DNA of 64,000 nucleotides from Aurantibacillus circumpalustris (lineage in GTDB: Bacteria > Bacteroidota > Bacteroidia > B-17B0 > Aurantibacillaceae): positions 2,666,001 through 2,730,000 of the forward strand of contig NZ_CP121197.1 in NCBI RefSeq assembly GCF_029625215.1, written 5' to 3'. Position numbers and translations under genes: made by a program. The notes under the pieces are model-generated. The model had not been told where the DNA came from. It did not search any database and worked only from the letters and a program-made list of their open reading frames with translations. Each line of letters starts with the position of its first letter. Position 1 is the stretch's first letter. This document shows, in pieces, positions 1 through 64,000 of the stretch.

Positions 1-357
<357 letters not shown>

Positions 358-3300
358 TTAATCCATCGTAATATCTAACGCCAGACCTCTTAATTCATGC
401 AACAATACGTTGAATGACTCAGGAATACCTGGAGTAGGGATGTTTTCACCTTTTACAATTGCTTCGTAAGCTTTTGCACGACCGGTAACATCATCCGACT
501 TAACAGTTAATAATTCTTGTAACACATTTGCTGCACCGTATGCTTCGAGTGCCCAAACTTCCATCTCACCAAAACGCTGACCACCAAATTGAGCTTTACC
601 ACCCAAAGGTTGTTGTGTAATTAATGAATATGGTCCGATTGAACGAGCGTGCATCTTATCATCCACCATGTGACCTAATTTCAACATGTAAATGATACCT
701 ACCGTTGCAGGTTGGTCAAAGCGCTCACCAGTTCCACCGTCATACAAGTAGGTACGACCGAATTGAGGTAAGCCAGCTTTTTTAGTGTATTCGTCAATTT
801 GTTCAACAGTTGCACCGTCAAAAATTGGAGTTGAGAATTTCATATTCAATTTCTCACCAGCCCAAGCTAACACAGTTTCGTAAATCTGTCCAAGGTTCAT
901 ACGCGAAGGTACACCTAGTGGATTTAACACGATGTCAACAGGAGTTCCGTCTTCTAAGAATGGCATGTCTTCTTCTTTCACGATACGAGCAACAATACCC
1001 TTGTTACCGTGACGTCCAGCCATCTTATCACCAACTTTTAATTTACGTTTTTGTGCAATGTAAACTTTTGCTAACTGAACAATTCCATTTGGTAACTCGT
1101 CACCAACAGTAATCTGGAATTTCTCACGTTTGTATTTTCCTAAATAATCGTTGAATTGGATTAAGAAGTTATGTAACAAACGCTCAATTTGTTCGTTTTT
1201 ATCTTTGTCAGTAGTCCAATTGCTTGGATTTACTTCGCTGTAATCGATACGCTCTAATAATTTTTGAGTGAACTTAGTACCGCGTGGTACAACTTCTTCT
1301 CCTAAAATATTAGTAACACCTTGTGAAGTACGACCGTTAACCAGAACAAATAATTTGTCAACTAATTTTAATTTTAAGTTGTAATTATTTTTTTCGTGAT
1401 CCGAATCTAACTTTTCTACTAAAGGTTTTTCTTCAGCTTTAGCTTTTTTATCTTTAATTACACGTGAGAATAATTTTTTATCAACGATAACACCTTTGAT
1501 AGATGGAGATACACGTAAAGACGCATCTTTCACATCACCAGCTTTGTCACCAAAGATTGCACGTAATAATTTTTCTTCCGGTGAAGGATCAGTTTCTCCT
1601 TTAGGAGTAATTTTTCCAATTAAGATATCACCTTCTTTTACTTCAGCACCAATACGAATAATACCTTTTTCGTCAAGGTCTTTAGTAGCATCTTCACTTA
1701 CGTTAGGAATATCTGGAGTTAACTCTTCCATTCCACGTTTTGTGTCACGTACTTCTAAAGTATACTCATCGATGTGAATCGAAGTAAAGATATCTTCACG
1801 AACAATTTTTTCATTGATAACGATAGCATCCTCAAAGTTGTAACCTTTCCATGGCATGAAAGCCACTTTTAAGTTACGACCTAAAGCTAATTCACCGTCT
1901 TGAGTTGCATAACCTTCGCAAAGAACTTGTCCTCTTGAAACTTTATCACCTTTCTTAACGATTGGTTTTAAGTTGATACAAGTGCTTTGATTGGTTTTTT
2001 GAAACTTGGTTAATTTGTATGTTTTTACATCGCCTTCGAAGCTGATTAATTTCTCTTCGTCGTTGCGGTTGTAACGGATAGTGATAGATTGAGCATCTAC
2101 GTACTCAACAATTCCTTCACCTTCAGCGTTAATTAATACACGGCTATCTTCAGCAACACGTGCTTCAATACCAGTACCAACGATAGGAGCTTGTGGACGC
2201 AATAAAGGTACCGCTTGACGTTGCATGTTCGAACCCATTAAGGCACGGTTAGCATCATCATGCTCTAAGAAAGGAATTAAAGAAGCTGCAATCGAAGCAA
2301 TTTGATTCGGAGCAATGTCCATCAAATGCACTGCATTCGGCTCAAGAATAGGGAAGTCACCTTCGTAACGTGCTGTTACTTTTTTAGTAGTGATGTTTCC
2401 TTTATCATCTAAATCAACGTTAGCTTGCGCAATGTTTTTTAGATCTTCTTCTTCTGCAGTTAAATAAATAATAGGTTTGTTAGAGTCCAATTTACCGTTT
2501 GTAACCGTACGGTATGGAGTTTCAATAAATCCTAATTTATTCACTTTTGCATAAACACAAAGAGAAGAAATTAAACCAATATTTGGTCCCTCTGGAGTTT
2601 CGATTGTACAAAGACGACCATAGTGAGTATAGTGAACGTCACGCACCTCAAAACCTGCACGCTCACGAGATAAACCCCCTGGCCCTAGTGCCGAAAGACG
2701 ACGCTTGTGCGTAATCTCCGATAAAGGATTGGTTTGATCCATGAACTGTGATAATTGATTGGTTCCGAAGAACGAATTAATTACAGAGCTTAATGTTTTT
2801 GCGTTAATTAAGTCAGTTGGAGTGAACACCTCGTTATCACGTACATTCATACGTTCACGAATAGTACGCGCCATACGGGCTAAACCTACACCAAATTGAG
2901 AGAATAATTGCTCACCAACAGTACGTACACGACGGTTAGACAAGTGATCGATATCATCTACATCTGTTTTTGAGTTAATTAACTCAATAAGATACTTAAT
3001 GATTAAGATCATGTCTTCTTTAGTCAATACACGAATTTCAGGAGGAATGTTTAATCCCAACTTCTTGTTAATTCTATAACGACCAACTTCACCTAAATCG
3101 TAACGTTTATCAGAGAAAAATAATTTATCAATTACGCCACGAGCAGTTTCCTCATCAGGTGGTTCTGCGTTACGTAATAAACGGTAAATAAATTCAATTG
3201 CTTCTTTTTCAGAGTTGGTTGAATCTTTTTGTAAAGTGTTATAGATGATTGCGAAATCAGCAGTATTTACATCTTGTTTGTGAAGAATGATGGATTTAAC

Positions 3301-4170
3301 ACCAGCATCTGCAATGATATCAATATGCTCATCTTCTAAAATGGTTTCACGGTCTAAAATAACTTCGTTACGTTCGATAGAAACTACCTCTCCGGTATCT
3401 TCATCAACGAAATCTTCTAACCAGGTTTTAAGAACACGGGCAGCTAATCTACGACCAACTTCACGTTTTAAACCTGCTTTGCTAACTTTTACTTCGTCAG
3501 CTAAACCAAAAATTTCTAAAATTTGTTTATCACTTTCAAAACCGATAGCGCGCAATAAAGTAGTAACAGGTAATTTTTTCTTACGATCGATGTAAGCGTA
3601 CATTACATTGTTAATATCTGTTGCAAATTCTATCCAGCTTCCTTTGAAAGGAATAACGCGGGCGCTGTATAATTTGGTACCGTTCGCATGGCGACTTTGA
3701 CCAAAGAATACACCAGGAGAACGGTGTAATTGAGAAACAATTACACGCTCAGCTCCATTTATAATAAATGAACCTTTAGGCGTCATGTATGGGATTGTAC
3801 CCAAATACACGTCCTGCATAATCGGCTCAAAATCTTCGTGTTCAGGATCTGTACAATAAAGGTACAATTTAGCCTTTAATGGAACAGAGTAGGTGAGTCC
3901 ACGTTCAATACACTCATCAAGAGCATAGCGAGGCGGATCGATATAATAATCCTTAAATTCTAATACGAAGTTGTTACGTGCATCAGAAATAGGAAAGTTT
4001 TCGGCAAACACGCGGAATAACCCTTCTTTTTTACGGTTTTCCGGCGTTGTTTCTAACTGGAAAAAATCCTGAAAGGATTTCACCTGAATATCTAAGAAAT
4101 CCGGATATTCGATCGGAAATTTATTCGACGAGAAATTAACTCGTTTTTGAATTTTTGTACTTGCAGCCAA
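358..4170 (-). CDS. rpoB: RNA polymerase beta subunit
   Basis: The 1270-residue beta subunit has the usual Bacteroidota length and forms the catalytic core of RNA polymerase with RpoC. The rifampicin-binding cluster lies around residues 465-500 and reads [20 protein letters not shown] then LSALGPGG. The Asp, His and Ser positions where resistance changes are common all have the susceptible residue. Further conserved blocks are [21 protein letters not shown] near the C-terminus, and the terminal [18 protein letters not shown] that contacts beta'. It starts at ATG 4170, about 120 bases after rplL, with a hairpin in the gap. rpoC follows. No truncation or frameshift is seen. Confidence 0.99.
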
Positions 4171-4241
4171 TGTTATTTAGATATTAAATTATTACAATTT
4201 TGACTTTTTCAAAGCTCTCTGTTTTCTATGACAAAAAACAG

Positions 4242-4275
4242 GAAAATGACCCCGCGTTTAAACAGGATCATTTTC
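4242..4275 (-). terminator. Attenuator-like hairpin between rplL and rpoB
   Basis: In the minus-strand transcript, GAAAATGA (4268-4275) can pair with TCATTTTC (4242-4249) around a GC-rich loop, and the stem is followed downstream by a run of T (about 4232-4238). It lies 18 bases after the rplL stop and about 70 bases before rpoB. In other bacteria a partial terminator in this spacer keeps RNA polymerase subunits below ribosomal protein L7/L12. I infer the same role here. Strength cannot be judged by eye. Confidence 0.5.
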
Positions 4276-4292
4276 TAGTAATAGATGCAGAA

Positions 4293-4664
4293 TTACTTAA
4301 TTTCTGCTTTGGCACCAGCTTCTTCTAAAGCTTTTTTAATTGCTTCAGCTTCTTCTTTACCAACACCTTCTTTTACAGCTTTAGGAGCTCCGTCAACTAA
4401 GTCTTTAGCTTCTTTTAAGCCTAAACCAGTTAAGTCTTTTACAACTTTAACAACTCCTAATTTAGCTCCACCAGCTTCTAATAACATAACATCAAAAGAT
4501 GTTTTTACAGCAGCAGCTTCTCCAGCACCTGCACCACCACCAACGGCTACGGCAACAGCAGCTGGCTCAATACCATGCTCATCTTTTAATACTTTTGCTA
4601 ATTCTTGAACTTCTTTTACTGTTAAGCTAACTAATGTGTCAGCTAATGATTTAATATCTGCCAT
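4293..4664 (-). CDS. rplL: 50S ribosomal protein L7/L12
   Basis: This 123-residue stalk protein recruits translation factors to the large ribosomal subunit. The N-terminal dimerisation helix (residues 1-33, containing [20 protein letters not shown]) leads into an Ala/Gly-rich hinge ([16 protein letters not shown], about residues 36-52). The globular domain follows, with [31 protein letters not shown] and the terminal [10 protein letters not shown]. Length and order match the family. It follows rplJ, the gene for its anchor L10, after a spacer of 147 bases. That spacer contains a short hairpin at 4681-4705 (GCTGAAA with TTTCAGC). An attenuator-like hairpin follows the gene. Confidence 0.99.
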
Positions 4665-4811
4665 TTTATTTTTTATTTGTGCTGAAAGATTTTAATTTTT
4701 TCAGCGTTGTTAATTTATTTATTTACTTGTTTTTTTTTCGGACTATTTTATCAATCCGCCAGATTGTTTTTCTTGTAATGAAGCGAGTTGTACTCTGCTT
4801 CATCTAACAGT

Positions 4812-5309
4812 TTATGCAGCTTCTTCGCTACCGCCTTTGTTTTCCAAAGCACCCATAACGCGTTGAATTGGAGATTGTAATAATGCAATCACTTCACCAA
4901 TTAATTCGTTTTTAGATTTTAATCCTACTAAGGCATCCAATTGCTCATCGCCAATGAAGATCATATCTTCAACGTAAGCAGCTCTTAAAGCTGGTTTTTT
5001 ACCACCTTTACGGAATTCTTTCATAATTTTCGCAGGCACATTAGATGTATCTGTAAAAATTAAAGCAGTTTCGCCTTTTAAAGCTGGAATTAACTCTGCT
5101 AATTTACTGTCGTTTGCTCTTTCAATTGCTTTTTTAAGCAAAGTGTTCTTAATAACTTGTACCGATACTTTTTTCTCGAAACATTGTTTACGGAACGCAT
5201 TTACTTTTTCAACTGTTAAAGTAGAACAATCTGCTAAATAGATTTTGTTGTTGGCATTTAATTTCTCTACCAACTCCTCTATTACCTGTGTTTTTTCGGT
5301 TTTATTCAT
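4812..5309 (-). CDS. rplJ: 50S ribosomal protein L10
   Basis: At 165 residues this is the base of the ribosomal stalk, binding 23S rRNA and carrying L7/L12 dimers on its C-terminal helix. The start MNKTEKTQVIEELVEKL and the segment ADCSTLTVEKVNAFRKQ are typical of L10. ATG 5309 lies only 14 bases after the rplA stop. That leaves no room for the long L10-binding leader known upstream of rplJ in E. coli, so any autoregulatory site must lie inside rplA or elsewhere. The minus-strand neighbours are rplA upstream and rplL downstream. Confidence 0.97.
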   Translation of the reverse strand: MNKTEKTQVIEELVEKLNANNKIYLADCSTLTVEKVNAFRKQCFEKKVSVQVIKNTLLKKAIERANDSKLAELIPALKGETALIFTDTSNVPAKIMKEFRKGGKKPALRAAYVEDMIFIGDEQLDALVGLKSKNELIGEVIALLQSPIQRVMGALENKGGSEEAA

Positions 5310-5323
5310 TTTTTAGCAGTTTT

Positions 5324-6016
5324 TTAAGAGAATAATTTAGGATCTACAGTTACACCAGGACTCATTGTGCTACTCAAAGTAATTGATTTCACATAAGTTC
5401 CTTTAGCGCTCGACGGCTTTAATTTTAAAACAGTTTGTAACAGTTCATTCGCGTTCTCAGTTAATTTGGCCGCATCAAACGACGCTTTACCAACACCTGC
5501 ATGAATAATTCCTGCTTTATCTACTTTAAAATCAATTTTACCACCTTTTGAATCTGTTACCGCTTTACCAATGTCCATGGTTACAGTTCCTGTTTTAGGG
5601 TTTGGCATTAAACCACGAGGGCCTAACACACGTCCTAATGCACCAACTTTTCCCATAACAGAAGGCATAGTGATGATAACATCAACATCTGTCCATCCAC
5701 CTTTGATTTTTTCAATGTATTCGTCTAATCCAACGAAATCCGCGCCAGCTGCTCTTGCTTCTGCTTCCTTATCAGGAGTTACAATAGCCAAAACACGCAT
5801 GGTTTTACCTGTACCGTGAGGTAAGGTAACAGTACCGCGTACCATTTGATTAGCTTTACGAGGGTCAACTCCTAAACGGATCGCAAGATCCACAGAAGCG
5901 TCGAATTTTGTAGAGGTAATGTCCTTTACAATTTTAGCCGCTTCAGCTACGGAGTAAGACTTACTAGCGTCGAATTTCGCGTTAGCAGCCTTTCTTTTTT
6001 TAGTCAACGTTGCCAT
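5324..6016 (-). CDS. rplA: 50S ribosomal protein L1
   Basis: L1 forms the mobile L1 stalk near the E site and in many bacteria represses its own operon. The 230-residue sequence has the expected length. It shows the family signature [20 protein letters not shown] at about residues 122-141 and the C-terminal block [18 protein letters not shown]. The start [16 protein letters not shown] is standard. It lies between rplK, 33 bases upstream, and rplJ, 14 bases downstream, so the three are translated from one message. No anomalies were seen. Confidence 0.98.
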
Positions 6017-6049
6017 TTCTTAAGCTTGTTTTTAATAATTAATAATTGA

Positions 6050-6487
6050 TTAATACGGTTTTTCACCGCTAACAGTAACACCCATACTACGAGCCGTACC
6101 TACAACCATGTTCATTGCAGATTCAATTGTAAAACAGTTCATGTCTACAATTTTATCTTCAGCAATTTTACGAACCTGATCCCATGTTAGGGCACCTACT
6201 TTTTTACGGTTACTGGTTGGCGAGCCTGCTTTAATTTTAGTCACCTCTAATATTTGTATTGCAACAGGTGGACGTTTGATTACGAAATCGAACGACTTAT
6301 CAGTGTAAACATTAATGATAACCGGTAATACTTTACCAGCTTGTTCTTGAGTTCTAGCATTAAATTGCTTACAGAACTCCATAATGTTAACACCTTTGGC
6401 ACCCAATGCAGGACCAATAGGAGGCGAGGGGTTAGCAGCTCCACCTTTGATTTGCAATTTTACAATTGCCGATAACTCTTTTGCCAT
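6050..6487 (-). CDS. rplK: 50S ribosomal protein L11
   Basis: L11 (145 residues) binds the GTPase-associated centre of 23S rRNA and is needed for the stringent response. The N-terminal domain shows [39 protein letters not shown]. The RNA-binding C-terminal domain ends in [15 protein letters not shown], the family signature. ATG 6487 follows about 200 bases after nusG, the longest protein-gene spacer within the operon. That spacer is where an L1-responsive leader would be expected, but I could not recognise an L1-binding fold in it. Confidence 0.98.
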
Positions 6488-6688
6488 TTTTTATTTGTTT
6501 TTTTGTTTTATGATAACCTTTCGTTTTAGAAGCAATTTACTTTGAGTTGGAAGCAGCAAAGCGCTCATTTCATTCTAAAACTAATTAACCATCAATTCGT
6601 TTATATATTTAGTCTAAAGTCGCTGGTCTTATAGTCGTTAGTCAGTATTGACTTGGGACTAGAGACTTTCGACTCGACTCTATTTTTT
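6488..6688. repeat. nusG-rplK spacer with repeated GACTTTAGACT-like phrases
   Basis: On the minus strand the part from about 6600 to 6680 reads as variations of one phrase: AGTCGAAAGTCTCTAGTCC, AAGTCAATACTGACTAACGAC, GACTTTAGACTAA. The rest is AT-rich with no ORF. The spacer sits just upstream of rplK, so it is part of the mRNA leader seen by the L11-L1 genes. Whether the phrase has a function is unknown. It resembles other phrase-built spacers in this window in style, not in sequence. Confidence 0.45.
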
Positions 6689-7255
6689 CTATTCTAATTC
6701 AACCTCTCCAAAGTTAAGCTCAACAGGTGTTTTACGTCCGAAGATCTTAACCGTAACTTTAATTTTACGTTTATCGTCCATTACTTCTTCAATTACACCA
6801 TTAAAGCCATTGAATGGTCCGTTAATTACTTTAACAGATTCTCCAACAGTATAATTTGTTGAAACAGTTCCTTCACTTTCAACTAATTCATCAACCTTAC
6901 CTAAAATACGGTTAACTTCACTAATACGCATTGGAACAGCATTACCGCCTTTAGTTTCACCTAAAAAGCCAATAACACCAGTTATATTTTTAATTACGTG
7001 AGGTACTTCACCAGCTAAAACAGCTTCGATTAACACATAACCTGGATAAAACGAACGCTCTTTTGTTGTTTTCTTTCCGTTACGAATCTGGATAACCTTT
7101 TCTGTTGGAATTAAAACTTGTGAAACATAATCGTTTAATTTTAAACGAGAAATTTCCACCTCAATATATTGTTTTACCTTTTTTTCCTGCCCGCTAATAG
7201 CACGTACAACGTACCATTTTTTCTGCGACAGGTCGGTTTTAACTACATCAGCCAT
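6689..7255 (-). CDS. nusG: Transcription termination/antitermination factor NusG
   Basis: NusG (188 residues) binds the RNA polymerase clamp, modulates pausing and Rho termination, and couples to ribosomal S10. The N-terminal NGN domain begins KKWYVVRAISGQEKKVKQYI and includes RSFYPGYVLIEAVL around residues 65-80. The C-terminal KOW domain shows GESVKVINGPFNGFNGVIEE at about residues 133-152. Length is normal. It follows secE by 28 bases and precedes rplK, the near-universal secE-nusG-rplK order. Confidence 0.98.
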   Translation of the reverse strand: MADVVKTDLSQKKWYVVRAISGQEKKVKQYIEVEISRLKLNDYVSQVLIPTEKVIQIRNGKKTTKERSFYPGYVLIEAVLAGEVPHVIKNITGVIGFLGETKGGNAVPMRISEVNRILGKVDELVESEGTVSTNYTVGESVKVINGPFNGFNGVIEEVMDDKRKIKVTVKIFGRKTPVELNFGEVELE

Positions 7256-7283
7256 TTACTTATTAATTTTTTTATTAATACAA

Positions 7284-7478
7284 TTATTTAATAATATCGT
7301 AGGCTTGGTTCATTAATATTTCAAAAACCTTATCCATTCCAAAAACAACCAAAGCAATAATAATAGAAGAAATCATTACCACAATTGCACTGCTTTGCAA
7401 CTCAGGCCATGTTGGCCAGCTTACTTTGTTTACTAATTCGTTTTTCGTTTCTGAAATATAAGTCCCTATTTTGCTCAT
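7284..7478 (-). CDS. secE: Preprotein translocase subunit SecE
   Basis: This is a short 64-residue single-span SecE. An amphipathic N-terminal part carries the conserved ELVNKVSWPTWPELQSS, followed by one membrane segment rich in Ile and Val (SAIVVMISSIIIALVVFGMD). SecE clamps SecY in the inner-membrane translocon. The single-span form is the usual one outside the enteric bacteria. It lies between tRNA-Trp and nusG in the operon. Confidence 0.96.
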   Translation of the reverse strand: MSKIGTYISETKNELVNKVSWPTWPELQSSAIVVMISSIIIALVVFGMDKVFEILMNQAYDIIK

Positions 7479-7550
7479 GTTTTTCTAAGTTTATAGTTTA
7501 AAGTTGATAGTTAATGGTCGCTATAAACTATCGACTATTAGCTTCTCTAC

Positions 7551-7624
7551 TGGCACGGGTGGAGAGATTCGAACTCCCATCAACGGTTTTGGAGACCGGT
7601 ATGCTACCATTGCACCACACCCGT
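7551..7624 (-). tRNA. tRNA-Trp (CCA anticodon)
   Basis: The minus strand folds into a full cloverleaf. The acceptor ACGGGTG pairs with CACCCGT, the D-arm contains TGCAATGGTAGCA, the anticodon loop CTCCAAA gives anticodon CCA, and the T-arm contains GGGAGTTCGAATCTCTC. The discriminator is G. Bases 7551-7553 encode the terminal CCA, which the other four tRNA genes in this operon lack. It sits between tuf and secE, as in many bacteria. Confidence 0.96.
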
Positions 7625-7702
7625 TTTTTAAAGTGAAGAAATCAATGATTTACTTCGCTTTTTTTGTGCTTTATTAACACTTTTAGAGGCCTGACTAAAA
7701 AT

Positions 7703-7739
7703 GGCAAAATGGCTACCCCGTTAAGGGAGCCATTTTGCC
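7703..7739 (-). terminator. Strong hairpin downstream of tuf
   Basis: GGCAAAATGGCT (7703-7714) and AGCCATTTTGCC (7728-7739) form a perfect 12-bp stem with a 13-base loop, 19 bases after the tuf stop. On the minus strand it is followed by ATTTTTAGTC, only a short T run. It could be a partial terminator that lowers readthrough into tRNA-Trp and secE, or a processing site that frees the tRNA. Confidence 0.6.
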
Positions 7740-7757
7740 TATATTTATGACTATGGC

Positions 7758-8945
7758 TTAGTCTAAAATTTCAGTTACTTGACCAGCTCCTACAGTACGG
7801 CCACCTTCACGAATCGCGAAACGTAAACCTTTATCCATAGCAATTGGGTTAATTAAATTAACAGTAATTGTTACGTTATCACCAGGAAGAACCATTTCAC
7901 GTCCTGCTTCTAACTCGATTTCTCCAGTTACGTCAGTTGTACGGAAATAGAACTGTGGACGATATTTGTTTTGGAATGGAGTATGACGTCCACCTTCTTC
8001 TTTTTTCAAGATATACACCTCAGCTTTAAATTTAGCGTGTGGTTTAACAGTACCTGGCTTAATAATAACCATACCACGTTTGATGTCTTTTTTCTCAACA
8101 CCACGTAATAATAAACCTACGTTATCTCCAGCCTCACCGTAATCTAAAATTTTACGGAACATCTCAACACCTGTTACAGTAGAATTTAATTTTTCAGCAC
8201 CCATACCAATGATCTCAACTGGATCAGCAGAGTTGATAACACCAGTCTCGATACGACCAGTAGCAACAGTACCACGACCAGTGATCGTGAACACGTCTTC
8301 AACCGGCATTAAAAATGGCTTATCTTTTTCACGTGGAGGAATTGGAATGTAAGTATCTACAGCTTCCATTAATTCCATGATTTTATCAACCCATTTAGGA
8401 TCGTTGTTTAATCCACCTAAAGCAGAACCACGGATAATAGGTGTGTTATCACCATCAAACTTGTAGAAAGTTAATAATTCACGAATTTCCATTTCAACCA
8501 AGTCTAATAACTCAGCATCTTCAACCATGTCAACTTTATTCATAAACACAACTAATTTAGGCACACCAACCTGGCGAGCTAAAAGGATATGTTCACGAGT
8601 CTGCGGCATTGGTCCATCAGTAGAAGCAACTACTAAAATTGCACCGTCCATTTGAGCAGCACCTGTAACCATGTTTTTTACATAATCGGCGTGACCTGGA
8701 CAGTCAACGTGAGCGTAGTGACGGTTAGCTGTAGCGTACTCAACGTGAGATGTGTTAATTGTAATACCACGTTCTTTTTCTTCAGGAGCGTTATCAATTG
8801 AAGAGAAATCACGGATTTCACATAAGCCTTTAGAAGCTAATACTGTTGTAATAGCAGCGGTTAAAGTAGTTTTACCGTGATCTACGTGACCAATAGTTCC
8901 AATGTTTACGTGTGGTTTGGAACGGTCGAATTTTTCTTTTGCCAT
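7758..8945 (-). CDS. tuf: Elongation factor Tu
   Basis: EF-Tu (395 residues) delivers aminoacyl-tRNA to the ribosome. G1 is GHVDHGKTT near residue 19. G3 is [12 protein letters not shown] around residue 80. G4 is NKVD at about residue 135. Domain II contains [12 protein letters not shown], and the C-terminus ends [14 protein letters not shown]. Length is normal. It lies between the four-tRNA cluster and tRNA-Trp/secE, the same order as E. coli thrU-tyrU-glyT-thrT-tufB. No second copy is in the window. Confidence 0.99.
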
Positions 8946-9000
8946 AGTTGTTATTTTTACTTTTGTTGTTTATATTTTATTTTAAATTAGTTTTTAAGTC

Positions 9001-9048
9001 TAATTGAGCTGTTGAGCAGTCCCGATAGCTATCGGGAGAGCTGCCGAC
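9001..9048 (-). repeat. Broken partial copy of the tRNA-Thr 3' end with an inserted palindrome
   Basis: Bases 9001-9019 are identical to 9084-9102, the acceptor and T-arm end of the intact tRNA-Thr plus its trailer. CTGCCGAC at 9041-9048 also matches the tRNA at 9110-9117. Between these matches the T-loop is replaced by 21 bases that include TCCCGATAGCTATCGGGA (9020-9037), a perfect 18-bp palindrome. It is a remnant rather than a working gene. See the finding on its origin. Confidence 0.7.
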
Positions 9049-9089
9049 TTCCCTATTGAGCACCCTGTCAATGCTCAACATCTTAATTG

Positions 9090-9161
9090 AGCTGTTGAGC
9101 AGGATTGAACTGCCGACCTCCTCCTTACCAAGGAGGTGCTCTACCACTGAGCTACAACAGC
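9090..9161 (-). tRNA. tRNA-Thr (GGT anticodon)
   Basis: The acceptor GCTGTTG pairs with CAACAGC. The D-arm contains TAGCTCAGTGGTAGAGC. The anticodon stem CCTCC/GGAGG closes the loop TTGGTAA, giving anticodon GGT. The T-arm contains GCAGTTCAATCCTGC. The discriminator is T and no CCA is encoded. It is the last of four clustered tRNA genes, directly upstream of tuf. Confidence 0.96.
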
Positions 9162-9235
9162 TTATACTCTGTTCGCTTAGAGTTAAAGCTGCTCAAATCT
9201 TCAATATTTTAAAGAACAATCGTCCTCACATGCCA

Positions 9236-9258
9236 AAAGTCCCGCTTTTTGGGACTTT
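9236..9258 (-). terminator. Hairpin between tRNA-Gly and tRNA-Thr(GGT)
   Basis: AAAGTCCC (9236-9243) pairs with GGGACTTT (9251-9258) around a 7-base loop. On the minus strand the stem is followed by only one further T before GGC. The spacer 9162-9457 is unusually long for a tRNA cluster, so this may be a processing stem or weak terminator. No ORF is convincing in this stretch. Confidence 0.35.
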
Positions 9259-9404
9259 CAAAAATTCTTGAAACTGATACCAGTTTCTCGTCTCTTTGTC
9301 ACCTCTTTTCCTAACAAAACCAGGAAGGCGTATTTTCCAACTTCACTTTTCTTAACCTTTTTAATTAAAAAGACCGAAAGTTTTTTTGAGTCTAAGAAGG
9401 GTCT

Positions 9405-9422
9405 TCCCGATATTCATCGGGA
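9405..9422. repeat. Small palindromic repeat TCCCGAT-ATCGGGA
   Basis: TCCCGAT (9405-9411) and ATCGGGA (9416-9422) form a 7-bp hairpin with a 4-base loop. The arms match the outer part of the 18-bp palindrome at 9020-9037, which suggests one dispersed family of short palindromes. It lies in the trailer of tRNA-Gly. Just beside it is GAGCGGTCTATTT (9441-9453), a 13-mer that recurs in the repeat-rich spacer near 37538. Confidence 0.5.
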
Positions 9423-9457
9423 TAAACTTTTCGACCCGTCGAGCGGTCTATTTTTTG

Positions 9458-9530
9458 AGCGAAAGACGGGTCTCGAACCCGCAACCTCCAGCTTGGAAGG
9501 CTGGAGCTCTACCAATTGAGCTACTTTCGC
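9458..9530 (-). tRNA. tRNA-Gly (TCC anticodon)
   Basis: The acceptor GCGAAAG pairs with CTTTCGC. The D-arm contains TAGCTCAATTGGTAGAGC. The stem CCAGC/GCTGG encloses the loop CTTCCAA, giving anticodon TCC. The T-arm contains GCGGGTTCGAGACCCGT. The discriminator is T, as usual for Gly, and no CCA is encoded. It follows tRNA-Tyr in the cluster. Confidence 0.95.
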
Positions 9531-9561
9531 TTTTTTTAACCTCATAACCAAAGTTACTCAG

Positions 9562-9642
9562 TGGGGACAGGAGGATTCGAACCTCCGAAGTCGAAACAAC
9601 AGATTTACAGTCTGTCCCATTTGGCCACTCTGGTATATCCCC
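9562..9642 (-). tRNA. tRNA-Tyr (GTA anticodon)
   Basis: This is a class II tRNA of 81 bases. The acceptor GGGGATA pairs with TGTCCCC, with one G-T pair. The anticodon stem ACAGA/TCTGT encloses CTGTAAA, giving anticodon GTA. A long variable arm is followed by the T-arm GGAGGTTCGAATCCTCC. The discriminator is A and no CCA is encoded. It lies 16 bases downstream of tRNA-Thr(TGT). Confidence 0.95.
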
Positions 9643-9658
9643 GTTCAAAAAAAAACAG

Positions 9659-9731
9659 AGCCGAAGAAGGGACTCGAACCCCCGACCTACTGATTACAAA
9701 TCAGTGGCTCTACCAGCTGAGCTACTTCGGC
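9659..9731 (-). tRNA. tRNA-Thr (TGT anticodon)
   Basis: The acceptor GCCGAAG pairs with CTTCGGC. The D-arm contains TAGCTCAGCTGGTAGAGC. The stem ACTGA/TCAGT encloses TTTGTAA, giving anticodon TGT. The T-arm contains GGGGGTTCGAGTCCCTT. The discriminator is T and no CCA is encoded. It is the first gene of the operon, about 40 bases after the promoter. Confidence 0.95.
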
Positions 9732-9772
9732 TTTTTTAGTATTTTAAAGAACTACCCCTCAAAATGGGATTG

Positions 9773-9803
9773 CAAATGTACACAAACTTTTTATCTCCGC
9801 AAA
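9773..9803 (-). promoter_or_regulatory. Main promoter of the tRNA-tuf-secE-nusG-rpl-rpo operon
   Basis: On the minus strand TTTG (9800-9803) is followed after exactly 19 bases by TACATTTG (9773-9780). This fits the Bacteroidota sigma-ABfr consensus, TTTG then TAnnTTTG. Transcription should start near 9766, about 35 bases before tRNA-Thr(TGT). It is the best promoter match I found in the window, as expected for an operon of translation and transcription genes. Confidence 0.8.
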
Positions 9804-9852
9804 TAATTATTGAAATATTTTATCAAATATTTTGGAAATAATTTCCGACTTC

Positions 9853-11190
9853 TCACTTTAAAATTCGGAGTGAATTTGGGAGGTAGTTATTAATTCGATT
9901 TGGTAGTATTTTCGCCCATCCTAAGCCTTGTTCTTTATAACGCAATAAAACCAATCCACTTACATTTTTTGGAGGATTAAAGTTTTCTTTTCGTAGAAAT
10001 TTTAAAGAAGTTTCTTTATCAAGTTCAATAATGGGTGTATTCATATTAAGTTCTGTAAACCAAGCTAGCTCTTGATTCGGAACCATATCACGCCCTTTAA
10101 TTTCACCTATAACCATCCCTGCCTTTTTAAAATAAAAGGTTTTTTCGAACTTTGTTAGAAAACCCATGCCTTCTGCATTCAGTAAATGAAATTGGTTGTT
10201 TTTTTTTGTAATATGCGCTCTGTCTGAGTTAATAAAACGCCCTAGTATTTCTAGTTCGACTTTATTTGTCTCTACATTATTTTTTTTCCTGATATGAACC
10301 GGATTCTCTAAACATTCCTTTTTACGAAGTACGGCGCAAAAGAAACCTTCACTTTTTAATAAGTGCGGATAAAAACGGTAGCCAAACTGGGTTTCTAATA
10401 TCCCCCAATCTTTGTCAATTGGAAGTCTAACGAATTCTAAATTATGTTCATTTACTAAGCTAGACACAATTTTTTCATTTTCTTCTTCAGAATAGGAACA
10501 GGTACTGTAAATGAGGATACCATCTTCCTTTAGTGCTGGCAGTACATCACTAACAATTTTCTTTTGCCTGATGCCACAAGCTTTTACATGATCAACGCTC
10601 CATTCATCAATCGCATCGGGTTGTTTTCTGAACAATCCACTGCCACTGCAGGGCGCGTCAATCACTACCGCGTCAAAAAAACTTGGTAATTCAGCAAATC
10701 GCTGCGGGTCATTATTGGTAACAATAGTGTTACAGGTACCCCATTTGGAAAGATTTTGGACTAAGACATCTGCTCTAGATTTGATTAATTCATTAGCAAC
10801 TAATAAACTCTCTTTGTTTAATAACGAGTTAATCAGCGTGCTTTTTCCACCTGGAGCGGCACATACATCCAATATTTTTAGAGTTTCAGTGAAATCCAGC
10901 GTTTGCTTTAAGCAAAATTCAATAAACATACTACCGGCTTCCTGCGGGTAATAGCAGCCAGCTTGAAACAGTGGGTCAAGCGTAAAAGACGGGCGTTCAT
11001 TTAAATAATAACCTTGTGAATTCCATTTTACAGACTCATCTAATTTGAAATCCAAGGATACTTTTTTAAAAGGATTCAAGCGGATTGAAGTAACCTTATT
11101 TTCTTCTTCGTGAACTGCAGTAAATGCTTTTTCATTGAAGTGTTCAAGTTTATTAAGGCTTTGTATTAGTTGAGAAGGTAATTTTGGCAT
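9853..11190 (-). CDS. rsmF: RsmF-like rRNA cytosine-C5 methyltransferase (NOL1/NOP2/Sun family)
   Basis: This 445-residue enzyme is predicted to methylate a cytosine of 16S rRNA with S-adenosylmethionine. The SAM-binding motif VCAAPGGKST is near residue 108. The second motif DAPCSGSGLFRK (about residue 183) and YSTCSYSEEENE (about residue 230) supply the two cysteines of this family, one catalytic and one for product release. The C-terminal 150 residues contain pre-PUA and PUA-like RNA-binding segments ending in GLVLLRYKEQGLGWAK, as in RsmF/YebU. It faces away from recX, and the two share a short spacer. The exact target base is inferred from family, not seen. Confidence 0.85.
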   Translation of the reverse strand: MPKLPSQLIQSLNKLEHFNEKAFTAVHEEENKVTSIRLNPFKKVSLDFKLDESVKWNSQGYYLNERPSFTLDPLFQAGCYYPQEAGSMFIEFCLKQTLDFTETLKILDVCAAPGGKSTLINSLLNKESLLVANELIKSRADVLVQNLSKWGTCNTIVTNNDPQRFAELPSFFDAVVIDAPCSGSGLFRKQPDAIDEWSVDHVKACGIRQKKIVSDVLPALKEDGILIYSTCSYSEEENEKIVSSLVNEHNLEFVRLPIDKDWGILETQFGYRFYPHLLKSEGFFCAVLRKKECLENPVHIRKKNNVETNKVELEILGRFINSDRAHITKKNNQFHLLNAEGMGFLTKFEKTFYFKKAGMVIGEIKGRDMVPNQELAWFTELNMNTPIIELDKETSLKFLRKENFNPPKNVSGLVLLRYKEQGLGWAKILPNRINNYLPNSLRILK

Positions 11191-11225
11191 TTTAAAATTA
11201 AAAGGTTTCTTTGTTGAGCCTGTTT

Positions 11226-11717
11226 ATGAACTACAAAGTAAGTCAAATAAAACTTTCTGCCGAAGTGGCGCAGCAAAAAATAATGACTTGGTGTGCATAT
11301 CAGGAGCGATCTCAACATGAAACAAGAAACAAGCTGTTCGAATACGGTTTAAGTTCGGAAGAAACGGAAGCAATTATTTCAAATTTAATTTCCGAAAATT
11401 TTCTGAGTGAAGAAAGGTTTGCAGTAGCGTTTGCAAGTGGAAAATTTAGAATCAAACATTGGGGGAAAAACAAAATAAAAATAGAACTTAAAAAGCATAG
11501 AGTTTCTGAATATTGTTTAAATAAGGCTTTGAAGTTGATTGATATGGTTGAGTATCAAATAGTAATAGGAAAAGTAATTGAAAAAAGAAGAAAATTATTT
11601 AAGGGTAGCGATAAAACAAAGGAGTTCTATAATGTTTTAAATTATTTAATATCTAGGGGTTTTGAGAGCGACCTTGTAAGGGAAAATTTAGGTAAATTGC
11701 GTAACGAAAATGATTAA
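11226..11717 (+). CDS. recX: RecX-family regulator of RecA
   Basis: RecX binds the RecA filament and limits its growth. The protein is about 163 residues of helical three-helix repeats: AQQKIMTWCAYQERSQHETRNKL, LISENFLSEERFAVAFASGKFR and the C-terminal LNYLISRGFESDLVREN. I chose ATG 11226 (MNYKVSQIK). A TTG at 11211 would add five residues and leave almost no spacer to the divergent rsmF gene. The SDR gene follows after 19 bases and may be co-transcribed. No recA gene is in the window. Confidence 0.85.
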   Translation: MNYKVSQIKLSAEVAQQKIMTWCAYQERSQHETRNKLFEYGLSSEETEAIISNLISENFLSEERFAVAFASGKFRIKHWGKNKIKIELKKHRVSEYCLNKALKLIDMVEYQIVIGKVIEKRRKLFKGSDKTKEFYNVLNYLISRGFESDLVRENLGKLRNEND

Positions 11718-11736
11718 ATATTGAACTAAATAAACT

Positions 11737-12525
11737 ATGAATTTAGATTTACATTATAAAAGAGCTATCGTTTGTGGGAGTACACAAGGTATTGGGAAAG
11801 CAGTGGCGATGGAGTTAGCGCAAATGGGCGCCAATGTTACGCTTGTGGCAAGAAACGAACAAAGTTTAAAACAGGTAAAAAGTGAACTATCTAATAACGG
11901 TTCGCAATTACACTCCTATTTGTGTGTAGATTTTAGTAATCCAGATCAATTGAAAGTACTTGTAGAACAATTTATTCAACGAACCGGCCCTGTTAACATA
12001 TTGGTGAATAATACGGGTGGTCCTCCATCAGGACCGATAATTAACGCACAAGTGGATGAGTTTATCATAGCTTTTAATAATCATTTAATATGCAATCATA
12101 TATTAGTTCAAGCCTGTGTTGAAGGTATGAAAAATAATGGTTACGGTAGAATAGTAAACGTAATATCTACTTCCGTAAAACAAGCATTACCGAACTTGGG
12201 TGTAAGTAATACGATTAGAGCGGCTGTTGGTAATTGGGCTAAAACGCTTGCAAACGAGTTAGGTAAGTTTGGTATAACTGTAAATAATGTATTGCCGGGA
12301 GCTACAGCTACTCAAAGGCTGTCGAGTATCATCGAAAACAAAGCCTTAAAGACAAATGTAAATAACGACGCGGTAAAAAAGGAAATGTTACACGAAATTC
12401 CTTTAGGTAGGTTTGCAGAAGCTTCAGAAATAGCCAATGCGGTTGCTTTTTTAGTTTCACCAGCTGCAGCATACATTAACGGTGTGAATTTACCTGTTGA
12501 TGGTGGACGAACTTCCTCACTATAG
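11737..12525 (+). CDS. SDR-family protein with a degenerate active site
   Basis: This is a 262-residue Rossmann-fold protein of the short-chain dehydrogenase family. The nucleotide-binding motif GSTQGIG is at residues 14-20 and NNTGG follows around residue 90. In the catalytic region, VISTSVKQALPNLGVSNTIR, the Ser is kept. At the positions of the usual catalytic Tyr (13 residues later) and Lys (17 later) I read Ser and Arg. The tail VAFLVSPAAAYINGVNLPVDGG is typical of SDRs. A subgroup of FabG-like SDRs shows this pattern, and its function is not firmly known. An automatic label of 3-oxoacyl-ACP reductase would be unsafe. It lies directly after recX. Confidence 0.85.
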   Translation: MNLDLHYKRAIVCGSTQGIGKAVAMELAQMGANVTLVARNEQSLKQVKSELSNNGSQLHSYLCVDFSNPDQLKVLVEQFIQRTGPVNILVNNTGGPPSGPIINAQVDEFIIAFNNHLICNHILVQACVEGMKNNGYGRIVNVISTSVKQALPNLGVSNTIRAAVGNWAKTLANELGKFGITVNNVLPGATATQRLSSIIENKALKTNVNNDAVKKEMLHEIPLGRFAEASEIANAVAFLVSPAAAYINGVNLPVDGGRTSSL

Positions 12526-12600
12526 AAGTTAACAAATAACTGTTATTAAAAGAATTTACCCATATCAAAAGACTACACTTAATTAGGGTATTTTAGAGCC

Positions 12601-13944
12601 ATGGTTAAATACCTTTTTATTGTCATCAATTCATTTTGCCTTTTTATTTTCGGCCTGTTTTCAGGTGATAATGGTATTACGGTTACAAGCAATATTCCTT
12701 CTAGGATGGTTGCTGGACAAGATGTTTCGATTGAGATAAAAGTTGTGAAAGGGGGAATGGGTGGTTTTGCTAAACTACAACTCGAATTACCTGAAGGAAT
12801 TATTCTTAAGGAAGCCGACGAAATGGGAGCAAATTACAGTTATAATAACGGTTTAGCCAAGTGGGTGTGGGCAGCATTGCCAATGGAGAGTGAGATAATT
12901 GTAAAAATAACTTTGTTTGTAGAATCCTCAGCACTCGGCGCTAAAACAATATCATCAAAGTATTCTTATGTCGAAAATAATGTAAAGCAAGTTGTGGAAA
13001 TGCTTCCTGCTGAGGTTACAGTGCTTCCGCCTGGATCAGATATTAATGATACTCCGATTGTATCTACATCAAGGCCAGACTCACTACCACCCACTACTAT
13101 TGCACAAGTGCCAACTGTTAGTTCGGGAATTGAGCCAGCAAGTACAATTACCGTTGATAGATCTATTTCAGCTGGCGCAGAACAAAATGAATTTTTAATA
13201 ACGCTTAAAATTAAAAAGAACGCAACAAGGGGTTTTGCAAGGTATAGCGATGACATAGCAGACGGAATAATTGTAAAGGCTGCAAAAACCGATGGTGGTT
13301 CTTTTTCTGTAGCAGATGGTAAGATTAAGTTCGTTTGGGTTAATGTTCCAGAAAAGGACGAGTTAGAAATTTCGTACACAATCAGCGGATCCACGTCTGA
13401 TGCAGTAATGCTTGGTGGTGAATATTCTTATTTGGAGGATAACCAAAGTAAAAAAGTTAAAGTACCCATGGAAACTATTGCTTTTCAAGCTCAGCAAACT
13501 AAGAATGAAGCAAAAAATAATGAAAGTATAGTTGAAAAACTATCAACTTCTAATGAAAATAGTGAATCTGAAAAAATAACTAAGATTGCAGAAAAAGCAG
13601 TTGAAGAAACGGTAACTGAAAAAATTGCTGAGTCTACGGTTCAGAAAAAAGAAAGTAGTATGAAATTTGTCGTTCAAGTTGGAGCATTTGCAAACGCTAA
13701 AGTTACCGCACAACGCTTAAAAAAGAAATTTAATATAAAAGAATCTATTAAAAGTGAAATGCAAGGTGGATTTTCTAAGTTTATGGTTGGTTCACATGAG
13801 GGTTACAAAGAGGCCCGTAATCAACGAGAATCAATGAAAACAATCAATGGAATTAAAAGCGCATTTGTTGTTGCCTATAATCAAGGATCAAGAATAACAG
13901 TTCAAGAAGCATTAATGATTACAAATCAAAAATGGTTTAAATAA
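12601..13944 (+). CDS. Secreted protein with two Ig-like repeats and a C-terminal SPOR domain
   Basis: I do not recognise a named gene. A hydrophobic N-terminus (residues 1-20) suggests a signal peptide. Two homologous beta-rich domains follow, at about residues 25-145 and 190-295. They share the pattern GFA...GII.K, then a K..VW..P motif, and end in YSYVENN or YSYLEDNQ. A Glu/Lys/Ser-rich linker (300-350) joins them to a SPOR domain (about 355-447) beginning MKFVVQVGAFANAK. SPOR domains bind denuded peptidoglycan glycan strands, so the protein probably sits in the periplasm at sites of wall remodelling. The final ITVQEALMI resembles ISIQEAMELL at the end of the next gene. The spacer to that gene is only 35 bases, so they are likely one operon. 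Confidence 0.8.
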   Translation: MVKYLFIVINSFCLFIFGLFSGDNGITVTSNIPSRMVAGQDVSIEIKVVKGGMGGFAKLQLELPEGIILKEADEMGANYSYNNGLAKWVWAALPMESEIIVKITLFVESSALGAKTISSKYSYVENNVKQVVEMLPAEVTVLPPGSDINDTPIVSTSRPDSLPPTTIAQVPTVSSGIEPASTITVDRSISAGAEQNEFLITLKIKKNATRGFARYSDDIADGIIVKAAKTDGGSFSVADGKIKFVWVNVPEKDELEISYTISGSTSDAVMLGGEYSYLEDNQSKKVKVPMETIAFQAQQTKNEAKNNESIVEKLSTSNENSESEKITKIAEKAVEETVTEKIAESTVQKKESSMKFVVQVGAFANAKVTAQRLKKKFNIKESIKSEMQGGFSKFMVGSHEGYKEARNQRESMKTINGIKSAFVVAYNQGSRITVQEALMITNQKWFK

Positions 13945-13979
13945 AAAAAAAGCCTATTTTTACCACAATTTAATACCTT

Positions 13980-16820
13980 ATGAAGAAGTTTTTTCTTCTT
14001 GCAATAATTTTAGTTTCATTGTCTGTTAAGGCTCAAACGGGTATATCCAAGACCGATAGTTTGGCTCGCGTACAATATATTCAAGATAGTATTCGTGATA
14101 AAGAATTGCTTGATTTTCTGATGCCTCTCGAGCACCAGCAAAGTTCGGATGAAGTTACTCCTCCTGCAATTATTGAGAAAACAGTTGCGCCGGAACCAGT
14201 TATTCCGGTGGAAATTAAGACTGAACCAAATCCGATTCCTTTAGCACCTACTGACACTACAAAAAACGATGCACCAAAAGTAATCTCGCCGAATCAAAAT
14301 CAAGATACTTTATTACCTCCTGAAGCCCCCTTAGACACGTTAAGACCGAAGGAAGTAGAAGAGGTAATTAAAACTACCCTAAGCGCACCAGATAGCTTAA
14401 AACCAAAAAGTCAAAATGATACATTAACGATACAAACGATTCCTCCTGATACTATTAATCCTGCTGCAAAACAGCAAGACTCTCTGTTTGTAAATCCAAG
14501 TCCTCCAGATAGTCTCGTCCCAAATGTAACACATAATGCCGCGGAGCTGAGATTATTGCCTATTGATAGTTTAACTTCTGATCAATTACTACTGTATTAT
14601 CAAACAGAACCGTATCCGGAACAGTTCTATATAGGCCCAAAACAAGGAGATTCCTTATATTATATTCTTAATCCACTAACAATTCCTACGACTACTTTGG
14701 AAGGAGAGCCTTTAAGCAGACATATGACTGGTTTGGGTGATGACTTAAATCAGAATTTAGATTCTAGTAGCGCTGCAGAACAACGTCTAAAACCAAAAAT
14801 TAGTATTGGAGTTGGTAGAATGGGGTTTCATGGAGATTTGTATAATAAGCATTTTCAAACCCTATCTATGGGACGACCAGCATTTGACTTATCTATATCC
14901 CATAGAATTACGCGTTACTTGCAATTAGATTTTAATGTACTGTTCGGAAAGGTGGGAGCAAATGAAAGAATTGATAATCGAAACGAAAACTTCAGATCAG
15001 AGATTAGAGCTGGAGGCGTAAATCTTATTTATGATTTCGGAAACTTTATTCCGAGTAAATATAAGGTAAGGCCGTTTGTAAGTTTTGGCGTGTACGGTTT
15101 TGAGTTTTTAAGTAAAACTGATTTAAAGGATAAAAATGGCAATACTTATTATTATTGGAATGACGGAAGTATTAAAAGTATGCCAGAGGGATCGCCTGGA
15201 GCGCAAAATGCGATTGATTTGCAAAGAGATTATACATATGAAAGTGATATTCGCGAATTGAACAAGGATGGCTTCGGTAAATACCAAGAAAGAGCTTTCG
15301 CTTTTCCCTTAGGTTTGGGTTTCATAATGAAAGTAACCGACAGGGTGGATCTTAAATTAAATTTCCAATATTATCTTACCACAACGGATTACATCGATGG
15401 GGTTTCTAATAAAAGTGTAGGAGATCGCGCTGGAACCAAGGGTAAAGATAAATTAACATACACATCATTTTCATTACAATATGATTTGATTGCAAAAAAG
15501 AAATCAAGAACCAACAAGTATATTGATACTCTGAGCAATGCGTTTTGGGCTACTTTTGATAATGAAGACGGCGACGACGATGGAGTAATTGATTTACAGG
15601 ATGATTGTTTGGGCACTGAAAAAGATGCAAAAGTTGATTTAAAAGGGTGTCCGCTTGATGAAGATAATGATGGCATTCCTAGCCATCGCGATGATGAATT
15701 GGCATCTGCGGCAGGAGCTCCGGTTAATTCAAGAGGTGTTACTCAAGACGATGCGTATTGGCAGAATTGGTACGATAATTATTTGAATGATTCTTTAGTA
15801 ACAAATAGAAGTACTGTAACAGTAGGAAATATTTTTGCAGCACCTGTTAAAGCCCCAAAGGTTAAAAAGGATAATTTCACTGTTGAGTTAGTTAGATATG
15901 CTGGTCCGATACCTTCTGACGAGCTTGCGTTTTTATTGAGTATAGGAGATATTAACTCGGTAACACTTGATGATGGTACAACTGTTGTTTATACAAGTGG
16001 AAATTATGATAAGTTAAGTACTGCTATTAAACGTAGGGATGAGTTTAGGACTACAGGTAATAAAGGAGCTGGAATTTCAAGAATCACAGGCAACGGGAAA
16101 GAAATTGTTCAAGTGGGTGACGAAGAATTGCAGAGGTTATTAGAAACAGAAATTGCTGATTTACTTAATATAAGTGTAGGGGATAGTGTTTTAGGTACTA
16201 TTCTTCCTGAGGAAGTTGGCGTTTTTACTAAAGAAGACATTGTTTATCGTGTACAGTTAGGGGCTTTTAAAAATAAAATTTCAACTAAAGTGTTTAATAC
16301 AAGCGCAGGCGTATTAGAATTAAAAACTGGAGAAAGCATTTACAGATACGTAACAAAAGGTTATAAGTCTATTGGTGAAGCTGCGGGAGTGAGGGCTGAC
16401 TTAGTGGTACAAGGATATAGTGATGCTTTTGTTACTGCTTATAAGGGAGGTAAACGTATTCCAATGAACCAGACCGGTGCTACAATGGATAAGGATTTTA
16501 AAGAGGATTTAAACGAAGAAAAAACGTTTAATTCTATTGATAAAAAATTATTGGTCTTCAAAATACAATTAGGTCCAACAAAAAAACCTGCGCAGGAACA
16601 AGCAATGGATGAAAAAGTAAAAGATATTACAACAATCGAAAAACAGACCACTGCTACTGGAAATATCCGTTACACTGCTGGTGGAGAGTTTTCTCGCCTT
16701 GATACCGCTGAGAAATTAAGAAAAGATTTAGAGGATAAAGGTTATACTGATGCGTTTATTATCGCTACGTTTAAAAACGAAATCATTTCTATTCAAGAAG
16801 CGATGGAGTTACTTAAATAA
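13980..16820 (+). CDS. Outer-membrane barrel protein with TSP3 repeat and several SPOR-like modules
   Basis: This 946-residue envelope protein belongs to no family I can name. The signal peptide is residues 1-18 (MKKFFLLAIILVSLSVKAQ). Residues 40-215 are a Pro-rich linker with repeated PPDS/DTL units. Residues 270-505 look like an outer-membrane beta-barrel (ISIGVGRMGFHGDLYNK, YKVRPFVSFGVYGFEFL). Around 525-570 is a calcium-binding thrombospondin type 3 repeat (DGDDDGVIDLQDDC, DEDNDGIPSHRDD). The C-terminal 300 residues hold SPOR-like modules, including VYRVQLGAFKNK, LLVFKIQLGPTKKP and an earlier, weaker one near 645. The order suggests a barrel in the outer membrane with a periplasmic tail gripping peptidoglycan. 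It is paired with the SPOR gene upstream. Confidence 0.8.
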   Translation: MKKFFLLAIILVSLSVKAQTGISKTDSLARVQYIQDSIRDKELLDFLMPLEHQQSSDEVTPPAIIEKTVAPEPVIPVEIKTEPNPIPLAPTDTTKNDAPKVISPNQNQDTLLPPEAPLDTLRPKEVEEVIKTTLSAPDSLKPKSQNDTLTIQTIPPDTINPAAKQQDSLFVNPSPPDSLVPNVTHNAAELRLLPIDSLTSDQLLLYYQTEPYPEQFYIGPKQGDSLYYILNPLTIPTTTLEGEPLSRHMTGLGDDLNQNLDSSSAAEQRLKPKISIGVGRMGFHGDLYNKHFQTLSMGRPAFDLSISHRITRYLQLDFNVLFGKVGANERIDNRNENFRSEIRAGGVNLIYDFGNFIPSKYKVRPFVSFGVYGFEFLSKTDLKDKNGNTYYYWNDGSIKSMPEGSPGAQNAIDLQRDYTYESDIRELNKDGFGKYQERAFAFPLGLGFIMKVTDRVDLKLNFQYYLTTTDYIDGVSNKSVGDRAGTKGKDKLTYTSFSLQYDLIAKKKSRTNKYIDTLSNAFWATFDNEDGDDDGVIDLQDDCLGTEKDAKVDLKGCPLDEDNDGIPSHRDDELASAAGAPVNSRGVTQDDAYWQNWYDNYLNDSLVTNRSTVTVGNIFAAPVKAPKVKKDNFTVELVRYAGPIPSDELAFLLSIGDINSVTLDDGTTVVYTSGNYDKLSTAIKRRDEFRTTGNKGAGISRITGNGKEIVQVGDEELQRLLETEIADLLNISVGDSVLGTILPEEVGVFTKEDIVYRVQLGAFKNKISTKVFNTSAGVLELKTGESIYRYVTKGYKSIGEAAGVRADLVVQGYSDAFVTAYKGGKRIPMNQTGATMDKDFKEDLNEEKTFNSIDKKLLVFKIQLGPTKKPAQEQAMDEKVKDITTIEKQTTATGNIRYTAGGEFSRLDTAEKLRKDLEDKGYTDAFIIATFKNEIISIQEAMELLK

Positions 16821-16837
16821 CACGATACCATTAAAAC

Positions 16838-16868
16838 AAAAAATCCAATGCACTGCATTGGATTTTTT
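16838..16868. terminator. Bidirectional terminator between convergent genes
   Basis: AAAAAATCCAATGC (16838-16851) and GCATTGGATTTTTT (16855-16868) form a perfect 14-bp stem with a 3-base loop. There are A and T tracts on the two sides. It lies 18 bases after the barrel-SPOR gene and 4 bases before the stop of the convergent minus-strand gene, so it can end transcription from both sides. Confidence 0.85.
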
Positions 16869-16871
16869 GTT

Positions 16872-17339
16872 TTAATCTTCTTCGTAATAATCAATTATAA
16901 GGCCATCAAGTGGATTTATGGATACAATTCTTTTTTCTTTCCCGAAAACAAGTAGTACTGAACCTGCTTTGTGATAATCGCCTTCTTTAATAATTCTAAC
17001 GCTTTCTAAAGTTAATCCTATCACATCTTCCCACATTTTTGTTGATGAAGCGTTTACACCAAATAACTTAATTTTTCCTTCAAATTCTTTTTCTAATTCT
17101 GCAGCTGCTTCCTTAGCATTAAAATTGATAGCATCTAAACCGTCTCCATTCTCATTACAAGAAATAGTAAGTTTTTGTTTATCAGTAAAGTGTAGTTCAA
17201 GGTTATCGATAAGTTCGACTGACCCATTTTTATCTACGCTGTTTTGCCACAAGTAACAGGCGATTTTTTCAACTGTTTTACCTTGAGCACTCACAAAGCG
17301 AGCCAAGGCTTCATCACTAAAATATGTATTCGGATCCAT
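16872..17339 (-). CDS. Conserved hypothetical protein
   Basis: I do not recognise this 155-residue soluble protein. There is no signal peptide, membrane segment or cysteine-rich motif. It is acidic and of mixed alpha/beta composition. Segments such as LELHFTDKQKLTISCNENGDGLDA and SVLLVFGKEKRIVSINPLDGLIIDYYEED suggest beta strands. The start MDPNTYFSDEALARF overlaps no other frame. It begins one base after the stop of the phosphodiesterase upstream on the same strand, so the two are almost certainly translated from one message. It ends at a bidirectional terminator. Confidence 0.75.
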   Translation of the reverse strand: MDPNTYFSDEALARFVSAQGKTVEKIACYLWQNSVDKNGSVELIDNLELHFTDKQKLTISCNENGDGLDAINFNAKEAAAELEKEFEGKIKLFGVNASSTKMWEDVIGLTLESVRIIKEGDYHKAGSVLLVFGKEKRIVSINPLDGLIIDYYEED

Positions 17340-17340
17340 G

Positions 17341-17850
17341 TTACGAAGTTAAGGATGTTCTGCTTCCTAATTCAATTATTGCAAGGTTTTTTATTTCAGC
17401 ACCTTCTATTTCAAATTTTACAATGGTTTTAACGGTATGAAAACCGTGAACACCACAAGCGCCTGGATTAATATGCAGGAGCTCTAATTCTTTATCGTAC
17501 ATAACTTTTAGGATGTGTGAGTGACCGCAGATAAATAGTTTCGGTTTGTGTTGCAATATGAGTTGTTTGATTTTAGTTGGATACTTTCCCGGATAGCCGC
17601 CAATGTGTGTGATAAAAACTTTGACATTTTCGCAGTCAAAAAAAAGATTTTCTGAATATGCAACGCGAATATCGTTTCCATCTACATTTCCAAACACAGC
17701 TTTTAAAGGTTTTAATTTTTCGATAGCATCACAAATTTCAATGGTGCCAATATCTCCGGCGTGCCATATTTCATCTGCGGCCTCAATATGTTTAATCAGA
17801 CCTTTATCTAGGTAGTTATGAGTGTCAGATATTAACAGAATTTTTTTCAA
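17341..17850 (-). CDS. YfcE-like metallophosphoesterase
   Basis: The 169-residue protein is a calcineurin-like phosphoesterase of the YfcE/MJ0936 type, which hydrolyses phosphodiesters with two metal ions. All metal-binding motifs are visible: ISDTHNYLD at residues 7-15, HAGDIG near 35, FGNVDGND near 58, THIGG near 81 and CGHSHI near 113. Residue spacing is normal. It is followed after one base by a small conserved gene, suggesting a shared function. The physiological substrate is not known for this family. It lies downstream of parAB, separated by a terminator. Confidence 0.88.
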   Translation of the reverse strand: MKKILLISDTHNYLDKGLIKHIEAADEIWHAGDIGTIEICDAIEKLKPLKAVFGNVDGNDIRVAYSENLFFDCENVKVFITHIGGYPGKYPTKIKQLILQHKPKLFICGHSHILKVMYDKELELLHINPGACGVHGFHTVKTIVKFEIEGAEIKNLAIIELGSRTSLTS

Positions 17851-17869
17851 GGTGTTTGGTGTTAAAGAA

Positions 17870-17894
17870 AAGGCTCTGTGTTTTACAGAGCCTT
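17870..17894 (-). terminator. Terminator after parB
   Basis: AAGGCTCTGT (17870-17879) and ACAGAGCCTT (17885-17894) form a perfect 10-bp stem with a 5-base loop. On the minus strand it is followed by TTCTTT. It lies 26 bases after the parB stop and ends the parA-parB transcript before the phosphoesterase gene. Confidence 0.75.
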
Positions 17895-17919
17895 GAATTT
17901 AAGAATGTGTCGCGGTATC

Positions 17920-18810
17920 TTATTCAATTCCAAAAAATGAAATAATATGTTGAAGTTCTGTATCGTTACTAAAATTAAGCGTAATGTTTCCGCCACCTTT
18001 GGCGTTACGTTTAAACTGATATGATTTATTAAAAATTTTATCTAAGCTTTTTGCAATTTCTTTGTCTTCGATACTAAGTGGTTTTTCTACGCGGGTTGTT
18101 TTTGGTGTAACCTTTACTTTTTCTCCACGTGCCAGGTCTTCAATTTGACGCACTGAAAAATCTTGTTCAAGAGCCATTGCAAAGATTGCTAACTGACGGT
18201 CTTCGTTATCAATATTGATCAGAGCTTTAGCGTGACCCATTGTAATTTCACGATCGCGTAATGCTTTTTGTATTGCCGCAGGAAGTTTTAGTAATCTTAA
18301 AAAATTGGTAACCGTACTTCTTTGTTTTCCGACTTTTTCGCTTAATTGTTCTTGTGTTAAGTTACACTCATCGATCAAACGTTTGTAAGAAAGAGATACT
18401 TCAATGGGATCAAGATCTTCACGTTGAATATTCTCAACCAGCGCCATTTCGAGCATTTCCTGATCGTCGGCAATTCTAATGTATGCGGGCACATCCGTTA
18501 ATCCAGCCATTTGAGAGGCTCTGAAACGACGTTCTCCTGAAATAAGCTGGTAACGATCGTAGCCAAGTTTTCTAACGGTTATAGGCTGGATAATGCCGTG
18601 TTGTTTGATGCTATCACTTAGTTCTTGTAAAGCCGTTTCCTCAAAATTAGTGCGTGGTTGAAACGGATTCGTTTCAATACTTTTAATTTTAATTACTGAA
18701 ACTGAATTAACAACCGCTGCATTTTCGCCAATGTTTTTTGTTGTAATATCTGTTTTTGCATTTTCTAATAATGCACTTAATCCTCTTCCTAATGCGGGCT
18801 TTTTGCTCAT
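17920..18810 (-). CDS. parB: Chromosome-partitioning protein ParB
   Basis: ParB (296 residues) is a CTP-dependent DNA clamp that loads at parS and works with ParA in chromosome segregation. The N-terminal CTPase domain (about residues 35-130) has IETNPFQPRTNFEE, the GERRFRAS motif and ENIQREDLDPIE. A helix-turn-helix follows (LTQEQLSEKVGKQRSTVTNFLRLL, about 150-170). The C-terminal dimerisation segment ends QHIISFFGIE. It follows parA on the same strand after an 81-base spacer built of repeated AAAACTTAAAA-like phrases. I found no parS-like palindrome in the window by eye. Confidence 0.97.
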   Translation of the reverse strand: MSKKPALGRGLSALLENAKTDITTKNIGENAAVVNSVSVIKIKSIETNPFQPRTNFEETALQELSDSIKQHGIIQPITVRKLGYDRYQLISGERRFRASQMAGLTDVPAYIRIADDQEMLEMALVENIQREDLDPIEVSLSYKRLIDECNLTQEQLSEKVGKQRSTVTNFLRLLKLPAAIQKALRDREITMGHAKALINIDNEDRQLAIFAMALEQDFSVRQIEDLARGEKVKVTPKTTRVEKPLSIEDKEIAKSLDKIFNKSYQFKRNAKGGGNITLNFSNDTELQHIISFFGIE

Positions 18811-18891
18811 CTATTTTTAGTTTTTAATTTTTAGTGTTTAGTTTTTAATAATGCTTTCTATTAAAAACTTAAAATTCAACACTTAAAACTT
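18811..18891. repeat. parA-parB spacer made of AAAACTTAAAA-like phrases
   Basis: On the minus strand the spacer reads AAAAGTTTTAAGTGTTGA, ATTTTAAGTTTTTAATAG, then TTAAAAACTAAACACTAAA and AATTAAAAACTAAAAATAG. It is one phrase repeated with drift. No ORF, promoter box or hairpin stands out. It is the same style as the other phrase-built spacers in this window. Confidence 0.45.
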
Positions 18892-19725
18892 TTATATGTC
18901 TTCGCTTAATTCTGTTTGTTCTTGAACACTTATAGTCCTGTTACTATCGCTGATCTTCGTTAAGCCATTGCGTTGCAATAGTTCGCGGGCAAGATTTAAG
19001 TAGCTATTAGACGCTTTGCCTGCTGCGTCATGCATGATGATGGTTTTGCCGAAGCTTGGCGCTTCTGCAAGTTTTGTATTACGTTGAATCAAAGTATCAA
19101 ACACCATATCTTGAAAATGTGTTTTAACTTCTTCAACCACTTGGTTAGCCAAGCGTAAACGGCCGTCGTACATGGTAAGTAAAACGCCTTCAATATCTAA
19201 ACCTGTATTTAAATGGGCTTGTACAATTTTGATGGTTTGCAATAATTTGCCCATTCCTTCCAAAGCAAAATACTCGCATTGTACCGGAATAATAACGCTA
19301 TCAGCGGCTGATAAAGAGTTTATAACTGTTAAACCTAATGAAGGACAACAGTCGATGATGATAAAATCGTATTTATCTTTTATTTTATCAATTGCCTTTT
19401 TCATCATGTATTCTCTGTTGGTTAAATTAACCAACTCCAGCTCAACACCAACCAGGTCGGCATTTGTAGGAAGTAAGAATAAATTTGGAGTTTCAGTTTT
19501 TAAAACAACATCTTTTGGATGAATACTATCAATGATACATTCGTACAAACCTGCTTTTACATTGGAAGGATCAATTCCCACACCTGATGTAGCATTCGAT
19601 TGCGGATCTGCATCAACCAATAATGTTTTATATTCTAATACCGCTAAGCTTGCGGCTAAATTAATTGCAGTTGTTGTTTTTCCAACTCCACCTTTTTGAT
19701 TCGCTATTGCTATTATTTTTCCCAT
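18892..19725 (-). CDS. parA: Chromosome-partitioning ATPase ParA (Soj)
   Basis: ParA (277 residues) is a deviant Walker ATPase that binds nucleoid DNA and is driven off by ParB. The signature KGGVGKTTTAINLAA is at residues 10-24, including the Lys of the deviant Walker A motif. Walker A' is VDADPQSNAT near 38, and the Walker B segment is IIIDCCPSLG near 125. The tail has a normal helical region (NTKLAEAPSFGKTIIMHDA). It starts six bases after the stop of the upstream metallo-hydrolase gene and is followed by parB. Confidence 0.97.
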   Translation of the reverse strand: MGKIIAIANQKGGVGKTTTAINLAASLAVLEYKTLLVDADPQSNATSGVGIDPSNVKAGLYECIIDSIHPKDVVLKTETPNLFLLPTNADLVGVELELVNLTNREYMMKKAIDKIKDKYDFIIIDCCPSLGLTVINSLSAADSVIIPVQCEYFALEGMGKLLQTIKIVQAHLNTGLDIEGVLLTMYDGRLRLANQVVEEVKTHFQDMVFDTLIQRNTKLAEAPSFGKTIIMHDAAGKASNSYLNLARELLQRNGLTKISDSNRTISVQEQTELSEDI

Positions 19726-19731
19726 TTCCTT

Positions 19732-20424
19732 TTAATTTAAGTCCTGTGTTGCTCTTGTTTCACCAATTTTCATCAAGGTTAATTTTTTTCCTGCACGTTC
19801 AAATTTTGCGAGCGTTTCTAATTTGTCAATTTTAATAGACTCAAACGTATCATAATGCATTCCGATTATTTGGTTACATTGAATAAAATTGCATGCAATA
19901 ATAGCATTATCAACGCCCATAGTATAATTATCGCCAATGGGTAAAAAAGCAAAATCTATTTTTCTATAATCACCAATAAGTTTCATGTCATAAGTGAGAG
20001 CTGTATCTCCTGCATAATAAAAATTCCCTTCACTACTTTCAATTACAAAACCCATAGGATTTCCACCATAGGTTCCGTCTGGCAATCCACTGCTGTGTTG
20101 AGCTGCTACGCATTTTATATTTCCAAAATCTAATTTCACTTTTCCACCAATATTCATCGAGTGAATATTTTTAACGTTCTTTTTTTCTAACCAAAGCCCA
20201 ATTTCATAATTACAAATTACTTTTGCGTTTGTTCTTTGCGCAATAGCCACAGCATCTGCAACATGATCCCCATGTCCATGAGAAATCAAAATATAATCAG
20301 CCTCCACGGTTTCTACACGAATATTTTTTGCTAGTTCATTCGGACTTATAAATGGATCAAATAATATTTTCCTACCTTTTATTTCAACACCAAAACAAGA
20401 ATGACCGTAGTACGTAATGTTCAT
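19732..20424 (-). CDS. Metal-dependent hydrolase, UPF0173/YtkL-like metallo-beta-lactamase fold
   Basis: This 230-residue cytoplasmic protein has the metallo-beta-lactamase fold. GHSCFGVEIKGRKILFDPF is at residues 7-25. The metal motif HGHGDHVADA is near residue 49. Further ligands are visible in AAQHSSGLPDG (near 110) and YYAGDTALTYDMK (near 137), and IGMHYDTF lies near the C-terminus. These match the UPF0173 group, whose substrate is not settled. The gene ends six bases before parA on the same strand and is probably co-transcribed with parAB, though no functional link is established. Confidence 0.88.
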   Translation of the reverse strand: MNITYYGHSCFGVEIKGRKILFDPFISPNELAKNIRVETVEADYILISHGHGDHVADAVAIAQRTNAKVICNYEIGLWLEKKNVKNIHSMNIGGKVKLDFGNIKCVAAQHSSGLPDGTYGGNPMGFVIESSEGNFYYAGDTALTYDMKLIGDYRKIDFAFLPIGDNYTMGVDNAIIACNFIQCNQIIGMHYDTFESIKIDKLETLAKFERAGKKLTLMKIGETRATQDLN

Positions 20425-20541
20425 AAAATATAAACAATTGGCTAGAATTGCTGTTTGTAAAATTAAATTAATTGCGGACTTTTCACGACCTTAGTTTTTA
20501 ACAAAACCGTGAAAGAATTCACATTGTGTTGATAAATTTTT

Positions 20542-21066
20542 ATGAAGAAAATTGTTGTTGTAAGCTGTACCAATCGCCCAAATAGTAACACCTTAAAAGT
20601 TAGTAAGATATACGCGGAAATTCTTAAATCTAAACAAATGGACGCTCAAATTTTAGATTTTTGCGACTTGCCTGTTAACATTGCTTTTAGTGAAACTTTC
20701 GGTAAACGGAGCGATTCTTACACCAAATTAATTGCTGATTTCGTGAGTCCGGTAACGCGATTTGTTTTTATAGTTCCTGAGTATAATGGTAGTTTTCCGG
20801 GGATTTTAAAGATATTTTTAGACAGTATGCCAACCAAGGAATGGAATGGGAAATATGCTTGTTTGGTAGGTATTGCAGATGGTAGAGCTGGAAATTTAAG
20901 AGGTTTAGAGCATTTAACAGGAATTCTTCAGTATTTAAAAATGCATGTCTACCACGATAAATTACCGATTTCTATTGTAAATAAGGTGATGGATGTTGAT
21001 GGAAGTTTTTCTGAGGCTCAGATGAAAGCTTGCTTAAACCAAATAGACGGCTTTTTGCAATTTTAA
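20542..21066 (+). CDS. NAD(P)H-dependent FMN reductase
   Basis: A 174-residue flavodoxin-fold protein of the NADPH-dependent FMN reductase family. The FMN phosphate loop SCTNRPNSNTLKVS is at residues 8-21. The second signature VPEYNGSFPGILKIFLDSM is near 76-94. It uses NAD(P)H to reduce flavin or quinone-like substrates, and the true substrate is not readable from sequence. The gene is divergent from the UPF0173-like gene. The 117-base spacer carries an inverted repeat, CTTTTCACG (20479-20487) with CGTGAAAG (20508-20515), which could be an operator. Confidence 0.85.
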   Translation: MKKIVVVSCTNRPNSNTLKVSKIYAEILKSKQMDAQILDFCDLPVNIAFSETFGKRSDSYTKLIADFVSPVTRFVFIVPEYNGSFPGILKIFLDSMPTKEWNGKYACLVGIADGRAGNLRGLEHLTGILQYLKMHVYHDKLPISIVNKVMDVDGSFSEAQMKACLNQIDGFLQF

Positions 21067-21068
21067 TT

Positions 21069-21521
21069 CTAGTTGAGGTATTTATTTAACCAGGTGTTTT
21101 TTAAAGGCTGTTCCCAAACTTCAAGTTCTGCTCTATTACCAACCGAGGTGTTGTAAACAATACTGTTTTCTGAAATAACCTTTTGATCAAGCAGTTCTTT
21201 TATTTTGGATGAATGAACGATTTCTACTTCTTCGCCATTTTTATAGGCAATCAAAAGACGATTAAATAATTCAACACCAAACATGGTTTCGCTAACTTTT
21301 ATAAAGCGCGTTAGTTTGTCAATACTACAGCCGCTGGCACCTGTAATATCTTCATCAACTTTCACAACCACAATTCTTTTTTTAAAAATTTCAAAAGTCG
21401 CGGTCAATTTATTTTCATGCGCAGACCAATGTTCAACAAAAGTGGTACCTGCTTTTAAGAGTTGATCCAATTCTACATCGCCGAGAGGCGCACTGATAAT
21501 ATATGTCCAGACTCTATTCAT
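21069..21521 (-). CDS. Conserved hypothetical protein, Bacteroidota family
   Basis: The 150-residue soluble protein has no signal peptide. It begins MNRVWTYIISAPLGDVELDQ and contains ALFEHWSAHENKLTATFEIF-like and ASGCSIDKLTRFIK segments. Related proteins in this phylum are sometimes labelled ABC transporter ATPase. No Walker A, signature or Walker B motif is present, so that name should not be used. The conserved GCSID cysteine is of note but its role is unknown. It starts three bases after the purB stop on the same strand, suggesting translation coupled to purB. Confidence 0.75.
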   Translation of the reverse strand: MNRVWTYIISAPLGDVELDQLLKAGTTFVEHWSAHENKLTATFEIFKKRIVVVKVDEDITGASGCSIDKLTRFIKVSETMFGVELFNRLLIAYKNGEEVEIVHSSKIKELLDQKVISENSIVYNTSVGNRAELEVWEQPLKNTWLNKYLN

Positions 21522-21524
21522 GAT

Positions 21525-22880
21525 TTAAAATTTTGGATTAATACCTGTGTAATTATGCGGTGTAATGTTTTTCAATTCAGCTTTTATTTGATCAGAAACA
21601 TTTAAACCTTTGATAAATTCCTGTAAAGAAGCTTGTGTAATGTGCGTATTGGTGCGCGTAAGGTCTTTTAGCGCTTCATATGGCTTTGGATATCCTTCTC
21701 TTCTTAAAATAGTTTGAATAGCTTCTGCTACGACAGCCCAGTTGTTATCTAAATCCTGCTTTAAAGCAGATTCATTTAGAATAAGTTTATTTAGGCCTTT
21801 TAAAATACTTGAATAAGAAATAAGTGAGTGTGCTAATGGCACGCCAATGTTTCTTAGTACAGTACTGTCCGTTAAATCTCTTTGTAAGCGGGATACCGGA
21901 AGTTTAACTGCTAAATGTTCTAACAAAGCGTTCGCAATACCTAAGTTTCCTTCAGCGTTTTCAAAGTCAATTGGATTTACTTTGTGCGGCATAGCTGATG
22001 AACCTACTTCTCCGGCTTTTAGTTTTTGTTTAAAATAATCCATGCTCACGTAAGTCCATACATCACGCGAAAAATCTATCAGGATAGTGTTGATACGTTT
22101 TAGTGCATCAAAATATGCGCCTATATTATCGTAGTGCTCTATTTGTGTAGTGAATTGTGAGCGATTTAAGCCCAAAGTCGTATTTACAAAATTGTTTCCG
22201 AAAGTAATCCAGTCTTGTTTTGGATAGGCCACCTGGTGTGCATTAAAATTACCGGTAGCGCCACCAAACTTAGCGGAAAAAGGAATCTGGGTCAATTGTG
22301 CTAACTGAATGTTTAAACGTTCAACAAACACATAAAATTCCTTGCCGAGTTTTGTAGGAGAAGCAGGCTGACCGTGCGTTCTAGCAAGTAATGAAATATC
22401 TTTCCAATCTTTGCTGAAGCTGGTGATTTTTTCAATAATTTCTTTAATCGCTGGAAACAAAACATTTAAGGAAGCGTCTTTTAACGAACGCGGAATACTT
22501 GTGTTATTAATGTCCTGAGAGGTTAAGCCAAAGTGCACAAACTCAGAGTAGGCTGATAATTTTAAACCTTCTAATTTTTCTTTGATAAAATACTCTACAG
22601 CTTTTACGTCGTGATTGGTCGTCTTCTCAGTTTCTTTAACTTTTAACGCATCTGCAATACTAAAATTTTTATAGATGGCTCTTAAGGACTCCTTCTGAGA
22701 ATCATTCATAGCAGGTAATTGCGGAAGGCCAAATTGTGCCAAGGCAATGAAGTACTCAATCTCCACCAATACGCGGTATTTTATTAATCCGTATTCGGAA
22801 AAGTAAATATCCAATGATTCAGTAGTTTTTCTATAACGACCGTCAACGGGTGAGATTGCGGTTAAAGCTTGTAATTCCAT
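21525..22880 (-). CDS. purB: Adenylosuccinate lyase
   Basis: PurB (451 residues) acts twice in purine synthesis, releasing fumarate from SAICAR and from adenylosuccinate. The superfamily signature GSSAMPHKVNPIDFENAEGN lies near residue 290 and holds the mobile loop with the catalytic Ser. The conserved HGQPASPTKLGKE near residue 165 and TTNHDVKAVEYF near 90 are further active-site segments. It starts at ATG 22880 behind a near-consensus promoter. A small conserved gene follows after three bases. It is divergent from mtaB. Confidence 0.97.
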   Translation of the reverse strand: MELQALTAISPVDGRYRKTTESLDIYFSEYGLIKYRVLVEIEYFIALAQFGLPQLPAMNDSQKESLRAIYKNFSIADALKVKETEKTTNHDVKAVEYFIKEKLEGLKLSAYSEFVHFGLTSQDINNTSIPRSLKDASLNVLFPAIKEIIEKITSFSKDWKDISLLARTHGQPASPTKLGKEFYVFVERLNIQLAQLTQIPFSAKFGGATGNFNAHQVAYPKQDWITFGNNFVNTTLGLNRSQFTTQIEHYDNIGAYFDALKRINTILIDFSRDVWTYVSMDYFKQKLKAGEVGSSAMPHKVNPIDFENAEGNLGIANALLEHLAVKLPVSRLQRDLTDSTVLRNIGVPLAHSLISYSSILKGLNKLILNESALKQDLDNNWAVVAEAIQTILRREGYPKPYEALKDLTRTNTHITQASLQEFIKGLNVSDQIKAELKNITPHNYTGINPKF

Positions 22881-22897
22881 AAAAATTTTAAAGAGTA

Positions 22898-22929
22898 TAA
22901 AGATACTATAAAAGCAAGGCTTTCACAAA
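22898..22929 (-). promoter_or_regulatory. purB promoter
   Basis: On the minus strand TTTG (22926-22929) lies 20 bases before TATCTTTA (22898-22905). This matches the Bacteroidota promoter form except for the last base. The start of transcription would be near 22891, giving a leader of about ten bases before the purB ATG. Confidence 0.55.
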
Positions 22930-23040
22930 CAATTTAAGCGAACGGAAGGGTTTCTGTCTCACCCTAATAACGCGGTAAAAATTGCTTTTCTTCTTTTTTA
23001 TGAATTTAGTTTGTATAAGCTTCATTGAAGAAACAACTAT

Positions 23041-23073
23041 TTGTTATTTATTTTTCTAAAAACAGTATCTTTG
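23041..23073 (+). promoter_or_regulatory. mtaB promoter, very close to the start codon
   Basis: TATCTTTG (23066-23073) is an exact TAnnTTTG box, with TTG at 23041-23043 about 22 bases upstream. The box ends only four bases before ATG 23078. Transcription would be expected to begin at or within a few bases of the start codon, so the mRNA may be leaderless. Confidence 0.55.
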
Positions 23074-23077
23074 CCGA

Positions 23078-24430
23078 ATGCCTTTTTCGGATAAAACTGT
23101 CGCTTTTCATACACTGGGTTGTAAATTAAATTTTTCGGAAACATCAACGATTGCTCGTTTGTTTCAGGAAAAAGGATTTACAAAAAAAACGTTTAACGAC
23201 GCGGCGGATGTGTATGTGATAAACACCTGTTCGGTAACCGAAAATGCAGACAAGGAATGTAAATCCATTGTGAAGGCCGCTTTAGCGAAGAACCCCGAGG
23301 CTTTTATAGCAGTTGTGGGATGTTATGCACAATTAAAACCAGAAGAGATTTCTAAGATAGAAGGTGTTGATGTTGTGTTGGGTGCGACTGAAAAATTTAA
23401 ATTGCTTAATTATATTAATCTTTCTGGCAAACAAATCCATGCGCAAATTCACAATTGCGAAATTTCTGAAGCTGATTTTTTTGTGGATGCATATAGTGTT
23501 GGAGATAGGACGCGTTCTTTTTTAAAGGTTCAAGACGGTTGTGATTATAGCTGTACGTTTTGCACTATTCCTCTTGCGCGTGGAAAGAGTAGGAGTGATA
23601 CCATTGAAAATGTTATTTCTAATGCAAAAAAAATAGCTTCAAGTGGCGTAAAGGAAATCGTTTTAACGGGCGTGAACATTGGTGATTTTGGTTATGGTCA
23701 GTTTATTGATGGAGATAACAAGAAGAGAAAAGAATTTACATTTTTTGATTTGGTAAAAGAGTTGGATGACGTTGAAGGTATTGAACGATTCAGAATTTCT
23801 TCCATTGAACCGAATTTATTAAAAGATGAGATTATTGAATTTGTAAGTAAATCGAAATTATTCACACCGCATTTCCATGTTCCTTTACAAAGTGGAAGTA
23901 ACGCCATTCTTAAAAAAATGAAGCGCCGTTATGTCCGTGAGTTATATTCTGAAAGAGTGGAAAGAATAAAAAGTCTTATGCCTGATTGCTGTATCGGTGT
24001 GGATGTGATTGTTGGTTTTCCAGGTGAGACAGAAGAAGAATTTTTAGAGACGTACAATTTTGTAAATGCTTTAGATGTTTCTTATTTGCACGTATTTACA
24101 TACAGCGAACGAGATAATACCGAAGCTGTTTCGATGGAAGGAGTTGTTCCAATTGCTGAACGGAAACGTCGGAATAAAATGTTAAGAATTTTATCGGCAA
24201 AAAAACTAAGGGCTTTTTATGAAAAACAAAAAGGTAAAAACTTAAGTGTTATTTTCGAGCATGAAAATAAAAATGGCTTTATGTATGGTTTCACACAAAA
24301 TTATGTGAAGGTGAAATTACCCTTTGATCTAAGCATCTGCAATGTGCCAACTCAAATTGTTATTGGGGACTTCGATGAAGAAGGCAATATGAATTGCCAA
24401 GTTTTACAGGACACTCCAGTACTTTTATAA
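23078..24430 (+). CDS. mtaB: tRNA t6A37 methylthiotransferase MtaB
   Basis: This 450-residue radical-SAM enzyme adds a methylthio group to t6A at position 37 of ANN-decoding tRNAs. The N-terminal UPF0004 domain has HTLGCKLNFSE at residues 11-21, CSVTENADKEC near 50 and VVGCYAQLKP near 88, giving the three cysteines of the auxiliary cluster. The radical-SAM cluster motif CDYSCTFCTIPLARGKSRSD is near 155. IGVDVIVGFPGETEEEF follows near 308, and a TRAM-like tail ends the protein. The methionine-like GCKLNF start separates MtaB from MiaB and RimO. The gene is divergent from purB. Confidence 0.93.
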   Translation: MPFSDKTVAFHTLGCKLNFSETSTIARLFQEKGFTKKTFNDAADVYVINTCSVTENADKECKSIVKAALAKNPEAFIAVVGCYAQLKPEEISKIEGVDVVLGATEKFKLLNYINLSGKQIHAQIHNCEISEADFFVDAYSVGDRTRSFLKVQDGCDYSCTFCTIPLARGKSRSDTIENVISNAKKIASSGVKEIVLTGVNIGDFGYGQFIDGDNKKRKEFTFFDLVKELDDVEGIERFRISSIEPNLLKDEIIEFVSKSKLFTPHFHVPLQSGSNAILKKMKRRYVRELYSERVERIKSLMPDCCIGVDVIVGFPGETEEEFLETYNFVNALDVSYLHVFTYSERDNTEAVSMEGVVPIAERKRRNKMLRILSAKKLRAFYEKQKGKNLSVIFEHENKNGFMYGFTQNYVKVKLPFDLSICNVPTQIVIGDFDEEGNMNCQVLQDTPVLL

Positions 24431-24433
24431 AAA

Positions 24434-24455
24434 GCGAACATTAAAAATTGTTCGT
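24434..24455. terminator. Bidirectional terminator between mtaB and the T9SS cargo gene
   Basis: GCGAACA (24434-24440) pairs with TGTTCGT (24449-24455), with one G-T pair, flanked by A and T runs. It sits in the 26-base gap between two convergent genes and can serve both. Confidence 0.6.
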
Positions 24456-24456
24456 T

Positions 24457-25200
24457 TTAGTTAACGACAGTAATCTTTTTAGTTATCACAGAGTTACTTT
24501 GTTTAAGAGAAACAAAATAAATTCCAGATTTTAATGCTTCTGTATTAATACTCAGAGTGTTTTTTCCCTTATTTAAAAATTGATCTTTGGAAGAAATTAC
24601 TGAACCCAACGAATTTATAACTTGCATGTTCATCGGTGTTTGGTCGTGAAGAACATTTACATTAATGAAGGCATTTCCAGCGGTAGGATTTGGAAACACA
24701 TTTGATATGTTACTCAGAGTAGCACTGTTTTCAATTACAGAAACAACACCATTATATTTTAGCACAAATGAAAAAACTTGGCCACCGTTTATGAATTTAT
24801 ATTTTACTTCTGAATAACCTGTCTTGCTTGCTTCGTCTAGATCTCCTCTAAAATCAATCACCTCGTTAGCGCTAATGGGAATAGTAACATTATTAGTGGA
24901 AGGTAGATAGCAGGTTGTTCCAGTACAAAAATAAGCCTTCGCAGTATCAGGAATGTTAGTGATGTTCAACAGCACGTCTTCCTTAATAATTTGGAGTGTT
25001 TGTGTGAATGGGCTTATGTTTTTAATCTGAAAATAAACACCGGAGGTCGCAAAAGCATTAGTTGTTAGAGCAAACTCGCTGTTGTTGCTTACAAGTATAT
25101 TCCCATGATCGACGTCATTAACTTCAAATCCTGTAATTTGAGCGTTTAAGTTAAACAAGAATAGAGAAATAATGAAGGTGGTAAAAAAGTTCTTTTTCAT
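24457..25200 (-). CDS. Secreted protein with T9SS type A sorting domain
   Basis: I place the start at ATG 25200, where MKKNFFTTFIISLFLFNLNAQ is a clear signal peptide. A longer frame from 25227 would bury it. The mature part (about residues 20-160) is a beta-rich domain of unknown function with two paired cysteines (CTGTTC). The C-terminal 75 residues are a T9SS sorting domain: VFPNPTAGNAFINV, a central MQVINSLGSVI strand, and GIYFVSLKQSNSVITKKITV at the end. The protein should cross the outer membrane through the type IX system and be released or anchored outside. The gene stands alone between mtaB and the M48 protease. Confidence 0.85.
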   Translation of the reverse strand: MKKNFFTTFIISLFLFNLNAQITGFEVNDVDHGNILVSNNSEFALTTNAFATSGVYFQIKNISPFTQTLQIIKEDVLLNITNIPDTAKAYFCTGTTCYLPSTNNVTIPISANEVIDFRGDLDEASKTGYSEVKYKFINGGQVFSFVLKYNGVVSVIENSATLSNISNVFPNPTAGNAFINVNVLHDQTPMNMQVINSLGSVISSKDQFLNKGKNTLSINTEALKSGIYFVSLKQSNSVITKKITVVN

Positions 25201-25289
25201 GGTAATGGGTTTTAAAAGATGGTACAAGTTAAAAATATTTTCTCTAACTCACAAGTTTTGTGCCAATTTGAAAAAGACACTAACACGGC

Positions 25290-26084
25290 CTAAGGCTTGT
25301 AATACTTCTTAGCTTCAGGCATAAAAGCTTTTAAATCTTTTATACGTGTTTCATCACTTGGATGAGTGCTTAATAACTCTGGCGGTTTTTGTCCACCACT
25401 TGCCGCCATGCGCTCCCAGAAAGTGATTGCTGCTTCAGGATTATAGCCAGCCATAGCGGCAAAAATAAGACCCATTTGATCAGCTTCGCTTTCATGACTT
25501 CTACTATATTTTAATGTACCTAAAGTTGAGGTAATACCATAAGCTTGCTGAAACAATTGTTGTGTAAGTTCTGGTTTTTGAGATAGGGCAACAGACAATG
25601 CGGCGCCACCAAATTGTAGCAGTAAGCCTTGACTCATTCTTTGGTTACCGTGTCTTGCAATGGCATGTGCTATTTCGTGTCCCATTACAACAGCCAAACT
25701 TTGTTCGTCTTGAGTAACGGGTAGAAGTCCCGTGTAAACAACAACCTTGCCACCCGGCATGCACCAAGCGTTTATGGTGTTTTCATCCACGACGTTAAAC
25801 TCCCATTTAAATCCTTCCAAATCTTTTGACGCGCCTTTTTCTGCATGAAATTGTTCTACCGCTTTCTGAATTTTAATACCGCAACTCCTTACAAGTTGAA
25901 CGCGCGAATCATTGTCGTTTAATTTCGGATGCTCAGTTAAAAATTTATCATATTCTGTAAGACTCATACCAATAAGCTCTCCCTCTGGCATAAGAGTCAT
26001 AGAGCGTTTTCCGGTTACAGCATTCTTATAGCAGCTAACAACCAATGCAGAGGCAATGATTATAGTAAATAATATTTTTTTCAT
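25290..26084 (-). CDS. M48-family metalloprotease lipoprotein
   Basis: This 264-residue periplasmic zinc protease resembles LoiP/BepA-type M48 enzymes. A lipoprotein signal ends ALVVSC (Cys18), so it is probably membrane-anchored. The zinc motif is HEIAHAIARHGNQR near residue 133, and the third ligand lies in HESEADQMGLIFAAMAGYNP near residue 200. The C-terminal LLSTHPSDETRIKDLK is also typical. Family members degrade misfolded outer-membrane proteins, and this role is inferred. It follows clpS on the same strand after a 34-base gap. Confidence 0.92.
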   Translation of the reverse strand: MKKILFTIIIASALVVSCYKNAVTGKRSMTLMPEGELIGMSLTEYDKFLTEHPKLNDNDSRVQLVRSCGIKIQKAVEQFHAEKGASKDLEGFKWEFNVVDENTINAWCMPGGKVVVYTGLLPVTQDEQSLAVVMGHEIAHAIARHGNQRMSQGLLLQFGGAALSVALSQKPELTQQLFQQAYGITSTLGTLKYSRSHESEADQMGLIFAAMAGYNPEAAITFWERMAASGGQKPPELLSTHPSDETRIKDLKAFMPEAKKYYKP

Positions 26085-26118
26085 ATTGATTTTTAGAAAT
26101 AGAATTTGTTAAAGACAA

Positions 26119-26409
26119 CTAGTCTTCAATTTTAGCTGACAAACCCCTATCGAGCAGAGCCTCGCAGAGAGGTTTAAGAACTTTAAACGCGCCATTTTTC
26201 ACAACACATTTACCAGTATAATGAACAAGATAAGTGCATTGCTCAGCTTGAAGCGCATCGTGCTTACAAACTTTAATAAGTGATTCAGAAACAAAATCAA
26301 ATGTATTTACATCATCATTGTAAAGAATCAAAGCTTTAGTAGCTTCTTCTTTAGTAACAGTTTCTGTAATTTCTAGTTCTAGTATTTCTGGTAAGTTAAA
26401 GGTCATCAT
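26119..26409 (-). CDS. clpS: ATP-dependent Clp protease adaptor ClpS
   Basis: ClpS (96 residues) delivers N-degron substrates to a Clp ATPase. The core shows LYNDDVNTFDFVSESLIKV, with the Asn-Asp-Asp pocket that reads the N-terminal residue, and CTYLVHYTGKCVVKNG near the C-terminus. The N-terminal 20 residues (LPEILELEITETV) are the flexible tail that engages the ATPase. No clpA is in the window. The only Clp ATPase here is clpC at 56616, the likely partner. It starts at ATG 26409 (MMTF), with a second ATG three bases later. Confidence 0.93.
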   Translation of the reverse strand: MMTFNLPEILELEITETVTKEEATKALILYNDDVNTFDFVSESLIKVCKHDALQAEQCTYLVHYTGKCVVKNGAFKVLKPLCEALLDRGLSAKIED

Positions 26410-26624
26410 TCTTTTTAACGCGGCTTATTTATTCGACTTGTTTTATTTCAAAAATTAAGGAATAATTTTTTGCTTAAAACGCAGATGTCTACAACAAAAA
26501 ATTTAATTTCCAGACTACAAATATAGGGTAAATTTTTGAAATTATTTCTAGAATTGGACGGAATCTAAAACTAAAAGACGTTAAAATGCACTGTAAATCA
26601 GTAGATTATAGCTTTTTTTTCGCT

Positions 26625-27671
26625 CTAATTCGGAGCGTTCATTTGCGCCTTTTCTACAAGCGGTTTCACTTTAGTTCCAATCAATTCAATGGCGTTCAAT
26701 AATTTTTCATGAGACAAACCAGCATTATCCATTTGAAAAGTAAGGCGTGAAATACCGCCAAGCGCTTCACTGTGTCTCAGTATTTTTTCGGCGATCTCTT
26801 CAGGTCCGCCGACTAAAAGCGCACCTTTTTCTCCAGTTTGCGCATCAAAACGTTGACGCGTTACTGGAGGCCAACCCCGTTCTTTACCAATACGGGTGAA
26901 GGTTTCAGCGTATCCAGGAAAATAACCATTCACTGCTTGTTCAGTTGTTTCTGCAACATATCCTAAAGAATGTAAACCTACTTTTAATTTTTCTGGAGCG
27001 TGTCCGGCGCGTTTTCCAGCTTCACGGTACAAATCAACAAGAGGACGAAAACGATGGGTTTCTCCGCCAATTACGGCTACCATCAAAGGTAATCCTAAAG
27101 TTCCAGCTCTCACAAATGATTCTGGTGTTCCGCCAACGCCTATCCATACAGGAAAAGGATTTTGCAAAGGTCGTGGATAAATTGCCTGATTTTTTAATAC
27201 CGGACGAAATTTACCAGACCAATTCACGACTTCATTATCACGTATGTTTAATAAGAGTTCTAATTTCTCGGAGAATAATTCATCGTAGTCGTTAATATTT
27301 AATCCGAAGAGCGGAAAGGCTTCTGTGAAAGAGCCACGACCAACTACCATCTCAGCACGACCTTTTGAAATAAGATCAAGTGTCGCAAAATTTTGAAACA
27401 CACGAACCGGATCTGCTGCACTTAAAACAGTCACAGCACTTGTTAAATGAATGTTTTTTGTTTTCGCCGCGGCAGCCGCCAAAATAATGGTAGGAGCAGA
27501 GTCTAAAAATTCTTTGCGGTGGTGTTCACCAATTCCAAAAATAGCTAAACCAACTTTATCGGCGTGTTCAATTCTATCGAGCAATTGCTCTAGCGCATTT
27601 GCACTTTTAATTGCATTGTCTTTCTCATTATCAACTATTGCGGCTGCAAAACTATCAATTCCAATTTCCAT
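26625..27671 (-). CDS. Luciferase-like (LLM) flavin-dependent monooxygenase
   Basis: A 348-residue TIM-barrel protein of the bacterial luciferase-like superfamily, using reduced FMN or F420. Typical features are IGEHHRKEFLDSAPTI near residue 47, VTVLSAADPVRVFQNFATLD near 80, GRAEMVVGRGSF near 105 and PFPVWIGVGGTPESFVRAG near 170. The substrate cannot be read from sequence. The gene stands alone. A 215-base gap separates it from clpS, in which I see nothing convincing. The start region faces the permease gene across a palindrome-bearing spacer. Confidence 0.88.
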   Translation of the reverse strand: MEIGIDSFAAAIVDNEKDNAIKSANALEQLLDRIEHADKVGLAIFGIGEHHRKEFLDSAPTIILAAAAAKTKNIHLTSAVTVLSAADPVRVFQNFATLDLISKGRAEMVVGRGSFTEAFPLFGLNINDYDELFSEKLELLLNIRDNEVVNWSGKFRPVLKNQAIYPRPLQNPFPVWIGVGGTPESFVRAGTLGLPLMVAVIGGETHRFRPLVDLYREAGKRAGHAPEKLKVGLHSLGYVAETTEQAVNGYFPGYAETFTRIGKERGWPPVTRQRFDAQTGEKGALLVGGPEEIAEKILRHSEALGGISRLTFQMDNAGLSHEKLLNAIELIGTKVKPLVEKAQMNAPN

Positions 27672-27752
27672 AATATTTTTTCTTGTGATGTAAAATTAAG
27701 AACAATATTTAGAGCGCCTCTTAATGTATATTATTGATTTGTTCGAGGCCGC

Positions 27753-27766
27753 TATACTTTAGTATA
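27753..27766. promoter_or_regulatory. Palindrome TATACT-TT-AGTATA
   Basis: TATACT (27753-27758) and AGTATA (27761-27766) form a 6-bp dyad with a 2-base centre, in the spacer between the divergent monooxygenase and permease genes. Its half-site AGTATA recurs inside the longer palindrome at 27816. It is a possible regulator site. Confidence 0.4.
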
Positions 27767-27815
27767 CCGATAGATAAATAAGAATAAAGTTATATTCCTT
27801 CGATTTAAATCTTTA

Positions 27816-27831
27816 TTGAAGTATACTTCAA
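27816..27831. promoter_or_regulatory. Perfect 16-bp palindrome upstream of the permease gene
   Basis: TTGAAGTATACTTCAA is a perfect palindrome 42 bases before the permease start. It shares AGTATA/TATACT with the dyad 50 bases upstream. The position suits an operator for a dimeric regulator. No regulator gene is adjacent. Confidence 0.5.
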
Positions 27832-27872
27832 ATTTTAAATTTAAATTAGTCCCGTTATAACACAAAGCGTTT

Positions 27873-29201
27873 ATGCTGCAAAGACGACTTGGTCTCACAC
27901 AAGCTACCGCCATCAACATGATTGACATGGTGGGCATTGGTCCCTTCATTACATTGCCTATGGTAATTGGAATGATGAATGGACCATATTTCTTATACGC
28001 CTGGTTAGCTGGCGCAGCCTTATCGTTTGTTGATGCCATGGTGTGGAGCGAATTAGGCGCGGCTTTTCCAAAAGCTGGCGGCTCTTACAATTTTTTGAAA
28101 GAAGCCTATGGACCAAAAGGAGCCGGTAAAATGATGAGTTTTTTATTTGTTTGGCAAACCATGATACAAGCGCCACTGGTAATCGCTTCCGCTTCAATAG
28201 GATTTGCCTCTTATCTTTCTTATTTGTTGCCGCTTACACCTTTAATGTCTAAAGCCGTTAGTGGCGGAGTCGTTATTCTCATTGTGATTTTATTATACCG
28301 TAAAATTGAAGCCATTGGAAAAATAAGTACGTTTTTATGGGTTGGTGTTATTCTTACTCTTTTATGGATTATTGGTGGAGGCATTGCTCACGGTCACTTT
28401 TTTGAACCTATTCAACACATGAATGATGGTTTGACAATAAACTATGCATTTATCGCAGCGATGGGATTTGCGGGTGTAAAAACGGTGTATAGCTATTTGG
28501 GTTATTATAACGTTTGTCACCTTGGCGGAGAAATTGTAAACCCGGCAAAAAACATTCCTAAGAGTATGTTCTTGTCCATTGCAGGTATTTCAATTTTGTA
28601 TTTAGCAATGAACATCAGCGTTACCAGTGTTATTCCATGGCAGGAAGCAAAAGAGAGCGAACATGTTATCAGTATTTTTATGCAGTACCTCGCCGGAGAT
28701 ACTGCCGCCATTGTTGTTACATGCCTGGTATTATGGGTAGCTTTTGCTTCGGTGTTTTCTGCGACCTTGGGATACAGCAGAATTCCTTATGCAGCGGCCG
28801 CTGACGGTGCTTTTTTTAAGGTGTTTGCTAAGCTACATCCCACACGTCAATTCCCGCATGTATCACTTTTGGTTTTGGGTGGCATTGCGTTTGTGTTTAG
28901 TTTGCTTTTTAAATTAAGTGATGTGATTAGTGCTATACTCGCAATGCGCATACTGGTTCAGTTTATTGGTCAGGCAATTGGTCTGTTGCTATTGAGGAGC
29001 AGACGTCCTAAAGAAGTGTTTCCTTATAAAATGCCTTTGTTTCCAATACCTGTGATACTTGCTATTTTAATGTGGATTGGAATTTTAATTTCTACGGGTT
29101 TTGAAATGGTTTTGGCAGGACTTGTTGTAATTGGCTTAGGCCTAATCGTTTATTTTATTAAGGCTAAACGAACGAGTGAATGGCCTTTTCAAAAAGCTTA
29201 A
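27873..29201 (+). CDS. APC-family amino acid permease
   Basis: A 442-residue inner-membrane transporter of the amino acid-polyamine-organocation family, with about 12 hydrophobic spans. The first unwound helix is seen as MIDMVGIGPFITLPMVIG (residues 11-28). GAALSFVDAMVWSELGAAFP and KAGGSYNFLKEAYGPK (about 50-86) match helices 2-3. The helix 6 region has FIAAMGFAGVKTVYSYLGYYN near 197. It likely imports an amino acid by proton symport, but the substrate is not identifiable. Two palindromes sharing a half-site lie upstream. A leader hairpin set for the next gene follows. Confidence 0.88.
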   Translation: MLQRRLGLTQATAINMIDMVGIGPFITLPMVIGMMNGPYFLYAWLAGAALSFVDAMVWSELGAAFPKAGGSYNFLKEAYGPKGAGKMMSFLFVWQTMIQAPLVIASASIGFASYLSYLLPLTPLMSKAVSGGVVILIVILLYRKIEAIGKISTFLWVGVILTLLWIIGGGIAHGHFFEPIQHMNDGLTINYAFIAAMGFAGVKTVYSYLGYYNVCHLGGEIVNPAKNIPKSMFLSIAGISILYLAMNISVTSVIPWQEAKESEHVISIFMQYLAGDTAAIVVTCLVLWVAFASVFSATLGYSRIPYAAAADGAFFKVFAKLHPTRQFPHVSLLVLGGIAFVFSLLFKLSDVISAILAMRILVQFIGQAIGLLLLRSRRPKEVFPYKMPLFPIPVILAILMWIGILISTGFEMVLAGLVVIGLGLIVYFIKAKRTSEWPFQKA

Positions 29202-29305
29202 ACTTTATTATAAAAGAGTCTTTTCATTCATGGCGGTAAATTAAGCCTTAGACTTCAGTTTTGTTAAATTTTAAGAGTATTTATTTCTCATTTCCTGAAA
29301 TCCAT

Positions 29306-29333
29306 ATGTCGGTTTTCCGACATTTTATGTCGG
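29306..29333 (+). promoter_or_regulatory. Three-arm alternative hairpin upstream of the giant T9SS gene
   Basis: ATGTCGG (29306-29312), CCGACAT (29317-29323) and a second ATGTCGG (29327-29333) are arranged so that the middle arm can pair with either neighbour, each as a 7-bp stem. The T run after the middle arm is only four bases. It may be the permease terminator, or part of a leader switch for the gene starting at 29395. Confidence 0.45.
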
Positions 29334-29394
29334 GAATCCGCCACGAAATGATAATTTATTATACGTAGCTTCGATTAAGCAAAATTTAAACCCC

Positions 29395-29967
29395 ATGAAA
29401 AGATCAATTTTAATTTTATTTCTGTTATGCTTAATTGTGAAAACTGAGAGCTTGATGTCTCAGTCCACCGCAGGTTTAAATCAGATAACTCCTAGCGGAA
29501 TATTTGATAACGTACACGACCGCTTTGGTAGCACATTTGATCTTGCTGATATGAGAATTGGAGCAGGAAGATATAGCCTAAACACAGTAAACTCCGTTTC
29601 AAACACATGCATTGCTGGATATTTCAAACTCCATTTTGAATCGGGGAGTTATCTTGACCAAAACAGTGCTGCCAGAACCGTTGCATGTCAAGTATTTTCG
29701 GATCTTTCCGCATTAATAAATTCACCTCTATCGGCTCTGTCCAATACTACTTATGTAAATATATACTGCAACAACGGACCAGGCTTAGGCACTGGCACTC
29801 CTTATTACGTTTTACCGGGTAATCCAACGAATGGCAGCCAGGGCATTCTTGATAATCAAGTATGGAAAACAATTATCACTGGAGTTGATGCTTACAGTAA
29901 TTTACCGGTGACACTATTTATTTACAACACTGGTACAAATTTTTTACCACGGAGCACTGACTATTAA
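29395..29967 (+). CDS. N-terminal part of a giant T9SS-sorted metalloprotease-like protein (frame broken)
   Basis: This frame gives a signal peptide (MKRSILILFLLCLIVKTESL) and the first 183 residues of a large secreted protein. It then reads into a TGA-like dead end after NTGTNFL and stops at 29967. The next frame continues the same domain without interruption from 29945. The junction is the run of six T at 29940-29945. With five T the frame would read straight through as NTGTNFYHGALTINATP. The shortened product would lack the zinc motif and the sorting domain. I treat this and the next entry as one gene. Confidence 0.75.
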   Translation: MKRSILILFLLCLIVKTESLMSQSTAGLNQITPSGIFDNVHDRFGSTFDLADMRIGAGRYSLNTVNSVSNTCIAGYFKLHFESGSYLDQNSAARTVACQVFSDLSALINSPLSALSNTTYVNIYCNNGPGLGTGTPYYVLPGNPTNGSQGILDNQVWKTIITGVDAYSNLPVTLFIYNTGTNFLPRSTDY

Positions 29968-32900
29968 TGCGACGCCAAGCCCGACAAATAGCACTTGGAA
30001 TTTATCTTTAACAACGTCAACAACCAGTGCAACAGAGTATGATTTATACAGTGTTATCTTACATGAAGCTACGCATATTCTTGGTTTTTTAAGTTTAATT
30101 AATGCTGCTGGAAATTCCCAATTTAATAGTCCCCCCTCAAGTCAAGCAAATAATTATTTTTCAAGATATGACAGTTTTTTATATGACAATGTGGGAAATC
30201 CATTATTATCAAGTTCGACACCATCTTGCAATACAACTAATCTTTCCTTTTTTCCTAGTAGTGCCACTGTCTTAGCCCAGGGCTCAGTACCGAATTGTAC
30301 AGTGGACTTAACGAATTGTGGAACGGCAGTACAATATTCTAGCGCAGCGGTAACTGCAACAGTTTATACTCCTTTCTGCTGGGAGCCTGGAAGTAGTTTA
30401 TGTCATTTTGAAGATATGTGTACGCATCCAAGTGGAACTACTGTATGCACTGGGACTGCAGGAAATTGGAATAACTTCTATTTTGACATGGTTAATGCAA
30501 CCGGAATGGGAAGTTGTTATATAAAACGTTATTTGAAGGATGAAGAAAGATTTGTGCTATGCGATTTAGGTTATTCCGTAAATGGTGTAAATTCAAGTAC
30601 GGTTTCTTCGGCTAATTATTCATACTCGGCTGGGTCGTGCAGTGGAACCGATATTTGGGGAGTTAATGATGGTTTTAACGGTGGCGTATATACCTTTAGT
30701 ACTACGGGAAACTCCATTGCAATTCCAATTAGCTCTATCACTTTAAATGACTCGCCATTTACATCAACTATTTCTTGCTTGGAAGTAGTCTATAACAATG
30801 CAACTGTAAGTACAAGTGGCTCAAGTTTAATTGTAAACTCTAGTCAAAATATGGGGTTGGTTTTAATAAAGTATATACCACAAAATACAAGTGGTAAATT
30901 CGGTAACGCAACTTATATTTATGTGTATTTTTTTCCTGGAGCTTGCAATGCAGGAAATGATTGTAATTTAGTTCAAAATGGTGGTTTTGAATATCTTGCC
31001 GCAGGAACCGCCTCATGTGGATCTCATATAGGAAGTAATTACAATAATATTGGAACTGCCCCAATTTCTCTATTAAATTGTTGGCAAAATTATGAATTGA
31101 GTCCAGATCTTTTTACAAGGGGATGTTCTACTGGTGGTGCTTACGATCTTGGAATAAATACATATGGTACAACTTTAGATAGTTTTAGTGGTCCAAGTAC
31201 TGGTAATGATCGAATTGTAGGAATTGCATCTTACTCATCGACGCCAAACAATTTTAATGAGGTTTTGAAAAATAATCTTAGCTCGGCACTAACTCCCTCT
31301 AATGTTTATCAGGTTTCGTTTATGGTTTGTAATTATACGGGGTCTATTAGTGTAGCAAATGCTAATCCAAACGCAGCTCCAGTTGTAATCAGCCTTGCTT
31401 CAGAAGACAATTTTTTATCTCAAGGTTCAGGAACCGGAAATTATCCTTTGGGGTTAAATATCTTGACAGAATTTACCGTTAACGCGGCTACGAATTCGCT
31501 TTTGCCTTGGACGTTGGTAACTCACACGTTTGTTTTTAATCAAAGCTTACCTCATAATGTTTTGTTAATTGGTGTTGATGTTGCGAAAACCGCAGCTCAA
31601 GTTGGGGCGGGTGGCTATTACTATGTGTTTTTGGATGAGGTTAAACTTTATCAATATCCAACATCCGCAACATTTTCTATTCCGACAGCCAGTGTTTGTG
31701 GAAATGCTACCTATACGAATCTCAATACTTATGCTAGCACAACTGGAACGTTTTCTGGTCAAGGAGTAACTTTCAACTCACCAAATTATGACTTTAATCT
31801 TTCTGGAACATTAACGGTAGGAACTTATCCGGTAGCTTTTACTTATTCAACTACGTGCCTCACTACACTTTGGGAGAATATTGTGGTTTCACCTATATAC
31901 ACTTTATCGCCAATTTTGAGTAACACGCTTAATTGTTCTAACATTACTGGGGGAGTTGCAATGTTTGGCATTATTTCACCTGCCAATAACAACCTGAATT
32001 ATGTATGGCAACCAGGCAATCTTACTGGTCCAATACCAACCGCCAGTCCATTGTCTACTACAATATACACGGTAACTGCAACTGATGTTAATAATTGTTC
32101 AGGTACAACGACTCTTGCGGTGAATGTGCCTACAAATTGTTGCAGCTCCCCATCCATTCAAAATTTCTCTGCCACATCCATTCCAGGGAACACAGTCTTT
32201 ACAGGCCCTATGATCATCTCAAGCGATTTTACAATTCAGGCAGGAACAACAGCGTTTTTGGGTGGTGAATTTGTGTTTACAAATAATGCAAAAATTACTG
32301 TCGCAAGTGGCGCTATTTTGGATATCCGAGGGTCTCACTTTTATGCATGCGGTGCAAATATGTGGCAAGGAATTGTTGTACAGAACGGAGGGGTCGTATA
32401 TACATCTAACTATAATGGAAATGATTGCTTGATTGAAGATGCAATCACTGCCATAGATGTAAGTAATTCAAGTAGTCATAGCACCATCTTAGATATTGAA
32501 AATACTATTTTTAATAAGAACCATATTGGAATAAATATTTCTAACTATACAGAAAGTGTCAATCCATATCCTTTTAAAATTGAGAATTGTGTTTTCACTT
32601 GCAGAGATATGCCATTCAGCAATACGACATGGCCATCGACTGGAGCATCTTCAAGTGTAACAGGAATATCCGCTCAAGTTCGCACAGCAATTAGTTCAAC
32701 AACAGACATCTTTCCTCCCTACCTAAGTCAAACAGGCTTCTCAATCACTACTCTTAAAAATCCTTATTTGAATTTACATTCGCGGGTTGCCATAGAGCTT
32801 AACAATGTTGGAGTTACAAGTGGTAGTGTAATGTACGGTATAAACATTGGATCTTCATCCAATGCTTCAGATTTTAATCTTTTTGATGCTCATAATTTTC

Positions 32901-34978
32901 TAATTCAATCTGTTAACAGCAACTTATTTGCTGTTAACAATGTTTTTCAAAATACAATGAGAGAGTATTTTCCGTCCGTCGGTGCAATAATAACTACATA
33001 TAGTTTAGAAGGAGGCGCTGCTATCGAACATATCACAAATAATCAGATGAATACTAAATTAGATTTAACCGCACCAAACTCAAGTCTTGGAAACCGATTC
33101 TGGGACTGTGTGTATGGAGTTGATGGAAATCAAACTTATAAATTTGATATCTCGAATGCGATATTTCGTAGCACTCAATCTTCCACTTTTATTCCACCTC
33201 CCGCTTTTTATAGCAACTGGCCTGGAGTGCATAATACTGTTGTAGGACAATCAGCTATTACCTTAAATTCAAATCGCTTTGAGCAAAATATTCAGGATAA
33301 TGAATTTAGTAATATAACGATTGGTATCCAGATTGGGTCGGTACCGGGCAGCTATTATGTTATAGCACAGAGTTACACTAATAATACTTACGGCATTTAT
33401 GCCGGCAATATATCAATCAAGAATAATACTTTTAGTCCAGTAACCAATATTTCAAATCCAAGTCCGGGGAATAATTATCTGAATTACGCAATTTCCTTGG
33501 ACATTCCTTTTTCGACAACTATGCAAGTTGCATCAGGAAGTAGCTTAGTTGTTCAGGACAATATTCTTGACAGGGTTTTTAGGGGAATTTATATTAATGG
33601 TATGTCGGGTCTTCCGACACTGGTAAAGAACAATGTTGTAACGCTTCGTACGGACTATATGTACAGTACCTCGCAAAGTGCTATAGAAATGGATAACACC
33701 ATAGGTAGCGCTACCAATATTACTAATAATGTTATTGAAACAAATACTCTAAGTTGCGTTCCAAACAGCACCGCCAACCTTCAGTCTTCCTTAATATTTT
33801 GCGGAATGAATATTGGGCCTTTATCGCCAAGGGTAATCTGCAACGATCTTAAATGGGCTAATCAAGGTTTTGTTTTTCACAGTTCAAATGCAGGTGCTTA
33901 TTGGCGCGGTAATACCATGGAAGATATTGGAAAAGGCATGGTTTTAAACAATAATGGAATAATCGGAGTACAGGGAGGCAGCCTCTCACCTATAGATAAT
34001 GAATGGAACGGATCTTGGACGAACTATAAACAAACAAGTGTCGACAACTCAAGCAATGCTAACAATTCAAAGCTCTGGGTGCAAAGTGGCTCGCCTTGGG
34101 AACCTACTATTAATGATGGTCTCTTTACACAAAACTATACTTTTAGTAATAATATTAGCATTGTTGCAAGTGGTTCATATACATGCGGAGGTGGTCCAAA
34201 CCAGATAGTTATTAATATTCCTAACAATGATGATGAACTTTATTCAAGCGAACATTATTATATTATGAAAAACTCTTTATATCACTTGTTGCATTTTAAT
34301 GAAGATATTCGAACCGGTGATGCGGGTTTAGAAGATTTTTACTCTAATGAATCATCTACTACAATTGGTATTTTTATGGAGATCGAAGAAAAATTATACC
34401 AGGGTAATTTTTCTGACGCCCACACCTTAAATGATGGATTAAATCCTGCTGAATTAAATACTGTGGAACTGAATTACAGGAACTACTACAACTTATATAT
34501 GAAGTGTCTTGATTCGGAAGAAGACGGGTTGACTTCTGAAGATAGCTCCGCTCTTCGCGACCTGGCTTATTTATGCCCAGGAGAGAACGGAGCCTGTATC
34601 TATCAGGCCAGGGCTTTATACAAAATCATGTCCAAACAACCTTTATACTTTTTAAATGACTGTGAAGAGGAGATTGGAGCGAGGTATTCTAATCCCGGAT
34701 CAAGTGAGAATACAAAATGGATAAACGCTACTAAATTGAATGTTCAATTATTTCCCAATCCTGCTCAGAATAGCGTTACGTTTCTTGGTAAGAACGAAAG
34801 TGAAGATCTCTTTGTTTCAATAAGGGACGTAAGTGGCAGGACTGTTCTGAATAAAAATTTGAAAACCCGGAATTTTAGCGCTAAATTAGAGATAGACTTA
34901 ATTAACGGTATTTACTTTGTCGCGATTAGCAATAATCAAAATAAAAACATTACCAGAAAATTAGTTATTTCTAAATAG
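29945..34978 (+). CDS. Main part of the giant T9SS protein: zinc motif, beta-helix region, sorting domain
   Basis: The continuation frame gives about 1677 residues, and about 1860 with the N-terminal part. About 40 residues in is VILHEATHILGFLS, an HExxHxxGF zinc-protease motif followed by a SRYDSFLYDN segment, as in secreted Bacteroidota metalloproteases. The third ligand is not obvious because Ser stands where metzincins have His or Asp. A Cys-rich region with EPGSSLCHFEDMC and CSGTDIWGVNDGFNGG follows. A PKD-like segment comes before CCSSP. A long right-handed beta-helix stretch (VASGAILDIRGSHFYACG and many N-rich turns) covers the middle. The end is a T9SS type A sorting domain (VQLFPNPAQNSVTFLG to KNITRKLVISK). 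The first in-frame ATG/GTG is at 30191, inside the domain, so independent start there is unlikely. Confidence 0.8.
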   Translation, partial: YHGALTINATPSPTNSTWNLSLTTSTTSATEYDLYSVILHEATHILGFLSLINAAGNSQFNSPPSSQANNYFSRYDSFLYDNVGNPLLSSSTPSCNTTNLSFFPSSATVLAQGSVPNCTVDLTNCGTAVQYSSAAVTATVYTPFCWEPGSSLCHFEDMCTHPSGTTVCTGTAGNWNNFYFDMVNATGMGSCYIKRYLKDEERFVLCDLGYSVNGVNSSTVSSANYSYSAGSCSGTDIWGVNDGFNGGVYTFSTTGNSIAIPISSITLNDSPFTSTISCLEVVYNNATVSTSGSSLIVNSSQNMGLVLIKYIPQNTSGKFGNATYIYVYFFPGACNAGNDCNLVQNGGFEYLAAGTASCGSHIGSNYNNIGTAPISLLNCWQNYELSPDLFTRGCSTGGAYDLGINTYGTTLDSFSGPSTGNDRIVGIASYSSTPNNFNEVLKNNLSSALTPSNVYQVSFMVCNYTGSISVANANPNAAPVVISLASEDNFLSQGSGTGNYPLGLNILTEFTVNAATNSLLPWTLVTHTFVFNQSLPHNVLLIGVDVAKTAAQVGAGGYYYVFLDEVKLYQYPTSATFSIPTASVCGNATYTNLNTYASTTGTFSGQGVTFNSPNYDFNLSGTLTVGTYPVAFTYSTTCLTTLWENIVVSPIYTLSPILSNTLNCSNITGGVAMFGIISPANNNLNYVWQPGNLTGPIPTASPLSTTIYTVTATDVNNCSGTTTLAVNVPTNCCSSPSIQNFSATSIPGNTVFTGPMIISSDFTIQAGTTAFLGGEFVFTNNAKITVASGAILDIRGSHFYACGANMWQGIVVQNGGVVYTSNYNGNDCLIEDAITAIDVSNSSSHSTILDIENTIFNKNHIGINISNYTESVNPYPFKIENCVFTCRDMPFSNTTWPSTGASSSVTGISAQVRTAISSTTDIFPPYLSQTGFSITTLKNPYLNLHSRVAIELNNVGVTSGSVMYGINIGSSSNASDFNLFDAHNFLIQSVNSNLFAVNNVFQNTMREYFPSVGAIITTYSLEGGAAIEHITNNQMNTKLDLTAPNSSLGNRFWDCVYGVDGNQTYKFDISNAIFRSTQSSTFIPPPAFYSNWPGVHNTVVGQSAITLNSNRFEQNIQDNEFSNITIGIQIGSVPGSYYVIAQSYTNNTYGIYAGNISIKNNTFSPVTNISNPSPGNNYLNYAISLDIPFSTTMQVASGSSLVVQDNILDRVFRGIYINGMSGLPTLVKNNVVTLRTDYMYSTSQSAIEMDNTIGSATNITNNVIETNTLSCVPNSTANLQSSLIFCGMNIGPLSPRVICNDLKWANQGFVFHSSNAGAYWRGNTMEDIGKGMVLNNNGIIGVQGGSLSPIDNEWNGSWTNYKQTSVDNSSNANNSKLWVQSGSPWEPTINDGLFTQNYTFSNNISIVASGSYTCGGGPNQIVINIPNNDDELYSSEHYYIMKNSLYHLLHFNEDIRTGDAGLEDFYSNESSTTIGIFMEIEEKLYQGNFSDAHTLNDGLNPAELNTVELNYRNYYNLYMKCLDSEEDGLTSEDSSALRDLAYLCPGENGACIYQARALYKIMSKQPLYFLNDCEEEIGARYSNPGSSENTKWINATKLNVQLFPNPAQNSVTFLGKNESEDLFVSIRDVSGRTVLNKNLKTRNFSAKLEIDLINGIYFVAISNNQNKNITRKLVISK

Positions 34979-35000
34979 AAGTTGTTCTTAAAGGTTACAA

Positions 35001-36218
35001 ATGAGAAAACTTGTTTTGTCTTTTTTGATTGTGTATGCTTGTTTTTTAAAAGCGCAAGTAGTTAATTATGTCAACAATGGCAGTTTTGAAGAATTGTTTA
35101 GTCCAGGATCTTTACCAAATAGCAACAAAACGAAGTTGTGGTCGGGCATTGATACAACCAAATATCCGTTTTATGTGCGGAATGAGAGTTTAAATAACGT
35201 ACCTGGTTTTAGTTTTGATTATCAGATGCCAAGATCCGGTATGGGGTTTGTAATGGGTACCTTTTTGTGCAGTAGCGGGTGTAATACGGTCACAAACAGA
35301 AGCTATTTTAGGAACGAGTTGAAACAAACACTGATTAGCGGTAAAAGCTATTGTGTAAAGTTTTACGTAAATGTGAAAAATTCCTCACCGAATGGAATAG
35401 ATGGAATTGGTGCTTTTTTTGGGGATAATACCCTTGATACCATAAAATACCCGGACATAAAAATTACTTATTTAGTACCACAAATAAAGAACCTAACAGG
35501 AAATGTGGTAGTTGATACTCTTAACTGGGTAGAAATAAGTGGAACTTTTACAGCAACAGGGATAGAAAAATATATGGTGATCGGTAATTTTTTAAGTGAC
35601 CTAAATACAGGAACCGTGCAACTTCAAAGCTCTACACAGGTAGGGTGCGATTTAAATCTAGATGATGTTTCTTGTATAGAGCTTGATCTCCCTGCTTATG
35701 CGGGTAGAGATACGTCAGTTTTTGTAGGTGACAGTGTATTTCTGGGCAGGGAGCCTGATGTCGGAATTAAGGAAGCTTGTGTTTGGTATAAAATGACAAG
35801 CGCAACTACAAGTGTAACTCTTGATACCATTGCAGGATTTTGGGTTAAACCATTAGTTACTTCAACCTACATTGTGCAACAAGAGATATGTGGTATGGTA
35901 AAATTAGATACGGTTACTATTTATATGGATGCAGTAGGCATCGAAAAATTAAAAATCTTACAAAAGGAATTAAAAGTATATCCGGTGCCTGCTCAGGATT
36001 ATTTTGAATTGAGGATAGGTAACGGAAAATTAGTTGAAGATTACAACAGTATATGCATTTGTAATATGTTTGGTGAGACGCTATTTGAAAAACTAATAAG
36101 TTTTGATGAAAATATTTTGCGGATCAGTACCTCTCAGTTGAGCCCAGGCACTTATTTTATTACTATTCGTAATTCCAAAAATGAAAACATTACCAAAAAA
36201 TTACTTATTTCTAAATGA
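35001..36218 (+). CDS. Secreted T9SS cargo protein, tandem paralogue 1
   Basis: This 405-residue protein starts with the signal peptide MRKLVLSFLIVYACFLKAQ, directly followed by VVNYVNNGSFEELF. The N-terminal domain (about 20-220) resembles carbohydrate-binding-type jellyrolls often seen in T9SS cargo (SGKSYCVKFYVNVKNSSPNG, DTLNWVEISGTFTATG, LDDVSCIELDLP). A short AGRDTSVFVGDSVFLGREPD domain follows. The T9SS type A sorting domain starts at LKVYPVPAQDYFEL near residue 325 and ends NITKKLLISK. It starts 23 bases after the giant gene and overlaps its paralogue downstream, suggesting one operon. Function beyond secretion is unknown. Confidence 0.85.
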   Translation: MRKLVLSFLIVYACFLKAQVVNYVNNGSFEELFSPGSLPNSNKTKLWSGIDTTKYPFYVRNESLNNVPGFSFDYQMPRSGMGFVMGTFLCSSGCNTVTNRSYFRNELKQTLISGKSYCVKFYVNVKNSSPNGIDGIGAFFGDNTLDTIKYPDIKITYLVPQIKNLTGNVVVDTLNWVEISGTFTATGIEKYMVIGNFLSDLNTGTVQLQSSTQVGCDLNLDDVSCIELDLPAYAGRDTSVFVGDSVFLGREPDVGIKEACVWYKMTSATTSVTLDTIAGFWVKPLVTSTYIVQQEICGMVKLDTVTIYMDAVGIEKLKILQKELKVYPVPAQDYFELRIGNGKLVEDYNSICICNMFGETLFEKLISFDENILRISTSQLSPGTYFITIRNSKNENITKKLLISK

Positions 36219-37479
36219 GTTGAGCTTTTTTAGTTTAAAAATCAGAAAGCACGTTTTGGTTATTTTGGTTCTGTGTACATGCTCATTGAACGCGCAAATA
36301 GTTAACTATGTTAACAATAGCGGTTTTGAAGACTTAAAACATTGTAATAGCTTCCCTAATAATAACAGAGTTAAATTCTGGTCTGGGATAGATACTTCGA
36401 GCTTTCTTTATCAGGTCAGAAATGAATGTCTAAACAATGTACCTGGCTTTTCAGCAATATATCAAAAGCCAAAATCAGGTAAAGGATTTGTAACTGGTAC
36501 TTTTTTATGCGGCGGATGCAACTCTGTTACAAATCGAAGTTACTTTAGGAATGTGTTAAAAAACCCTCTTTCTATCGGTAAAACCTATTGTGTAAAGTTT
36601 TATGTCAATGTAAAAAATTCTTCGCCACTTGGGATCGATGGAATAGGTGCTTTTTTTGGAGATAATACCCTTGATACCATAAAGTACCCAGACATAAAAA
36701 TCACTTATTTAATACCACAAATAAAGAACAATACAGGTAACATAATAGTTGATACTCTTAACTGGGTAGAAATAAGCGGAACTTTTGTAGCAAGCGGAGT
36801 AGAAAAATACATGGTGATTGGTAATTTTTTGAGCGACGCAAATACTGGAACCATACAAATTCAAAACCCCACGCAACAATGGTGCGATCTTAATTTAGAT
36901 GATGTTTCTTGTGTGGAACTTAACTTGCCCGCCTTTGCAGGAAGAGACACAGCAGTGTTTGCAGGAGACAGTGTTTTTTTAGGTCGGACAACCGATGTTG
37001 GTATTGATGAAGCTTGTGTTTGGCATCAAATGACTAGTCCAACCAGCAGTATAACTCTTGATACCATAGCAGGATTTTGGGTTAAACCGGTTGTTACATC
37101 AACATACGTTGTGCGACAAGAGATATGTGGTATGGTAAAATTAGATACGGTTACTATTTATATGGATGTTGTTGGGATTGAAAAACTAAAGCTCTTAAGT
37201 GAAGAATTAAAAATTTATCCAGTACCTGCACAAGATTTCATTCAACTGAAAATCTCGAACATAAATTTACTCAAGGAGTTTAATTTAATTTCTATTTACA
37301 ATACCTTTGGTGCTTTAATGAGGGAAGAAGAAGTTGTGTTTGAAAACAAAACACTTATTCTTAAAACGAATGATCTTGAAAATGGGGTTTATTTTTTAAA
37401 TCTTACCCTTCGACAAGCTCAGGGTGAAAAAAGCAGCAAGCTGGGTAACGTTAGTCGTAGGTTTGTTATTTCACGATAG
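36181..37479 (+). CDS. Secreted T9SS cargo protein, tandem paralogue 2
   Basis: This copy of the previous gene aligns along its whole length, with long identical stretches such as DGIGAFFGDNTLDTIKYPDI and TIAGFWVKP. Its start is uncertain. The only in-frame ATG (36181) lies 38 bases inside the preceding gene and puts 20 extra residues before the signal peptide. The codon matching the paralogue's ATG is ATC (36241-36243), and a TTG at 36220 is an alternative. The signal peptide reads HVLVILVLCTCSLNAQ. The sorting domain is LKIYPVPAQDFIQL to RRFVISR. It is interrupted near its end by RQAQGEKSSK, encoded by an inserted palindromic repeat at 37405-37425. Confidence 0.8.
   Translation: MKTLPKNYLFLNELSFFSLKIRKHVLVILVLCTCSLNAQIVNYVNNSGFEDLKHCNSFPNNNRVKFWSGIDTSSFLYQVRNECLNNVPGFSAIYQKPKSGKGFVTGTFLCGGCNSVTNRSYFRNVLKNPLSIGKTYCVKFYVNVKNSSPLGIDGIGAFFGDNTLDTIKYPDIKITYLIPQIKNNTGNIIVDTLNWVEISGTFVASGVEKYMVIGNFLSDANTGTIQIQNPTQQWCDLNLDDVSCVELNLPAFAGRDTAVFAGDSVFLGRTTDVGIDEACVWHQMTSPTSSITLDTIAGFWVKPVVTSTYVVRQEICGMVKLDTVTIYMDVVGIEKLKLLSEELKIYPVPAQDFIQLKISNINLLKEFNLISIYNTFGALMREEEVVFENKTLILKTNDLENGVYFLNLTLRQAQGEKSSKLGNVSRRFVISR
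37405..37425. repeat. Dispersed palindromic repeat inserted in a coding region
   Basis: The element has arms ACCCT (37405-37409) and AGGGT (37421-37425) around TCGACAAGCTC. It encodes LRQAQG in the sorting domain of the T9SS gene, where the paralogue has nothing. Sequences of the form CCTTCGACAAGCTCAGG are known to me as abundant dispersed repeats in Bacteroidota genomes. The insertion keeps the frame. Confidence 0.65.
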
Positions 37480-37681
37480 AGTCACAAGTCCCGTCGTTGG
37501 CGTGGGAATAGTTTGTAGCGGCCGTATCGGGACGTGGTGAGCGGTCTATTTCTTCTCGATACAATTTTTGCTCACTGGAAAGCACTATTAGCAAAAATCA
37601 CTCGAAGTGCCGGTGCTTTGGTAGTTTCAATCATTGGGTGTGTTCTAGCGACGTTAAAATAAGAGACTAAACTTTTTTCCT
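37480..37681. repeat. Repeat-rich spacer with long inverted repeats
   Basis: No ORF is convincing. GTCCCG (37488-37493) and CGGGAC (37528-37533) face each other. CTTCTCGA (37552-37559) faces TCGAAG (37602-37607), with AATTTTTGCT and AGCAAAAAT as inner arms, making a cruciform of about 55 bases. GAGCGGTCTATTT (37539-37551) also occurs at 9441-9453 in the tRNA cluster. The spacer is a small nest of dispersed repeats after the T9SS genes, and its hairpins may also end their transcript. Confidence 0.55.
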
Positions 37682-37729
37682 TTGATAGTGTTATGTTTGT
37701 ACAAGATCAACTTAATTAAAAACACTCTC

Positions 37730-38482
37730 ATGAAACAACTTTTTATTTTTCTCGTACTATTAAATTTTTCTTTATTTGCTCAGCGTCCCACAAGCGATCA
37801 AATAGAAACCAAAAAAGGACCATTAATTATTCAGCCGATTTTTCACGGATCGCTTGTGTTTACGTGGAATGGTAAAACGATTTATGTTGATCCTTATGGT
37901 GGTCAAAGAGTATTTGAAAAACTTGCGGCGCCTGATTTAATTCTAATTACAGATATTCATCAAGATCATTTGGATTTAAAAACCCTTGAAACGATTAACA
38001 CCGATAAGGCTACGTTTATAGTCCCACAAGCTGTTGCGGAAAAGATGCCTGAGAATTTAAAAAAGAGAATGATTGTTTTAGCGAATGAAAAATCAACAGA
38101 GTTTGAAGGGATTTCTATCACAGCTATTGCGATGTATAATTTACCGGAGGCAAAGGATTCCAAACATACAAAAGGAATAGGTAATGGTTATATATTAAAT
38201 CTTGGTGGTAAAATGGTTTACCTGTCCGGTGATACAGAAGATATTCCTGAAATGCGACAGTTAAAAAATATTGATGTTGCTTTTGTGTGCATGAATTTAC
38301 CTTATACGATGGACATTAATCAAGCGGCAAGTGCGGTAATTGAATTTAAACCAAAAGTCGTTTATCCTTATCATTACAGGGGAAAAGATGGATTGAGTGA
38401 TGTGGAAAAATTTAAATCGCTTGTTAATACCACAAATTCTAAAATTGAAGTAAGGCTTAGGAATTGGTATACAACTTATTGA
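37730..38482 (+). CDS. Secreted metallo-beta-lactamase-fold hydrolase
   Basis: I start at ATG 37730 (MKQLFIFLVLLNFSLFAQ), which gives a clean signal peptide. A TTG at 37682 would precede it with 16 odd residues. The mature protein of about 230 residues has a UPF0173-like metallo-beta-lactamase fold: FTWNGKTIYVDPYGG, then TDIHQDHLDLKTL for the HxxDH metal site, YLSGDTEDIPEM, and VYPYHYRGKDG near the C-terminus. It is probably periplasmic. The substrate is unknown. A TATGTTTG promoter-like box lies at 37692-37699. It differs from the cytoplasmic relative at 19732. Confidence 0.85.
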   Translation: MKQLFIFLVLLNFSLFAQRPTSDQIETKKGPLIIQPIFHGSLVFTWNGKTIYVDPYGGQRVFEKLAAPDLILITDIHQDHLDLKTLETINTDKATFIVPQAVAEKMPENLKKRMIVLANEKSTEFEGISITAIAMYNLPEAKDSKHTKGIGNGYILNLGGKMVYLSGDTEDIPEMRQLKNIDVAFVCMNLPYTMDINQAASAVIEFKPKVVYPYHYRGKDGLSDVEKFKSLVNTTNSKIEVRLRNWYTTY

Positions 38483-38521
38483 ATCGAGAAAAGAAGATCA
38501 TCAAGAAATCTCTTACTTTGA

Positions 38522-39574
38522 TTATTTAGGAGCTCTAGCAGGGGTATATTTTAAAGTCAATTCAAAACCCCCACGTGCATTAGTGCCCGTTTTAAGTTTC
38601 GAAACGTTAAGATCGTAGCTTACACCAATATAAAATTGCTCTTTTATTTCGATTGTTATTGAAATGATGGCGGCGTCTTTATTGCGATAATAAGCACCGA
38701 AGCCTATAGCTGAACGTTTAATTATCCCTGTATATTTTGAGTCTATTTTAAAGTAACGTTTAACCAGCATACCCAATAACAATTCATTCGATTTACCACG
38801 AAACTGAAGTAGATAGCTTGGAGCAATAGCATAATCAGGGTTCGGGAGTCCTAGTAAAAGATCTCCGTGAAACACATATTTTAAAGATCTATCACCAATA
38901 GCATTCGTTAAAAAATTCGGACGGGGTTTACTTAAGTGGTAGAGCGAAAAACCGAGATTTGCTTTTAATTGGCGTTTTCCAAAAATACTGGGATCATTTT
39001 GCCCGTATGACCATAAAAAGCCGGCAGCAAAATCAGGATATGAAAATGTTTGATTTTGAAAGTTCTCATTGCTATTTAAACTTGCGTCATAACCAGAACC
39101 GTTATATTGATTTGGGAAAATTAAATTTTCACTGTTAATTTTTCTTTGCACAAAACTAGCCTGGAGTCCCACAGAAAGAAAACTTTTTTTGCCGGTGGCT
39201 ACAAACGTTGCTAAGGATAAATTTGCTTCAATGGATTGCATGTTGCCGTCTCCAGCATTATCCTTGTAAATAGAAAGACCGGCAGCTAATTTGCCGAGAC
39301 TCTTTTGATTTGAAGTTTGTATTTTAGTTTTATCAGATGGTTGCCAGCTACTCGTATTTAAACGTGATTCAAAAGACGCGCCTGAGGTTACGTAAGGTGT
39401 GGCGATACTTCTCCATTGATTGCGGTATCCGACTGAAAATCTTAAAGGACTTCTAACTCCCGTTAAAGCAGGGTTTACCAAAGACGGCTGTTCATTGAAC
39501 TGCGAGAAGTGAATGTCCTGAGCGTTAACTAACAGAGAGTTCAAGAAAAATATAAGTACAATTATCCTTTTCAT
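38522..39574 (-). CDS. PorP/SprF-family outer-membrane protein of type IX secretion
   Basis: A 350-residue beta-barrel protein with signal peptide MKRIIVLIFFLNSLLVNAQ. It is followed directly by the family hallmark DIHFSQFNEQPSLVNPALTG and GYRNQWRSIATPYVT. The barrel continues with alternating strands to LKTGTNARGGFELTLKYTP. PorP/SprF proteins assist secretion or surface attachment of type B-sorted substrates and are often encoded beside a giant adhesin. Here no such partner is adjacent. The neighbours are a metallo-hydrolase and acs, so this is an orphan copy. The core T9SS genes (gldKLMN, sprA) are not in the window. Confidence 0.9.
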   Translation of the reverse strand: MKRIIVLIFFLNSLLVNAQDIHFSQFNEQPSLVNPALTGVRSPLRFSVGYRNQWRSIATPYVTSGASFESRLNTSSWQPSDKTKIQTSNQKSLGKLAAGLSIYKDNAGDGNMQSIEANLSLATFVATGKKSFLSVGLQASFVQRKINSENLIFPNQYNGSGYDASLNSNENFQNQTFSYPDFAAGFLWSYGQNDPSIFGKRQLKANLGFSLYHLSKPRPNFLTNAIGDRSLKYVFHGDLLLGLPNPDYAIAPSYLLQFRGKSNELLLGMLVKRYFKIDSKYTGIIKRSAIGFGAYYRNKDAAIISITIEIKEQFYIGVSYDLNVSKLKTGTNARGGFELTLKYTPARAPK

Positions 39575-39663
39575 TAAGAGCCCATAAAGATAATACTTCC
39601 TTTTGAATAAGGCCTTAAATTCGGTGTTTAAGCAGTCTGTTTAACAAGCTAGTTATCTATAAA

Positions 39664-41577
39664 CTAAACTTTCCCTTCAATAATCAACGTTACAATCGAC
39701 GGATCGAGCAGGGTAGAGGTATCACCCAAATTAGAAGTTTCACCTTCTGCAATTTTTCTAAGGATTCTTCGCATTATTTTACCGCTTCGTGTTTTTGGCA
39801 ATCCGGGCACAAATTGTATTTTATCTGGCTTGGCAATTGCCCCAATAACGCGGGTCACGGTTTGAAGAATATCTTGTTTAGATAAATTGGCATTGGGATG
39901 ATTCTCATCAAAAATAACGTAGGCATAAATACCTTGCCCTTTCACATCATGAGGATAGCCCACTACAGCACTTTCAATCACTCCTGTATGCATGTTTATT
40001 GCGTTTTCTACTTCTGCAGTGCCAATGCGGTGCCCACTTACGTTTAACACATCATCTACGCGACCTGTAATTCTGTAATTGCCTTTTTCATCACGCAAAC
40101 ATCCATCTCCTGTAAAATATTTATCTGGGTAAGCAGAAAAATACGTTTGACGGCAACGCTCGTGGTCTCCGTATGTTGTTCTGATGATTCCCGGCCAAGG
40201 CGCTTTTATACATAGATTTCCATTCACATTATTACCTTTAATTTCTTTCCCCATTTCATCTACCAAACAAGGTTGAACACCGGGTAGCGGAAGTGTTGCA
40301 TACGAAGGTATTCCCGGAGTAACACCTGCAATGTTCGAAATCATTATACCTCCGTTTTCTGTTTGCCACCATGTGTCAACAATAGGACATTTTTCTTTCC
40401 CAATGTTTTTATCGAACCAATGCCAGGCTTCTTCATTGATTGGTTCTCCAACAGATCCAAGAACTTTTAGGGAACTTAGATTTTTGTTCTTATGAAATTC
40501 TTCTCCACAGCCCATTAAACTACGAATAGCGGTTGGTGCGGTGTACAAGATGTCCACTTTAAATTTGTCTACAATATCCCATAAACGCCCTGCATCCGGA
40601 TAAGTTGGCACGCCTTCAAACATAAGACTTGTAGCGCCTGCACTCAAAGGTCCGTAGATGATGTAACTATGGCCGGTGATCCAACCAACATCTGCGGTGC
40701 AAAAGTGTATTTGTCCCGGTTGATATTGAAAAACGTTTACAAAAGTGTAATTCGTCCAAACCATATAACCAGCAATGGTGTGCACCACACCTTTCGGTTT
40801 GCCGGTTGAACCAGAAGTGTAAAGAATAAAAAGAACGTCTTCTGCGTCCATTATTTCTGCTGGACAATCAGGATTTCCTGAGGCTTCTACTTTTTTAATT
40901 TCATCTTCCCACCAAACATCACGCCCTTTTATCATGCTGACAGGTGTTTGCGTGCGTTCGTACACAATAACGCTTTTAATAGTTTTGTTTCCAACAAGTG
41001 CATCATCAATCACACTTTTTAGTGGAATGTCTTTTGCTCCGCGAAAGGCGCCGTCGCAGGTAATGATAAATTCTGATTTAGCATCGAGTAATCTGTCTGC
41101 AATTGCTTGTGCTGAAAATCCACCAAAAATAACAGAGTGTACTGCTCCAATACGTGCGCAAGAAAGCGTTGCAATTGCTAATTCAGGAATCATGCCCATG
41201 TAGATACAGACACGATCTCCTTTTTTGATCCCGTTATTTTTTAAAACATTTGCAAATTGAACAACTTTAAAATGCAGTTCTTTGTAAGTTATTTTTCGGG
41301 ATTGTTCTTTTGGATTGTTTGATTCCCAGAGTATAGCGGGGGTATCTCCATTTTTTGCAAGATGACGATCCAAACAATTTTCAGTAATATTTAATTTACC
41401 ACCACTAAACCATTTTACATTTGGCTCCTTAAAATTCCAGTCAAGAACCTTATCCCATTTTTTTTGCCAGGTAAAATTATCAGCAACATTGGCCCAGAAT
41501 TTCTCAGGATTCTCTATACTCTCCTTGTATTGCCTGTTGTAATCTTCAAGAGTTTTAATCTGATAAGGATAGGTCAT
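39664..41577 (-). CDS. acs: Acetyl-CoA synthetase (acetate-CoA ligase)
   Basis: Acs (637 residues) makes acetyl-CoA from acetate, ATP and CoA through acetyl-AMP. The ATP-binding motif YTSGSTGKPKGVVHT is near residue 254. WWQTENGGIMISNI near 400 forms the acetate pocket, with the Trp that restricts the enzyme to short acids. The hinge motif YRITGRVDDVLNVSGHRIGT is near 500. The catalytic Lys lies in PKTRSGKIMRRILRK near 595, the usual site of regulatory acetylation. Length is normal. It is monocistronic in this window, with about 90 bases on either side. Confidence 0.97.
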   Translation of the reverse strand: MTYPYQIKTLEDYNRQYKESIENPEKFWANVADNFTWQKKWDKVLDWNFKEPNVKWFSGGKLNITENCLDRHLAKNGDTPAILWESNNPKEQSRKITYKELHFKVVQFANVLKNNGIKKGDRVCIYMGMIPELAIATLSCARIGAVHSVIFGGFSAQAIADRLLDAKSEFIITCDGAFRGAKDIPLKSVIDDALVGNKTIKSVIVYERTQTPVSMIKGRDVWWEDEIKKVEASGNPDCPAEIMDAEDVLFILYTSGSTGKPKGVVHTIAGYMVWTNYTFVNVFQYQPGQIHFCTADVGWITGHSYIIYGPLSAGATSLMFEGVPTYPDAGRLWDIVDKFKVDILYTAPTAIRSLMGCGEEFHKNKNLSSLKVLGSVGEPINEEAWHWFDKNIGKEKCPIVDTWWQTENGGIMISNIAGVTPGIPSYATLPLPGVQPCLVDEMGKEIKGNNVNGNLCIKAPWPGIIRTTYGDHERCRQTYFSAYPDKYFTGDGCLRDEKGNYRITGRVDDVLNVSGHRIGTAEVENAINMHTGVIESAVVGYPHDVKGQGIYAYVIFDENHPNANLSKQDILQTVTRVIGAIAKPDKIQFVPGLPKTRSGKIMRRILRKIAEGETSNLGDTSTLLDPSIVTLIIEGKV

Positions 41578-41665
41578 AATTAAATTTTTTCGTGAACGAC
41601 TAAGTTAGCAGTTTAAAAAAGCTAATGGCAGTTTATTCTACAAAAAAATGTCAAAAACAAAAACG

Positions 41666-42049
41666 CTATTTCTTTTTTTCTGCTTTCAGTTTCATCTTTT
41701 CCAGATTTTCTTTCACACGAAGTTTTACTATTTTAGTTATTAAACCAATAGGCAGAGGCTTGTTCAGAGGGAATTGCACGGAGCCTTTAGCACTTTTATA
41801 AATAGATAACTCTTTTTTGAAAGCTTCAATGCCAGAGCCACTTGGATAAAATCCAATATGGCTTTTATATCCCGCGAAAAAAACAAGCATTGTACCAAGT
41901 TTGTATGCAGGCATTTTGTAACTAATTACTTCCTCCGCTTTTGGCGCCGCTTTGCGAATAACGGTCCTCATGGTTTCCAAAAGTAATTGTGTTTCTTTCG
42001 GAAAAGTGGAAATGTAAGTATCAACATCTTTAACATCAATTGATTTCAT
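41666..42049 (-). CDS. DUF1801 (YdhG-like) small protein
   Basis: A 127-residue protein with the DUF1801 fold. Typical segments are DVDTYISTFPKETQLLLETMR at the N-terminus, PKAEEVISYKMPAYKL near residue 36, SHIGFYPSGSGIEAFKKEL near 62 and SVQFPLNKPLP near 90. A Lys-rich tail (KMKLKAEKKK) follows. Distant relatives include proteins described as iron chaperones, but no specific role is established for this group. It lies between acs and a DinB-like gene, all on the minus strand with separate spacers. Confidence 0.85.
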   Translation of the reverse strand: MKSIDVKDVDTYISTFPKETQLLLETMRTVIRKAAPKAEEVISYKMPAYKLGTMLVFFAGYKSHIGFYPSGSGIEAFKKELSIYKSAKGSVQFPLNKPLPIGLITKIVKLRVKENLEKMKLKAEKKK

Positions 42050-42205
42050 TGGAATAATTTTATAAGGTTAAATTTAATAGTTTTCCCTCGTAAAATTATA
42101 CCAATACAAATAAAAATTAAAGTATCGAAGCGACCGAAACTAGGGTATTTGCGTCAAAATTGATCGCTCAAATTAAGTGCTTTGAGCAGAACGTATTTGT
42201 ATAAA

Positions 42206-42652
42206 CTATTTCTCTAGAAGTCTGCGGTGGTAATTGATTTGGCCGAGGTGATAAGATAAATGTGTGATCAGGTGAATTAAGAAAAATTCTGTCGAAGTTT
42301 TATTTTCAAAAACTTTAAGAGGAAAATCCTTCTTAAGATCTTCTTCCGTTAAGTTATCTAATGTCGAAATAACAACCAATAATGTTTCGGCAATTTTTTT
42401 TATAAGTTCTTCACGCGGTACATTTTTTGTAGAAAACTCCAACTCTCTTTGTCTCACGTAGCCAGATTTCCCCAACTCTGCGCCAACAAAGGCATTTAAG
42501 TTACCAATAAGGTGCAGACAAAGATTTCCAGCGGAATTTGAAATGTTAGTATCAACTTCCCAAAGGATTGCTTCATTTTTATAAGATTCAATTTCTGTTT
42601 TAAGTTTGTTTAGATCACGGCTAAACATGTTTTTAAGAATTTCTATCAGCAT
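42206..42652 (-). CDS. DinB-like (DUF1572) four-helix metal protein
   Basis: A 148-residue helical protein of the DinB/YfiT superfamily. The metal-binding histidines are visible in NLCLHLIGNLNAF (near residue 50) and HLSYHLGQINYHRRLL at the C-terminus. Some relatives are bacillithiol-dependent or general thiol transferases. No substrate can be assigned here. It starts at ATG 42652 and is divergent from ffh with a spacer of 182 bases. Confidence 0.85.
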   Translation of the reverse strand: MLIEILKNMFSRDLNKLKTEIESYKNEAILWEVDTNISNSAGNLCLHLIGNLNAFVGAELGKSGYVRQRELEFSTKNVPREELIKKIAETLLVVISTLDNLTEEDLKKDFPLKVFENKTSTEFFLIHLITHLSYHLGQINYHRRLLEK

Positions 42653-42834
42653 TTTGTGGGGTTCAATTATGTAAAGATCAAATTTACCACCTTCATTGGG
42701 GGAATTAAGTTAAAATGTTTGAAATTTAGAACTGACTGTGGCCACGCACCAGTTTTGCCGTTTTTTTGTAAGAAAATAATTGCGCGTAAAACGTCCAATT
42801 TTCCTATCTTTACTGCTCTAAAAAATTAAGTGTA

Positions 42835-44175
42835 ATGTTTGATAATTTACAGGATAAACTCGATCGCGCCTTTAAAGTTTTAAAAGGTCAAGGTAAAATC
42901 ACGGAAATAAACGTAGCGGAGACTATGAAAGAAGTGCGTAAAGCGCTTTTGGATGCTGATGTGAACTATAAAGTTGCAAAAACATTTACGGATACTGTTA
43001 AAGAAAAGGCATTAGGTCAGAATGTACTTACCTCTTTGTCTCCGGGACAGTTGTTGGTTAAAATTACGCATGACGAATTAGCCCAGTTAATGGGTGGCAC
43101 AAAGGAAGATATTTATTTGGCGGGTAATCCTACTGTTATTTTAATGAGCGGTTTACAAGGTTCGGGTAAAACTACCTTCACCGGTAAATTGGCATTGTAC
43201 TTAAAAACCAAAAAGGGTAAAAATCCATTAATGGTAGCTTGTGACGTCTATCGTCCTGCTGCTATTGACCAATTGCACGTGTTGGGTGAGCAAATTGAAG
43301 TTGAAGTTTTTAGCAATAAAGAAGAAAAAAATCCAATTAAAATTGCAGAAGCTGCTATTAAACAGGCAAAAGAAAAAGGTAATAATGTTGTTTTAATAGA
43401 TACCGCCGGTCGTTTAGCGATAGACGAACAAATGATGAAAGAAATTTCAGATTTGAAAAAAGCGGTAAAGCCAAACGAGATTTTATTTGTGGTAGACAGT
43501 ATGACGGGTCAAGATGCTGTTAATACTGCGAAAACATTTAATGACAAATTAGATTTTGATGGAGTTATCCTGACAAAATTAGATGGTGATACCCGTGGTG
43601 GAGCGGCTTTATCTATAAAAAGTGTGGTTAACAAACCCATTAAATTTATTGGTACAGGTGAGAAAATGGATGCGCTGGATGTATTTTATCCGGAGCGTAT
43701 GGCAGATAGAATTCTTGGAATGGGTGACGTTGTTACGTTAGTAGAACGCGCTCAAGAACAGTTTAGTGAAGAAGAGGCCAGAAAACTCAACAAAAAAATC
43801 GCCACCAATAAATTTGATTTCAATGACTTTTTAGCACAGTTGCATCAGATTAAAAAAATGGGTAATATCAAAGACCTTGTGGGAATGATACCAGGCATGG
43901 GGAAAGCGGTGAAAGATATGGACATTGATGAAAATGCGTTTAAAGGAATTGAAGCAATTATTTTTAGCATGACACCTGAAGAACGTAGTAAGCCTGAGTT
44001 GTTAAATGGTTCTCGCAGACAACGTGTGGCAAAAGGCAGTGGACAAGGTGTGCCAGAAGTAAATAAGCTTTTGAAACAATTTGAAGATACGCGCAAAATG
44101 ATGCGCATGATGAACGATAAAAATGCGATGGCTAAGATGATGCGTGCTATGCCGAAAGGAATGCCTAGGGGGTAG
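42835..44175 (+). CDS. ffh: Signal recognition particle protein Ffh (SRP54)
   Basis: Ffh (446 residues) binds 4.5S RNA and nascent signal sequences and targets ribosomes to FtsY and SecYEG. The NG domain has the P-loop GLQGSGKTTFTGKLA near residue 105, DVYRPAAIDQL near 140, DTAGRLA near 188 and TKLDGDTRGGAALS near 245. The Met-rich M domain ends MMRMMNDKNAMAKMMRAMPKG. An upstream TATCTTTA box (42805-42812) with TTG about 22 bases before it is a plausible promoter. I saw no SRP RNA gene in the window. Confidence 0.97.
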   Translation: MFDNLQDKLDRAFKVLKGQGKITEINVAETMKEVRKALLDADVNYKVAKTFTDTVKEKALGQNVLTSLSPGQLLVKITHDELAQLMGGTKEDIYLAGNPTVILMSGLQGSGKTTFTGKLALYLKTKKGKNPLMVACDVYRPAAIDQLHVLGEQIEVEVFSNKEEKNPIKIAEAAIKQAKEKGNNVVLIDTAGRLAIDEQMMKEISDLKKAVKPNEILFVVDSMTGQDAVNTAKTFNDKLDFDGVILTKLDGDTRGGAALSIKSVVNKPIKFIGTGEKMDALDVFYPERMADRILGMGDVVTLVERAQEQFSEEEARKLNKKIATNKFDFNDFLAQLHQIKKMGNIKDLVGMIPGMGKAVKDMDIDENAFKGIEAIIFSMTPEERSKPELLNGSRRQRVAKGSGQGVPEVNKLLKQFEDTRKMMRMMNDKNAMAKMMRAMPKGMPRG

Positions 44176-44267
44176 CCACGAATTGCTTTTGCGCCATCAA
44201 CTAATTTTACCCCACAAATTTCACTAATTTACACGAGAGTTTTAATCAGTATTTTTTATATTAAAGA

Positions 44268-45155
44268 TTGTCAGCACAACTTATAGACGGAAAGAAAATC
44301 TCTCTTGAAATACAAGAGGAAATAGCACATGAGGTGAAAACTATGTTGGGCGCAGGGATGAAACAACCGCACCTTGCAGCGGTGTTGGTGGGCAATGATG
44401 GCGGAAGCGAAACATACGTTGCTAGCAAAATTAAAACTTGTGAGCGTGTTGGATTTAAGTCGTCGTTAATCCGATTACCAGAAACAGTAAGTGAAGAAGA
44501 ATTATTAAAAACTGTTCATGCTTTAAATAATGATAAAGATGTCGATGGTTTTATTGTTCAACTTCCTTTACCAAAACACATTGCAGAGCATAAAATTATT
44601 GAAGCCATTGATCCAAAAAAAGATGTGGATGGATTTCATCCTATCAACGTAGGTCGCATGGTACTTGACTTACCTTGTTATGTAAGCGCAACTCCTTATG
44701 GCATTGTAGAACTTCTTAGAAAATATAAAATTGAAACCAGCGGAAAAAACTGTGTGGTTATTGGTCGCAGTCACATTGTAGGCTCACCGATGAGTATTTT
44801 ATTGGCTAAAAATACCGCTCTTGGAAACTGCACTGTAACACTTTGTCACAGCAGAACAAAAGATCTTACCTCTCATACTTTAAAAGCAGATATTATTATT
44901 TGCGCACTTGGTCAACCAGAGTTTTTAAAAGCGGACATGGTGAAAGACGGTGTGGTTGTTATTGATGTTGGTACCACCCGTGTAAAAAGCACTGAAACCA
45001 AAAGTGGATTTAAATTAAAAGGTGATGTGAAATTTGATGAAGTTGCTCCGAAATGTTCTTATATCACCCCCGTTCCAGGCGGGGTAGGGCCGATGACCAT
45101 TGCTTCTTTAATCAAAAATACTTTACTCGCTGCGAAGAAAGAGATTTATAAGTAG
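44268..45155 (+). CDS. folD: Bifunctional methylenetetrahydrofolate dehydrogenase/cyclohydrolase
   Basis: FolD (295 residues) interconverts methylene-, methenyl- and formyl-tetrahydrofolate in one-carbon metabolism. The start is TTG at 44268, giving [19 protein letters not shown], which is the normal FolD N-terminus. The first in-frame ATG lies 25 codons inside. The catalytic Lys is in [25 protein letters not shown] near residue 97, [13 protein letters not shown] near 120, the NADP site [14 protein letters not shown] near 163 and [17 protein letters not shown] near 265 are all present. It follows ffh by 92 bases. Confidence 0.96.
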
Positions 45156-45189
45156 TCTATTTTTTTGAGATGATTAGTCTACTGCTTCA

Positions 45190-45234
45190 GAAACTAAATA
45201 AAACATTTTCCATCTTACATTTTCCCTTTTACAT
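45190..45234. repeat. folD-ansA spacer with ACATTTTCC-like phrases
   Basis: The convergent spacer contains ACATTTTCCATCTT, ACATTTTCCCTTTT and ACATTTAGC in series. This is the same phrase repeated with small changes. No terminator stem is clear. It is one more example of the phrase-built spacers seen elsewhere in the window. Confidence 0.4.
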
Positions 45235-46266
45235 TTAGCTTGTCATTTCCCCCCTTAAATTCGTTTGAAGCATTTTTTTGAGTTCATTCGGTTTAAGTTT
45301 TTGTCCCAATAAAAACATGAGTTTTGTGATGGCGCTTTCAAATGTGAGGTCTGAGCCGCCAATAACACCAAGCTTTTTGAGTTGTGAGCTGGTTTCATAC
45401 ATGCCCTGAATCACTCGACCTTCCTTACATTGGGTGATGTTTAGAATAATGATTCCTTTTGCTAAAGCCTTTTCAACTTCGTTAAGAAACCAGACTTCGG
45501 TAGTGGCATTGCCTGCTCCAAAGGTTTCGATGATAATTGCTTTAATTCCTTTTGCATTAAAAATTGCAGCTGTAATATTTTTACTTATTCCTGGGAATAA
45601 TTTAATAACGGCAATCTCGTTTTCTAAGTTGGTATGAACTTTAAGTTTTTTAGCACTTGAAGATTTTAATAAAGCTTGCTTGTTGTATTTGATTGTAACG
45701 CCGGCTTGCGCTAGTGCAGGATAATTCGGTGATTTGAAGGCATCAAAATGGGCGCTGTTGTGTTTAAAGGTGCGATTACCGCGATAAAGTTTGTATTCAA
45801 AATAAATACACACTTCTGTTACAATGGATTTTCCTTTTTCTTTGGCACCTGCAATTTCGATAGCGGTAATTAAATTTTCTTTTCCATCGGTTCTAATAAC
45901 ACCAATAGGCAACTGTGAACCTGTTAGGACAACTGGTTTATTTAAGTTTTCTAGCATAAAACTTAAGGCACTTGCCGTGTAACTCATGGTATCACTACCA
46001 TGTAGAATTACAAAACCATCGTATTTGGCGTAATTTTTTTCGATGATACCTGCCAGATCTTTCCATACCACTATATTCATATTAGATGAATCTATTGGTT
46101 TTTTAAAAGAGATGGAAGAAAGCTCAATATCAAATTTTGTTAACTCTGGTATTTGTTTTGTTAGCGACTTAAAATCAAACGGTTTTAATTCACCACTTCG
46201 TGGATCCTGCATCATACCTATGGTACCGCCGGTGTAGATTAAAAGTACAGATGATTTTGTTTTCAT
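45235..46266 (-). CDS. ansA: Type I (cytoplasmic) L-asparaginase
   Basis: AnsA (343 residues) hydrolyses asparagine to aspartate and ammonia. The first catalytic Thr is in LIYTGGTIGMMQD at residues 9-21, and the second active-site motif is VILHGSDTMSYTASALSFML near residue 82. PVVLTGSQLPIG near 110 and a later IIIETFGAGNATTE are also typical. There is no signal peptide, as expected for the type I cytoplasmic enzyme. It follows a DUF3127 gene on the same strand, separated by a very strong terminator, so it needs its own promoter. Confidence 0.95.
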   Translation of the reverse strand: MKTKSSVLLIYTGGTIGMMQDPRSGELKPFDFKSLTKQIPELTKFDIELSSISFKKPIDSSNMNIVVWKDLAGIIEKNYAKYDGFVILHGSDTMSYTASALSFMLENLNKPVVLTGSQLPIGVIRTDGKENLITAIEIAGAKEKGKSIVTEVCIYFEYKLYRGNRTFKHNSAHFDAFKSPNYPALAQAGVTIKYNKQALLKSSSAKKLKVHTNLENEIAVIKLFPGISKNITAAIFNAKGIKAIIIETFGAGNATTEVWFLNEVEKALAKGIIILNITQCKEGRVIQGMYETSSQLKKLGVIGGSDLTFESAITKLMFLLGQKLKPNELKKMLQTNLRGEMTS

Positions 46267-46298
46267 AGAGTTAAAATGAATTTGAATAACTTAGGTGT

Positions 46299-46338
46299 AA
46301 AACAATAATGCAAGACCAATGTCTTGCATTATTGTTTT
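46299..46338 (-). terminator. Very strong terminator after the DUF3127 gene
   Basis: AAAACAATAATGCAAGAC (46299-46316) and GTCTTGCATTATTGTTTT (46321-46338) form a perfect 18-bp stem with a 4-base loop. It lies 18 bases after the DUF3127 stop and 33 bases upstream of ansA. The symmetry lets it work in both directions. Confidence 0.85.
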
Positions 46339-46355
46339 GTTAAACGCTTTTTTAA

Positions 46356-46757
46356 TTAAAAAGGTAAATCATCGTTATCACCTGGATTGCTAGTGAAAAC
46401 AGGCGCAGAAGAAGGGTTGCTAGGTGCTGAGTTAGCTCCTGAATTACTGTTTTGTCCCGCTTGAGGTGCAGTATTGCTTCCCGAAACTTTTTCAAGTCTC
46501 CAAGCTTCCAGTGTATTGAAATATTTAATTCCTTGTGGACCGTTCCATTCGCGACCACGAAGGTTGAACTGAACTTTTATTTCGTCACCATCGTTGTATT
46601 GATCTAAAATTGAACATTTGTCTTGTGTTACCTGAAAACTTACGTGTTGCGGATAGGGTGTATTAGCTTCTGTAGTTAATACAAATTCACGTTTTTGAAA
46701 ACGATCGCTTACTTTTTGCGTTTCGAACTTTGTTTTGAGTGTTCCGATTACTTCCAT
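46356..46757 (-). CDS. DUF3127 protein with an SSB-like acidic tail
   Basis: The 133-residue protein has an OB-like beta domain typical of DUF3127 (MEVIGTLKTKFETQKV, QKREFVLTT, VSFQVTQDKCSILDQYN, IKVQFNLRGREWN, FNTLEAWRLEKV; residues 1-90). A low-complexity linker rich in Ser, Asn, Ala and Pro follows (92-122). The last residues are PGDNDDLPF. That layout of OB domain, disordered linker and acidic tail ending in Pro-Phe is the same as in single-stranded-DNA-binding protein SSB. The function of DUF3127 is not established. A role on DNA is my inference. Confidence 0.85.
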   Translation of the reverse strand: MEVIGTLKTKFETQKVSDRFQKREFVLTTEANTPYPQHVSFQVTQDKCSILDQYNDGDEIKVQFNLRGREWNGPQGIKYFNTLEAWRLEKVSGSNTAPQAGQNSNSGANSAPSNPSSAPVFTSNPGDNDDLPF

Positions 46758-46794
46758 GATATATTTATTTTATTGTTTACGAATTTAAAAGTCA

Positions 46795-46855
46795 AACTAG
46801 TTGACATGACTAATTTAAATAATTTTATCAATTATCAAATCGATAAATTATCAAA
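46795..46855. repeat. Spacer with TGATAATTTATC-like phrases
   Basis: On the minus strand the sequence reads TTTGATAATTTATCGA, TTTGATAATTGATAAAATT, then AATTAGTCATGTCAAC. The TTTGATAATT phrase is repeated with drift. It forms the leader region of the DUF3127 gene. No clear promoter box was seen. Confidence 0.4.
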
Positions 46856-47707
46856 TTAAAGTAACACCATCCAGGCTTCCTTTACCATGTTGGTTTCCAG
46901 GAGAGTTTTGGCATAAAGATGTTGCTCGTCTTTGTTTGAAAAAGCTTTTAACGTTTTTTTATACTCAGCGGTTTCGTTGCTGTTCGGAATTTCTTCCACG
47001 CTACCAAGCAAACCAAGGTTATTTCCGCTTAAAACCTTACTGTTTTTTATTTCGCTTGGAATTTGATCGATTCCAATTCCGATTGTTGTAATGGGCTTTT
47101 TAACCTCAAATATTGCGTTACCATTGGCGCGACAATACCAGTCATCTCCCATTCGCGCTACAAGATCTATTTTTTTTGTATCGATGTTGTTCTCGGCATT
47201 TAAAATTGATTCATCAATGTGAATTCTAATAATTTCACAAATCACAAGATTACCTGCACCACCAGCAGTTCCTAGTTCCTTTATTTCGATAACCTTGCAT
47301 TCCATTTGTACCGGACTTTCTTTTACTCTAAATGGTTTTACAAGTTCAGAGACTACAGGTGTAAATCCGGCTTTAATAAACTCATTCACTCCTTTAGCAA
47401 ATGGGCTGCTGGCTAAACTTGTTTGCTGTACCATGTTGTAATTTACAACGTTAATTACCACTTCAGGCACTTCTTTTACGTTTAAGAGCGTGTCTTTTGG
47501 TGCACCTGTACGTCCACTATACGCTGGCGAAAAAACAGCTATGGGAGGATTGGCGGAAAAAATATTAAAAAAACTAAATGGTGCCAAATTTGGTTCACCA
47601 GCTTTGTTTACTGTACTTGCAAAACAAATAGGACGCGGTGCAACAGCATTTTGCAGGTATTTGTGCAAAACTGGAATGGCTAATTCTTTAGGATTAAGTG
47701 TTAACAT
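46856..47707 (-). CDS. Flavin reductase-like FMN-binding protein
   Basis: A 283-residue protein of the flavin reductase-like superfamily. The FMN-binding split-barrel begins KYLQNAVAPRPICFASTVNK at about residues 17-36 and continues PNLAPFSFFNIFSANPP and VFSPAYSGRTGAPKDTLLN. A second part, VQMECKVIEIKEL and VICEIIRIHID, completes the barrel. The C-terminal 80 residues are helical. The electron partner is unknown. It lies between the DUF3127 gene and a TonB-dependent receptor, both on the same strand with clear gaps. Confidence 0.87.
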   Translation of the reverse strand: MLTLNPKELAIPVLHKYLQNAVAPRPICFASTVNKAGEPNLAPFSFFNIFSANPPIAVFSPAYSGRTGAPKDTLLNVKEVPEVVINVVNYNMVQQTSLASSPFAKGVNEFIKAGFTPVVSELVKPFRVKESPVQMECKVIEIKELGTAGGAGNLVICEIIRIHIDESILNAENNIDTKKIDLVARMGDDWYCRANGNAIFEVKKPITTIGIGIDQIPSEIKNSKVLSGNNLGLLGSVEEIPNSNETAEYKKTLKAFSNKDEQHLYAKTLLETNMVKEAWMVLL

Positions 47708-47778
47708 AGAAGTTCAAAATTACAAAAAAGTGAATGAAGAGTCAGAAACTTTTTCTTAATAGTTGTGAAGTGAAAGTA

Positions 47779-50292
47779 CTAAAATCGAATCTGTAATTTG
47801 ACATTCACCTGCCGGTTTGTAAGGTAGTTAGGCACTGCGTAGCGGTTTCCGGTAACATCCGCAATCCAAGTGTAAGAAACCGTGTTTTGAATTTGAAGGA
47901 GATTAAAAACCTCCAAGAAAATCCACATCTCTTTTAGATTATTAAAATAATTTTTGCGCTTAAATTCTCTATTCTCTTTTAAAACATTGTAAGCAAGACC
48001 GGCATCCGCTCTGCGATAAGGTGGCATTCTTAATACTTGTTGCCAACGGGTATGTGTTGGTGGCCCAAAAGGTAAGCCACTTCCAAACTGAATATTCAGG
48101 TTAAACTTAATGGCGGGAAATTTCGGAATATTGTCCTGAAAAAATAAACCAAAGGTGATCAATTGGTCGGTTGGACGGGGAATGAAACCCGGGTCAACCT
48201 TTTGACTATCTGCTCTTACCTGATCAAAGGTATAACCTCTCACGATTTTTTCTCCATCCTTATTATAATAGTCGTAATGAATATTATCTTTTGAATACTC
48301 ATAGGTTTTTAAAACACCAATTGTAGCCCAACTTTCAACACCTTTTACGAACTCTCCGTTAATTCTTATATCGGCACCTGTGGCATATCCTTGCGTGTTA
48401 TTATTAGCAAAATAACGAATTCTCACATTCTCAATTTCATAAGGAACAAGATCGTTCAACGACTTGTAATAACCAGACATCATTAATTTAAAAGGTCTAT
48501 TCCACATTTTAAAAACATAGTCACTTGTAAATACAATGTGAATAGAGCGTTGTGCTTTAACATCTTTATTTATTGTGCCATCAATGTTTCTGAGTTCACG
48601 GTAAAAAGGTGGCTGATAATAAAAACCACCACTCAGTTTAAATAACCAATCACGCTTCCAGTTTGGTTTGTAGGCCATACTAACACGCGGAGAAAAGACA
48701 GTTTGATTATTCACTGTCCAATGATTAGCCCTTACACCTGCAGAAACTCTAAAATTAGATGAGTCGCGCAAAGTGGCTGTATGGTTGAATTGCATGTAAC
48801 CCTGAGAACGCCAACTTGGTAAAGTTATTTGTGTTTTGTAAACGTCGGTTAAATTAATTTCGTTAACAGCATAAGGAACAATGTATCCCGCAGAGTCCAC
48901 TGTACGCCACTCTCCCAATTTATCTTCAATTTTTTCGTATTGCTCACGCACTCCCCAAAGAAATTCATTATTACGGTTAATCGTGCGAGTGCCCTTATGT
49001 TCAAGGTTGTAAACGCTTGCCGTTAAATAATTACGACCATTGTTTAAAAACGTACCCACGCCTCTGTTATAGGCTACCTGACCAAAGTTTGGTTTACCTA
49101 AATCAGCTTCTAACTGGTCGATGTAGTATTGGCCTTGTATGGTATACACTTCCTGTTCATTTGCACGGTAAGCAGAGCCGATGAGTTTTAATTTTGTTTT
49201 ACTATTCGGACGATAAGTCGTTGAAAGGCCGCCCATATAGGTATTGTATTGCATCAATTCCTGCCCGTCAAAATAAATGGTTAATCTTAATGCATCTTTT
49301 ACTGTTCCAAAATCGGTTTCGCGGTTAACTGGTTTTACAAGGTATTTATTGGAGGCTATGTTTCCTAAAAACTCAATCTTTAATTTTGGATTAACATCAA
49401 AGGTTAAAAAGCTCTGAAAGTCTGTAGCACTTGGTCTGTAACCGCCACTCGTATTTAGTTTAGTATCTAAGCTTGATAACAAATAACTATTTGTGCGGTA
49501 ACGTCCACCAATGTTCCAGGCTATTAATCGGTTCTTTGAAATCCCTTCTAATTGCACATTTCCACCCAAAAAACTGGCAGAAGCATTGCCGGCAAATTTT
49601 AAGGGTTTACGATAAGTGATATCAAGAACACTGCTCAATTTATCGCCATACTTTGCATCGAATCCGCCTGCCGAAAAAACGATGTTTGAAACCATGTTTG
49701 GGTTGGCAAAACTCAAGCCCTCTTGTTGCCCACTGCGAACCAAAAAAGGACGATATACTTCAATGTCGTTTACATAAACTAAATTTTCGTCAAAATTACC
49801 TCCACGCACACTATAGCCGCTGCTTAACTCGTTGTTGCTACTAACTCCGGCTTGCGTTTTAATAATGCTCTCAACGCTCTCACTTGGCCCTGGAATGCGG
49901 CTTATTATTTTAGGATCAAGCACTACAATTTCCTGGCTGGAGGTTTTAAAATCACGAACTTCAACTGTTTCAAAGGTGTTTTTAAAATCAAGAACCGGTG
50001 AATAAGTAATTGTTTGATCTCCTTTAGCTTCTAGTGTGTGCGTTGCGGCAGTATGACTGATATCGTAATAAACAAGCGTGTATATTTTTCCAGATTCAAG
50101 ACTAAGCGAATAAAATCCTTTTTCATTGGTGTAGGTGGTAATCTTGGTATCTTCTTTCACGCCAATAACCACTCTTTCAAGCGCCTCACCATCTGTTCCT
50201 TTCACGAAGCCTGAAACGGTAGTTGTTTGGGCGTTTACAACCGAAACAAAACAGATTAAAATAAAAAGGATATGTTGCCTAAGAGCTTTCAG
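47779..50292 (-). CDS. TonB-dependent receptor with unusual start
   Basis: This is a TonB-dependent outer-membrane transporter of about 837 residues. An N-terminal carboxypeptidase-regulatory-like domain (VSGFVKGTDGEALERVVIGV) precedes the plug (GPSESVESIIKTQAGVSSNN, SVRGGNFDENLVYVNDIEVY) and a 22-strand-type barrel ending NVKLQIRF. The first normal start codon, GTG 50205, would drop the signal peptide. The frame is open upstream to 50331 and encodes KALRQHILFILICFVSVVNA followed by Q, a good signal peptide. No ATG, GTG or TTG precedes it. I end the feature at the CTG at 50292 as the most plausible start, with ATT 50313 possible. A frame error near the start is the other explanation. Confidence 0.85.
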   Translation of the reverse strand: MKALRQHILFILICFVSVVNAQTTTVSGFVKGTDGEALERVVIGVKEDTKITTYTNEKGFYSLSLESGKIYTLVYYDISHTAATHTLEAKGDQTITYSPVLDFKNTFETVEVRDFKTSSQEIVVLDPKIISRIPGPSESVESIIKTQAGVSSNNELSSGYSVRGGNFDENLVYVNDIEVYRPFLVRSGQQEGLSFANPNMVSNIVFSAGGFDAKYGDKLSSVLDITYRKPLKFAGNASASFLGGNVQLEGISKNRLIAWNIGGRYRTNSYLLSSLDTKLNTSGGYRPSATDFQSFLTFDVNPKLKIEFLGNIASNKYLVKPVNRETDFGTVKDALRLTIYFDGQELMQYNTYMGGLSTTYRPNSKTKLKLIGSAYRANEQEVYTIQGQYYIDQLEADLGKPNFGQVAYNRGVGTFLNNGRNYLTASVYNLEHKGTRTINRNNEFLWGVREQYEKIEDKLGEWRTVDSAGYIVPYAVNEINLTDVYKTQITLPSWRSQGYMQFNHTATLRDSSNFRVSAGVRANHWTVNNQTVFSPRVSMAYKPNWKRDWLFKLSGGFYYQPPFYRELRNIDGTINKDVKAQRSIHIVFTSDYVFKMWNRPFKLMMSGYYKSLNDLVPYEIENVRIRYFANNNTQGYATGADIRINGEFVKGVESWATIGVLKTYEYSKDNIHYDYYNKDGEKIVRGYTFDQVRADSQKVDPGFIPRPTDQLITFGLFFQDNIPKFPAIKFNLNIQFGSGLPFGPPTHTRWQQVLRMPPYRRADAGLAYNVLKENREFKRKNYFNNLKEMWIFLEVFNLLQIQNTVSYTWIADVTGNRYAVPNYLTNRQVNVKLQIRF

Positions 50293-50344
50293 AAAATTAT
50301 TAAGATAACGAATATACAGAGATATTATTATTTACTAAAACCAT

Positions 50345-52240
50345 TTATTTCAGCTTTCCAGTATTGTGAATGAGTGTGCTGTTGTAGGTTTGAAAAAACG
50401 CTCTGCTGCGATGAAGTTCAATAGAGTCTAAATTATTGTATTTACCTGTAATCGGCTGTGATAAGGTACTGTCTTTTGTATATTGATAGGTTGCGCTTAA
50501 TATTGGCATTTTAAAGCAATACAACATAGAATCATTAAAAAGAAACTCCGTAGAACTAGCATAAAAATAATCGTTACCATATTCTTTTGATCTAAACGAT
50601 TCACCAAAACTAAAGAAGGGTCTGTTGTAGCCCAATAAATCCATTACACTTGGAAGAATATCCATTTGAGAAAAAACTTTTTTATGATCTTTTTTTAATA
50701 AATTATCAGGTACAAAAAAAAGAATTGGAATACCTTGGTTCCCTACAACATTGGTGTAAAAAGGATGCTTAGATACACTTCCATGATCTGCAGTCAACAC
50801 AAACAGTGTGTTATTATACCAATCTGTTTTTTTAGCGGCATTAAAAAATTGTTTCAAAGAATAGTCTGCATAACCTATAGATTCAGAATTTTCTAAATCT
50901 CCCTTTGGAAATTTGTTTTTGTATTTTTCTGGAATTTTATAAGGATGATGCGAGCTAAGGGTAAAAATAGCCGTGTGAAAAGGCTGTTTAAATGAGTTCA
51001 TTTTTTTTACAGAGTACTTCAGAAAAGGTTCATCCCAGATGCCCCAAAAATCATCAAAATCACTATTGTCGTTGTATTCGTTTTTTCCATAGTACGCTTG
51101 GTAGCCAGCGAGCGAAGCCCAGGAATCAAAATTCATAGTACCGTTAATTCCACCATGAAAAAAAGCGGTTTGATAACCTTCTGCACTTAGAATGGAAGCG
51201 ATAGATGTTTGATCATTTAAAGCATACAATGAGTTGATAAAAGGATTCTCCATAAATGTAGGGAGACTCGATAAAATGGCAGGAATACCTTCAATAGACT
51301 TGCTTCCATTCGAAAATGCATTGCTGCAAACAAGCGAGTGATCCATTAAACTATCCAGAAAAGGGGTGTAACTTATTCTACCCAGCTTCGTGTATTCTTT
51401 TGCAAAACTTTCAAGAATAAGAACTACAACATTTTGTTTTTTGAATTCAGAATCTTTGTAATGACGAACTGGATTGTATATGCTTTTTAATTCATCTGGC
51501 GAATAAAAATTGTACTCTGCAATTGCTTCCACTTCCATTGATTTTATGATGGTAAAAGGTGTATTTAAAACAATGGGCACTTCTTCAATACTTGTAACAG
51601 AACCTGCTTCCACAATGGTTATGGGCACGCGCTGCAAACCGCCTCTAACAGCCAAAACACCAAAACCTGCACTTAACACAAACATTAAAGTAATAAGAGC
51701 CCATTGTTTTGGTTTGGAAAAACTGTACTTAGTAATTATGGGCTTTAGTTTTATACGATTGTAAAAATAAACCAACACTACAATGATTGCCACAAAAAAC
51801 AAAACAGCCCACCAAAAGTCTTTAAGAAATTGCGGAATGAGTTTGCTCATATCACTTTGACCGCCCATTTGTTTGAACAAATCAGCGCTCGAGCGTTTCC
51901 GGATAAAAGGAAAATAAGCAATATCAATACAATTAACAGCAATAAAAACGGTGTTACAAATAACAAATAACGATTTTAAAAGTATCTGGTAAGGTCTGCC
52001 AGAGAAAAAATTTGATGGCAGAATAGACAATAGAATAAACAAGCTATTAGACACCACAATGCTAAAAGAATCTGTTCTCAGTCCATAAAAACAATCTGCA
52101 ATAAGGTCAAATGTATTTACAGTTTGGAAATAGCCAATATTTGAAAAATAGAAAAACAAGCGACAAACAAAATAGGCCATGTAGCATAGTAAGAGCCGTT
52201 TTATTACAAGTAAAAGTTGTTGTGAATAGGTTGTGATCAC
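50345..52240 (-). CDS. LTA-synthase-like sulfatase-fold membrane protein
   Basis: A 631-residue protein with about five N-terminal membrane spans (residues 10-190) and an extracytoplasmic alkaline-phosphatase/sulfatase domain (about 255-560). Conserved elements are VVVLILESFAKEYTKLG with the metal-binding Glu, FSNGSKSIEGIPAILSSLP with Ser/Thr near the nucleophile position, and LTADHGSVSKHP with the Asp-His pair. This is the layout of LtaS/phosphoglycerol transferases. Bacteroidota lack lipoteichoic acid, so the enzyme probably transfers a phospho-alcohol to a periplasmic glycan or lipid. The start is GTG at 52240, with an in-frame stop directly before it. The next gene starts one base after its stop in another frame. 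Confidence 0.87.
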   Translation of the reverse strand: MITTYSQQLLLVIKRLLLCYMAYFVCRLFFYFSNIGYFQTVNTFDLIADCFYGLRTDSFSIVVSNSLFILLSILPSNFFSGRPYQILLKSLFVICNTVFIAVNCIDIAYFPFIRKRSSADLFKQMGGQSDMSKLIPQFLKDFWWAVLFFVAIIVVLVYFYNRIKLKPIITKYSFSKPKQWALITLMFVLSAGFGVLAVRGGLQRVPITIVEAGSVTSIEEVPIVLNTPFTIIKSMEVEAIAEYNFYSPDELKSIYNPVRHYKDSEFKKQNVVVLILESFAKEYTKLGRISYTPFLDSLMDHSLVCSNAFSNGSKSIEGIPAILSSLPTFMENPFINSLYALNDQTSIASILSAEGYQTAFFHGGINGTMNFDSWASLAGYQAYYGKNEYNDNSDFDDFWGIWDEPFLKYSVKKMNSFKQPFHTAIFTLSSHHPYKIPEKYKNKFPKGDLENSESIGYADYSLKQFFNAAKKTDWYNNTLFVLTADHGSVSKHPFYTNVVGNQGIPILFFVPDNLLKKDHKKVFSQMDILPSVMDLLGYNRPFFSFGESFRSKEYGNDYFYASSTEFLFNDSMLYCFKMPILSATYQYTKDSTLSQPITGKYNNLDSIELHRSRAFFQTYNSTLIHNTGKLK

Positions 52241-52345
52241 TTAGATTTAATTTCTGTGCTGTTTTGCGGATGAATAGAATCTTAATTTTAAAAAATGATA
52301 GTTTAATGCATTTAATTTCTGAAAATTACTGAAATTAGCAGATTA

Positions 52346-54268
52346 GTGAACGCAAATATAAAAGAAGATATTCATAGGCTGTTAAAAAAATACTGGGGAT
52401 TTGATAGTTTCAGGCCTTTGCAAGAAGATATTATTCTTTCTGTGTTGGATAAACACGATACACTCGCTCTTTTACCAACAGGTGGTGGCAAATCTTTGTG
52501 TTTTCAAGTGCCGGGATTAGCTCTGGGAGGTACAACTTTGGTGATTTCACCACTAATTGCTTTAATGAACGATCAGGTTCAAAATCTTAAAAAGAAAGGT
52601 ATTTCGGCAGTAGCCATAAGCGCTGCCATGAATTTTAAAGAAATTGATGTAGCACTTAATAATGCGGCACTGGGACATGTACAGTTTATTTACGTTTCAC
52701 CTGAACGTTTGCAAAATGAAACCTTTGTACAAAAGATTTCTTACTTACCAATTACCCTAATTGCTGTAGATGAGGCGCATTGTATTTCTCAGTGGGGTTT
52801 CGATTTCAGACCAAGTTATCGAAAGATAGCGACGCTTCGCCCTTATTTTCCAGATTGTAAAATCATTGCTTTGACTGCAAGTGCAACGAAAGACGTTGTA
52901 GAAGATATTCAAAAGCAGCTAGATTTTAAAGATGCGAATGTATTCAGACAGTCGTTTGTGCGCAAGAATTTACGCTATGTGGTACAGTTGGAAGAAAATA
53001 AAATTGAGCGCCTTTTTAAATTGATTCATAACATTGGCGGTTCTGGTTTAGTTTATGTGCGTAACCGAAAAAAAACAGAAGAGCTGGCTGCGTTTTTAAA
53101 GAAAAATAAAATTTCTTCCATGGCATACCATGCTGGTTTAAAATACGAACAAAGGCAGAGTGTGCAGCAACAATGGATTGATAATAACGTACAAGTAATT
53201 TGTGCCACCAACGCCTTTGGAATGGGGATTGATAAACCTGATGTGCGTTTTGTGGTGCATCTTGATTTACCCGAAAGTCTTGAAGCGTATTTTCAGGAAG
53301 CGGGCAGGGGTGGTCGTGACGGGAAAATTGCTTACTCCACCATATTTTATACAAAAGCAGATCAACAGCGTCTTATAGATAATTTTCAATATGCATTTCC
53401 TGAATTGGATTATGTGAAAAATACCTACCAAGCAATTTGTAATTATTATCAGATTGCTATTAGCGCAGGGCAAGGTACTAACGTGCAATTCGATATTGAT
53501 AAAATTTGTAAAAGCTACAACCTGTCGCCTATATTGGTTTACAATAGCATTAAGTTTTTAGAGAAAGAAAATTATCTTTCTTTAATTGACGGCGGGTTTG
53601 AACCTTCCAAAGTGCTTTTTACCGCTAACAAAGAAGATATTTATCAATTCGAATTACTCTACCCGAAGTTTGAGCCACTTGTAAAAACGCTTCTTCGCAG
53701 CTATGGCGGCTTGTTTGAGAATTATGTGTACATCAACGAAAAAGATCTTGCTTACCGTGTGAAAATAAGTGCGGCCTCAATCATGGAATACCTTGCCTAT
53801 CTCGATAAACAGGAAATTTTATCTTATGTACCGCAGTCTGCACTTCCCAAACTTGTGTTTATGCAAGACCGTGTTCATGCAAATTATCTGGAATTTAATC
53901 CTGAAAATTACCACCGTTTAAAAGAACAATACCTTGAACGTATTAACTCTGTAATTGAGTACACCAATAATGATAAGCTTTGCAGACAGGTTCAATTGTT
54001 GATGTATTTTAACGAATTTAATTATAGCGATTGCGGACATTGTGACGTGTGTATTTCCAAACGCCCAAAGGATTATGAAACGGTTAAAACTAAGCTCCTT
54101 ACTTCCTTAAAAAATAAAAGTCTTACCCTTGAACAATTAAAAGATAAAATGAAAAGTTCTAACGATGAAACCTGGATCAAAGCCTTTAATGAGCTCATTG
54201 ATGACAATATTATCGTTGAAGAAGAGAGTATCTTCTATCTTAAAAAAGATTCTAAGGAAAGACTTTAA
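52346..54268 (+). CDS. recQ: RecQ-family ATP-dependent DNA helicase
   Basis: The helicase has 640 residues, a GTG start at 52346, and 3'-5' superfamily 2 motifs. Motif 0 is FDSFRPLQEDII near residue 19. The Walker A motif is LLPTGGGKSLCF near 42, and DEAH is in VDEAHCISQWGFDFRPSY near 140. Motif V is TNAFGMGIDKPDVRFV, and motif VI is AGRGGRDGKIA near 320. The RQC zinc site is in CRQVQLLMYFNEF and CGHCDVC near 560. A winged-helix-like tail follows, and I see no HRDC domain. Its 3' end overlaps the convergent lipoprotein gene by 17 bases. Confidence 0.95.
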   Translation: MNANIKEDIHRLLKKYWGFDSFRPLQEDIILSVLDKHDTLALLPTGGGKSLCFQVPGLALGGTTLVISPLIALMNDQVQNLKKKGISAVAISAAMNFKEIDVALNNAALGHVQFIYVSPERLQNETFVQKISYLPITLIAVDEAHCISQWGFDFRPSYRKIATLRPYFPDCKIIALTASATKDVVEDIQKQLDFKDANVFRQSFVRKNLRYVVQLEENKIERLFKLIHNIGGSGLVYVRNRKKTEELAAFLKKNKISSMAYHAGLKYEQRQSVQQQWIDNNVQVICATNAFGMGIDKPDVRFVVHLDLPESLEAYFQEAGRGGRDGKIAYSTIFYTKADQQRLIDNFQYAFPELDYVKNTYQAICNYYQIAISAGQGTNVQFDIDKICKSYNLSPILVYNSIKFLEKENYLSLIDGGFEPSKVLFTANKEDIYQFELLYPKFEPLVKTLLRSYGGLFENYVYINEKDLAYRVKISAASIMEYLAYLDKQEILSYVPQSALPKLVFMQDRVHANYLEFNPENYHRLKEQYLERINSVIEYTNNDKLCRQVQLLMYFNEFNYSDCGHCDVCISKRPKDYETVKTKLLTSLKNKSLTLEQLKDKMKSSNDETWIKAFNELIDDNIIVEEESIFYLKKDSKERL

Positions 54269-55280
54269 TTTCCACAGATCTTCCCGTAAGCGTATTCAAC
54301 TCCATCGCCAAATAGCGGTGGTAAAGCGTAAACACATTTAAAGGTTTAATGGTATGAAGACTAAACGTAAGTTCGTTATCGCCAAAAGAAACAATTGGGT
54401 TGTCGTAAATGGAGTTCTGACAGGTTTTAAAAATGGTGTCTACTTTTAAGGACGCTATATTGCACTTAAAAATTCCATTGGAGTTTGACCAATAAAAATT
54501 TTCATCCGTTTTATCTAAAGTAAGATTATCAAAATTTATTTGTCCAGCTTTACTATATACAGGGCCACTTATAAGCGTTCTGTTATTAGATTGATTTTCG
54601 AAATCGGTATAATATACATCGCAAGTGTTGCTATTCACTTTAAGCGTTAACAGTTTGTCACTTTTTTTGAAAGTCGCTAAATAGGGAAGTTCTGCTTCAA
54701 ATTCAAGAAGAAAATTTCCACTCACGTTTATCTTCATCATTTTTGGTGGTACATTAAAATAACCTTCGCTAAAATAATAAATCACATTCCCGGTGTAATC
54801 CCAATAAGGATTGTGAGCATGGTTGTCGTTGGTTAATGCTATTAGACTATCACCAGAATTTTTAACGACGAAAATATTATTTTGAGAATCGCTAAATGTA
54901 ATCCAGCCTTTGTTATTTACTTGCGGTAAATATTTTCCTAATGGGTAAATATATTTGGCTGTTTTAGAGGGAATATCGTAGAATAAGAGCTTATTCGAGC
55001 CAAGTGCGTCTCCGTTCACCACCATAATAATTTTGTTTGAATTAACGGGATCGAAAAGAAAGGCATTGATGTTTTTATTTCCGTCTTCTAAGCTATCTAT
55101 CCATTCAAAAGGAGGTGGAGGCAAAGGGAGATCTTCACATTTAAATTCTTCTACGGGAGTTTCTACAATAGGCGGCACAGGCGTGTTGTTCTCAGGTGGT
55201 TTGTCTTTTTTACCACAAGCTGATAAAAGTAAAATAGATAGAAACGCTATGTAATAGATTGATCGCACTAAATGTCTCAT
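54252..55280 (-). CDS. Lipoprotein with beta-propeller-like body
   Basis: A 342-residue protein with a lipoprotein signal ending SILLLSAC (Cys22). A Pro-rich linker (PPENNTPVPPIVETPVEE) follows, then a beta-rich body of about 280 residues. Repeating units such as NGDALGSNKLLFYDIPSKTA, GWITFSDSQNNIFVV, NPYWDYTGNVIYYF and DENFYWSNSNGIFKC look like TolB-type propeller blades. No enzyme motif is seen. It is probably anchored to a membrane facing the periplasm or outside. The last 17 coding bases overlap the end of recQ on the other strand. Confidence 0.8.
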   Translation of the reverse strand: MRHLVRSIYYIAFLSILLLSACGKKDKPPENNTPVPPIVETPVEEFKCEDLPLPPPPFEWIDSLEDGNKNINAFLFDPVNSNKIIMVVNGDALGSNKLLFYDIPSKTAKYIYPLGKYLPQVNNKGWITFSDSQNNIFVVKNSGDSLIALTNDNHAHNPYWDYTGNVIYYFSEGYFNVPPKMMKINVSGNFLLEFEAELPYLATFKKSDKLLTLKVNSNTCDVYYTDFENQSNNRTLISGPVYSKAGQINFDNLTLDKTDENFYWSNSNGIFKCNIASLKVDTIFKTCQNSIYDNPIVSFGDNELTFSLHTIKPLNVFTLYHRYLAMELNTLTGRSVEIKVFP

Positions 55281-55365
55281 AAAGTTATTAATAAAAGCTC
55301 AGATGCCGATTTTATATGGCTATTAATTATGAAACACCTGCTTTTAATTTCTTTTTGGGAGCCAC

Positions 55366-55410
55366 GAACCTGCCTGCCGTCGCGCGGCATAGGCAACGGT
55401 AGGCAGGTTC
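55366..55410. repeat. Palindromic repeat with 15-bp arms
   Basis: GAACCTGCCTGCCGT (55366-55380) and ACGGTAGGCAGGTTC (55396-55410) are inverted copies with one G-T mismatch, enclosing a GC-rich loop. It is far richer in GC than the surroundings. It is bordered by CCACGAA and CCACGAATTAGCACGAAT phrases. Related elements with CCTGCCTGCC arms are known to me as dispersed repeats in this phylum. It lies in the spacer between two lipoprotein genes. Confidence 0.65.
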
Positions 55411-55487
55411 CACGAATTAGCACGAATGGTTTTCCAGTGATTTGATTCTTTCAGATTAGTGTAATTAGTGGCAGACAGAAGCACTGA

Positions 55488-55832
55488 TTACCTCTCCCAA
55501 ACAGTCCTCACCAAAAGCGCATTCGAAAAATCTTCGCCTTTAATTTTTACATTCCCAACAAAACCACCAAGAAAACCAAGACTCTTACAATTCTTATCAA
55601 ACACCTCAGACGTCATATCATTTCCGCAAGCATTTTGATCAAACACAAACACGGTAGCACCTTGAAATGTGTACTCGTTTACTTTCAGTCCTTTTTCACA
55701 AGAAGTCTTTGAAAATGCTTCTATTGAGGCTTTGATACAATCGGGTATCTTACCACTTTGTTCATTGGACTTTTTTGTTTTGCAACAGACCAATAAGAGC
55801 AAACAGTTTATCAAAAGGAATATTTTTTTCAT
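55488..55832 (-). CDS. Small lipoprotein, DUF6970-like
   Basis: This 114-residue protein has a lipoprotein signal (MKKIFLLINCLLLLVCC, Cys at 16-17). The mature domain has IPDCIKASIEAF, KVNEYTFQGATVFVFDQNACGND, then CKSLGFLGGFVGN and the end KGEDFSNALLVRTVWER. The layout, with three conserved cysteines, resembles DUF6970 proteins of Bacteroidota. The function is unknown. It follows the alpha/beta hydrolase gene on the same strand after 34 bases, so they may be co-transcribed. Confidence 0.75.
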   Translation of the reverse strand: MKKIFLLINCLLLLVCCKTKKSNEQSGKIPDCIKASIEAFSKTSCEKGLKVNEYTFQGATVFVFDQNACGNDMTSEVFDKNCKSLGFLGGFVGNVKIKGEDFSNALLVRTVWER

Positions 55833-55866
55833 AATAAATACAAGAGTAAAATTACATTATTTGTTC

Positions 55867-56490
55867 CTATTGGTTATAGTTTCCATCTGCCCATTTTAAA
55901 GCAGGATTTACCCATTCTGGCAATGGTTTGTATAAGAAGCCATGTCTTAGCCCTGTATTAATTTCAATTTCTTTGTAATGATTTATTCCTGTGGAAGCAT
56001 TCTTTAATGACAGACAGGTGCCTGCGCCATCGCTTTTTTCGTAGACAGAAAGAATGTTTCCGTAAAAATTAAGTTCAGCATTTGTTTCATCTCTGTAGCA
56101 AGCGGCCATAAACACATAATTAATGTCTTTGTTCTTTGCATAAGAGGATACATACATGGCTATCAACGCACCTTTGGAAGCACCAATAACGGTTACTCTC
56201 TTTGCTTCAACACCTTTCTTTAAAAGGCTATCAATTTGTTTTTTTATTTTGAGCGCATAGGGTTTTACGTCGGTGTCCTTTGCTCGGACTTCACTCAAAA
56301 CCAATGCTTTGTTTTTTCTCAATGAATCGAGAATGTCATTGTATTTATAGGCTCCGTAACTATTTATCTTATCAACCGCTTCAGCACCTTGATTTTCGAT
56401 AATTTTACCATGCAAGTAAAAAATATAATTCTGTGAGAATGTTTGAGTAGATGCAAAGAGCAGTAATGTTAGCGTAAGCAGTTTTTTCAT
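55867..56490 (-). CDS. Periplasmic alpha/beta hydrolase
   Basis: A 207-residue protein with the signal peptide MKKLLTLTLLLFASTQTFSQ. The body starts NYIFYLHGKIIENQGAEAV, with an oxyanion-like HG. The nucleophile elbow is VTVIGASKGALIAMYVSS near residue 98, in GxSxG form. The likely catalytic His lies in the C-terminal TGLRHGFLYKPLPEW. The substrate is unknown. It lies downstream of clpC on the same strand, separated by a terminator. Confidence 0.82.
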   Translation of the reverse strand: MKKLLTLTLLLFASTQTFSQNYIFYLHGKIIENQGAEAVDKINSYGAYKYNDILDSLRKNKALVLSEVRAKDTDVKPYALKIKKQIDSLLKKGVEAKRVTVIGASKGALIAMYVSSYAKNKDINYVFMAACYRDETNAELNFYGNILSVYEKSDGAGTCLSLKNASTGINHYKEIEINTGLRHGFLYKPLPEWVNPALKWADGNYNQ

Positions 56491-56568
56491 AGCACGGATT
56501 TAAAGTAAATGTAAAGGTTTTCATTTAATCTATGCTAAACACTTTACTCAGTTTGTAACACAAAAAAA

Positions 56569-56594
56569 ATCCCGCTCTTTTTCAAAAGCGGGAT
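56569..56594 (-). terminator. Terminator after clpC
   Basis: ATCCCGCT (56569-56576) and AGCGGGAT (56587-56594) form a perfect 8-bp GC-rich stem with a 10-base loop. On the minus strand the stem is followed by seven T. It lies 21 bases after the clpC stop, a textbook intrinsic terminator. Confidence 0.88.
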
Positions 56595-56615
56595 TCTTAT
56601 TATAAAATTAAACTA

Positions 56616-59168
56616 TTAAGCTTTATCTTCTTTTTTGCTTCGCTTTGTTTTAGGCTTGTGAGCACTTACAATAATTTCATCTTTTTCTTTATTGTAATCC
56701 ACTTCAATTTCATCGCCTTCCGTTAAGCTGCTTTTAATGATTTCTTCAGCCATAGGATCTTCCAAATACTTTTGAATGGCCCTTTTTAATGGTCTTGCAC
56801 CGTAGTTCACATCGTAACCTTTTTCAACAATGTAATCTTTAGCCGCATCACTAATCTTAATCACAAAACCTAATCCGTTTACTCTTCCAAAAAGACTAGC
56901 CAATTCAATATCAATAATTTTATGAATGTCTTCTTTTTGAAGTGAGTTAAACATAATCACATCATCAATACGATTTAAAAACTCAGGTGCAAAAGCTTTT
57001 TTCAAAGCGCTTTCAATTACTCCTTTTGAGATCTCATCTTCTCCATCTTTTCTGGTAGCTGTACCAAATCCAACACCCACACCAAAGTCTTTTAACTGAC
57101 GCGCACCAATGTTACTGGTCATGATAATGATGGTGTTTTTAAAATCAATCTTTCTTCCAAGACTGTCCGTTAACATCCCATCATCCAACACTTGTAATAA
57201 CATATTGAATACATCTGGATGCGCTTTTTCGATCTCATCTAATAAGATAACCGAGTAGGGGCGACGACGTACTTTTTCAGTTAACTGTCCACCTTCTTCA
57301 TACCCAACATATCCCGGAGGTGCTCCAATTAAACGCGTAGTAGCAAACTTCTCCATGTATTCACTCATATCGATACGGATTAACGCATCGTCGTTATCGA
57401 ATAAATGTTTTGCCAATACTTTTGCTAATTGCGTTTTACCAACCCCAGTAGGACCTAAAAATATAAAAGAGCCAATTGGTTTGTTTGGATCTTTTAATCC
57501 AGCACGGTTACGTTGAATCGCTTTTACAACCTTTTCCAAAGCTTTATCCTGACCAATTACTTTACCTTGCAGCAAAGCATTCATTTTGATCAGTTTTTCG
57601 CCTTCGTTTTGGTTTACACGTTGAACAGGCACTCCACTCATCATACTCACTACTTCCGCCACATTTTCTTCAGAAACAGTCACTCTATTTTGTTTGGTTT
57701 CTTCTTCCCAAGCCTTTTTAGCAGCTTCTAACTGCGCGTGTAATTGTTTTTCAGTATCGCGTAATCTTGCAGCTTCTTCGTATTTCTGACTGCGAACTAC
57801 CTGATTTTTCAATTCCTTTATTTCTTCAATCTTACCTTCAATCTCCACAATGTTTTGTGGCACATTAATATTCGTAATGTGAACGCGACTTCCAGCCTCA
57901 TCTAAAGCATCAATAGCTTTATCCGGTAAATGTCTGTCTGTAATATACCTTGCTGTTAAGGCAACGCAAGCTTTTATCGCTTCGTCAGTATACGTTACGT
58001 TATGATGGTCTTCGTATTTCGATTTAATGTTGTGTAAAATCTGAAGCGTTTCATCTGGCGTAGCAGGTTCAATAATTACCTTTTGGAAACGACGCTCTAA
58101 AGCACCGTCTTTTTCGATGTACTGACGGTACTCATCTAAAGTCGTTGCACCAATACATTGTATCTCACCACGCGCTAAAGCAGGCTTAAACATGTTACTC
58201 GCGTCTAAACTACCACTAGCACCACCAGCACCAATAATTGTATGAATTTCATCAATGAATAAAATCACATCTGGACTTTTTTCCAATTCGTTCATGACCG
58301 CTTTCATACGCTCTTCAAACTGACCGCGGTACTTAGTCCCTGCAACCAAAGAAGCAAGATCTAAAGTCACCACACGTTTTCCAAATAACACACGCGATAC
58401 TTTGCGTTGAACAATGCGTAAGGCTAAACCTTCTGCGATACTTGATTTACCAACACCTGGCTCACCAATTAAAATCGGATTGTTCTTTTTACGACGCGAT
58501 AAAATTTGTGATACGCGCTCAATTTCTTTTTCACGGCCAACAACAGGATCCAGTTTTCCATCTTCAGCCATCTTGGTTAAATCTCTTCCGAAATTATCAA
58601 GAACGGGTGTTTTAGATTTACTCTCACCTTGTTTTTTCTGACCACCAGTTGTGCCACCGCCACCAAAGTTTGCTTCTTCAGCATCATCTTCATCACCACC
58701 ACCGGTAGCAGAGTTTTCAATGCGTCCCGGATTTTCGAGAAACCCCTCTAATTCTGCGCGTGCAGCATCGTAATCAATGCCGTATTTTAATAATGTTTTT
58801 GTAACAACATTGTCATTCTCTTTCAAAATACACAACAATAAATGCTCTGTACCTATTTGAATAGATTTAAATGTTTTTGCTTCGAGGTAGGTGAGTTTAA
58901 GTGTCTTTTCTGCTTGTTTAACTAAAGGGATGTTTGCAAGGTTGTTAGACTTGCGTAATCCTGGAGTAAGACTTTGCTCAATGCTCTTTCTTAGTTCAGA
59001 GGAATCTATCCCCAGATTTTTGAGTAAACGCATTCCTACGCCGTCCCCGTCTCTAATCATGCCAAGCATTAAATGCTCAATACCTATATAATCGTGCCCT
59101 AATCTAAGAGCCTCTTCCCGGCTGTACGTAATGACGTCTTTTACCCTGGGTGAAAATTTTGCTTCCAT
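56616..59168 (-). CDS. clpC: ATP-dependent Clp protease ATPase subunit ClpC
   Basis: ClpC (850 residues) unfolds proteins for the ClpP peptidase. The N-domain with two Clp repeats ([35 protein letters not shown]) spans about 1-145. The first AAA+ module has [15 protein letters not shown] near residue 238 and [16 protein letters not shown] near 300. The middle domain contains the UVR-type coiled coil ([19 protein letters not shown]). The second AAA+ module has [15 protein letters not shown] near 575. The ClpP-contacting loop appears as VGFGTA in the second module. An Asp/Glu/Lys-rich tail ends it. This is ClpC rather than ClpA or ClpB by its short middle domain. It has its own promoter and terminator. 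Confidence 0.95.
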
Positions 59169-59218
59169 ATACTAGTTTCCTTATTTGTTTGGTTAAGTTA
59201 CATATATAATGCCAAAAC

Positions 59219-59254
59219 CAAAAATAGGTTTAAATAAGTGGAATAGCCTATTCC
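59219..59254 (-). promoter_or_regulatory. clpC promoter box with overlapping operator-like palindrome
   Basis: On the minus strand TATTTTTG (59219-59226) is an exact TAnnTTTG box about 50 bases before the clpC start. No TTTG is found at the usual distance upstream. In its place is GGAATAG-C-CTATTCC (59240-59254), a 7-bp dyad with a one-base centre, 13 bases from the box. The position suits a repressor or an activator site replacing the upstream promoter element. Confidence 0.5.
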
Positions 59255-59450
59255 ATAATTGGTTTTTTTAACAAATATTTTGTTGATAAGTTTTAGGTGT
59301 ATTTGCTGATTTTTCGGTACTTTCATGGGTTCAAAAGAATATTCTGAGCTTCTATTTTAAGTGGACAAGTGTTAAACATTGAGCCTGACAAAAGAGCATA
59401 AGAAAGCAACAAAAAAACAGTAATTAAAAATTAGATAACAAAGAAATAAT

Positions 59451-62036
59451 ATGGCAGACGGAGAAAAAATTATTCCTATTAACATTGAAGATGAAATGAA
59501 AACGGCTTATATCGATTATTCGATGTCGGTTATTGTGTCGCGTGCTTTACCCGATGTAAGGGATGGTTTAAAACCTGTACACAGAAGGGTGTTGTACGGG
59601 ATGTTGGATTTAGGTGTACTTCACAATCGTTCTTACAAAAAATCAGCACGTATTGTTGGAGAGGTTTTAGGTAAGTATCACCCACACGGTGATGCTTCTG
59701 TATATGACACAATGGTGCGTATGGCGCAGGATTGGAGCCTTCGTTACATGTTAGTTGATGGCCAAGGTAACTTTGGTTCTGTAGATGGTGATCCACCTGC
59801 TGCAATGCGTTACACTGAGGTGCGTTTCCGTAAGATTGCGGAAGAGATGATGGCAGATATCGAAAAAGATACTGTTGATTTTCGTCCAAACTTTGACGAC
59901 TCGTTAACAGAGCCTACAGTTCTTCCTACACGTATTCCTGCTTTATTAATGAATGGTTCTTCTGGTATTGCTGTGGGAATGGCTACCAATATGGCGCCGC
60001 ACAACCTGACAGAATGTATCAATGCTATTTTGGCATACATCGATGACAACGAAATTGATATTGATGGTTTAATGAAACACGTTAAAGCACCTGATTTCCC
60101 TACTGGTGGAACAATTTATGGATATCAAGGTGTGAAAGATGCTTTTCATACTGGTCGCGGACGTGTTGTATTGCGTGCCAAAGCAAACATTGAACCTGTA
60201 AATGACAGAGAACGAATTATTGTTACAGAAATTCCATATCAAATTAATAAGGCGGAAATGATTAAACGCCAATGGGAATTATGTAACGAAAAGAAAATTG
60301 AAGGCATCAGCGAAATTCGCGACGAGAGTAACCGTGAGGGAATGCGCATTGTTTACGAATTACGTAGAGATGCCATGTCAAACGTTGTATTAAATAATTT
60401 ATACAAGTTTTCGGCGCTTCAAACTTCTTTCTCAATTAATAATGTTGTATTAGTTAAGGGACGTCCGCAAATGCTAAACTTAAAAGACATGATTCACCAT
60501 TTTGTGGATCACCGTCATGAAGTAGTTGTGCGCCGTACGAAATACGAATTGGCACAAGCAGAAAAACGTGCACACATTTTACAAGGTTTATTAATTGCGA
60601 TTGATCATTTAGATGAAGTAATTAAAATCATTCGTGAGAGCGAAAGCCCTGATATAGCAAGAGATGAGTTGATTGGTAAATTTAATTTATCAGAAATTCA
60701 GGCACGTGCTATTTTGGATATGCGTTTAAGAACTTTAACCGGACTTGAGCGTGATAAAATCAAATCGGAGTACGAAGAATTGATGAAAACTATTGCTCAC
60801 TTAAATGAAATTTTAAATAACGAACCATTGCGTTTTAAAATTATTCGCGAAGAATTGGAAGAAATAAAAGATAAATATGGTGATGAGCGCCGTACAGACA
60901 TCGTTTATGCTGGTGATGATTTACGCATGGAAGATATGATCGTGGATGAGAATGTTGTTATAACTATCTCACACATGGGTTACATGAAGCGAACCAATCT
61001 TGCCGAATACAGAGCTCAAAACCGCGGTGGTAAAGGAAGTAAAGGAACAGCCACCAGAGATGAAGATTTTGTAGAACATATGTTTATTGCTTCTACACAC
61101 AATTACATTTTATTATTTACAGAAAAAGGACAAGTGTATTGGATTCGTGCTTACGAAGTTCCTGAAGGAAATAAAACCAGTAAAGGAAGAGCCATTCAAA
61201 ATCTCATCAGCATACAACCAGATGATAAAGTAAAAGCATTTATCAATATTAAAGATTTGAATGATGAAGAATACATTCAAAACAACTTTATTATTTTATG
61301 TACGAAGGAAGGTATCATTAAGAAAACTTCTGTAGAAGCATATTCACGTCCACGCGCTAATGGTATTAATGCTATTACTATTCGTGAAGGAGATATTTTA
61401 TTGGAAGCTGCTTTAACTAACGGTAAAAATGAAATCATGCTTGCTACCAAATTAGGTAAGGTATGCCGTTTTAACGAAGCGAAAGTAAGACCAATGGGGC
61501 GTAATGCCAGTGGTGTTCGCGGAATTGATTTGAATGATGAAGAAGGTGGTAACAATGAAGTAGTTGGAATGATTTGTATTGCTGATGCAGAAGCTAACGT
61601 TTTAGTTGTTTCAGAAAAAGGATACGGTAAACGTTCTGATATTGATGAATACAGGGTTACTAACCGCGGTGGTAAAGGTGTAAAAACTATAAACATCACT
61701 GAAAAAACTGGAAATCTGGTTGCTATTAAGTCTGTAACAGATGCCAATGATTTAATGATCATCACTAAAAATGGTATTACCATTCGTATGAATGTATCTG
61801 ATTTACGTTTAATGGGACGTGCAACACAAGGTGTACGTTTGATTAATATTCAAGATAGCGATAGTATTGCTGCTGTTACTAAAGTAGATCATGAAGAGGA
61901 GGAAGAAGAAACTATCACGGATGTAACGGATACAGCTACTCCAGCAGCGGAGAATGATGGATCTGATGCTACTACCAACGATACTGAACCAGATTCACCA
62001 GAAAATAATACTACACCAACGGACGATATTAGTTAA
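59451..62036 (+). CDS. gyrA: DNA gyrase subunit A
   Basis: GyrA (861 residues) carries the DNA-cleaving tyrosine of gyrase. The N-terminal winged-helix region has [20 protein letters not shown] at residues 21-40. The quinolone region is [17 protein letters not shown] at about 77-93. The catalytic Tyr lies in AAMRYTEVR near residue 121. The C-terminal beta-pinwheel has a GyrA-box variant, [10 protein letters not shown] near 523, which supports GyrA over ParC. An acidic Asp/Glu/Thr tail ends the protein. The 282-base spacer to clpC has no other ORF. A hairpin terminator follows. Confidence 0.96.
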
Positions 62037-62088
62037 TAACGGAAGTCGGTATTAAGCGTAAAGAATTATCTTTATAAAAAATTACAAG

Positions 62089-62138
62089 AACAGAATATGT
62101 ACTTCATCAAATGATGAAACCTCTATTCTGTTTTTGTT
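62089..62138 (+). terminator. Terminator after gyrA
   Basis: AACAGAATA (62089-62097) pairs with TATTCTGTT (62124-62132), and an inner TTCATC/GATGAA pair extends the hairpin. The stem ends in TTTTTG and further T runs. It lies about 50 bases after the gyrA stop and 25 bases before the protease gene. Confidence 0.7.
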
Positions 62139-62162
62139 TTATAAACTTTTAAAAACAACAAA

Positions 62163-64000
62163 ATGACTAAAAAGATTTTACTATCAGGTGCACTTAGTTT
62201 CCTAGCATTAGGAACGTTGCTGGCCCAACCTACATTAGTTGAAAAGGTGGAAGCAACAGCAGGTAAAGTGGTAATTCCCTACGAAAGATGGAAATTACCA
62301 AATGGATTAACGATTTTATTGCACGAAGATCATTCCGATCCTGTAGTAAATATCATGGTAACTTACAACGTAGGTTCGAACCGTGAAAGTCTTGGTAAGT
62401 CTGGTTTTGCGCACTTTTTTGAGCACATGATGTTTCAAGGATCCAAACATGTGGGTGATGAGCAACATTTTAAAATGGTTTCAACCGCAGGTGGTGATAT
62501 GAATGGATTTACTCAGCGTGATAAAACTGTTTATTATGAAACACTTCCTTCCAATTATTTGGAAATGGGACTTTGGTTAGAGTCCGATCGTATGGGCTTT
62601 TTGTTAGATTCATTAACAACCAAAAAATTCGAAAATCAACGTGATGCCGTTAAGAATGAAAAATCTCAAAACATCGAAAATCGTCCTTACGCTATGGCAT
62701 TTGTTGAAGAGATTAACAAAACCTTATATCCTCCAGGACACCCATATAGCTGGCCGGTAATTGGATATGTAGATGATTTAAATCGTGCTGATTTAAATGA
62801 TGTAAAAAACTTTTTTTTACGTTGGTATGGTCCAAACAATGCCATAGTAAGTTTATCTGGTGATTTTAAACCTGCTGATGCGCTTGCCTTGGTGGATAAA
62901 TATTTTGGTGATATTAAACAATGTCCTGAGGTAAAAAAACTAAGAGTTGCGCCTGTTACAATTGCAACAGATAAGTATACGGCTTATAGAGATAAAACAT
63001 ATTTCCCTTTAAACTTACGCGTATTCCCGACTGTACCTCAGTATCACCGCGATGAAGCAGCTTTAGATATGTTAGGAACTATGATGGGACAAGGAAACAA
63101 TTCGGTGTTCTATAAAAAATTCGTAAAAAGCAAGTTAGCGGTGCAAGCGTCGGCTGATCACGGCTCTGATGAATTATCAGGTGAATTTCAGATTGCAATT
63201 TTTGCTTACCCACCAGAAGATTTTAATCTTGAAAAACTATTTACAGATATCGATGCAAAAGTAAAAGAGGCTATTGATGAATTTGGACAAACTGGAATAA
63301 CCGACGAAGCTTTAGCACGTGCGAAAGGACAAGTTGAAACGAGAGCATACGATCAAATAAATTCGGTATGGGGTAAAAACGCAACTATTTCTGAATGGGA
63401 GCGTTTGTTAGGAAGATCTTCGAATGTTACAGATGAAGTAGATCGTTATGCACGCTTAACAAAAGAAGATATTTCGCGTGTATTTAATAAATACATTAAA
63501 GGTTCTGGAGCTGCGGTTTTAAATACTTATCCAATTGTAGATCCTAAAGATTCGGTAAAAAGTGTAAATCCGTACGCAGGACAAACTTTTCCAGTGAATC
63601 CTGAATACAAAGGCTTAACTTATACACCTGCTGTTGAGAAGTTCAACAGAAGTGTTAAACCTACTGAGGGTTCTGCCAAAACGGTGAAAGTTCCTGAATA
63701 CTTTTCGTCTAAACTAAAAAACGGCATGGGTATTATTGGAACTAAAAATGCTGAAACTCCTGAAATTGCTATTGTTATGACGATGGAAGGTGGAAGTTTA
63801 GTATTAGGAAAAGACAAAATTAAAAAATTAGGTATTGCCGAATTAACAGCTAGTATGTTAAATGAAGGGACTAAAAACTTCACTACCGAAGAAATTAGCT
63901 CACAGTTAGATGTTTTAGGAAGTTCGATATCGTTTGATGCGAGCAAAGCATCTACTACAATACGTGTTAACTGTCTTAAAAAGAATTTTAATGCTACTTT
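62163..64000 (+). CDS. M16-family zinc metalloprotease, truncated by the window end
   Basis: The frame is open from ATG 62163 to the end of the window, about 612 residues without a stop. The signal peptide is MTKKILLSGALSFLALGTLLA. The inverted zinc motif HFFEHMMFQG is near residue 83. The distal Glu ligand is expected in AMAFVEEINKTLYPPGHPYS near residue 180. A second M16 half begins near residue 515 (KLKNGMGIIGTKNAETPEI). Periplasmic M16 pitrilysin-like enzymes degrade peptides and are common in Bacteroidota. The gene may continue with more M16 repeats beyond the window. It follows gyrA after a terminator. Confidence 0.93.
   Translation, partial: MTKKILLSGALSFLALGTLLAQPTLVEKVEATAGKVVIPYERWKLPNGLTILLHEDHSDPVVNIMVTYNVGSNRESLGKSGFAHFFEHMMFQGSKHVGDEQHFKMVSTAGGDMNGFTQRDKTVYYETLPSNYLEMGLWLESDRMGFLLDSLTTKKFENQRDAVKNEKSQNIENRPYAMAFVEEINKTLYPPGHPYSWPVIGYVDDLNRADLNDVKNFFLRWYGPNNAIVSLSGDFKPADALALVDKYFGDIKQCPEVKKLRVAPVTIATDKYTAYRDKTYFPLNLRVFPTVPQYHRDEAALDMLGTMMGQGNNSVFYKKFVKSKLAVQASADHGSDELSGEFQIAIFAYPPEDFNLEKLFTDIDAKVKEAIDEFGQTGITDEALARAKGQVETRAYDQINSVWGKNATISEWERLLGRSSNVTDEVDRYARLTKEDISRVFNKYIKGSGAAVLNTYPIVDPKDSVKSVNPYAGQTFPVNPEYKGLTYTPAVEKFNRSVKPTEGSAKTVKVPEYFSSKLKNGMGIIGTKNAETPEIAIVMTMEGGSLVLGKDKIKKLGIAELTASMLNEGTKNFTTEEISSQLDVLGSSISFDASKASTTIRVNCLKKNFNAT

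Follow-up and report, generated by a model that had tools for sequence, protein, structure and literature searches.

A palindrome at the T-loop position of a decayed tRNA-Thr copy in Aurantibacillus circumpalustris, and hairpin-capped tRNA copies in its genus

Between tuf and a tRNA-Thr gene of Aurantibacillus circumpalustris, the end of the tRNA gene is found a second time, and a short palindrome lies within this second occurrence. This raises two questions: how the repeat arose, and how a palindrome came to lie inside it. They are addressed here with the window, that is, the whole stretch of 64,000 nucleotides that was analysed, with the remainder of the same genome and with the genomes of related species. 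The answer that we favour, with middling confidence, is that the second occurrence is a tandem copy of tRNA-Thr(GGT), now decayed, in which an 18-bp palindrome of a dispersed family has taken the place of T-loop bases, and that this copy is one of a genus-wide set of hairpin-capped tRNA copies, for which we infer a mechanism acting at hairpin tips.

The tRNA-Thr copy and its surroundings

The intact parent gene, tRNA-Thr(GGT), is at 9089-9161 on the minus strand (ARAGORN), and the next gene downstream of both the parent and its copy is tuf, which encodes EF-Tu (7758..8945, minus strand, Pfam). A preliminary description of this DNA had reported that 19 bases of the tRNA-Thr end and trailer are repeated; indeed, the segment TAATTGAGCTGTTGAGCAG at 9001-9019 is identical to 9084-9102, which comprises the 3′ end of the tRNA and its trailer (BLAST E 2.3e-5). 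The copy begins 83 bp away from the matching stretch of the parent. It is interrupted at 9020..9037 by the 18-bp sequence TCCCGATAGCTATCGGGA (no strand), a palindrome that is perfect, as had been stated, and for which the window gives a single match and 100 shuffled versions give none. Past the palindrome, the eight further matching bases that had been described are found as CTGCCGAC at 9041-9048; they correspond to the 5′ side of the T-stem of tRNA-Thr and belong to a degenerate version of it at about 9038-9052 (minus strand). Since T-stem sequence is thus present on both sides of the palindrome, the latter occupies the position of the T-loop, as previously proposed, and the copy in a sister genome, G034, indicates that the bases replaced were AATC. 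Repeat comparison, BLAST and the G034 copy together delimit a decayed tandem copy of tRNA-Thr at 9001..9083 (minus strand), downstream of the parent. Within it, a search for inverted repeats returned TGTTGAGCA (9072..9080, minus strand), which is, on the transcript strand, complementary to the tRNA 3′ end TGCTCAACA. By its letters, this segment could pair with the 3′ end of either the parent or the copy; in the minimum-energy fold of the copy it pairs locally instead.

A second case is found nearby. The intact tRNA-Gly(TCC) gene (9457..9530, minus strand, ARAGORN) is followed by a degenerate copy of its 3′ end and trailer at 9382..9404 (minus strand), with 83% identity over 23 nt and an E value of 0.97, which is weak alone. 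At the T-loop end of this copy lies a second palindrome, TCCCGATATTCATCGGGA (9405..9422, no strand). The flank past it (9423..9450, minus strand) contains TAAACTTTTCGACCCGTC, which, judged by eye, mirrors the 3′ end of tRNA-Gly and is similar to the flanks in genomes G022, G012 and G013. Clear Gly copies that carry related palindromes of the family occur in G022 and G012; in G013 the copy is also clearer than that of the window but carries a hairpin of another kind, and the copy in G008 is degenerate.

The spacers between tuf and tRNA-Thr were compared by eye at 30 loci (29 of the genus and one outgroup). A copy of the palindrome type is found in three of them, with an exact palindrome in the window's genome and in G034 and one base changed in G020; another insert is found in four (G030, G006, G007 and G036), and in the other 23 no copy of the tRNA-Thr end was seen. 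In G034 the palindrome is followed by GAACTGCCGACCTCCTCCTT, which comprises the T-stem, the variable loop and the 3′ side of the anticodon stem, so this copy has kept a large part of the tRNA's 3′ half, more than the copy in the window does. Taken together, these observations fit a tandem copy that decays and that can be lost between direct repeats. The preliminary description had named an identical arrangement of identical length in distant relatives as the mark of a conserved structural element; such an arrangement is absent from the spacers compared, and the sister comparison it had suggested finds the palindrome present in some related species and absent from the same place in others. At locus L035 of genome G014, the tRNA-Thr 5′ end can also be seen by eye to be repeated in tandem several times, with another hairpin (CCCTGTCTTTCGACAGGCAG type) inserted in every copy.

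The capped copy might alternatively act as an RNA element in the tRNA-tuf transcript, for instance by mimicking a tRNA, by taking part in processing or by making tuf mRNA more stable. The predicted folds do beat those of shuffled sequences (z of -3.5 for the Thr copy, -2.2 for the Gly copy and -3.4 for a tRNA-Val repeat unit described below), and the flank of the Gly element is similar in several species. Nevertheless, the palindrome alone raises the fold score, the Thr copy is missing from most tuf spacers (23 of 30), and capped copies of other tRNAs are located outside the tRNA-tuf operon as well. Such a function is therefore considered quite improbable.

The preliminary description had instead read the repeat as the scar of an integrase-type element, and this part of it is not supported. 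On such a reading, an element with a tyrosine recombinase would have entered tRNA-Thr and later disappeared, leaving the 3′ end duplicated, and the palindrome would have arrived afterwards. The 19 exact bases of the tRNA 3′ end repeated 3′ of the gene are what such a scar would leave. However, there is no element between the tRNA and the copy, and no integrase is found by Pfam among eight window proteins near the site, which are rpoB, rplA, nusG, tuf, an RsmF-like methyltransferase, RecX, an SDR protein and one protein without a match. Moreover, the repeat is not confined to the 3′ portion of the tRNA, as the copy extends 5′ of the T-loop to include the 5′ side of the T-stem and, in G034, also the 3′ side of the anticodon stem. 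Other tRNAs show similar structures at their anticodon arms and 5′ parts; the 5′ parts of Val, Cys, Arg(TCT) and Ser(GCT) are copied elsewhere in the genome, for which the att sites of integrases would not account. An integrase origin is, in consequence, extremely unlikely.

Palindromes and tRNA copies in the window's genome

A count of the palindrome by context throughout the genome, which had also been suggested beforehand, bears out the link with tRNA copies. There are 32 palindromes of the form TCCCGA-N2..14-TCGGGA in the window's genome, while a control with the reversed pattern gives none. More than half (17 of the 32) lie within tRNA copies, namely those of Thr, Gly, Ala(GGC) and Ala(TGC) and an array of Val copies; the other 15 are away from the tRNA places given by Rfam. 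If clusters are counted once, five of 20 palindrome loci are tRNA copies. For comparison, sequence no further than 300 bp from a tRNA makes up about 0.4% of this genome, by arithmetic from the Rfam tRNA places.

Conversely, the surroundings of all 37 tRNAs found by Rfam were scanned for copies, a few hundred bases on each side. Partial copies on the same strand (E of 0.01 or better) are located beside 11 of 35 tRNAs called by ARAGORN, with three pseudo-tRNAs excluded: Thr, Val, Cys, Ala(GGC), Ala(TGC) twice, Arg(TCT), Arg(CCT), Met, Ser(TGA) and Ser(GCT), with the Gly copy falling below the E cut. The most extensive case is beside tRNA-Val(TAC) at locus L200 (C1:2149400-2152400), where hairpin-capped fragments of tRNA-Val form an array with a period of 89 and 10.4 copies that are 98% alike. 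Each unit runs from the 5′ part of the tRNA through TCCCGACTAACGTCGGGA, which replaces the anticodon arm, to the start of the T-arm.

In the window's genome, the broken end of a copy often adjoins a hairpin: nine of 12 hand-listed copies have a perfect stem of at least 6 at this end, compared with 7.3% of random sites (n = 3000). Several of these caps, those of Arg(CCT), Arg(TCT), Ser(GCT) and Met, are outside the TCCCGA family. In G030, copies are located beside 11 of 45 tRNAs, and just four of the 11 have a perfect stem of at least 6 at the break. Consequently, the generalisation that every copy is capped was abandoned, suggestive as the nine of 12 in the window's genome are.

Position in tRNA loops and at other hairpins

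In tRNA copies across the genus, 3-7 nt of the D-, anticodon- or T-loop, or else the whole anticodon arm, have given way to palindromes; this is seen in copies of Cys, Met, Arg, Leu, Phe, Asn and Val. Examples of replaced bases are AATC in the T-loop of Thr, AGT in the D-loop of Cys and CTGGCAG in the anticodon loop of Ala. In a sample biased by the choice of some loci for their tRNAs, a tRNA-like flank that exceeds the 99th percentile of the null is found at 33 of 90 family hairpins. In a set of loci that does not include E. coli, flanks of tRNA sequence on both sides are found at 28 hairpins, which represent 15 distinct events when merged by tRNA type and junction. Of these both-sided junctions, 14 overlap a tRNA loop (9.7 expected, p 0.010), the sole one off a loop being in the Cys copy of G034, and the replaced stretch is entirely within the loop in eight of 13 (2.8 expected, p 0.0018), where two cases of whole anticodon arms are excluded and the arm coordinates are hand-entered; both tests were framed after the pattern had been noticed, part of the loci had been chosen for their tRNAs, and some events may share descent. 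This placement is confined to junctions flanked by hairpins. When all breakpoints of copies are considered, capped or not, nine of 27 are within 1 nt of a loop compared with an expected 44.5% (p 0.92; tRNAs with an unparsed structure string excluded), and the idea that all tRNA copies break at loops was accordingly dropped.

A preference for hairpin tips can also be looked for at sites of the exact 18-mer in general. A set of 57 sites of the genus was used, from which sites chosen by similarity to the window had been removed; it contains 20 of the 21 sites of G030 (one merged as a duplicate), all eight of G034, all four of the window's genome, 10 of the 13 of G006 and one each from 15 more genomes. 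The mean stem score of the flanks is 3.43, compared with 2.24 (sd 0.19) for re-paired flanks, a value reached in none of 2000 re-pairings. A score of at least 5 is found at 10 sites (2.7 expected) and one of at least 7 at seven (0.64 expected). Thus, about one in six sites of the genus is at a clear hairpin tip, and the other 47 score below 5.

Some of these hairpins are found both with and without the palindrome. For instance, the spacer between rplL and rpoB contains a hairpin that has no palindrome in the window's genome (4242..4275, no strand); among 76 rows compared, one of them incomplete, TCCCGATAGCTATCGGGA is found in this spacer only in G030, where it lies in the loop of the matching hairpin. 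Likewise, the spacer that separates tRNA-Thr from tRNA-Gly has a hairpin whose loop holds the palindrome in G020 and, in a version differing by one base, in G030; in G005, G018 and others this loop is empty. By eye, the tip of the rplL-rpoB hairpin apparently holds other palindromes or repeats in further lineages, of the CCCCGAT types at loci L140 and L147 and a longer repeat at L132.

Of 40 genomes from the genus, 19 contain the exact 18-mer, and the number of copies per genome is 0-26. In a sample of the phylum it is present in 23 of 296 genomes, all of them among the 73 of the same class and none among the other 223. Outside the genus, 40 sites show no bias towards hairpin tips (mean 2.19 vs 2.26) and only one is flanked by a tRNA, with a further case, a copy of tRNA-Trp in G038 (L186), found by eye. 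The lack of tip bias and the rarity of tRNA flanks indicate that this placement is a trait of the genus and not of the palindrome wherever it occurs; a universal targeting of hairpin tips by the palindrome failed on these 40 sites.

These figures bear on the possibility that the palindrome lands anywhere and that insertions into RNA-hairpin loops and spare tRNA copies are merely the ones tolerated. The missing tip bias outside the genus would agree with this, as would the 47 of 57 genus sites that are not in strong stems. On the other hand, ordinary intergenic DNA far exceeds tRNA copies, yet the latter account for a quarter of the loci in the window's genome (five of 20), and decayed copies would presumably have no loop structure left to protect. 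Random insertion followed by survival is hence regarded as unlikely.

Candidate mechanism and known systems

Breakage and joining at hairpin tips, accompanied by tandem duplication, appears to be the best mechanism for these observations. In such a scheme, tRNA genes and other inverted repeats would fold into hairpins when single-stranded, and the tip of the hairpin would be cut, or skipped in replication. Repair would then join a short palindrome in place of a few bases of the loop. At a tRNA gene the cap would be tolerated only with an intact copy alongside, so the survivors would consist of an intact gene and a capped tandem copy. Afterwards the repeats could recombine with each other and so amplify the copy, as in the Val array, or delete it; deletion may have occurred at the Thr site of G005, G018 and G025, unless the copy was never there.

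A different account dispenses with any mobile element. Slippage in tRNA hairpins during replication, by template switching, could produce partial tandem or fold-back copies, and the palindromes would arise or be perfected locally. Several caps do not belong to the TCCCGA family (those of the two Arg, Ser(GCT) and Met copies), the caps at one site differ between species, and the Gly and Thr copies hold stretches complementary to the tRNA 3′ end, all of which would be in line with it. Nevertheless, the identical 18-mer is found at unlinked sites and in nearly half of the genomes from the genus (19 of 40), and local synthesis is not expected to yield such recurrence. This account is possible, although we hold it to be somewhat doubtful.

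Small GIY-YIG proteins are possible agents of such breakage at hairpin tips. Among six of the seven GIY-YIG matches in the window's genome, one is of UvrC length and four of the remaining five listed adjoin tRNA-Val (two ORFs), Ala(GGC) and Arg(TCT), all three of which have copies. In G030, where six of nine matches are listed, four lie no more than about 350 bp from Met, Ser(GCT), Leu(CAA) and Arg(ACG), copies being found for the first three of these tRNAs. Over the genus, 30 loci were returned and one with a 391-aa frame was excluded; of the 29 best-match loci, eight have tRNA sequence within 500 bp and 21 have none, and each of the five with an intact tRNA nearby also has a partial tRNA copy. 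Small GIY-YIG ORFs are seen close to tRNAs at L200, L202 and L204 in the window's genome and at L338, L350, L357 and L358 in G030, and at most of these loci, though not at L350, the ORF is located between the tRNA and its partial copy. At the Thr site of the window, no GIY-YIG ORF is found among the matches listed (six of seven in this genome). These ORFs are possibly a homing-like element. A tentative and rather improbable extension of the favoured mechanism is that the genus has a break-and-copy process, perhaps carried out by structure-cutting GIY-YIG nucleases, in which the tips of stem-loops (tRNA genes, attenuators and terminators) are cut, the palindrome is joined and a tandem copy is left.

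The gene of phage SegB sits among tRNA genes. This protein is an example of the free-standing GIY-YIG homing endonucleases (described in the available part of PMC13096335). The genus resembles this type of system in that several of its loci have a small GIY-YIG ORF placed between a tRNA and a partial copy, and the window site differs in having no such ORF among the matches listed.

That a tRNA 3′ end can be copied from the T-loop onward is itself already known from one locus. In E. coli MG1655, tandem repeats with spacings of 178 and 178 follow tyrV (L361, 1285900-1287500), and their units hold the 3′ end of tRNA-Tyr, starting inside the T-loop (AATCCTTCCCCCACCACCA, 19 nt). These 178-bp repeats are the tRNA-linked repeats of the RttR region. 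Like them, the Thr copy, which is a single unit, is downstream of its tRNA and holds the 3′ end from the T-loop on. Unlike them, the copies of the genus are not limited to tRNA 3′ ends, as the 5′-part and anticodon-arm cases of Val, Cys, Arg(TCT) and Ser(GCT) illustrate; the tyrV repeats are at one locus and include the 3′ end only, with no TCCCGA palindrome seen and no case in a D- or anticodon loop.

The palindrome, in turn, is comparable to bacterial REP elements, palindromes tagged with GTAG or CGTC that are also short, dispersed and present in many copies (available text of PMC3733652). Some REP families are inserted within palindromes, for example GTAG-15 of A. variabilis, GTAG-23 of T. 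roseum and CGTC-1 of H. neapolitanus, and the available text of the same source contains no placement of REPs in tRNA loops (PMC3733652). REP counts for Flavobacterium genomes are given in PMC12306157, in the available part of which nothing is said of tRNA loops. In contrast to REP elements, the family described here has no excess of either tag beside it (GTAG at five of 65 sites, 5.2% at random; CGTC at none of 65, 2.9% at random) and no clear tie to a Y1 transposase. Matches to Y1_Tnp are found in 16 of the 19 genomes of the genus that bear the palindrome and in 13 of the 21 that are free of it, and G030, with 21 copies of the palindrome, has none; a RAYT/Y1 transposase does not clearly qualify as the mover. 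Target-site duplications, a mark of MITEs and transposons, were not found at 65 sites either, with seven matches of 2 nt (4.2 expected) and one of 3 nt (1.1 expected); at longer lengths there are one of 4 nt (0.25 expected), none of 5 nt and one of 6 nt (0.03 expected).

Other likenesses are found in organelles. The RHE of sponge mitochondria (PMC2800124) and the GC42 clusters of yeast mitochondria (PMC4478555) are, in the available parts of these sources, small, hairpin-forming and apparently mobile repeats that are patchy among close species, as the palindrome of the genus is. One sponge RHE copy is located in rnl (available part of PMC2800124). They differ from the present family in being organellar, and the accessible portions of PMC2800124 and PMC4478555 contain no rule of placement in tRNA loops. 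A text search of the literature with the 16-mer core of the palindrome gave no match, and in the open-licence literature no palindromes in tRNA loops were found, nor the combination of several tRNA loops, 5′ and 3′ parts and a shared palindrome.

The window site is part of a wider pattern in which tRNA-linked repeats are combined with REP-like palindromes, and the mechanism set out above is what we infer for it. The same loop swap beside several other tRNA genes in A. circumpalustris and related species hints at an undescribed route of DNA breakage and copying at hairpins. How short palindromic repeats spread in bacteria and choose their targets is poorly known. Here the targets can be read: they are the loops of tRNA copies and some hairpin tips, with filled and empty sites among sister species. 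As the original loop of each tRNA is known, the tRNA serves as a ruler, and each event reveals the bases that were replaced. A break-and-copy process, if true, would mean that repetitive DNA has an insertion specificity of a new kind, and would provide a way for altered tRNAs to arise.

There is also a warning for annotation, as tRNA finders can report hairpin-capped pseudo-tRNAs as real genes. Outside the window, after the tRNA-Ile and tRNA-Ala of both rRNA operons, ARAGORN calls a tRNA-Glu(TTC) (L203:588-664 and L223:605-681). The gene in L203 is a copy of tRNA-Ala(TGC), with an alignment score of 42 compared with 10.5 for the other tRNA-Glu, in which the anticodon arm has been swapped for TCCCGAGTTTCACTCGGGA; the same letters are found in L223. 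Under the break-and-copy reading, this copy in both clusters would be one of the products. Speculatively, if it were transcribed and charged with alanine, it could cause misreading of Glu codons. Elsewhere in the genome, at L009 (C1:3667577), TCCCGATAGCAATCGGGA apparently lies, by eye, inside the N-terminal part of a pirin-like ORF.
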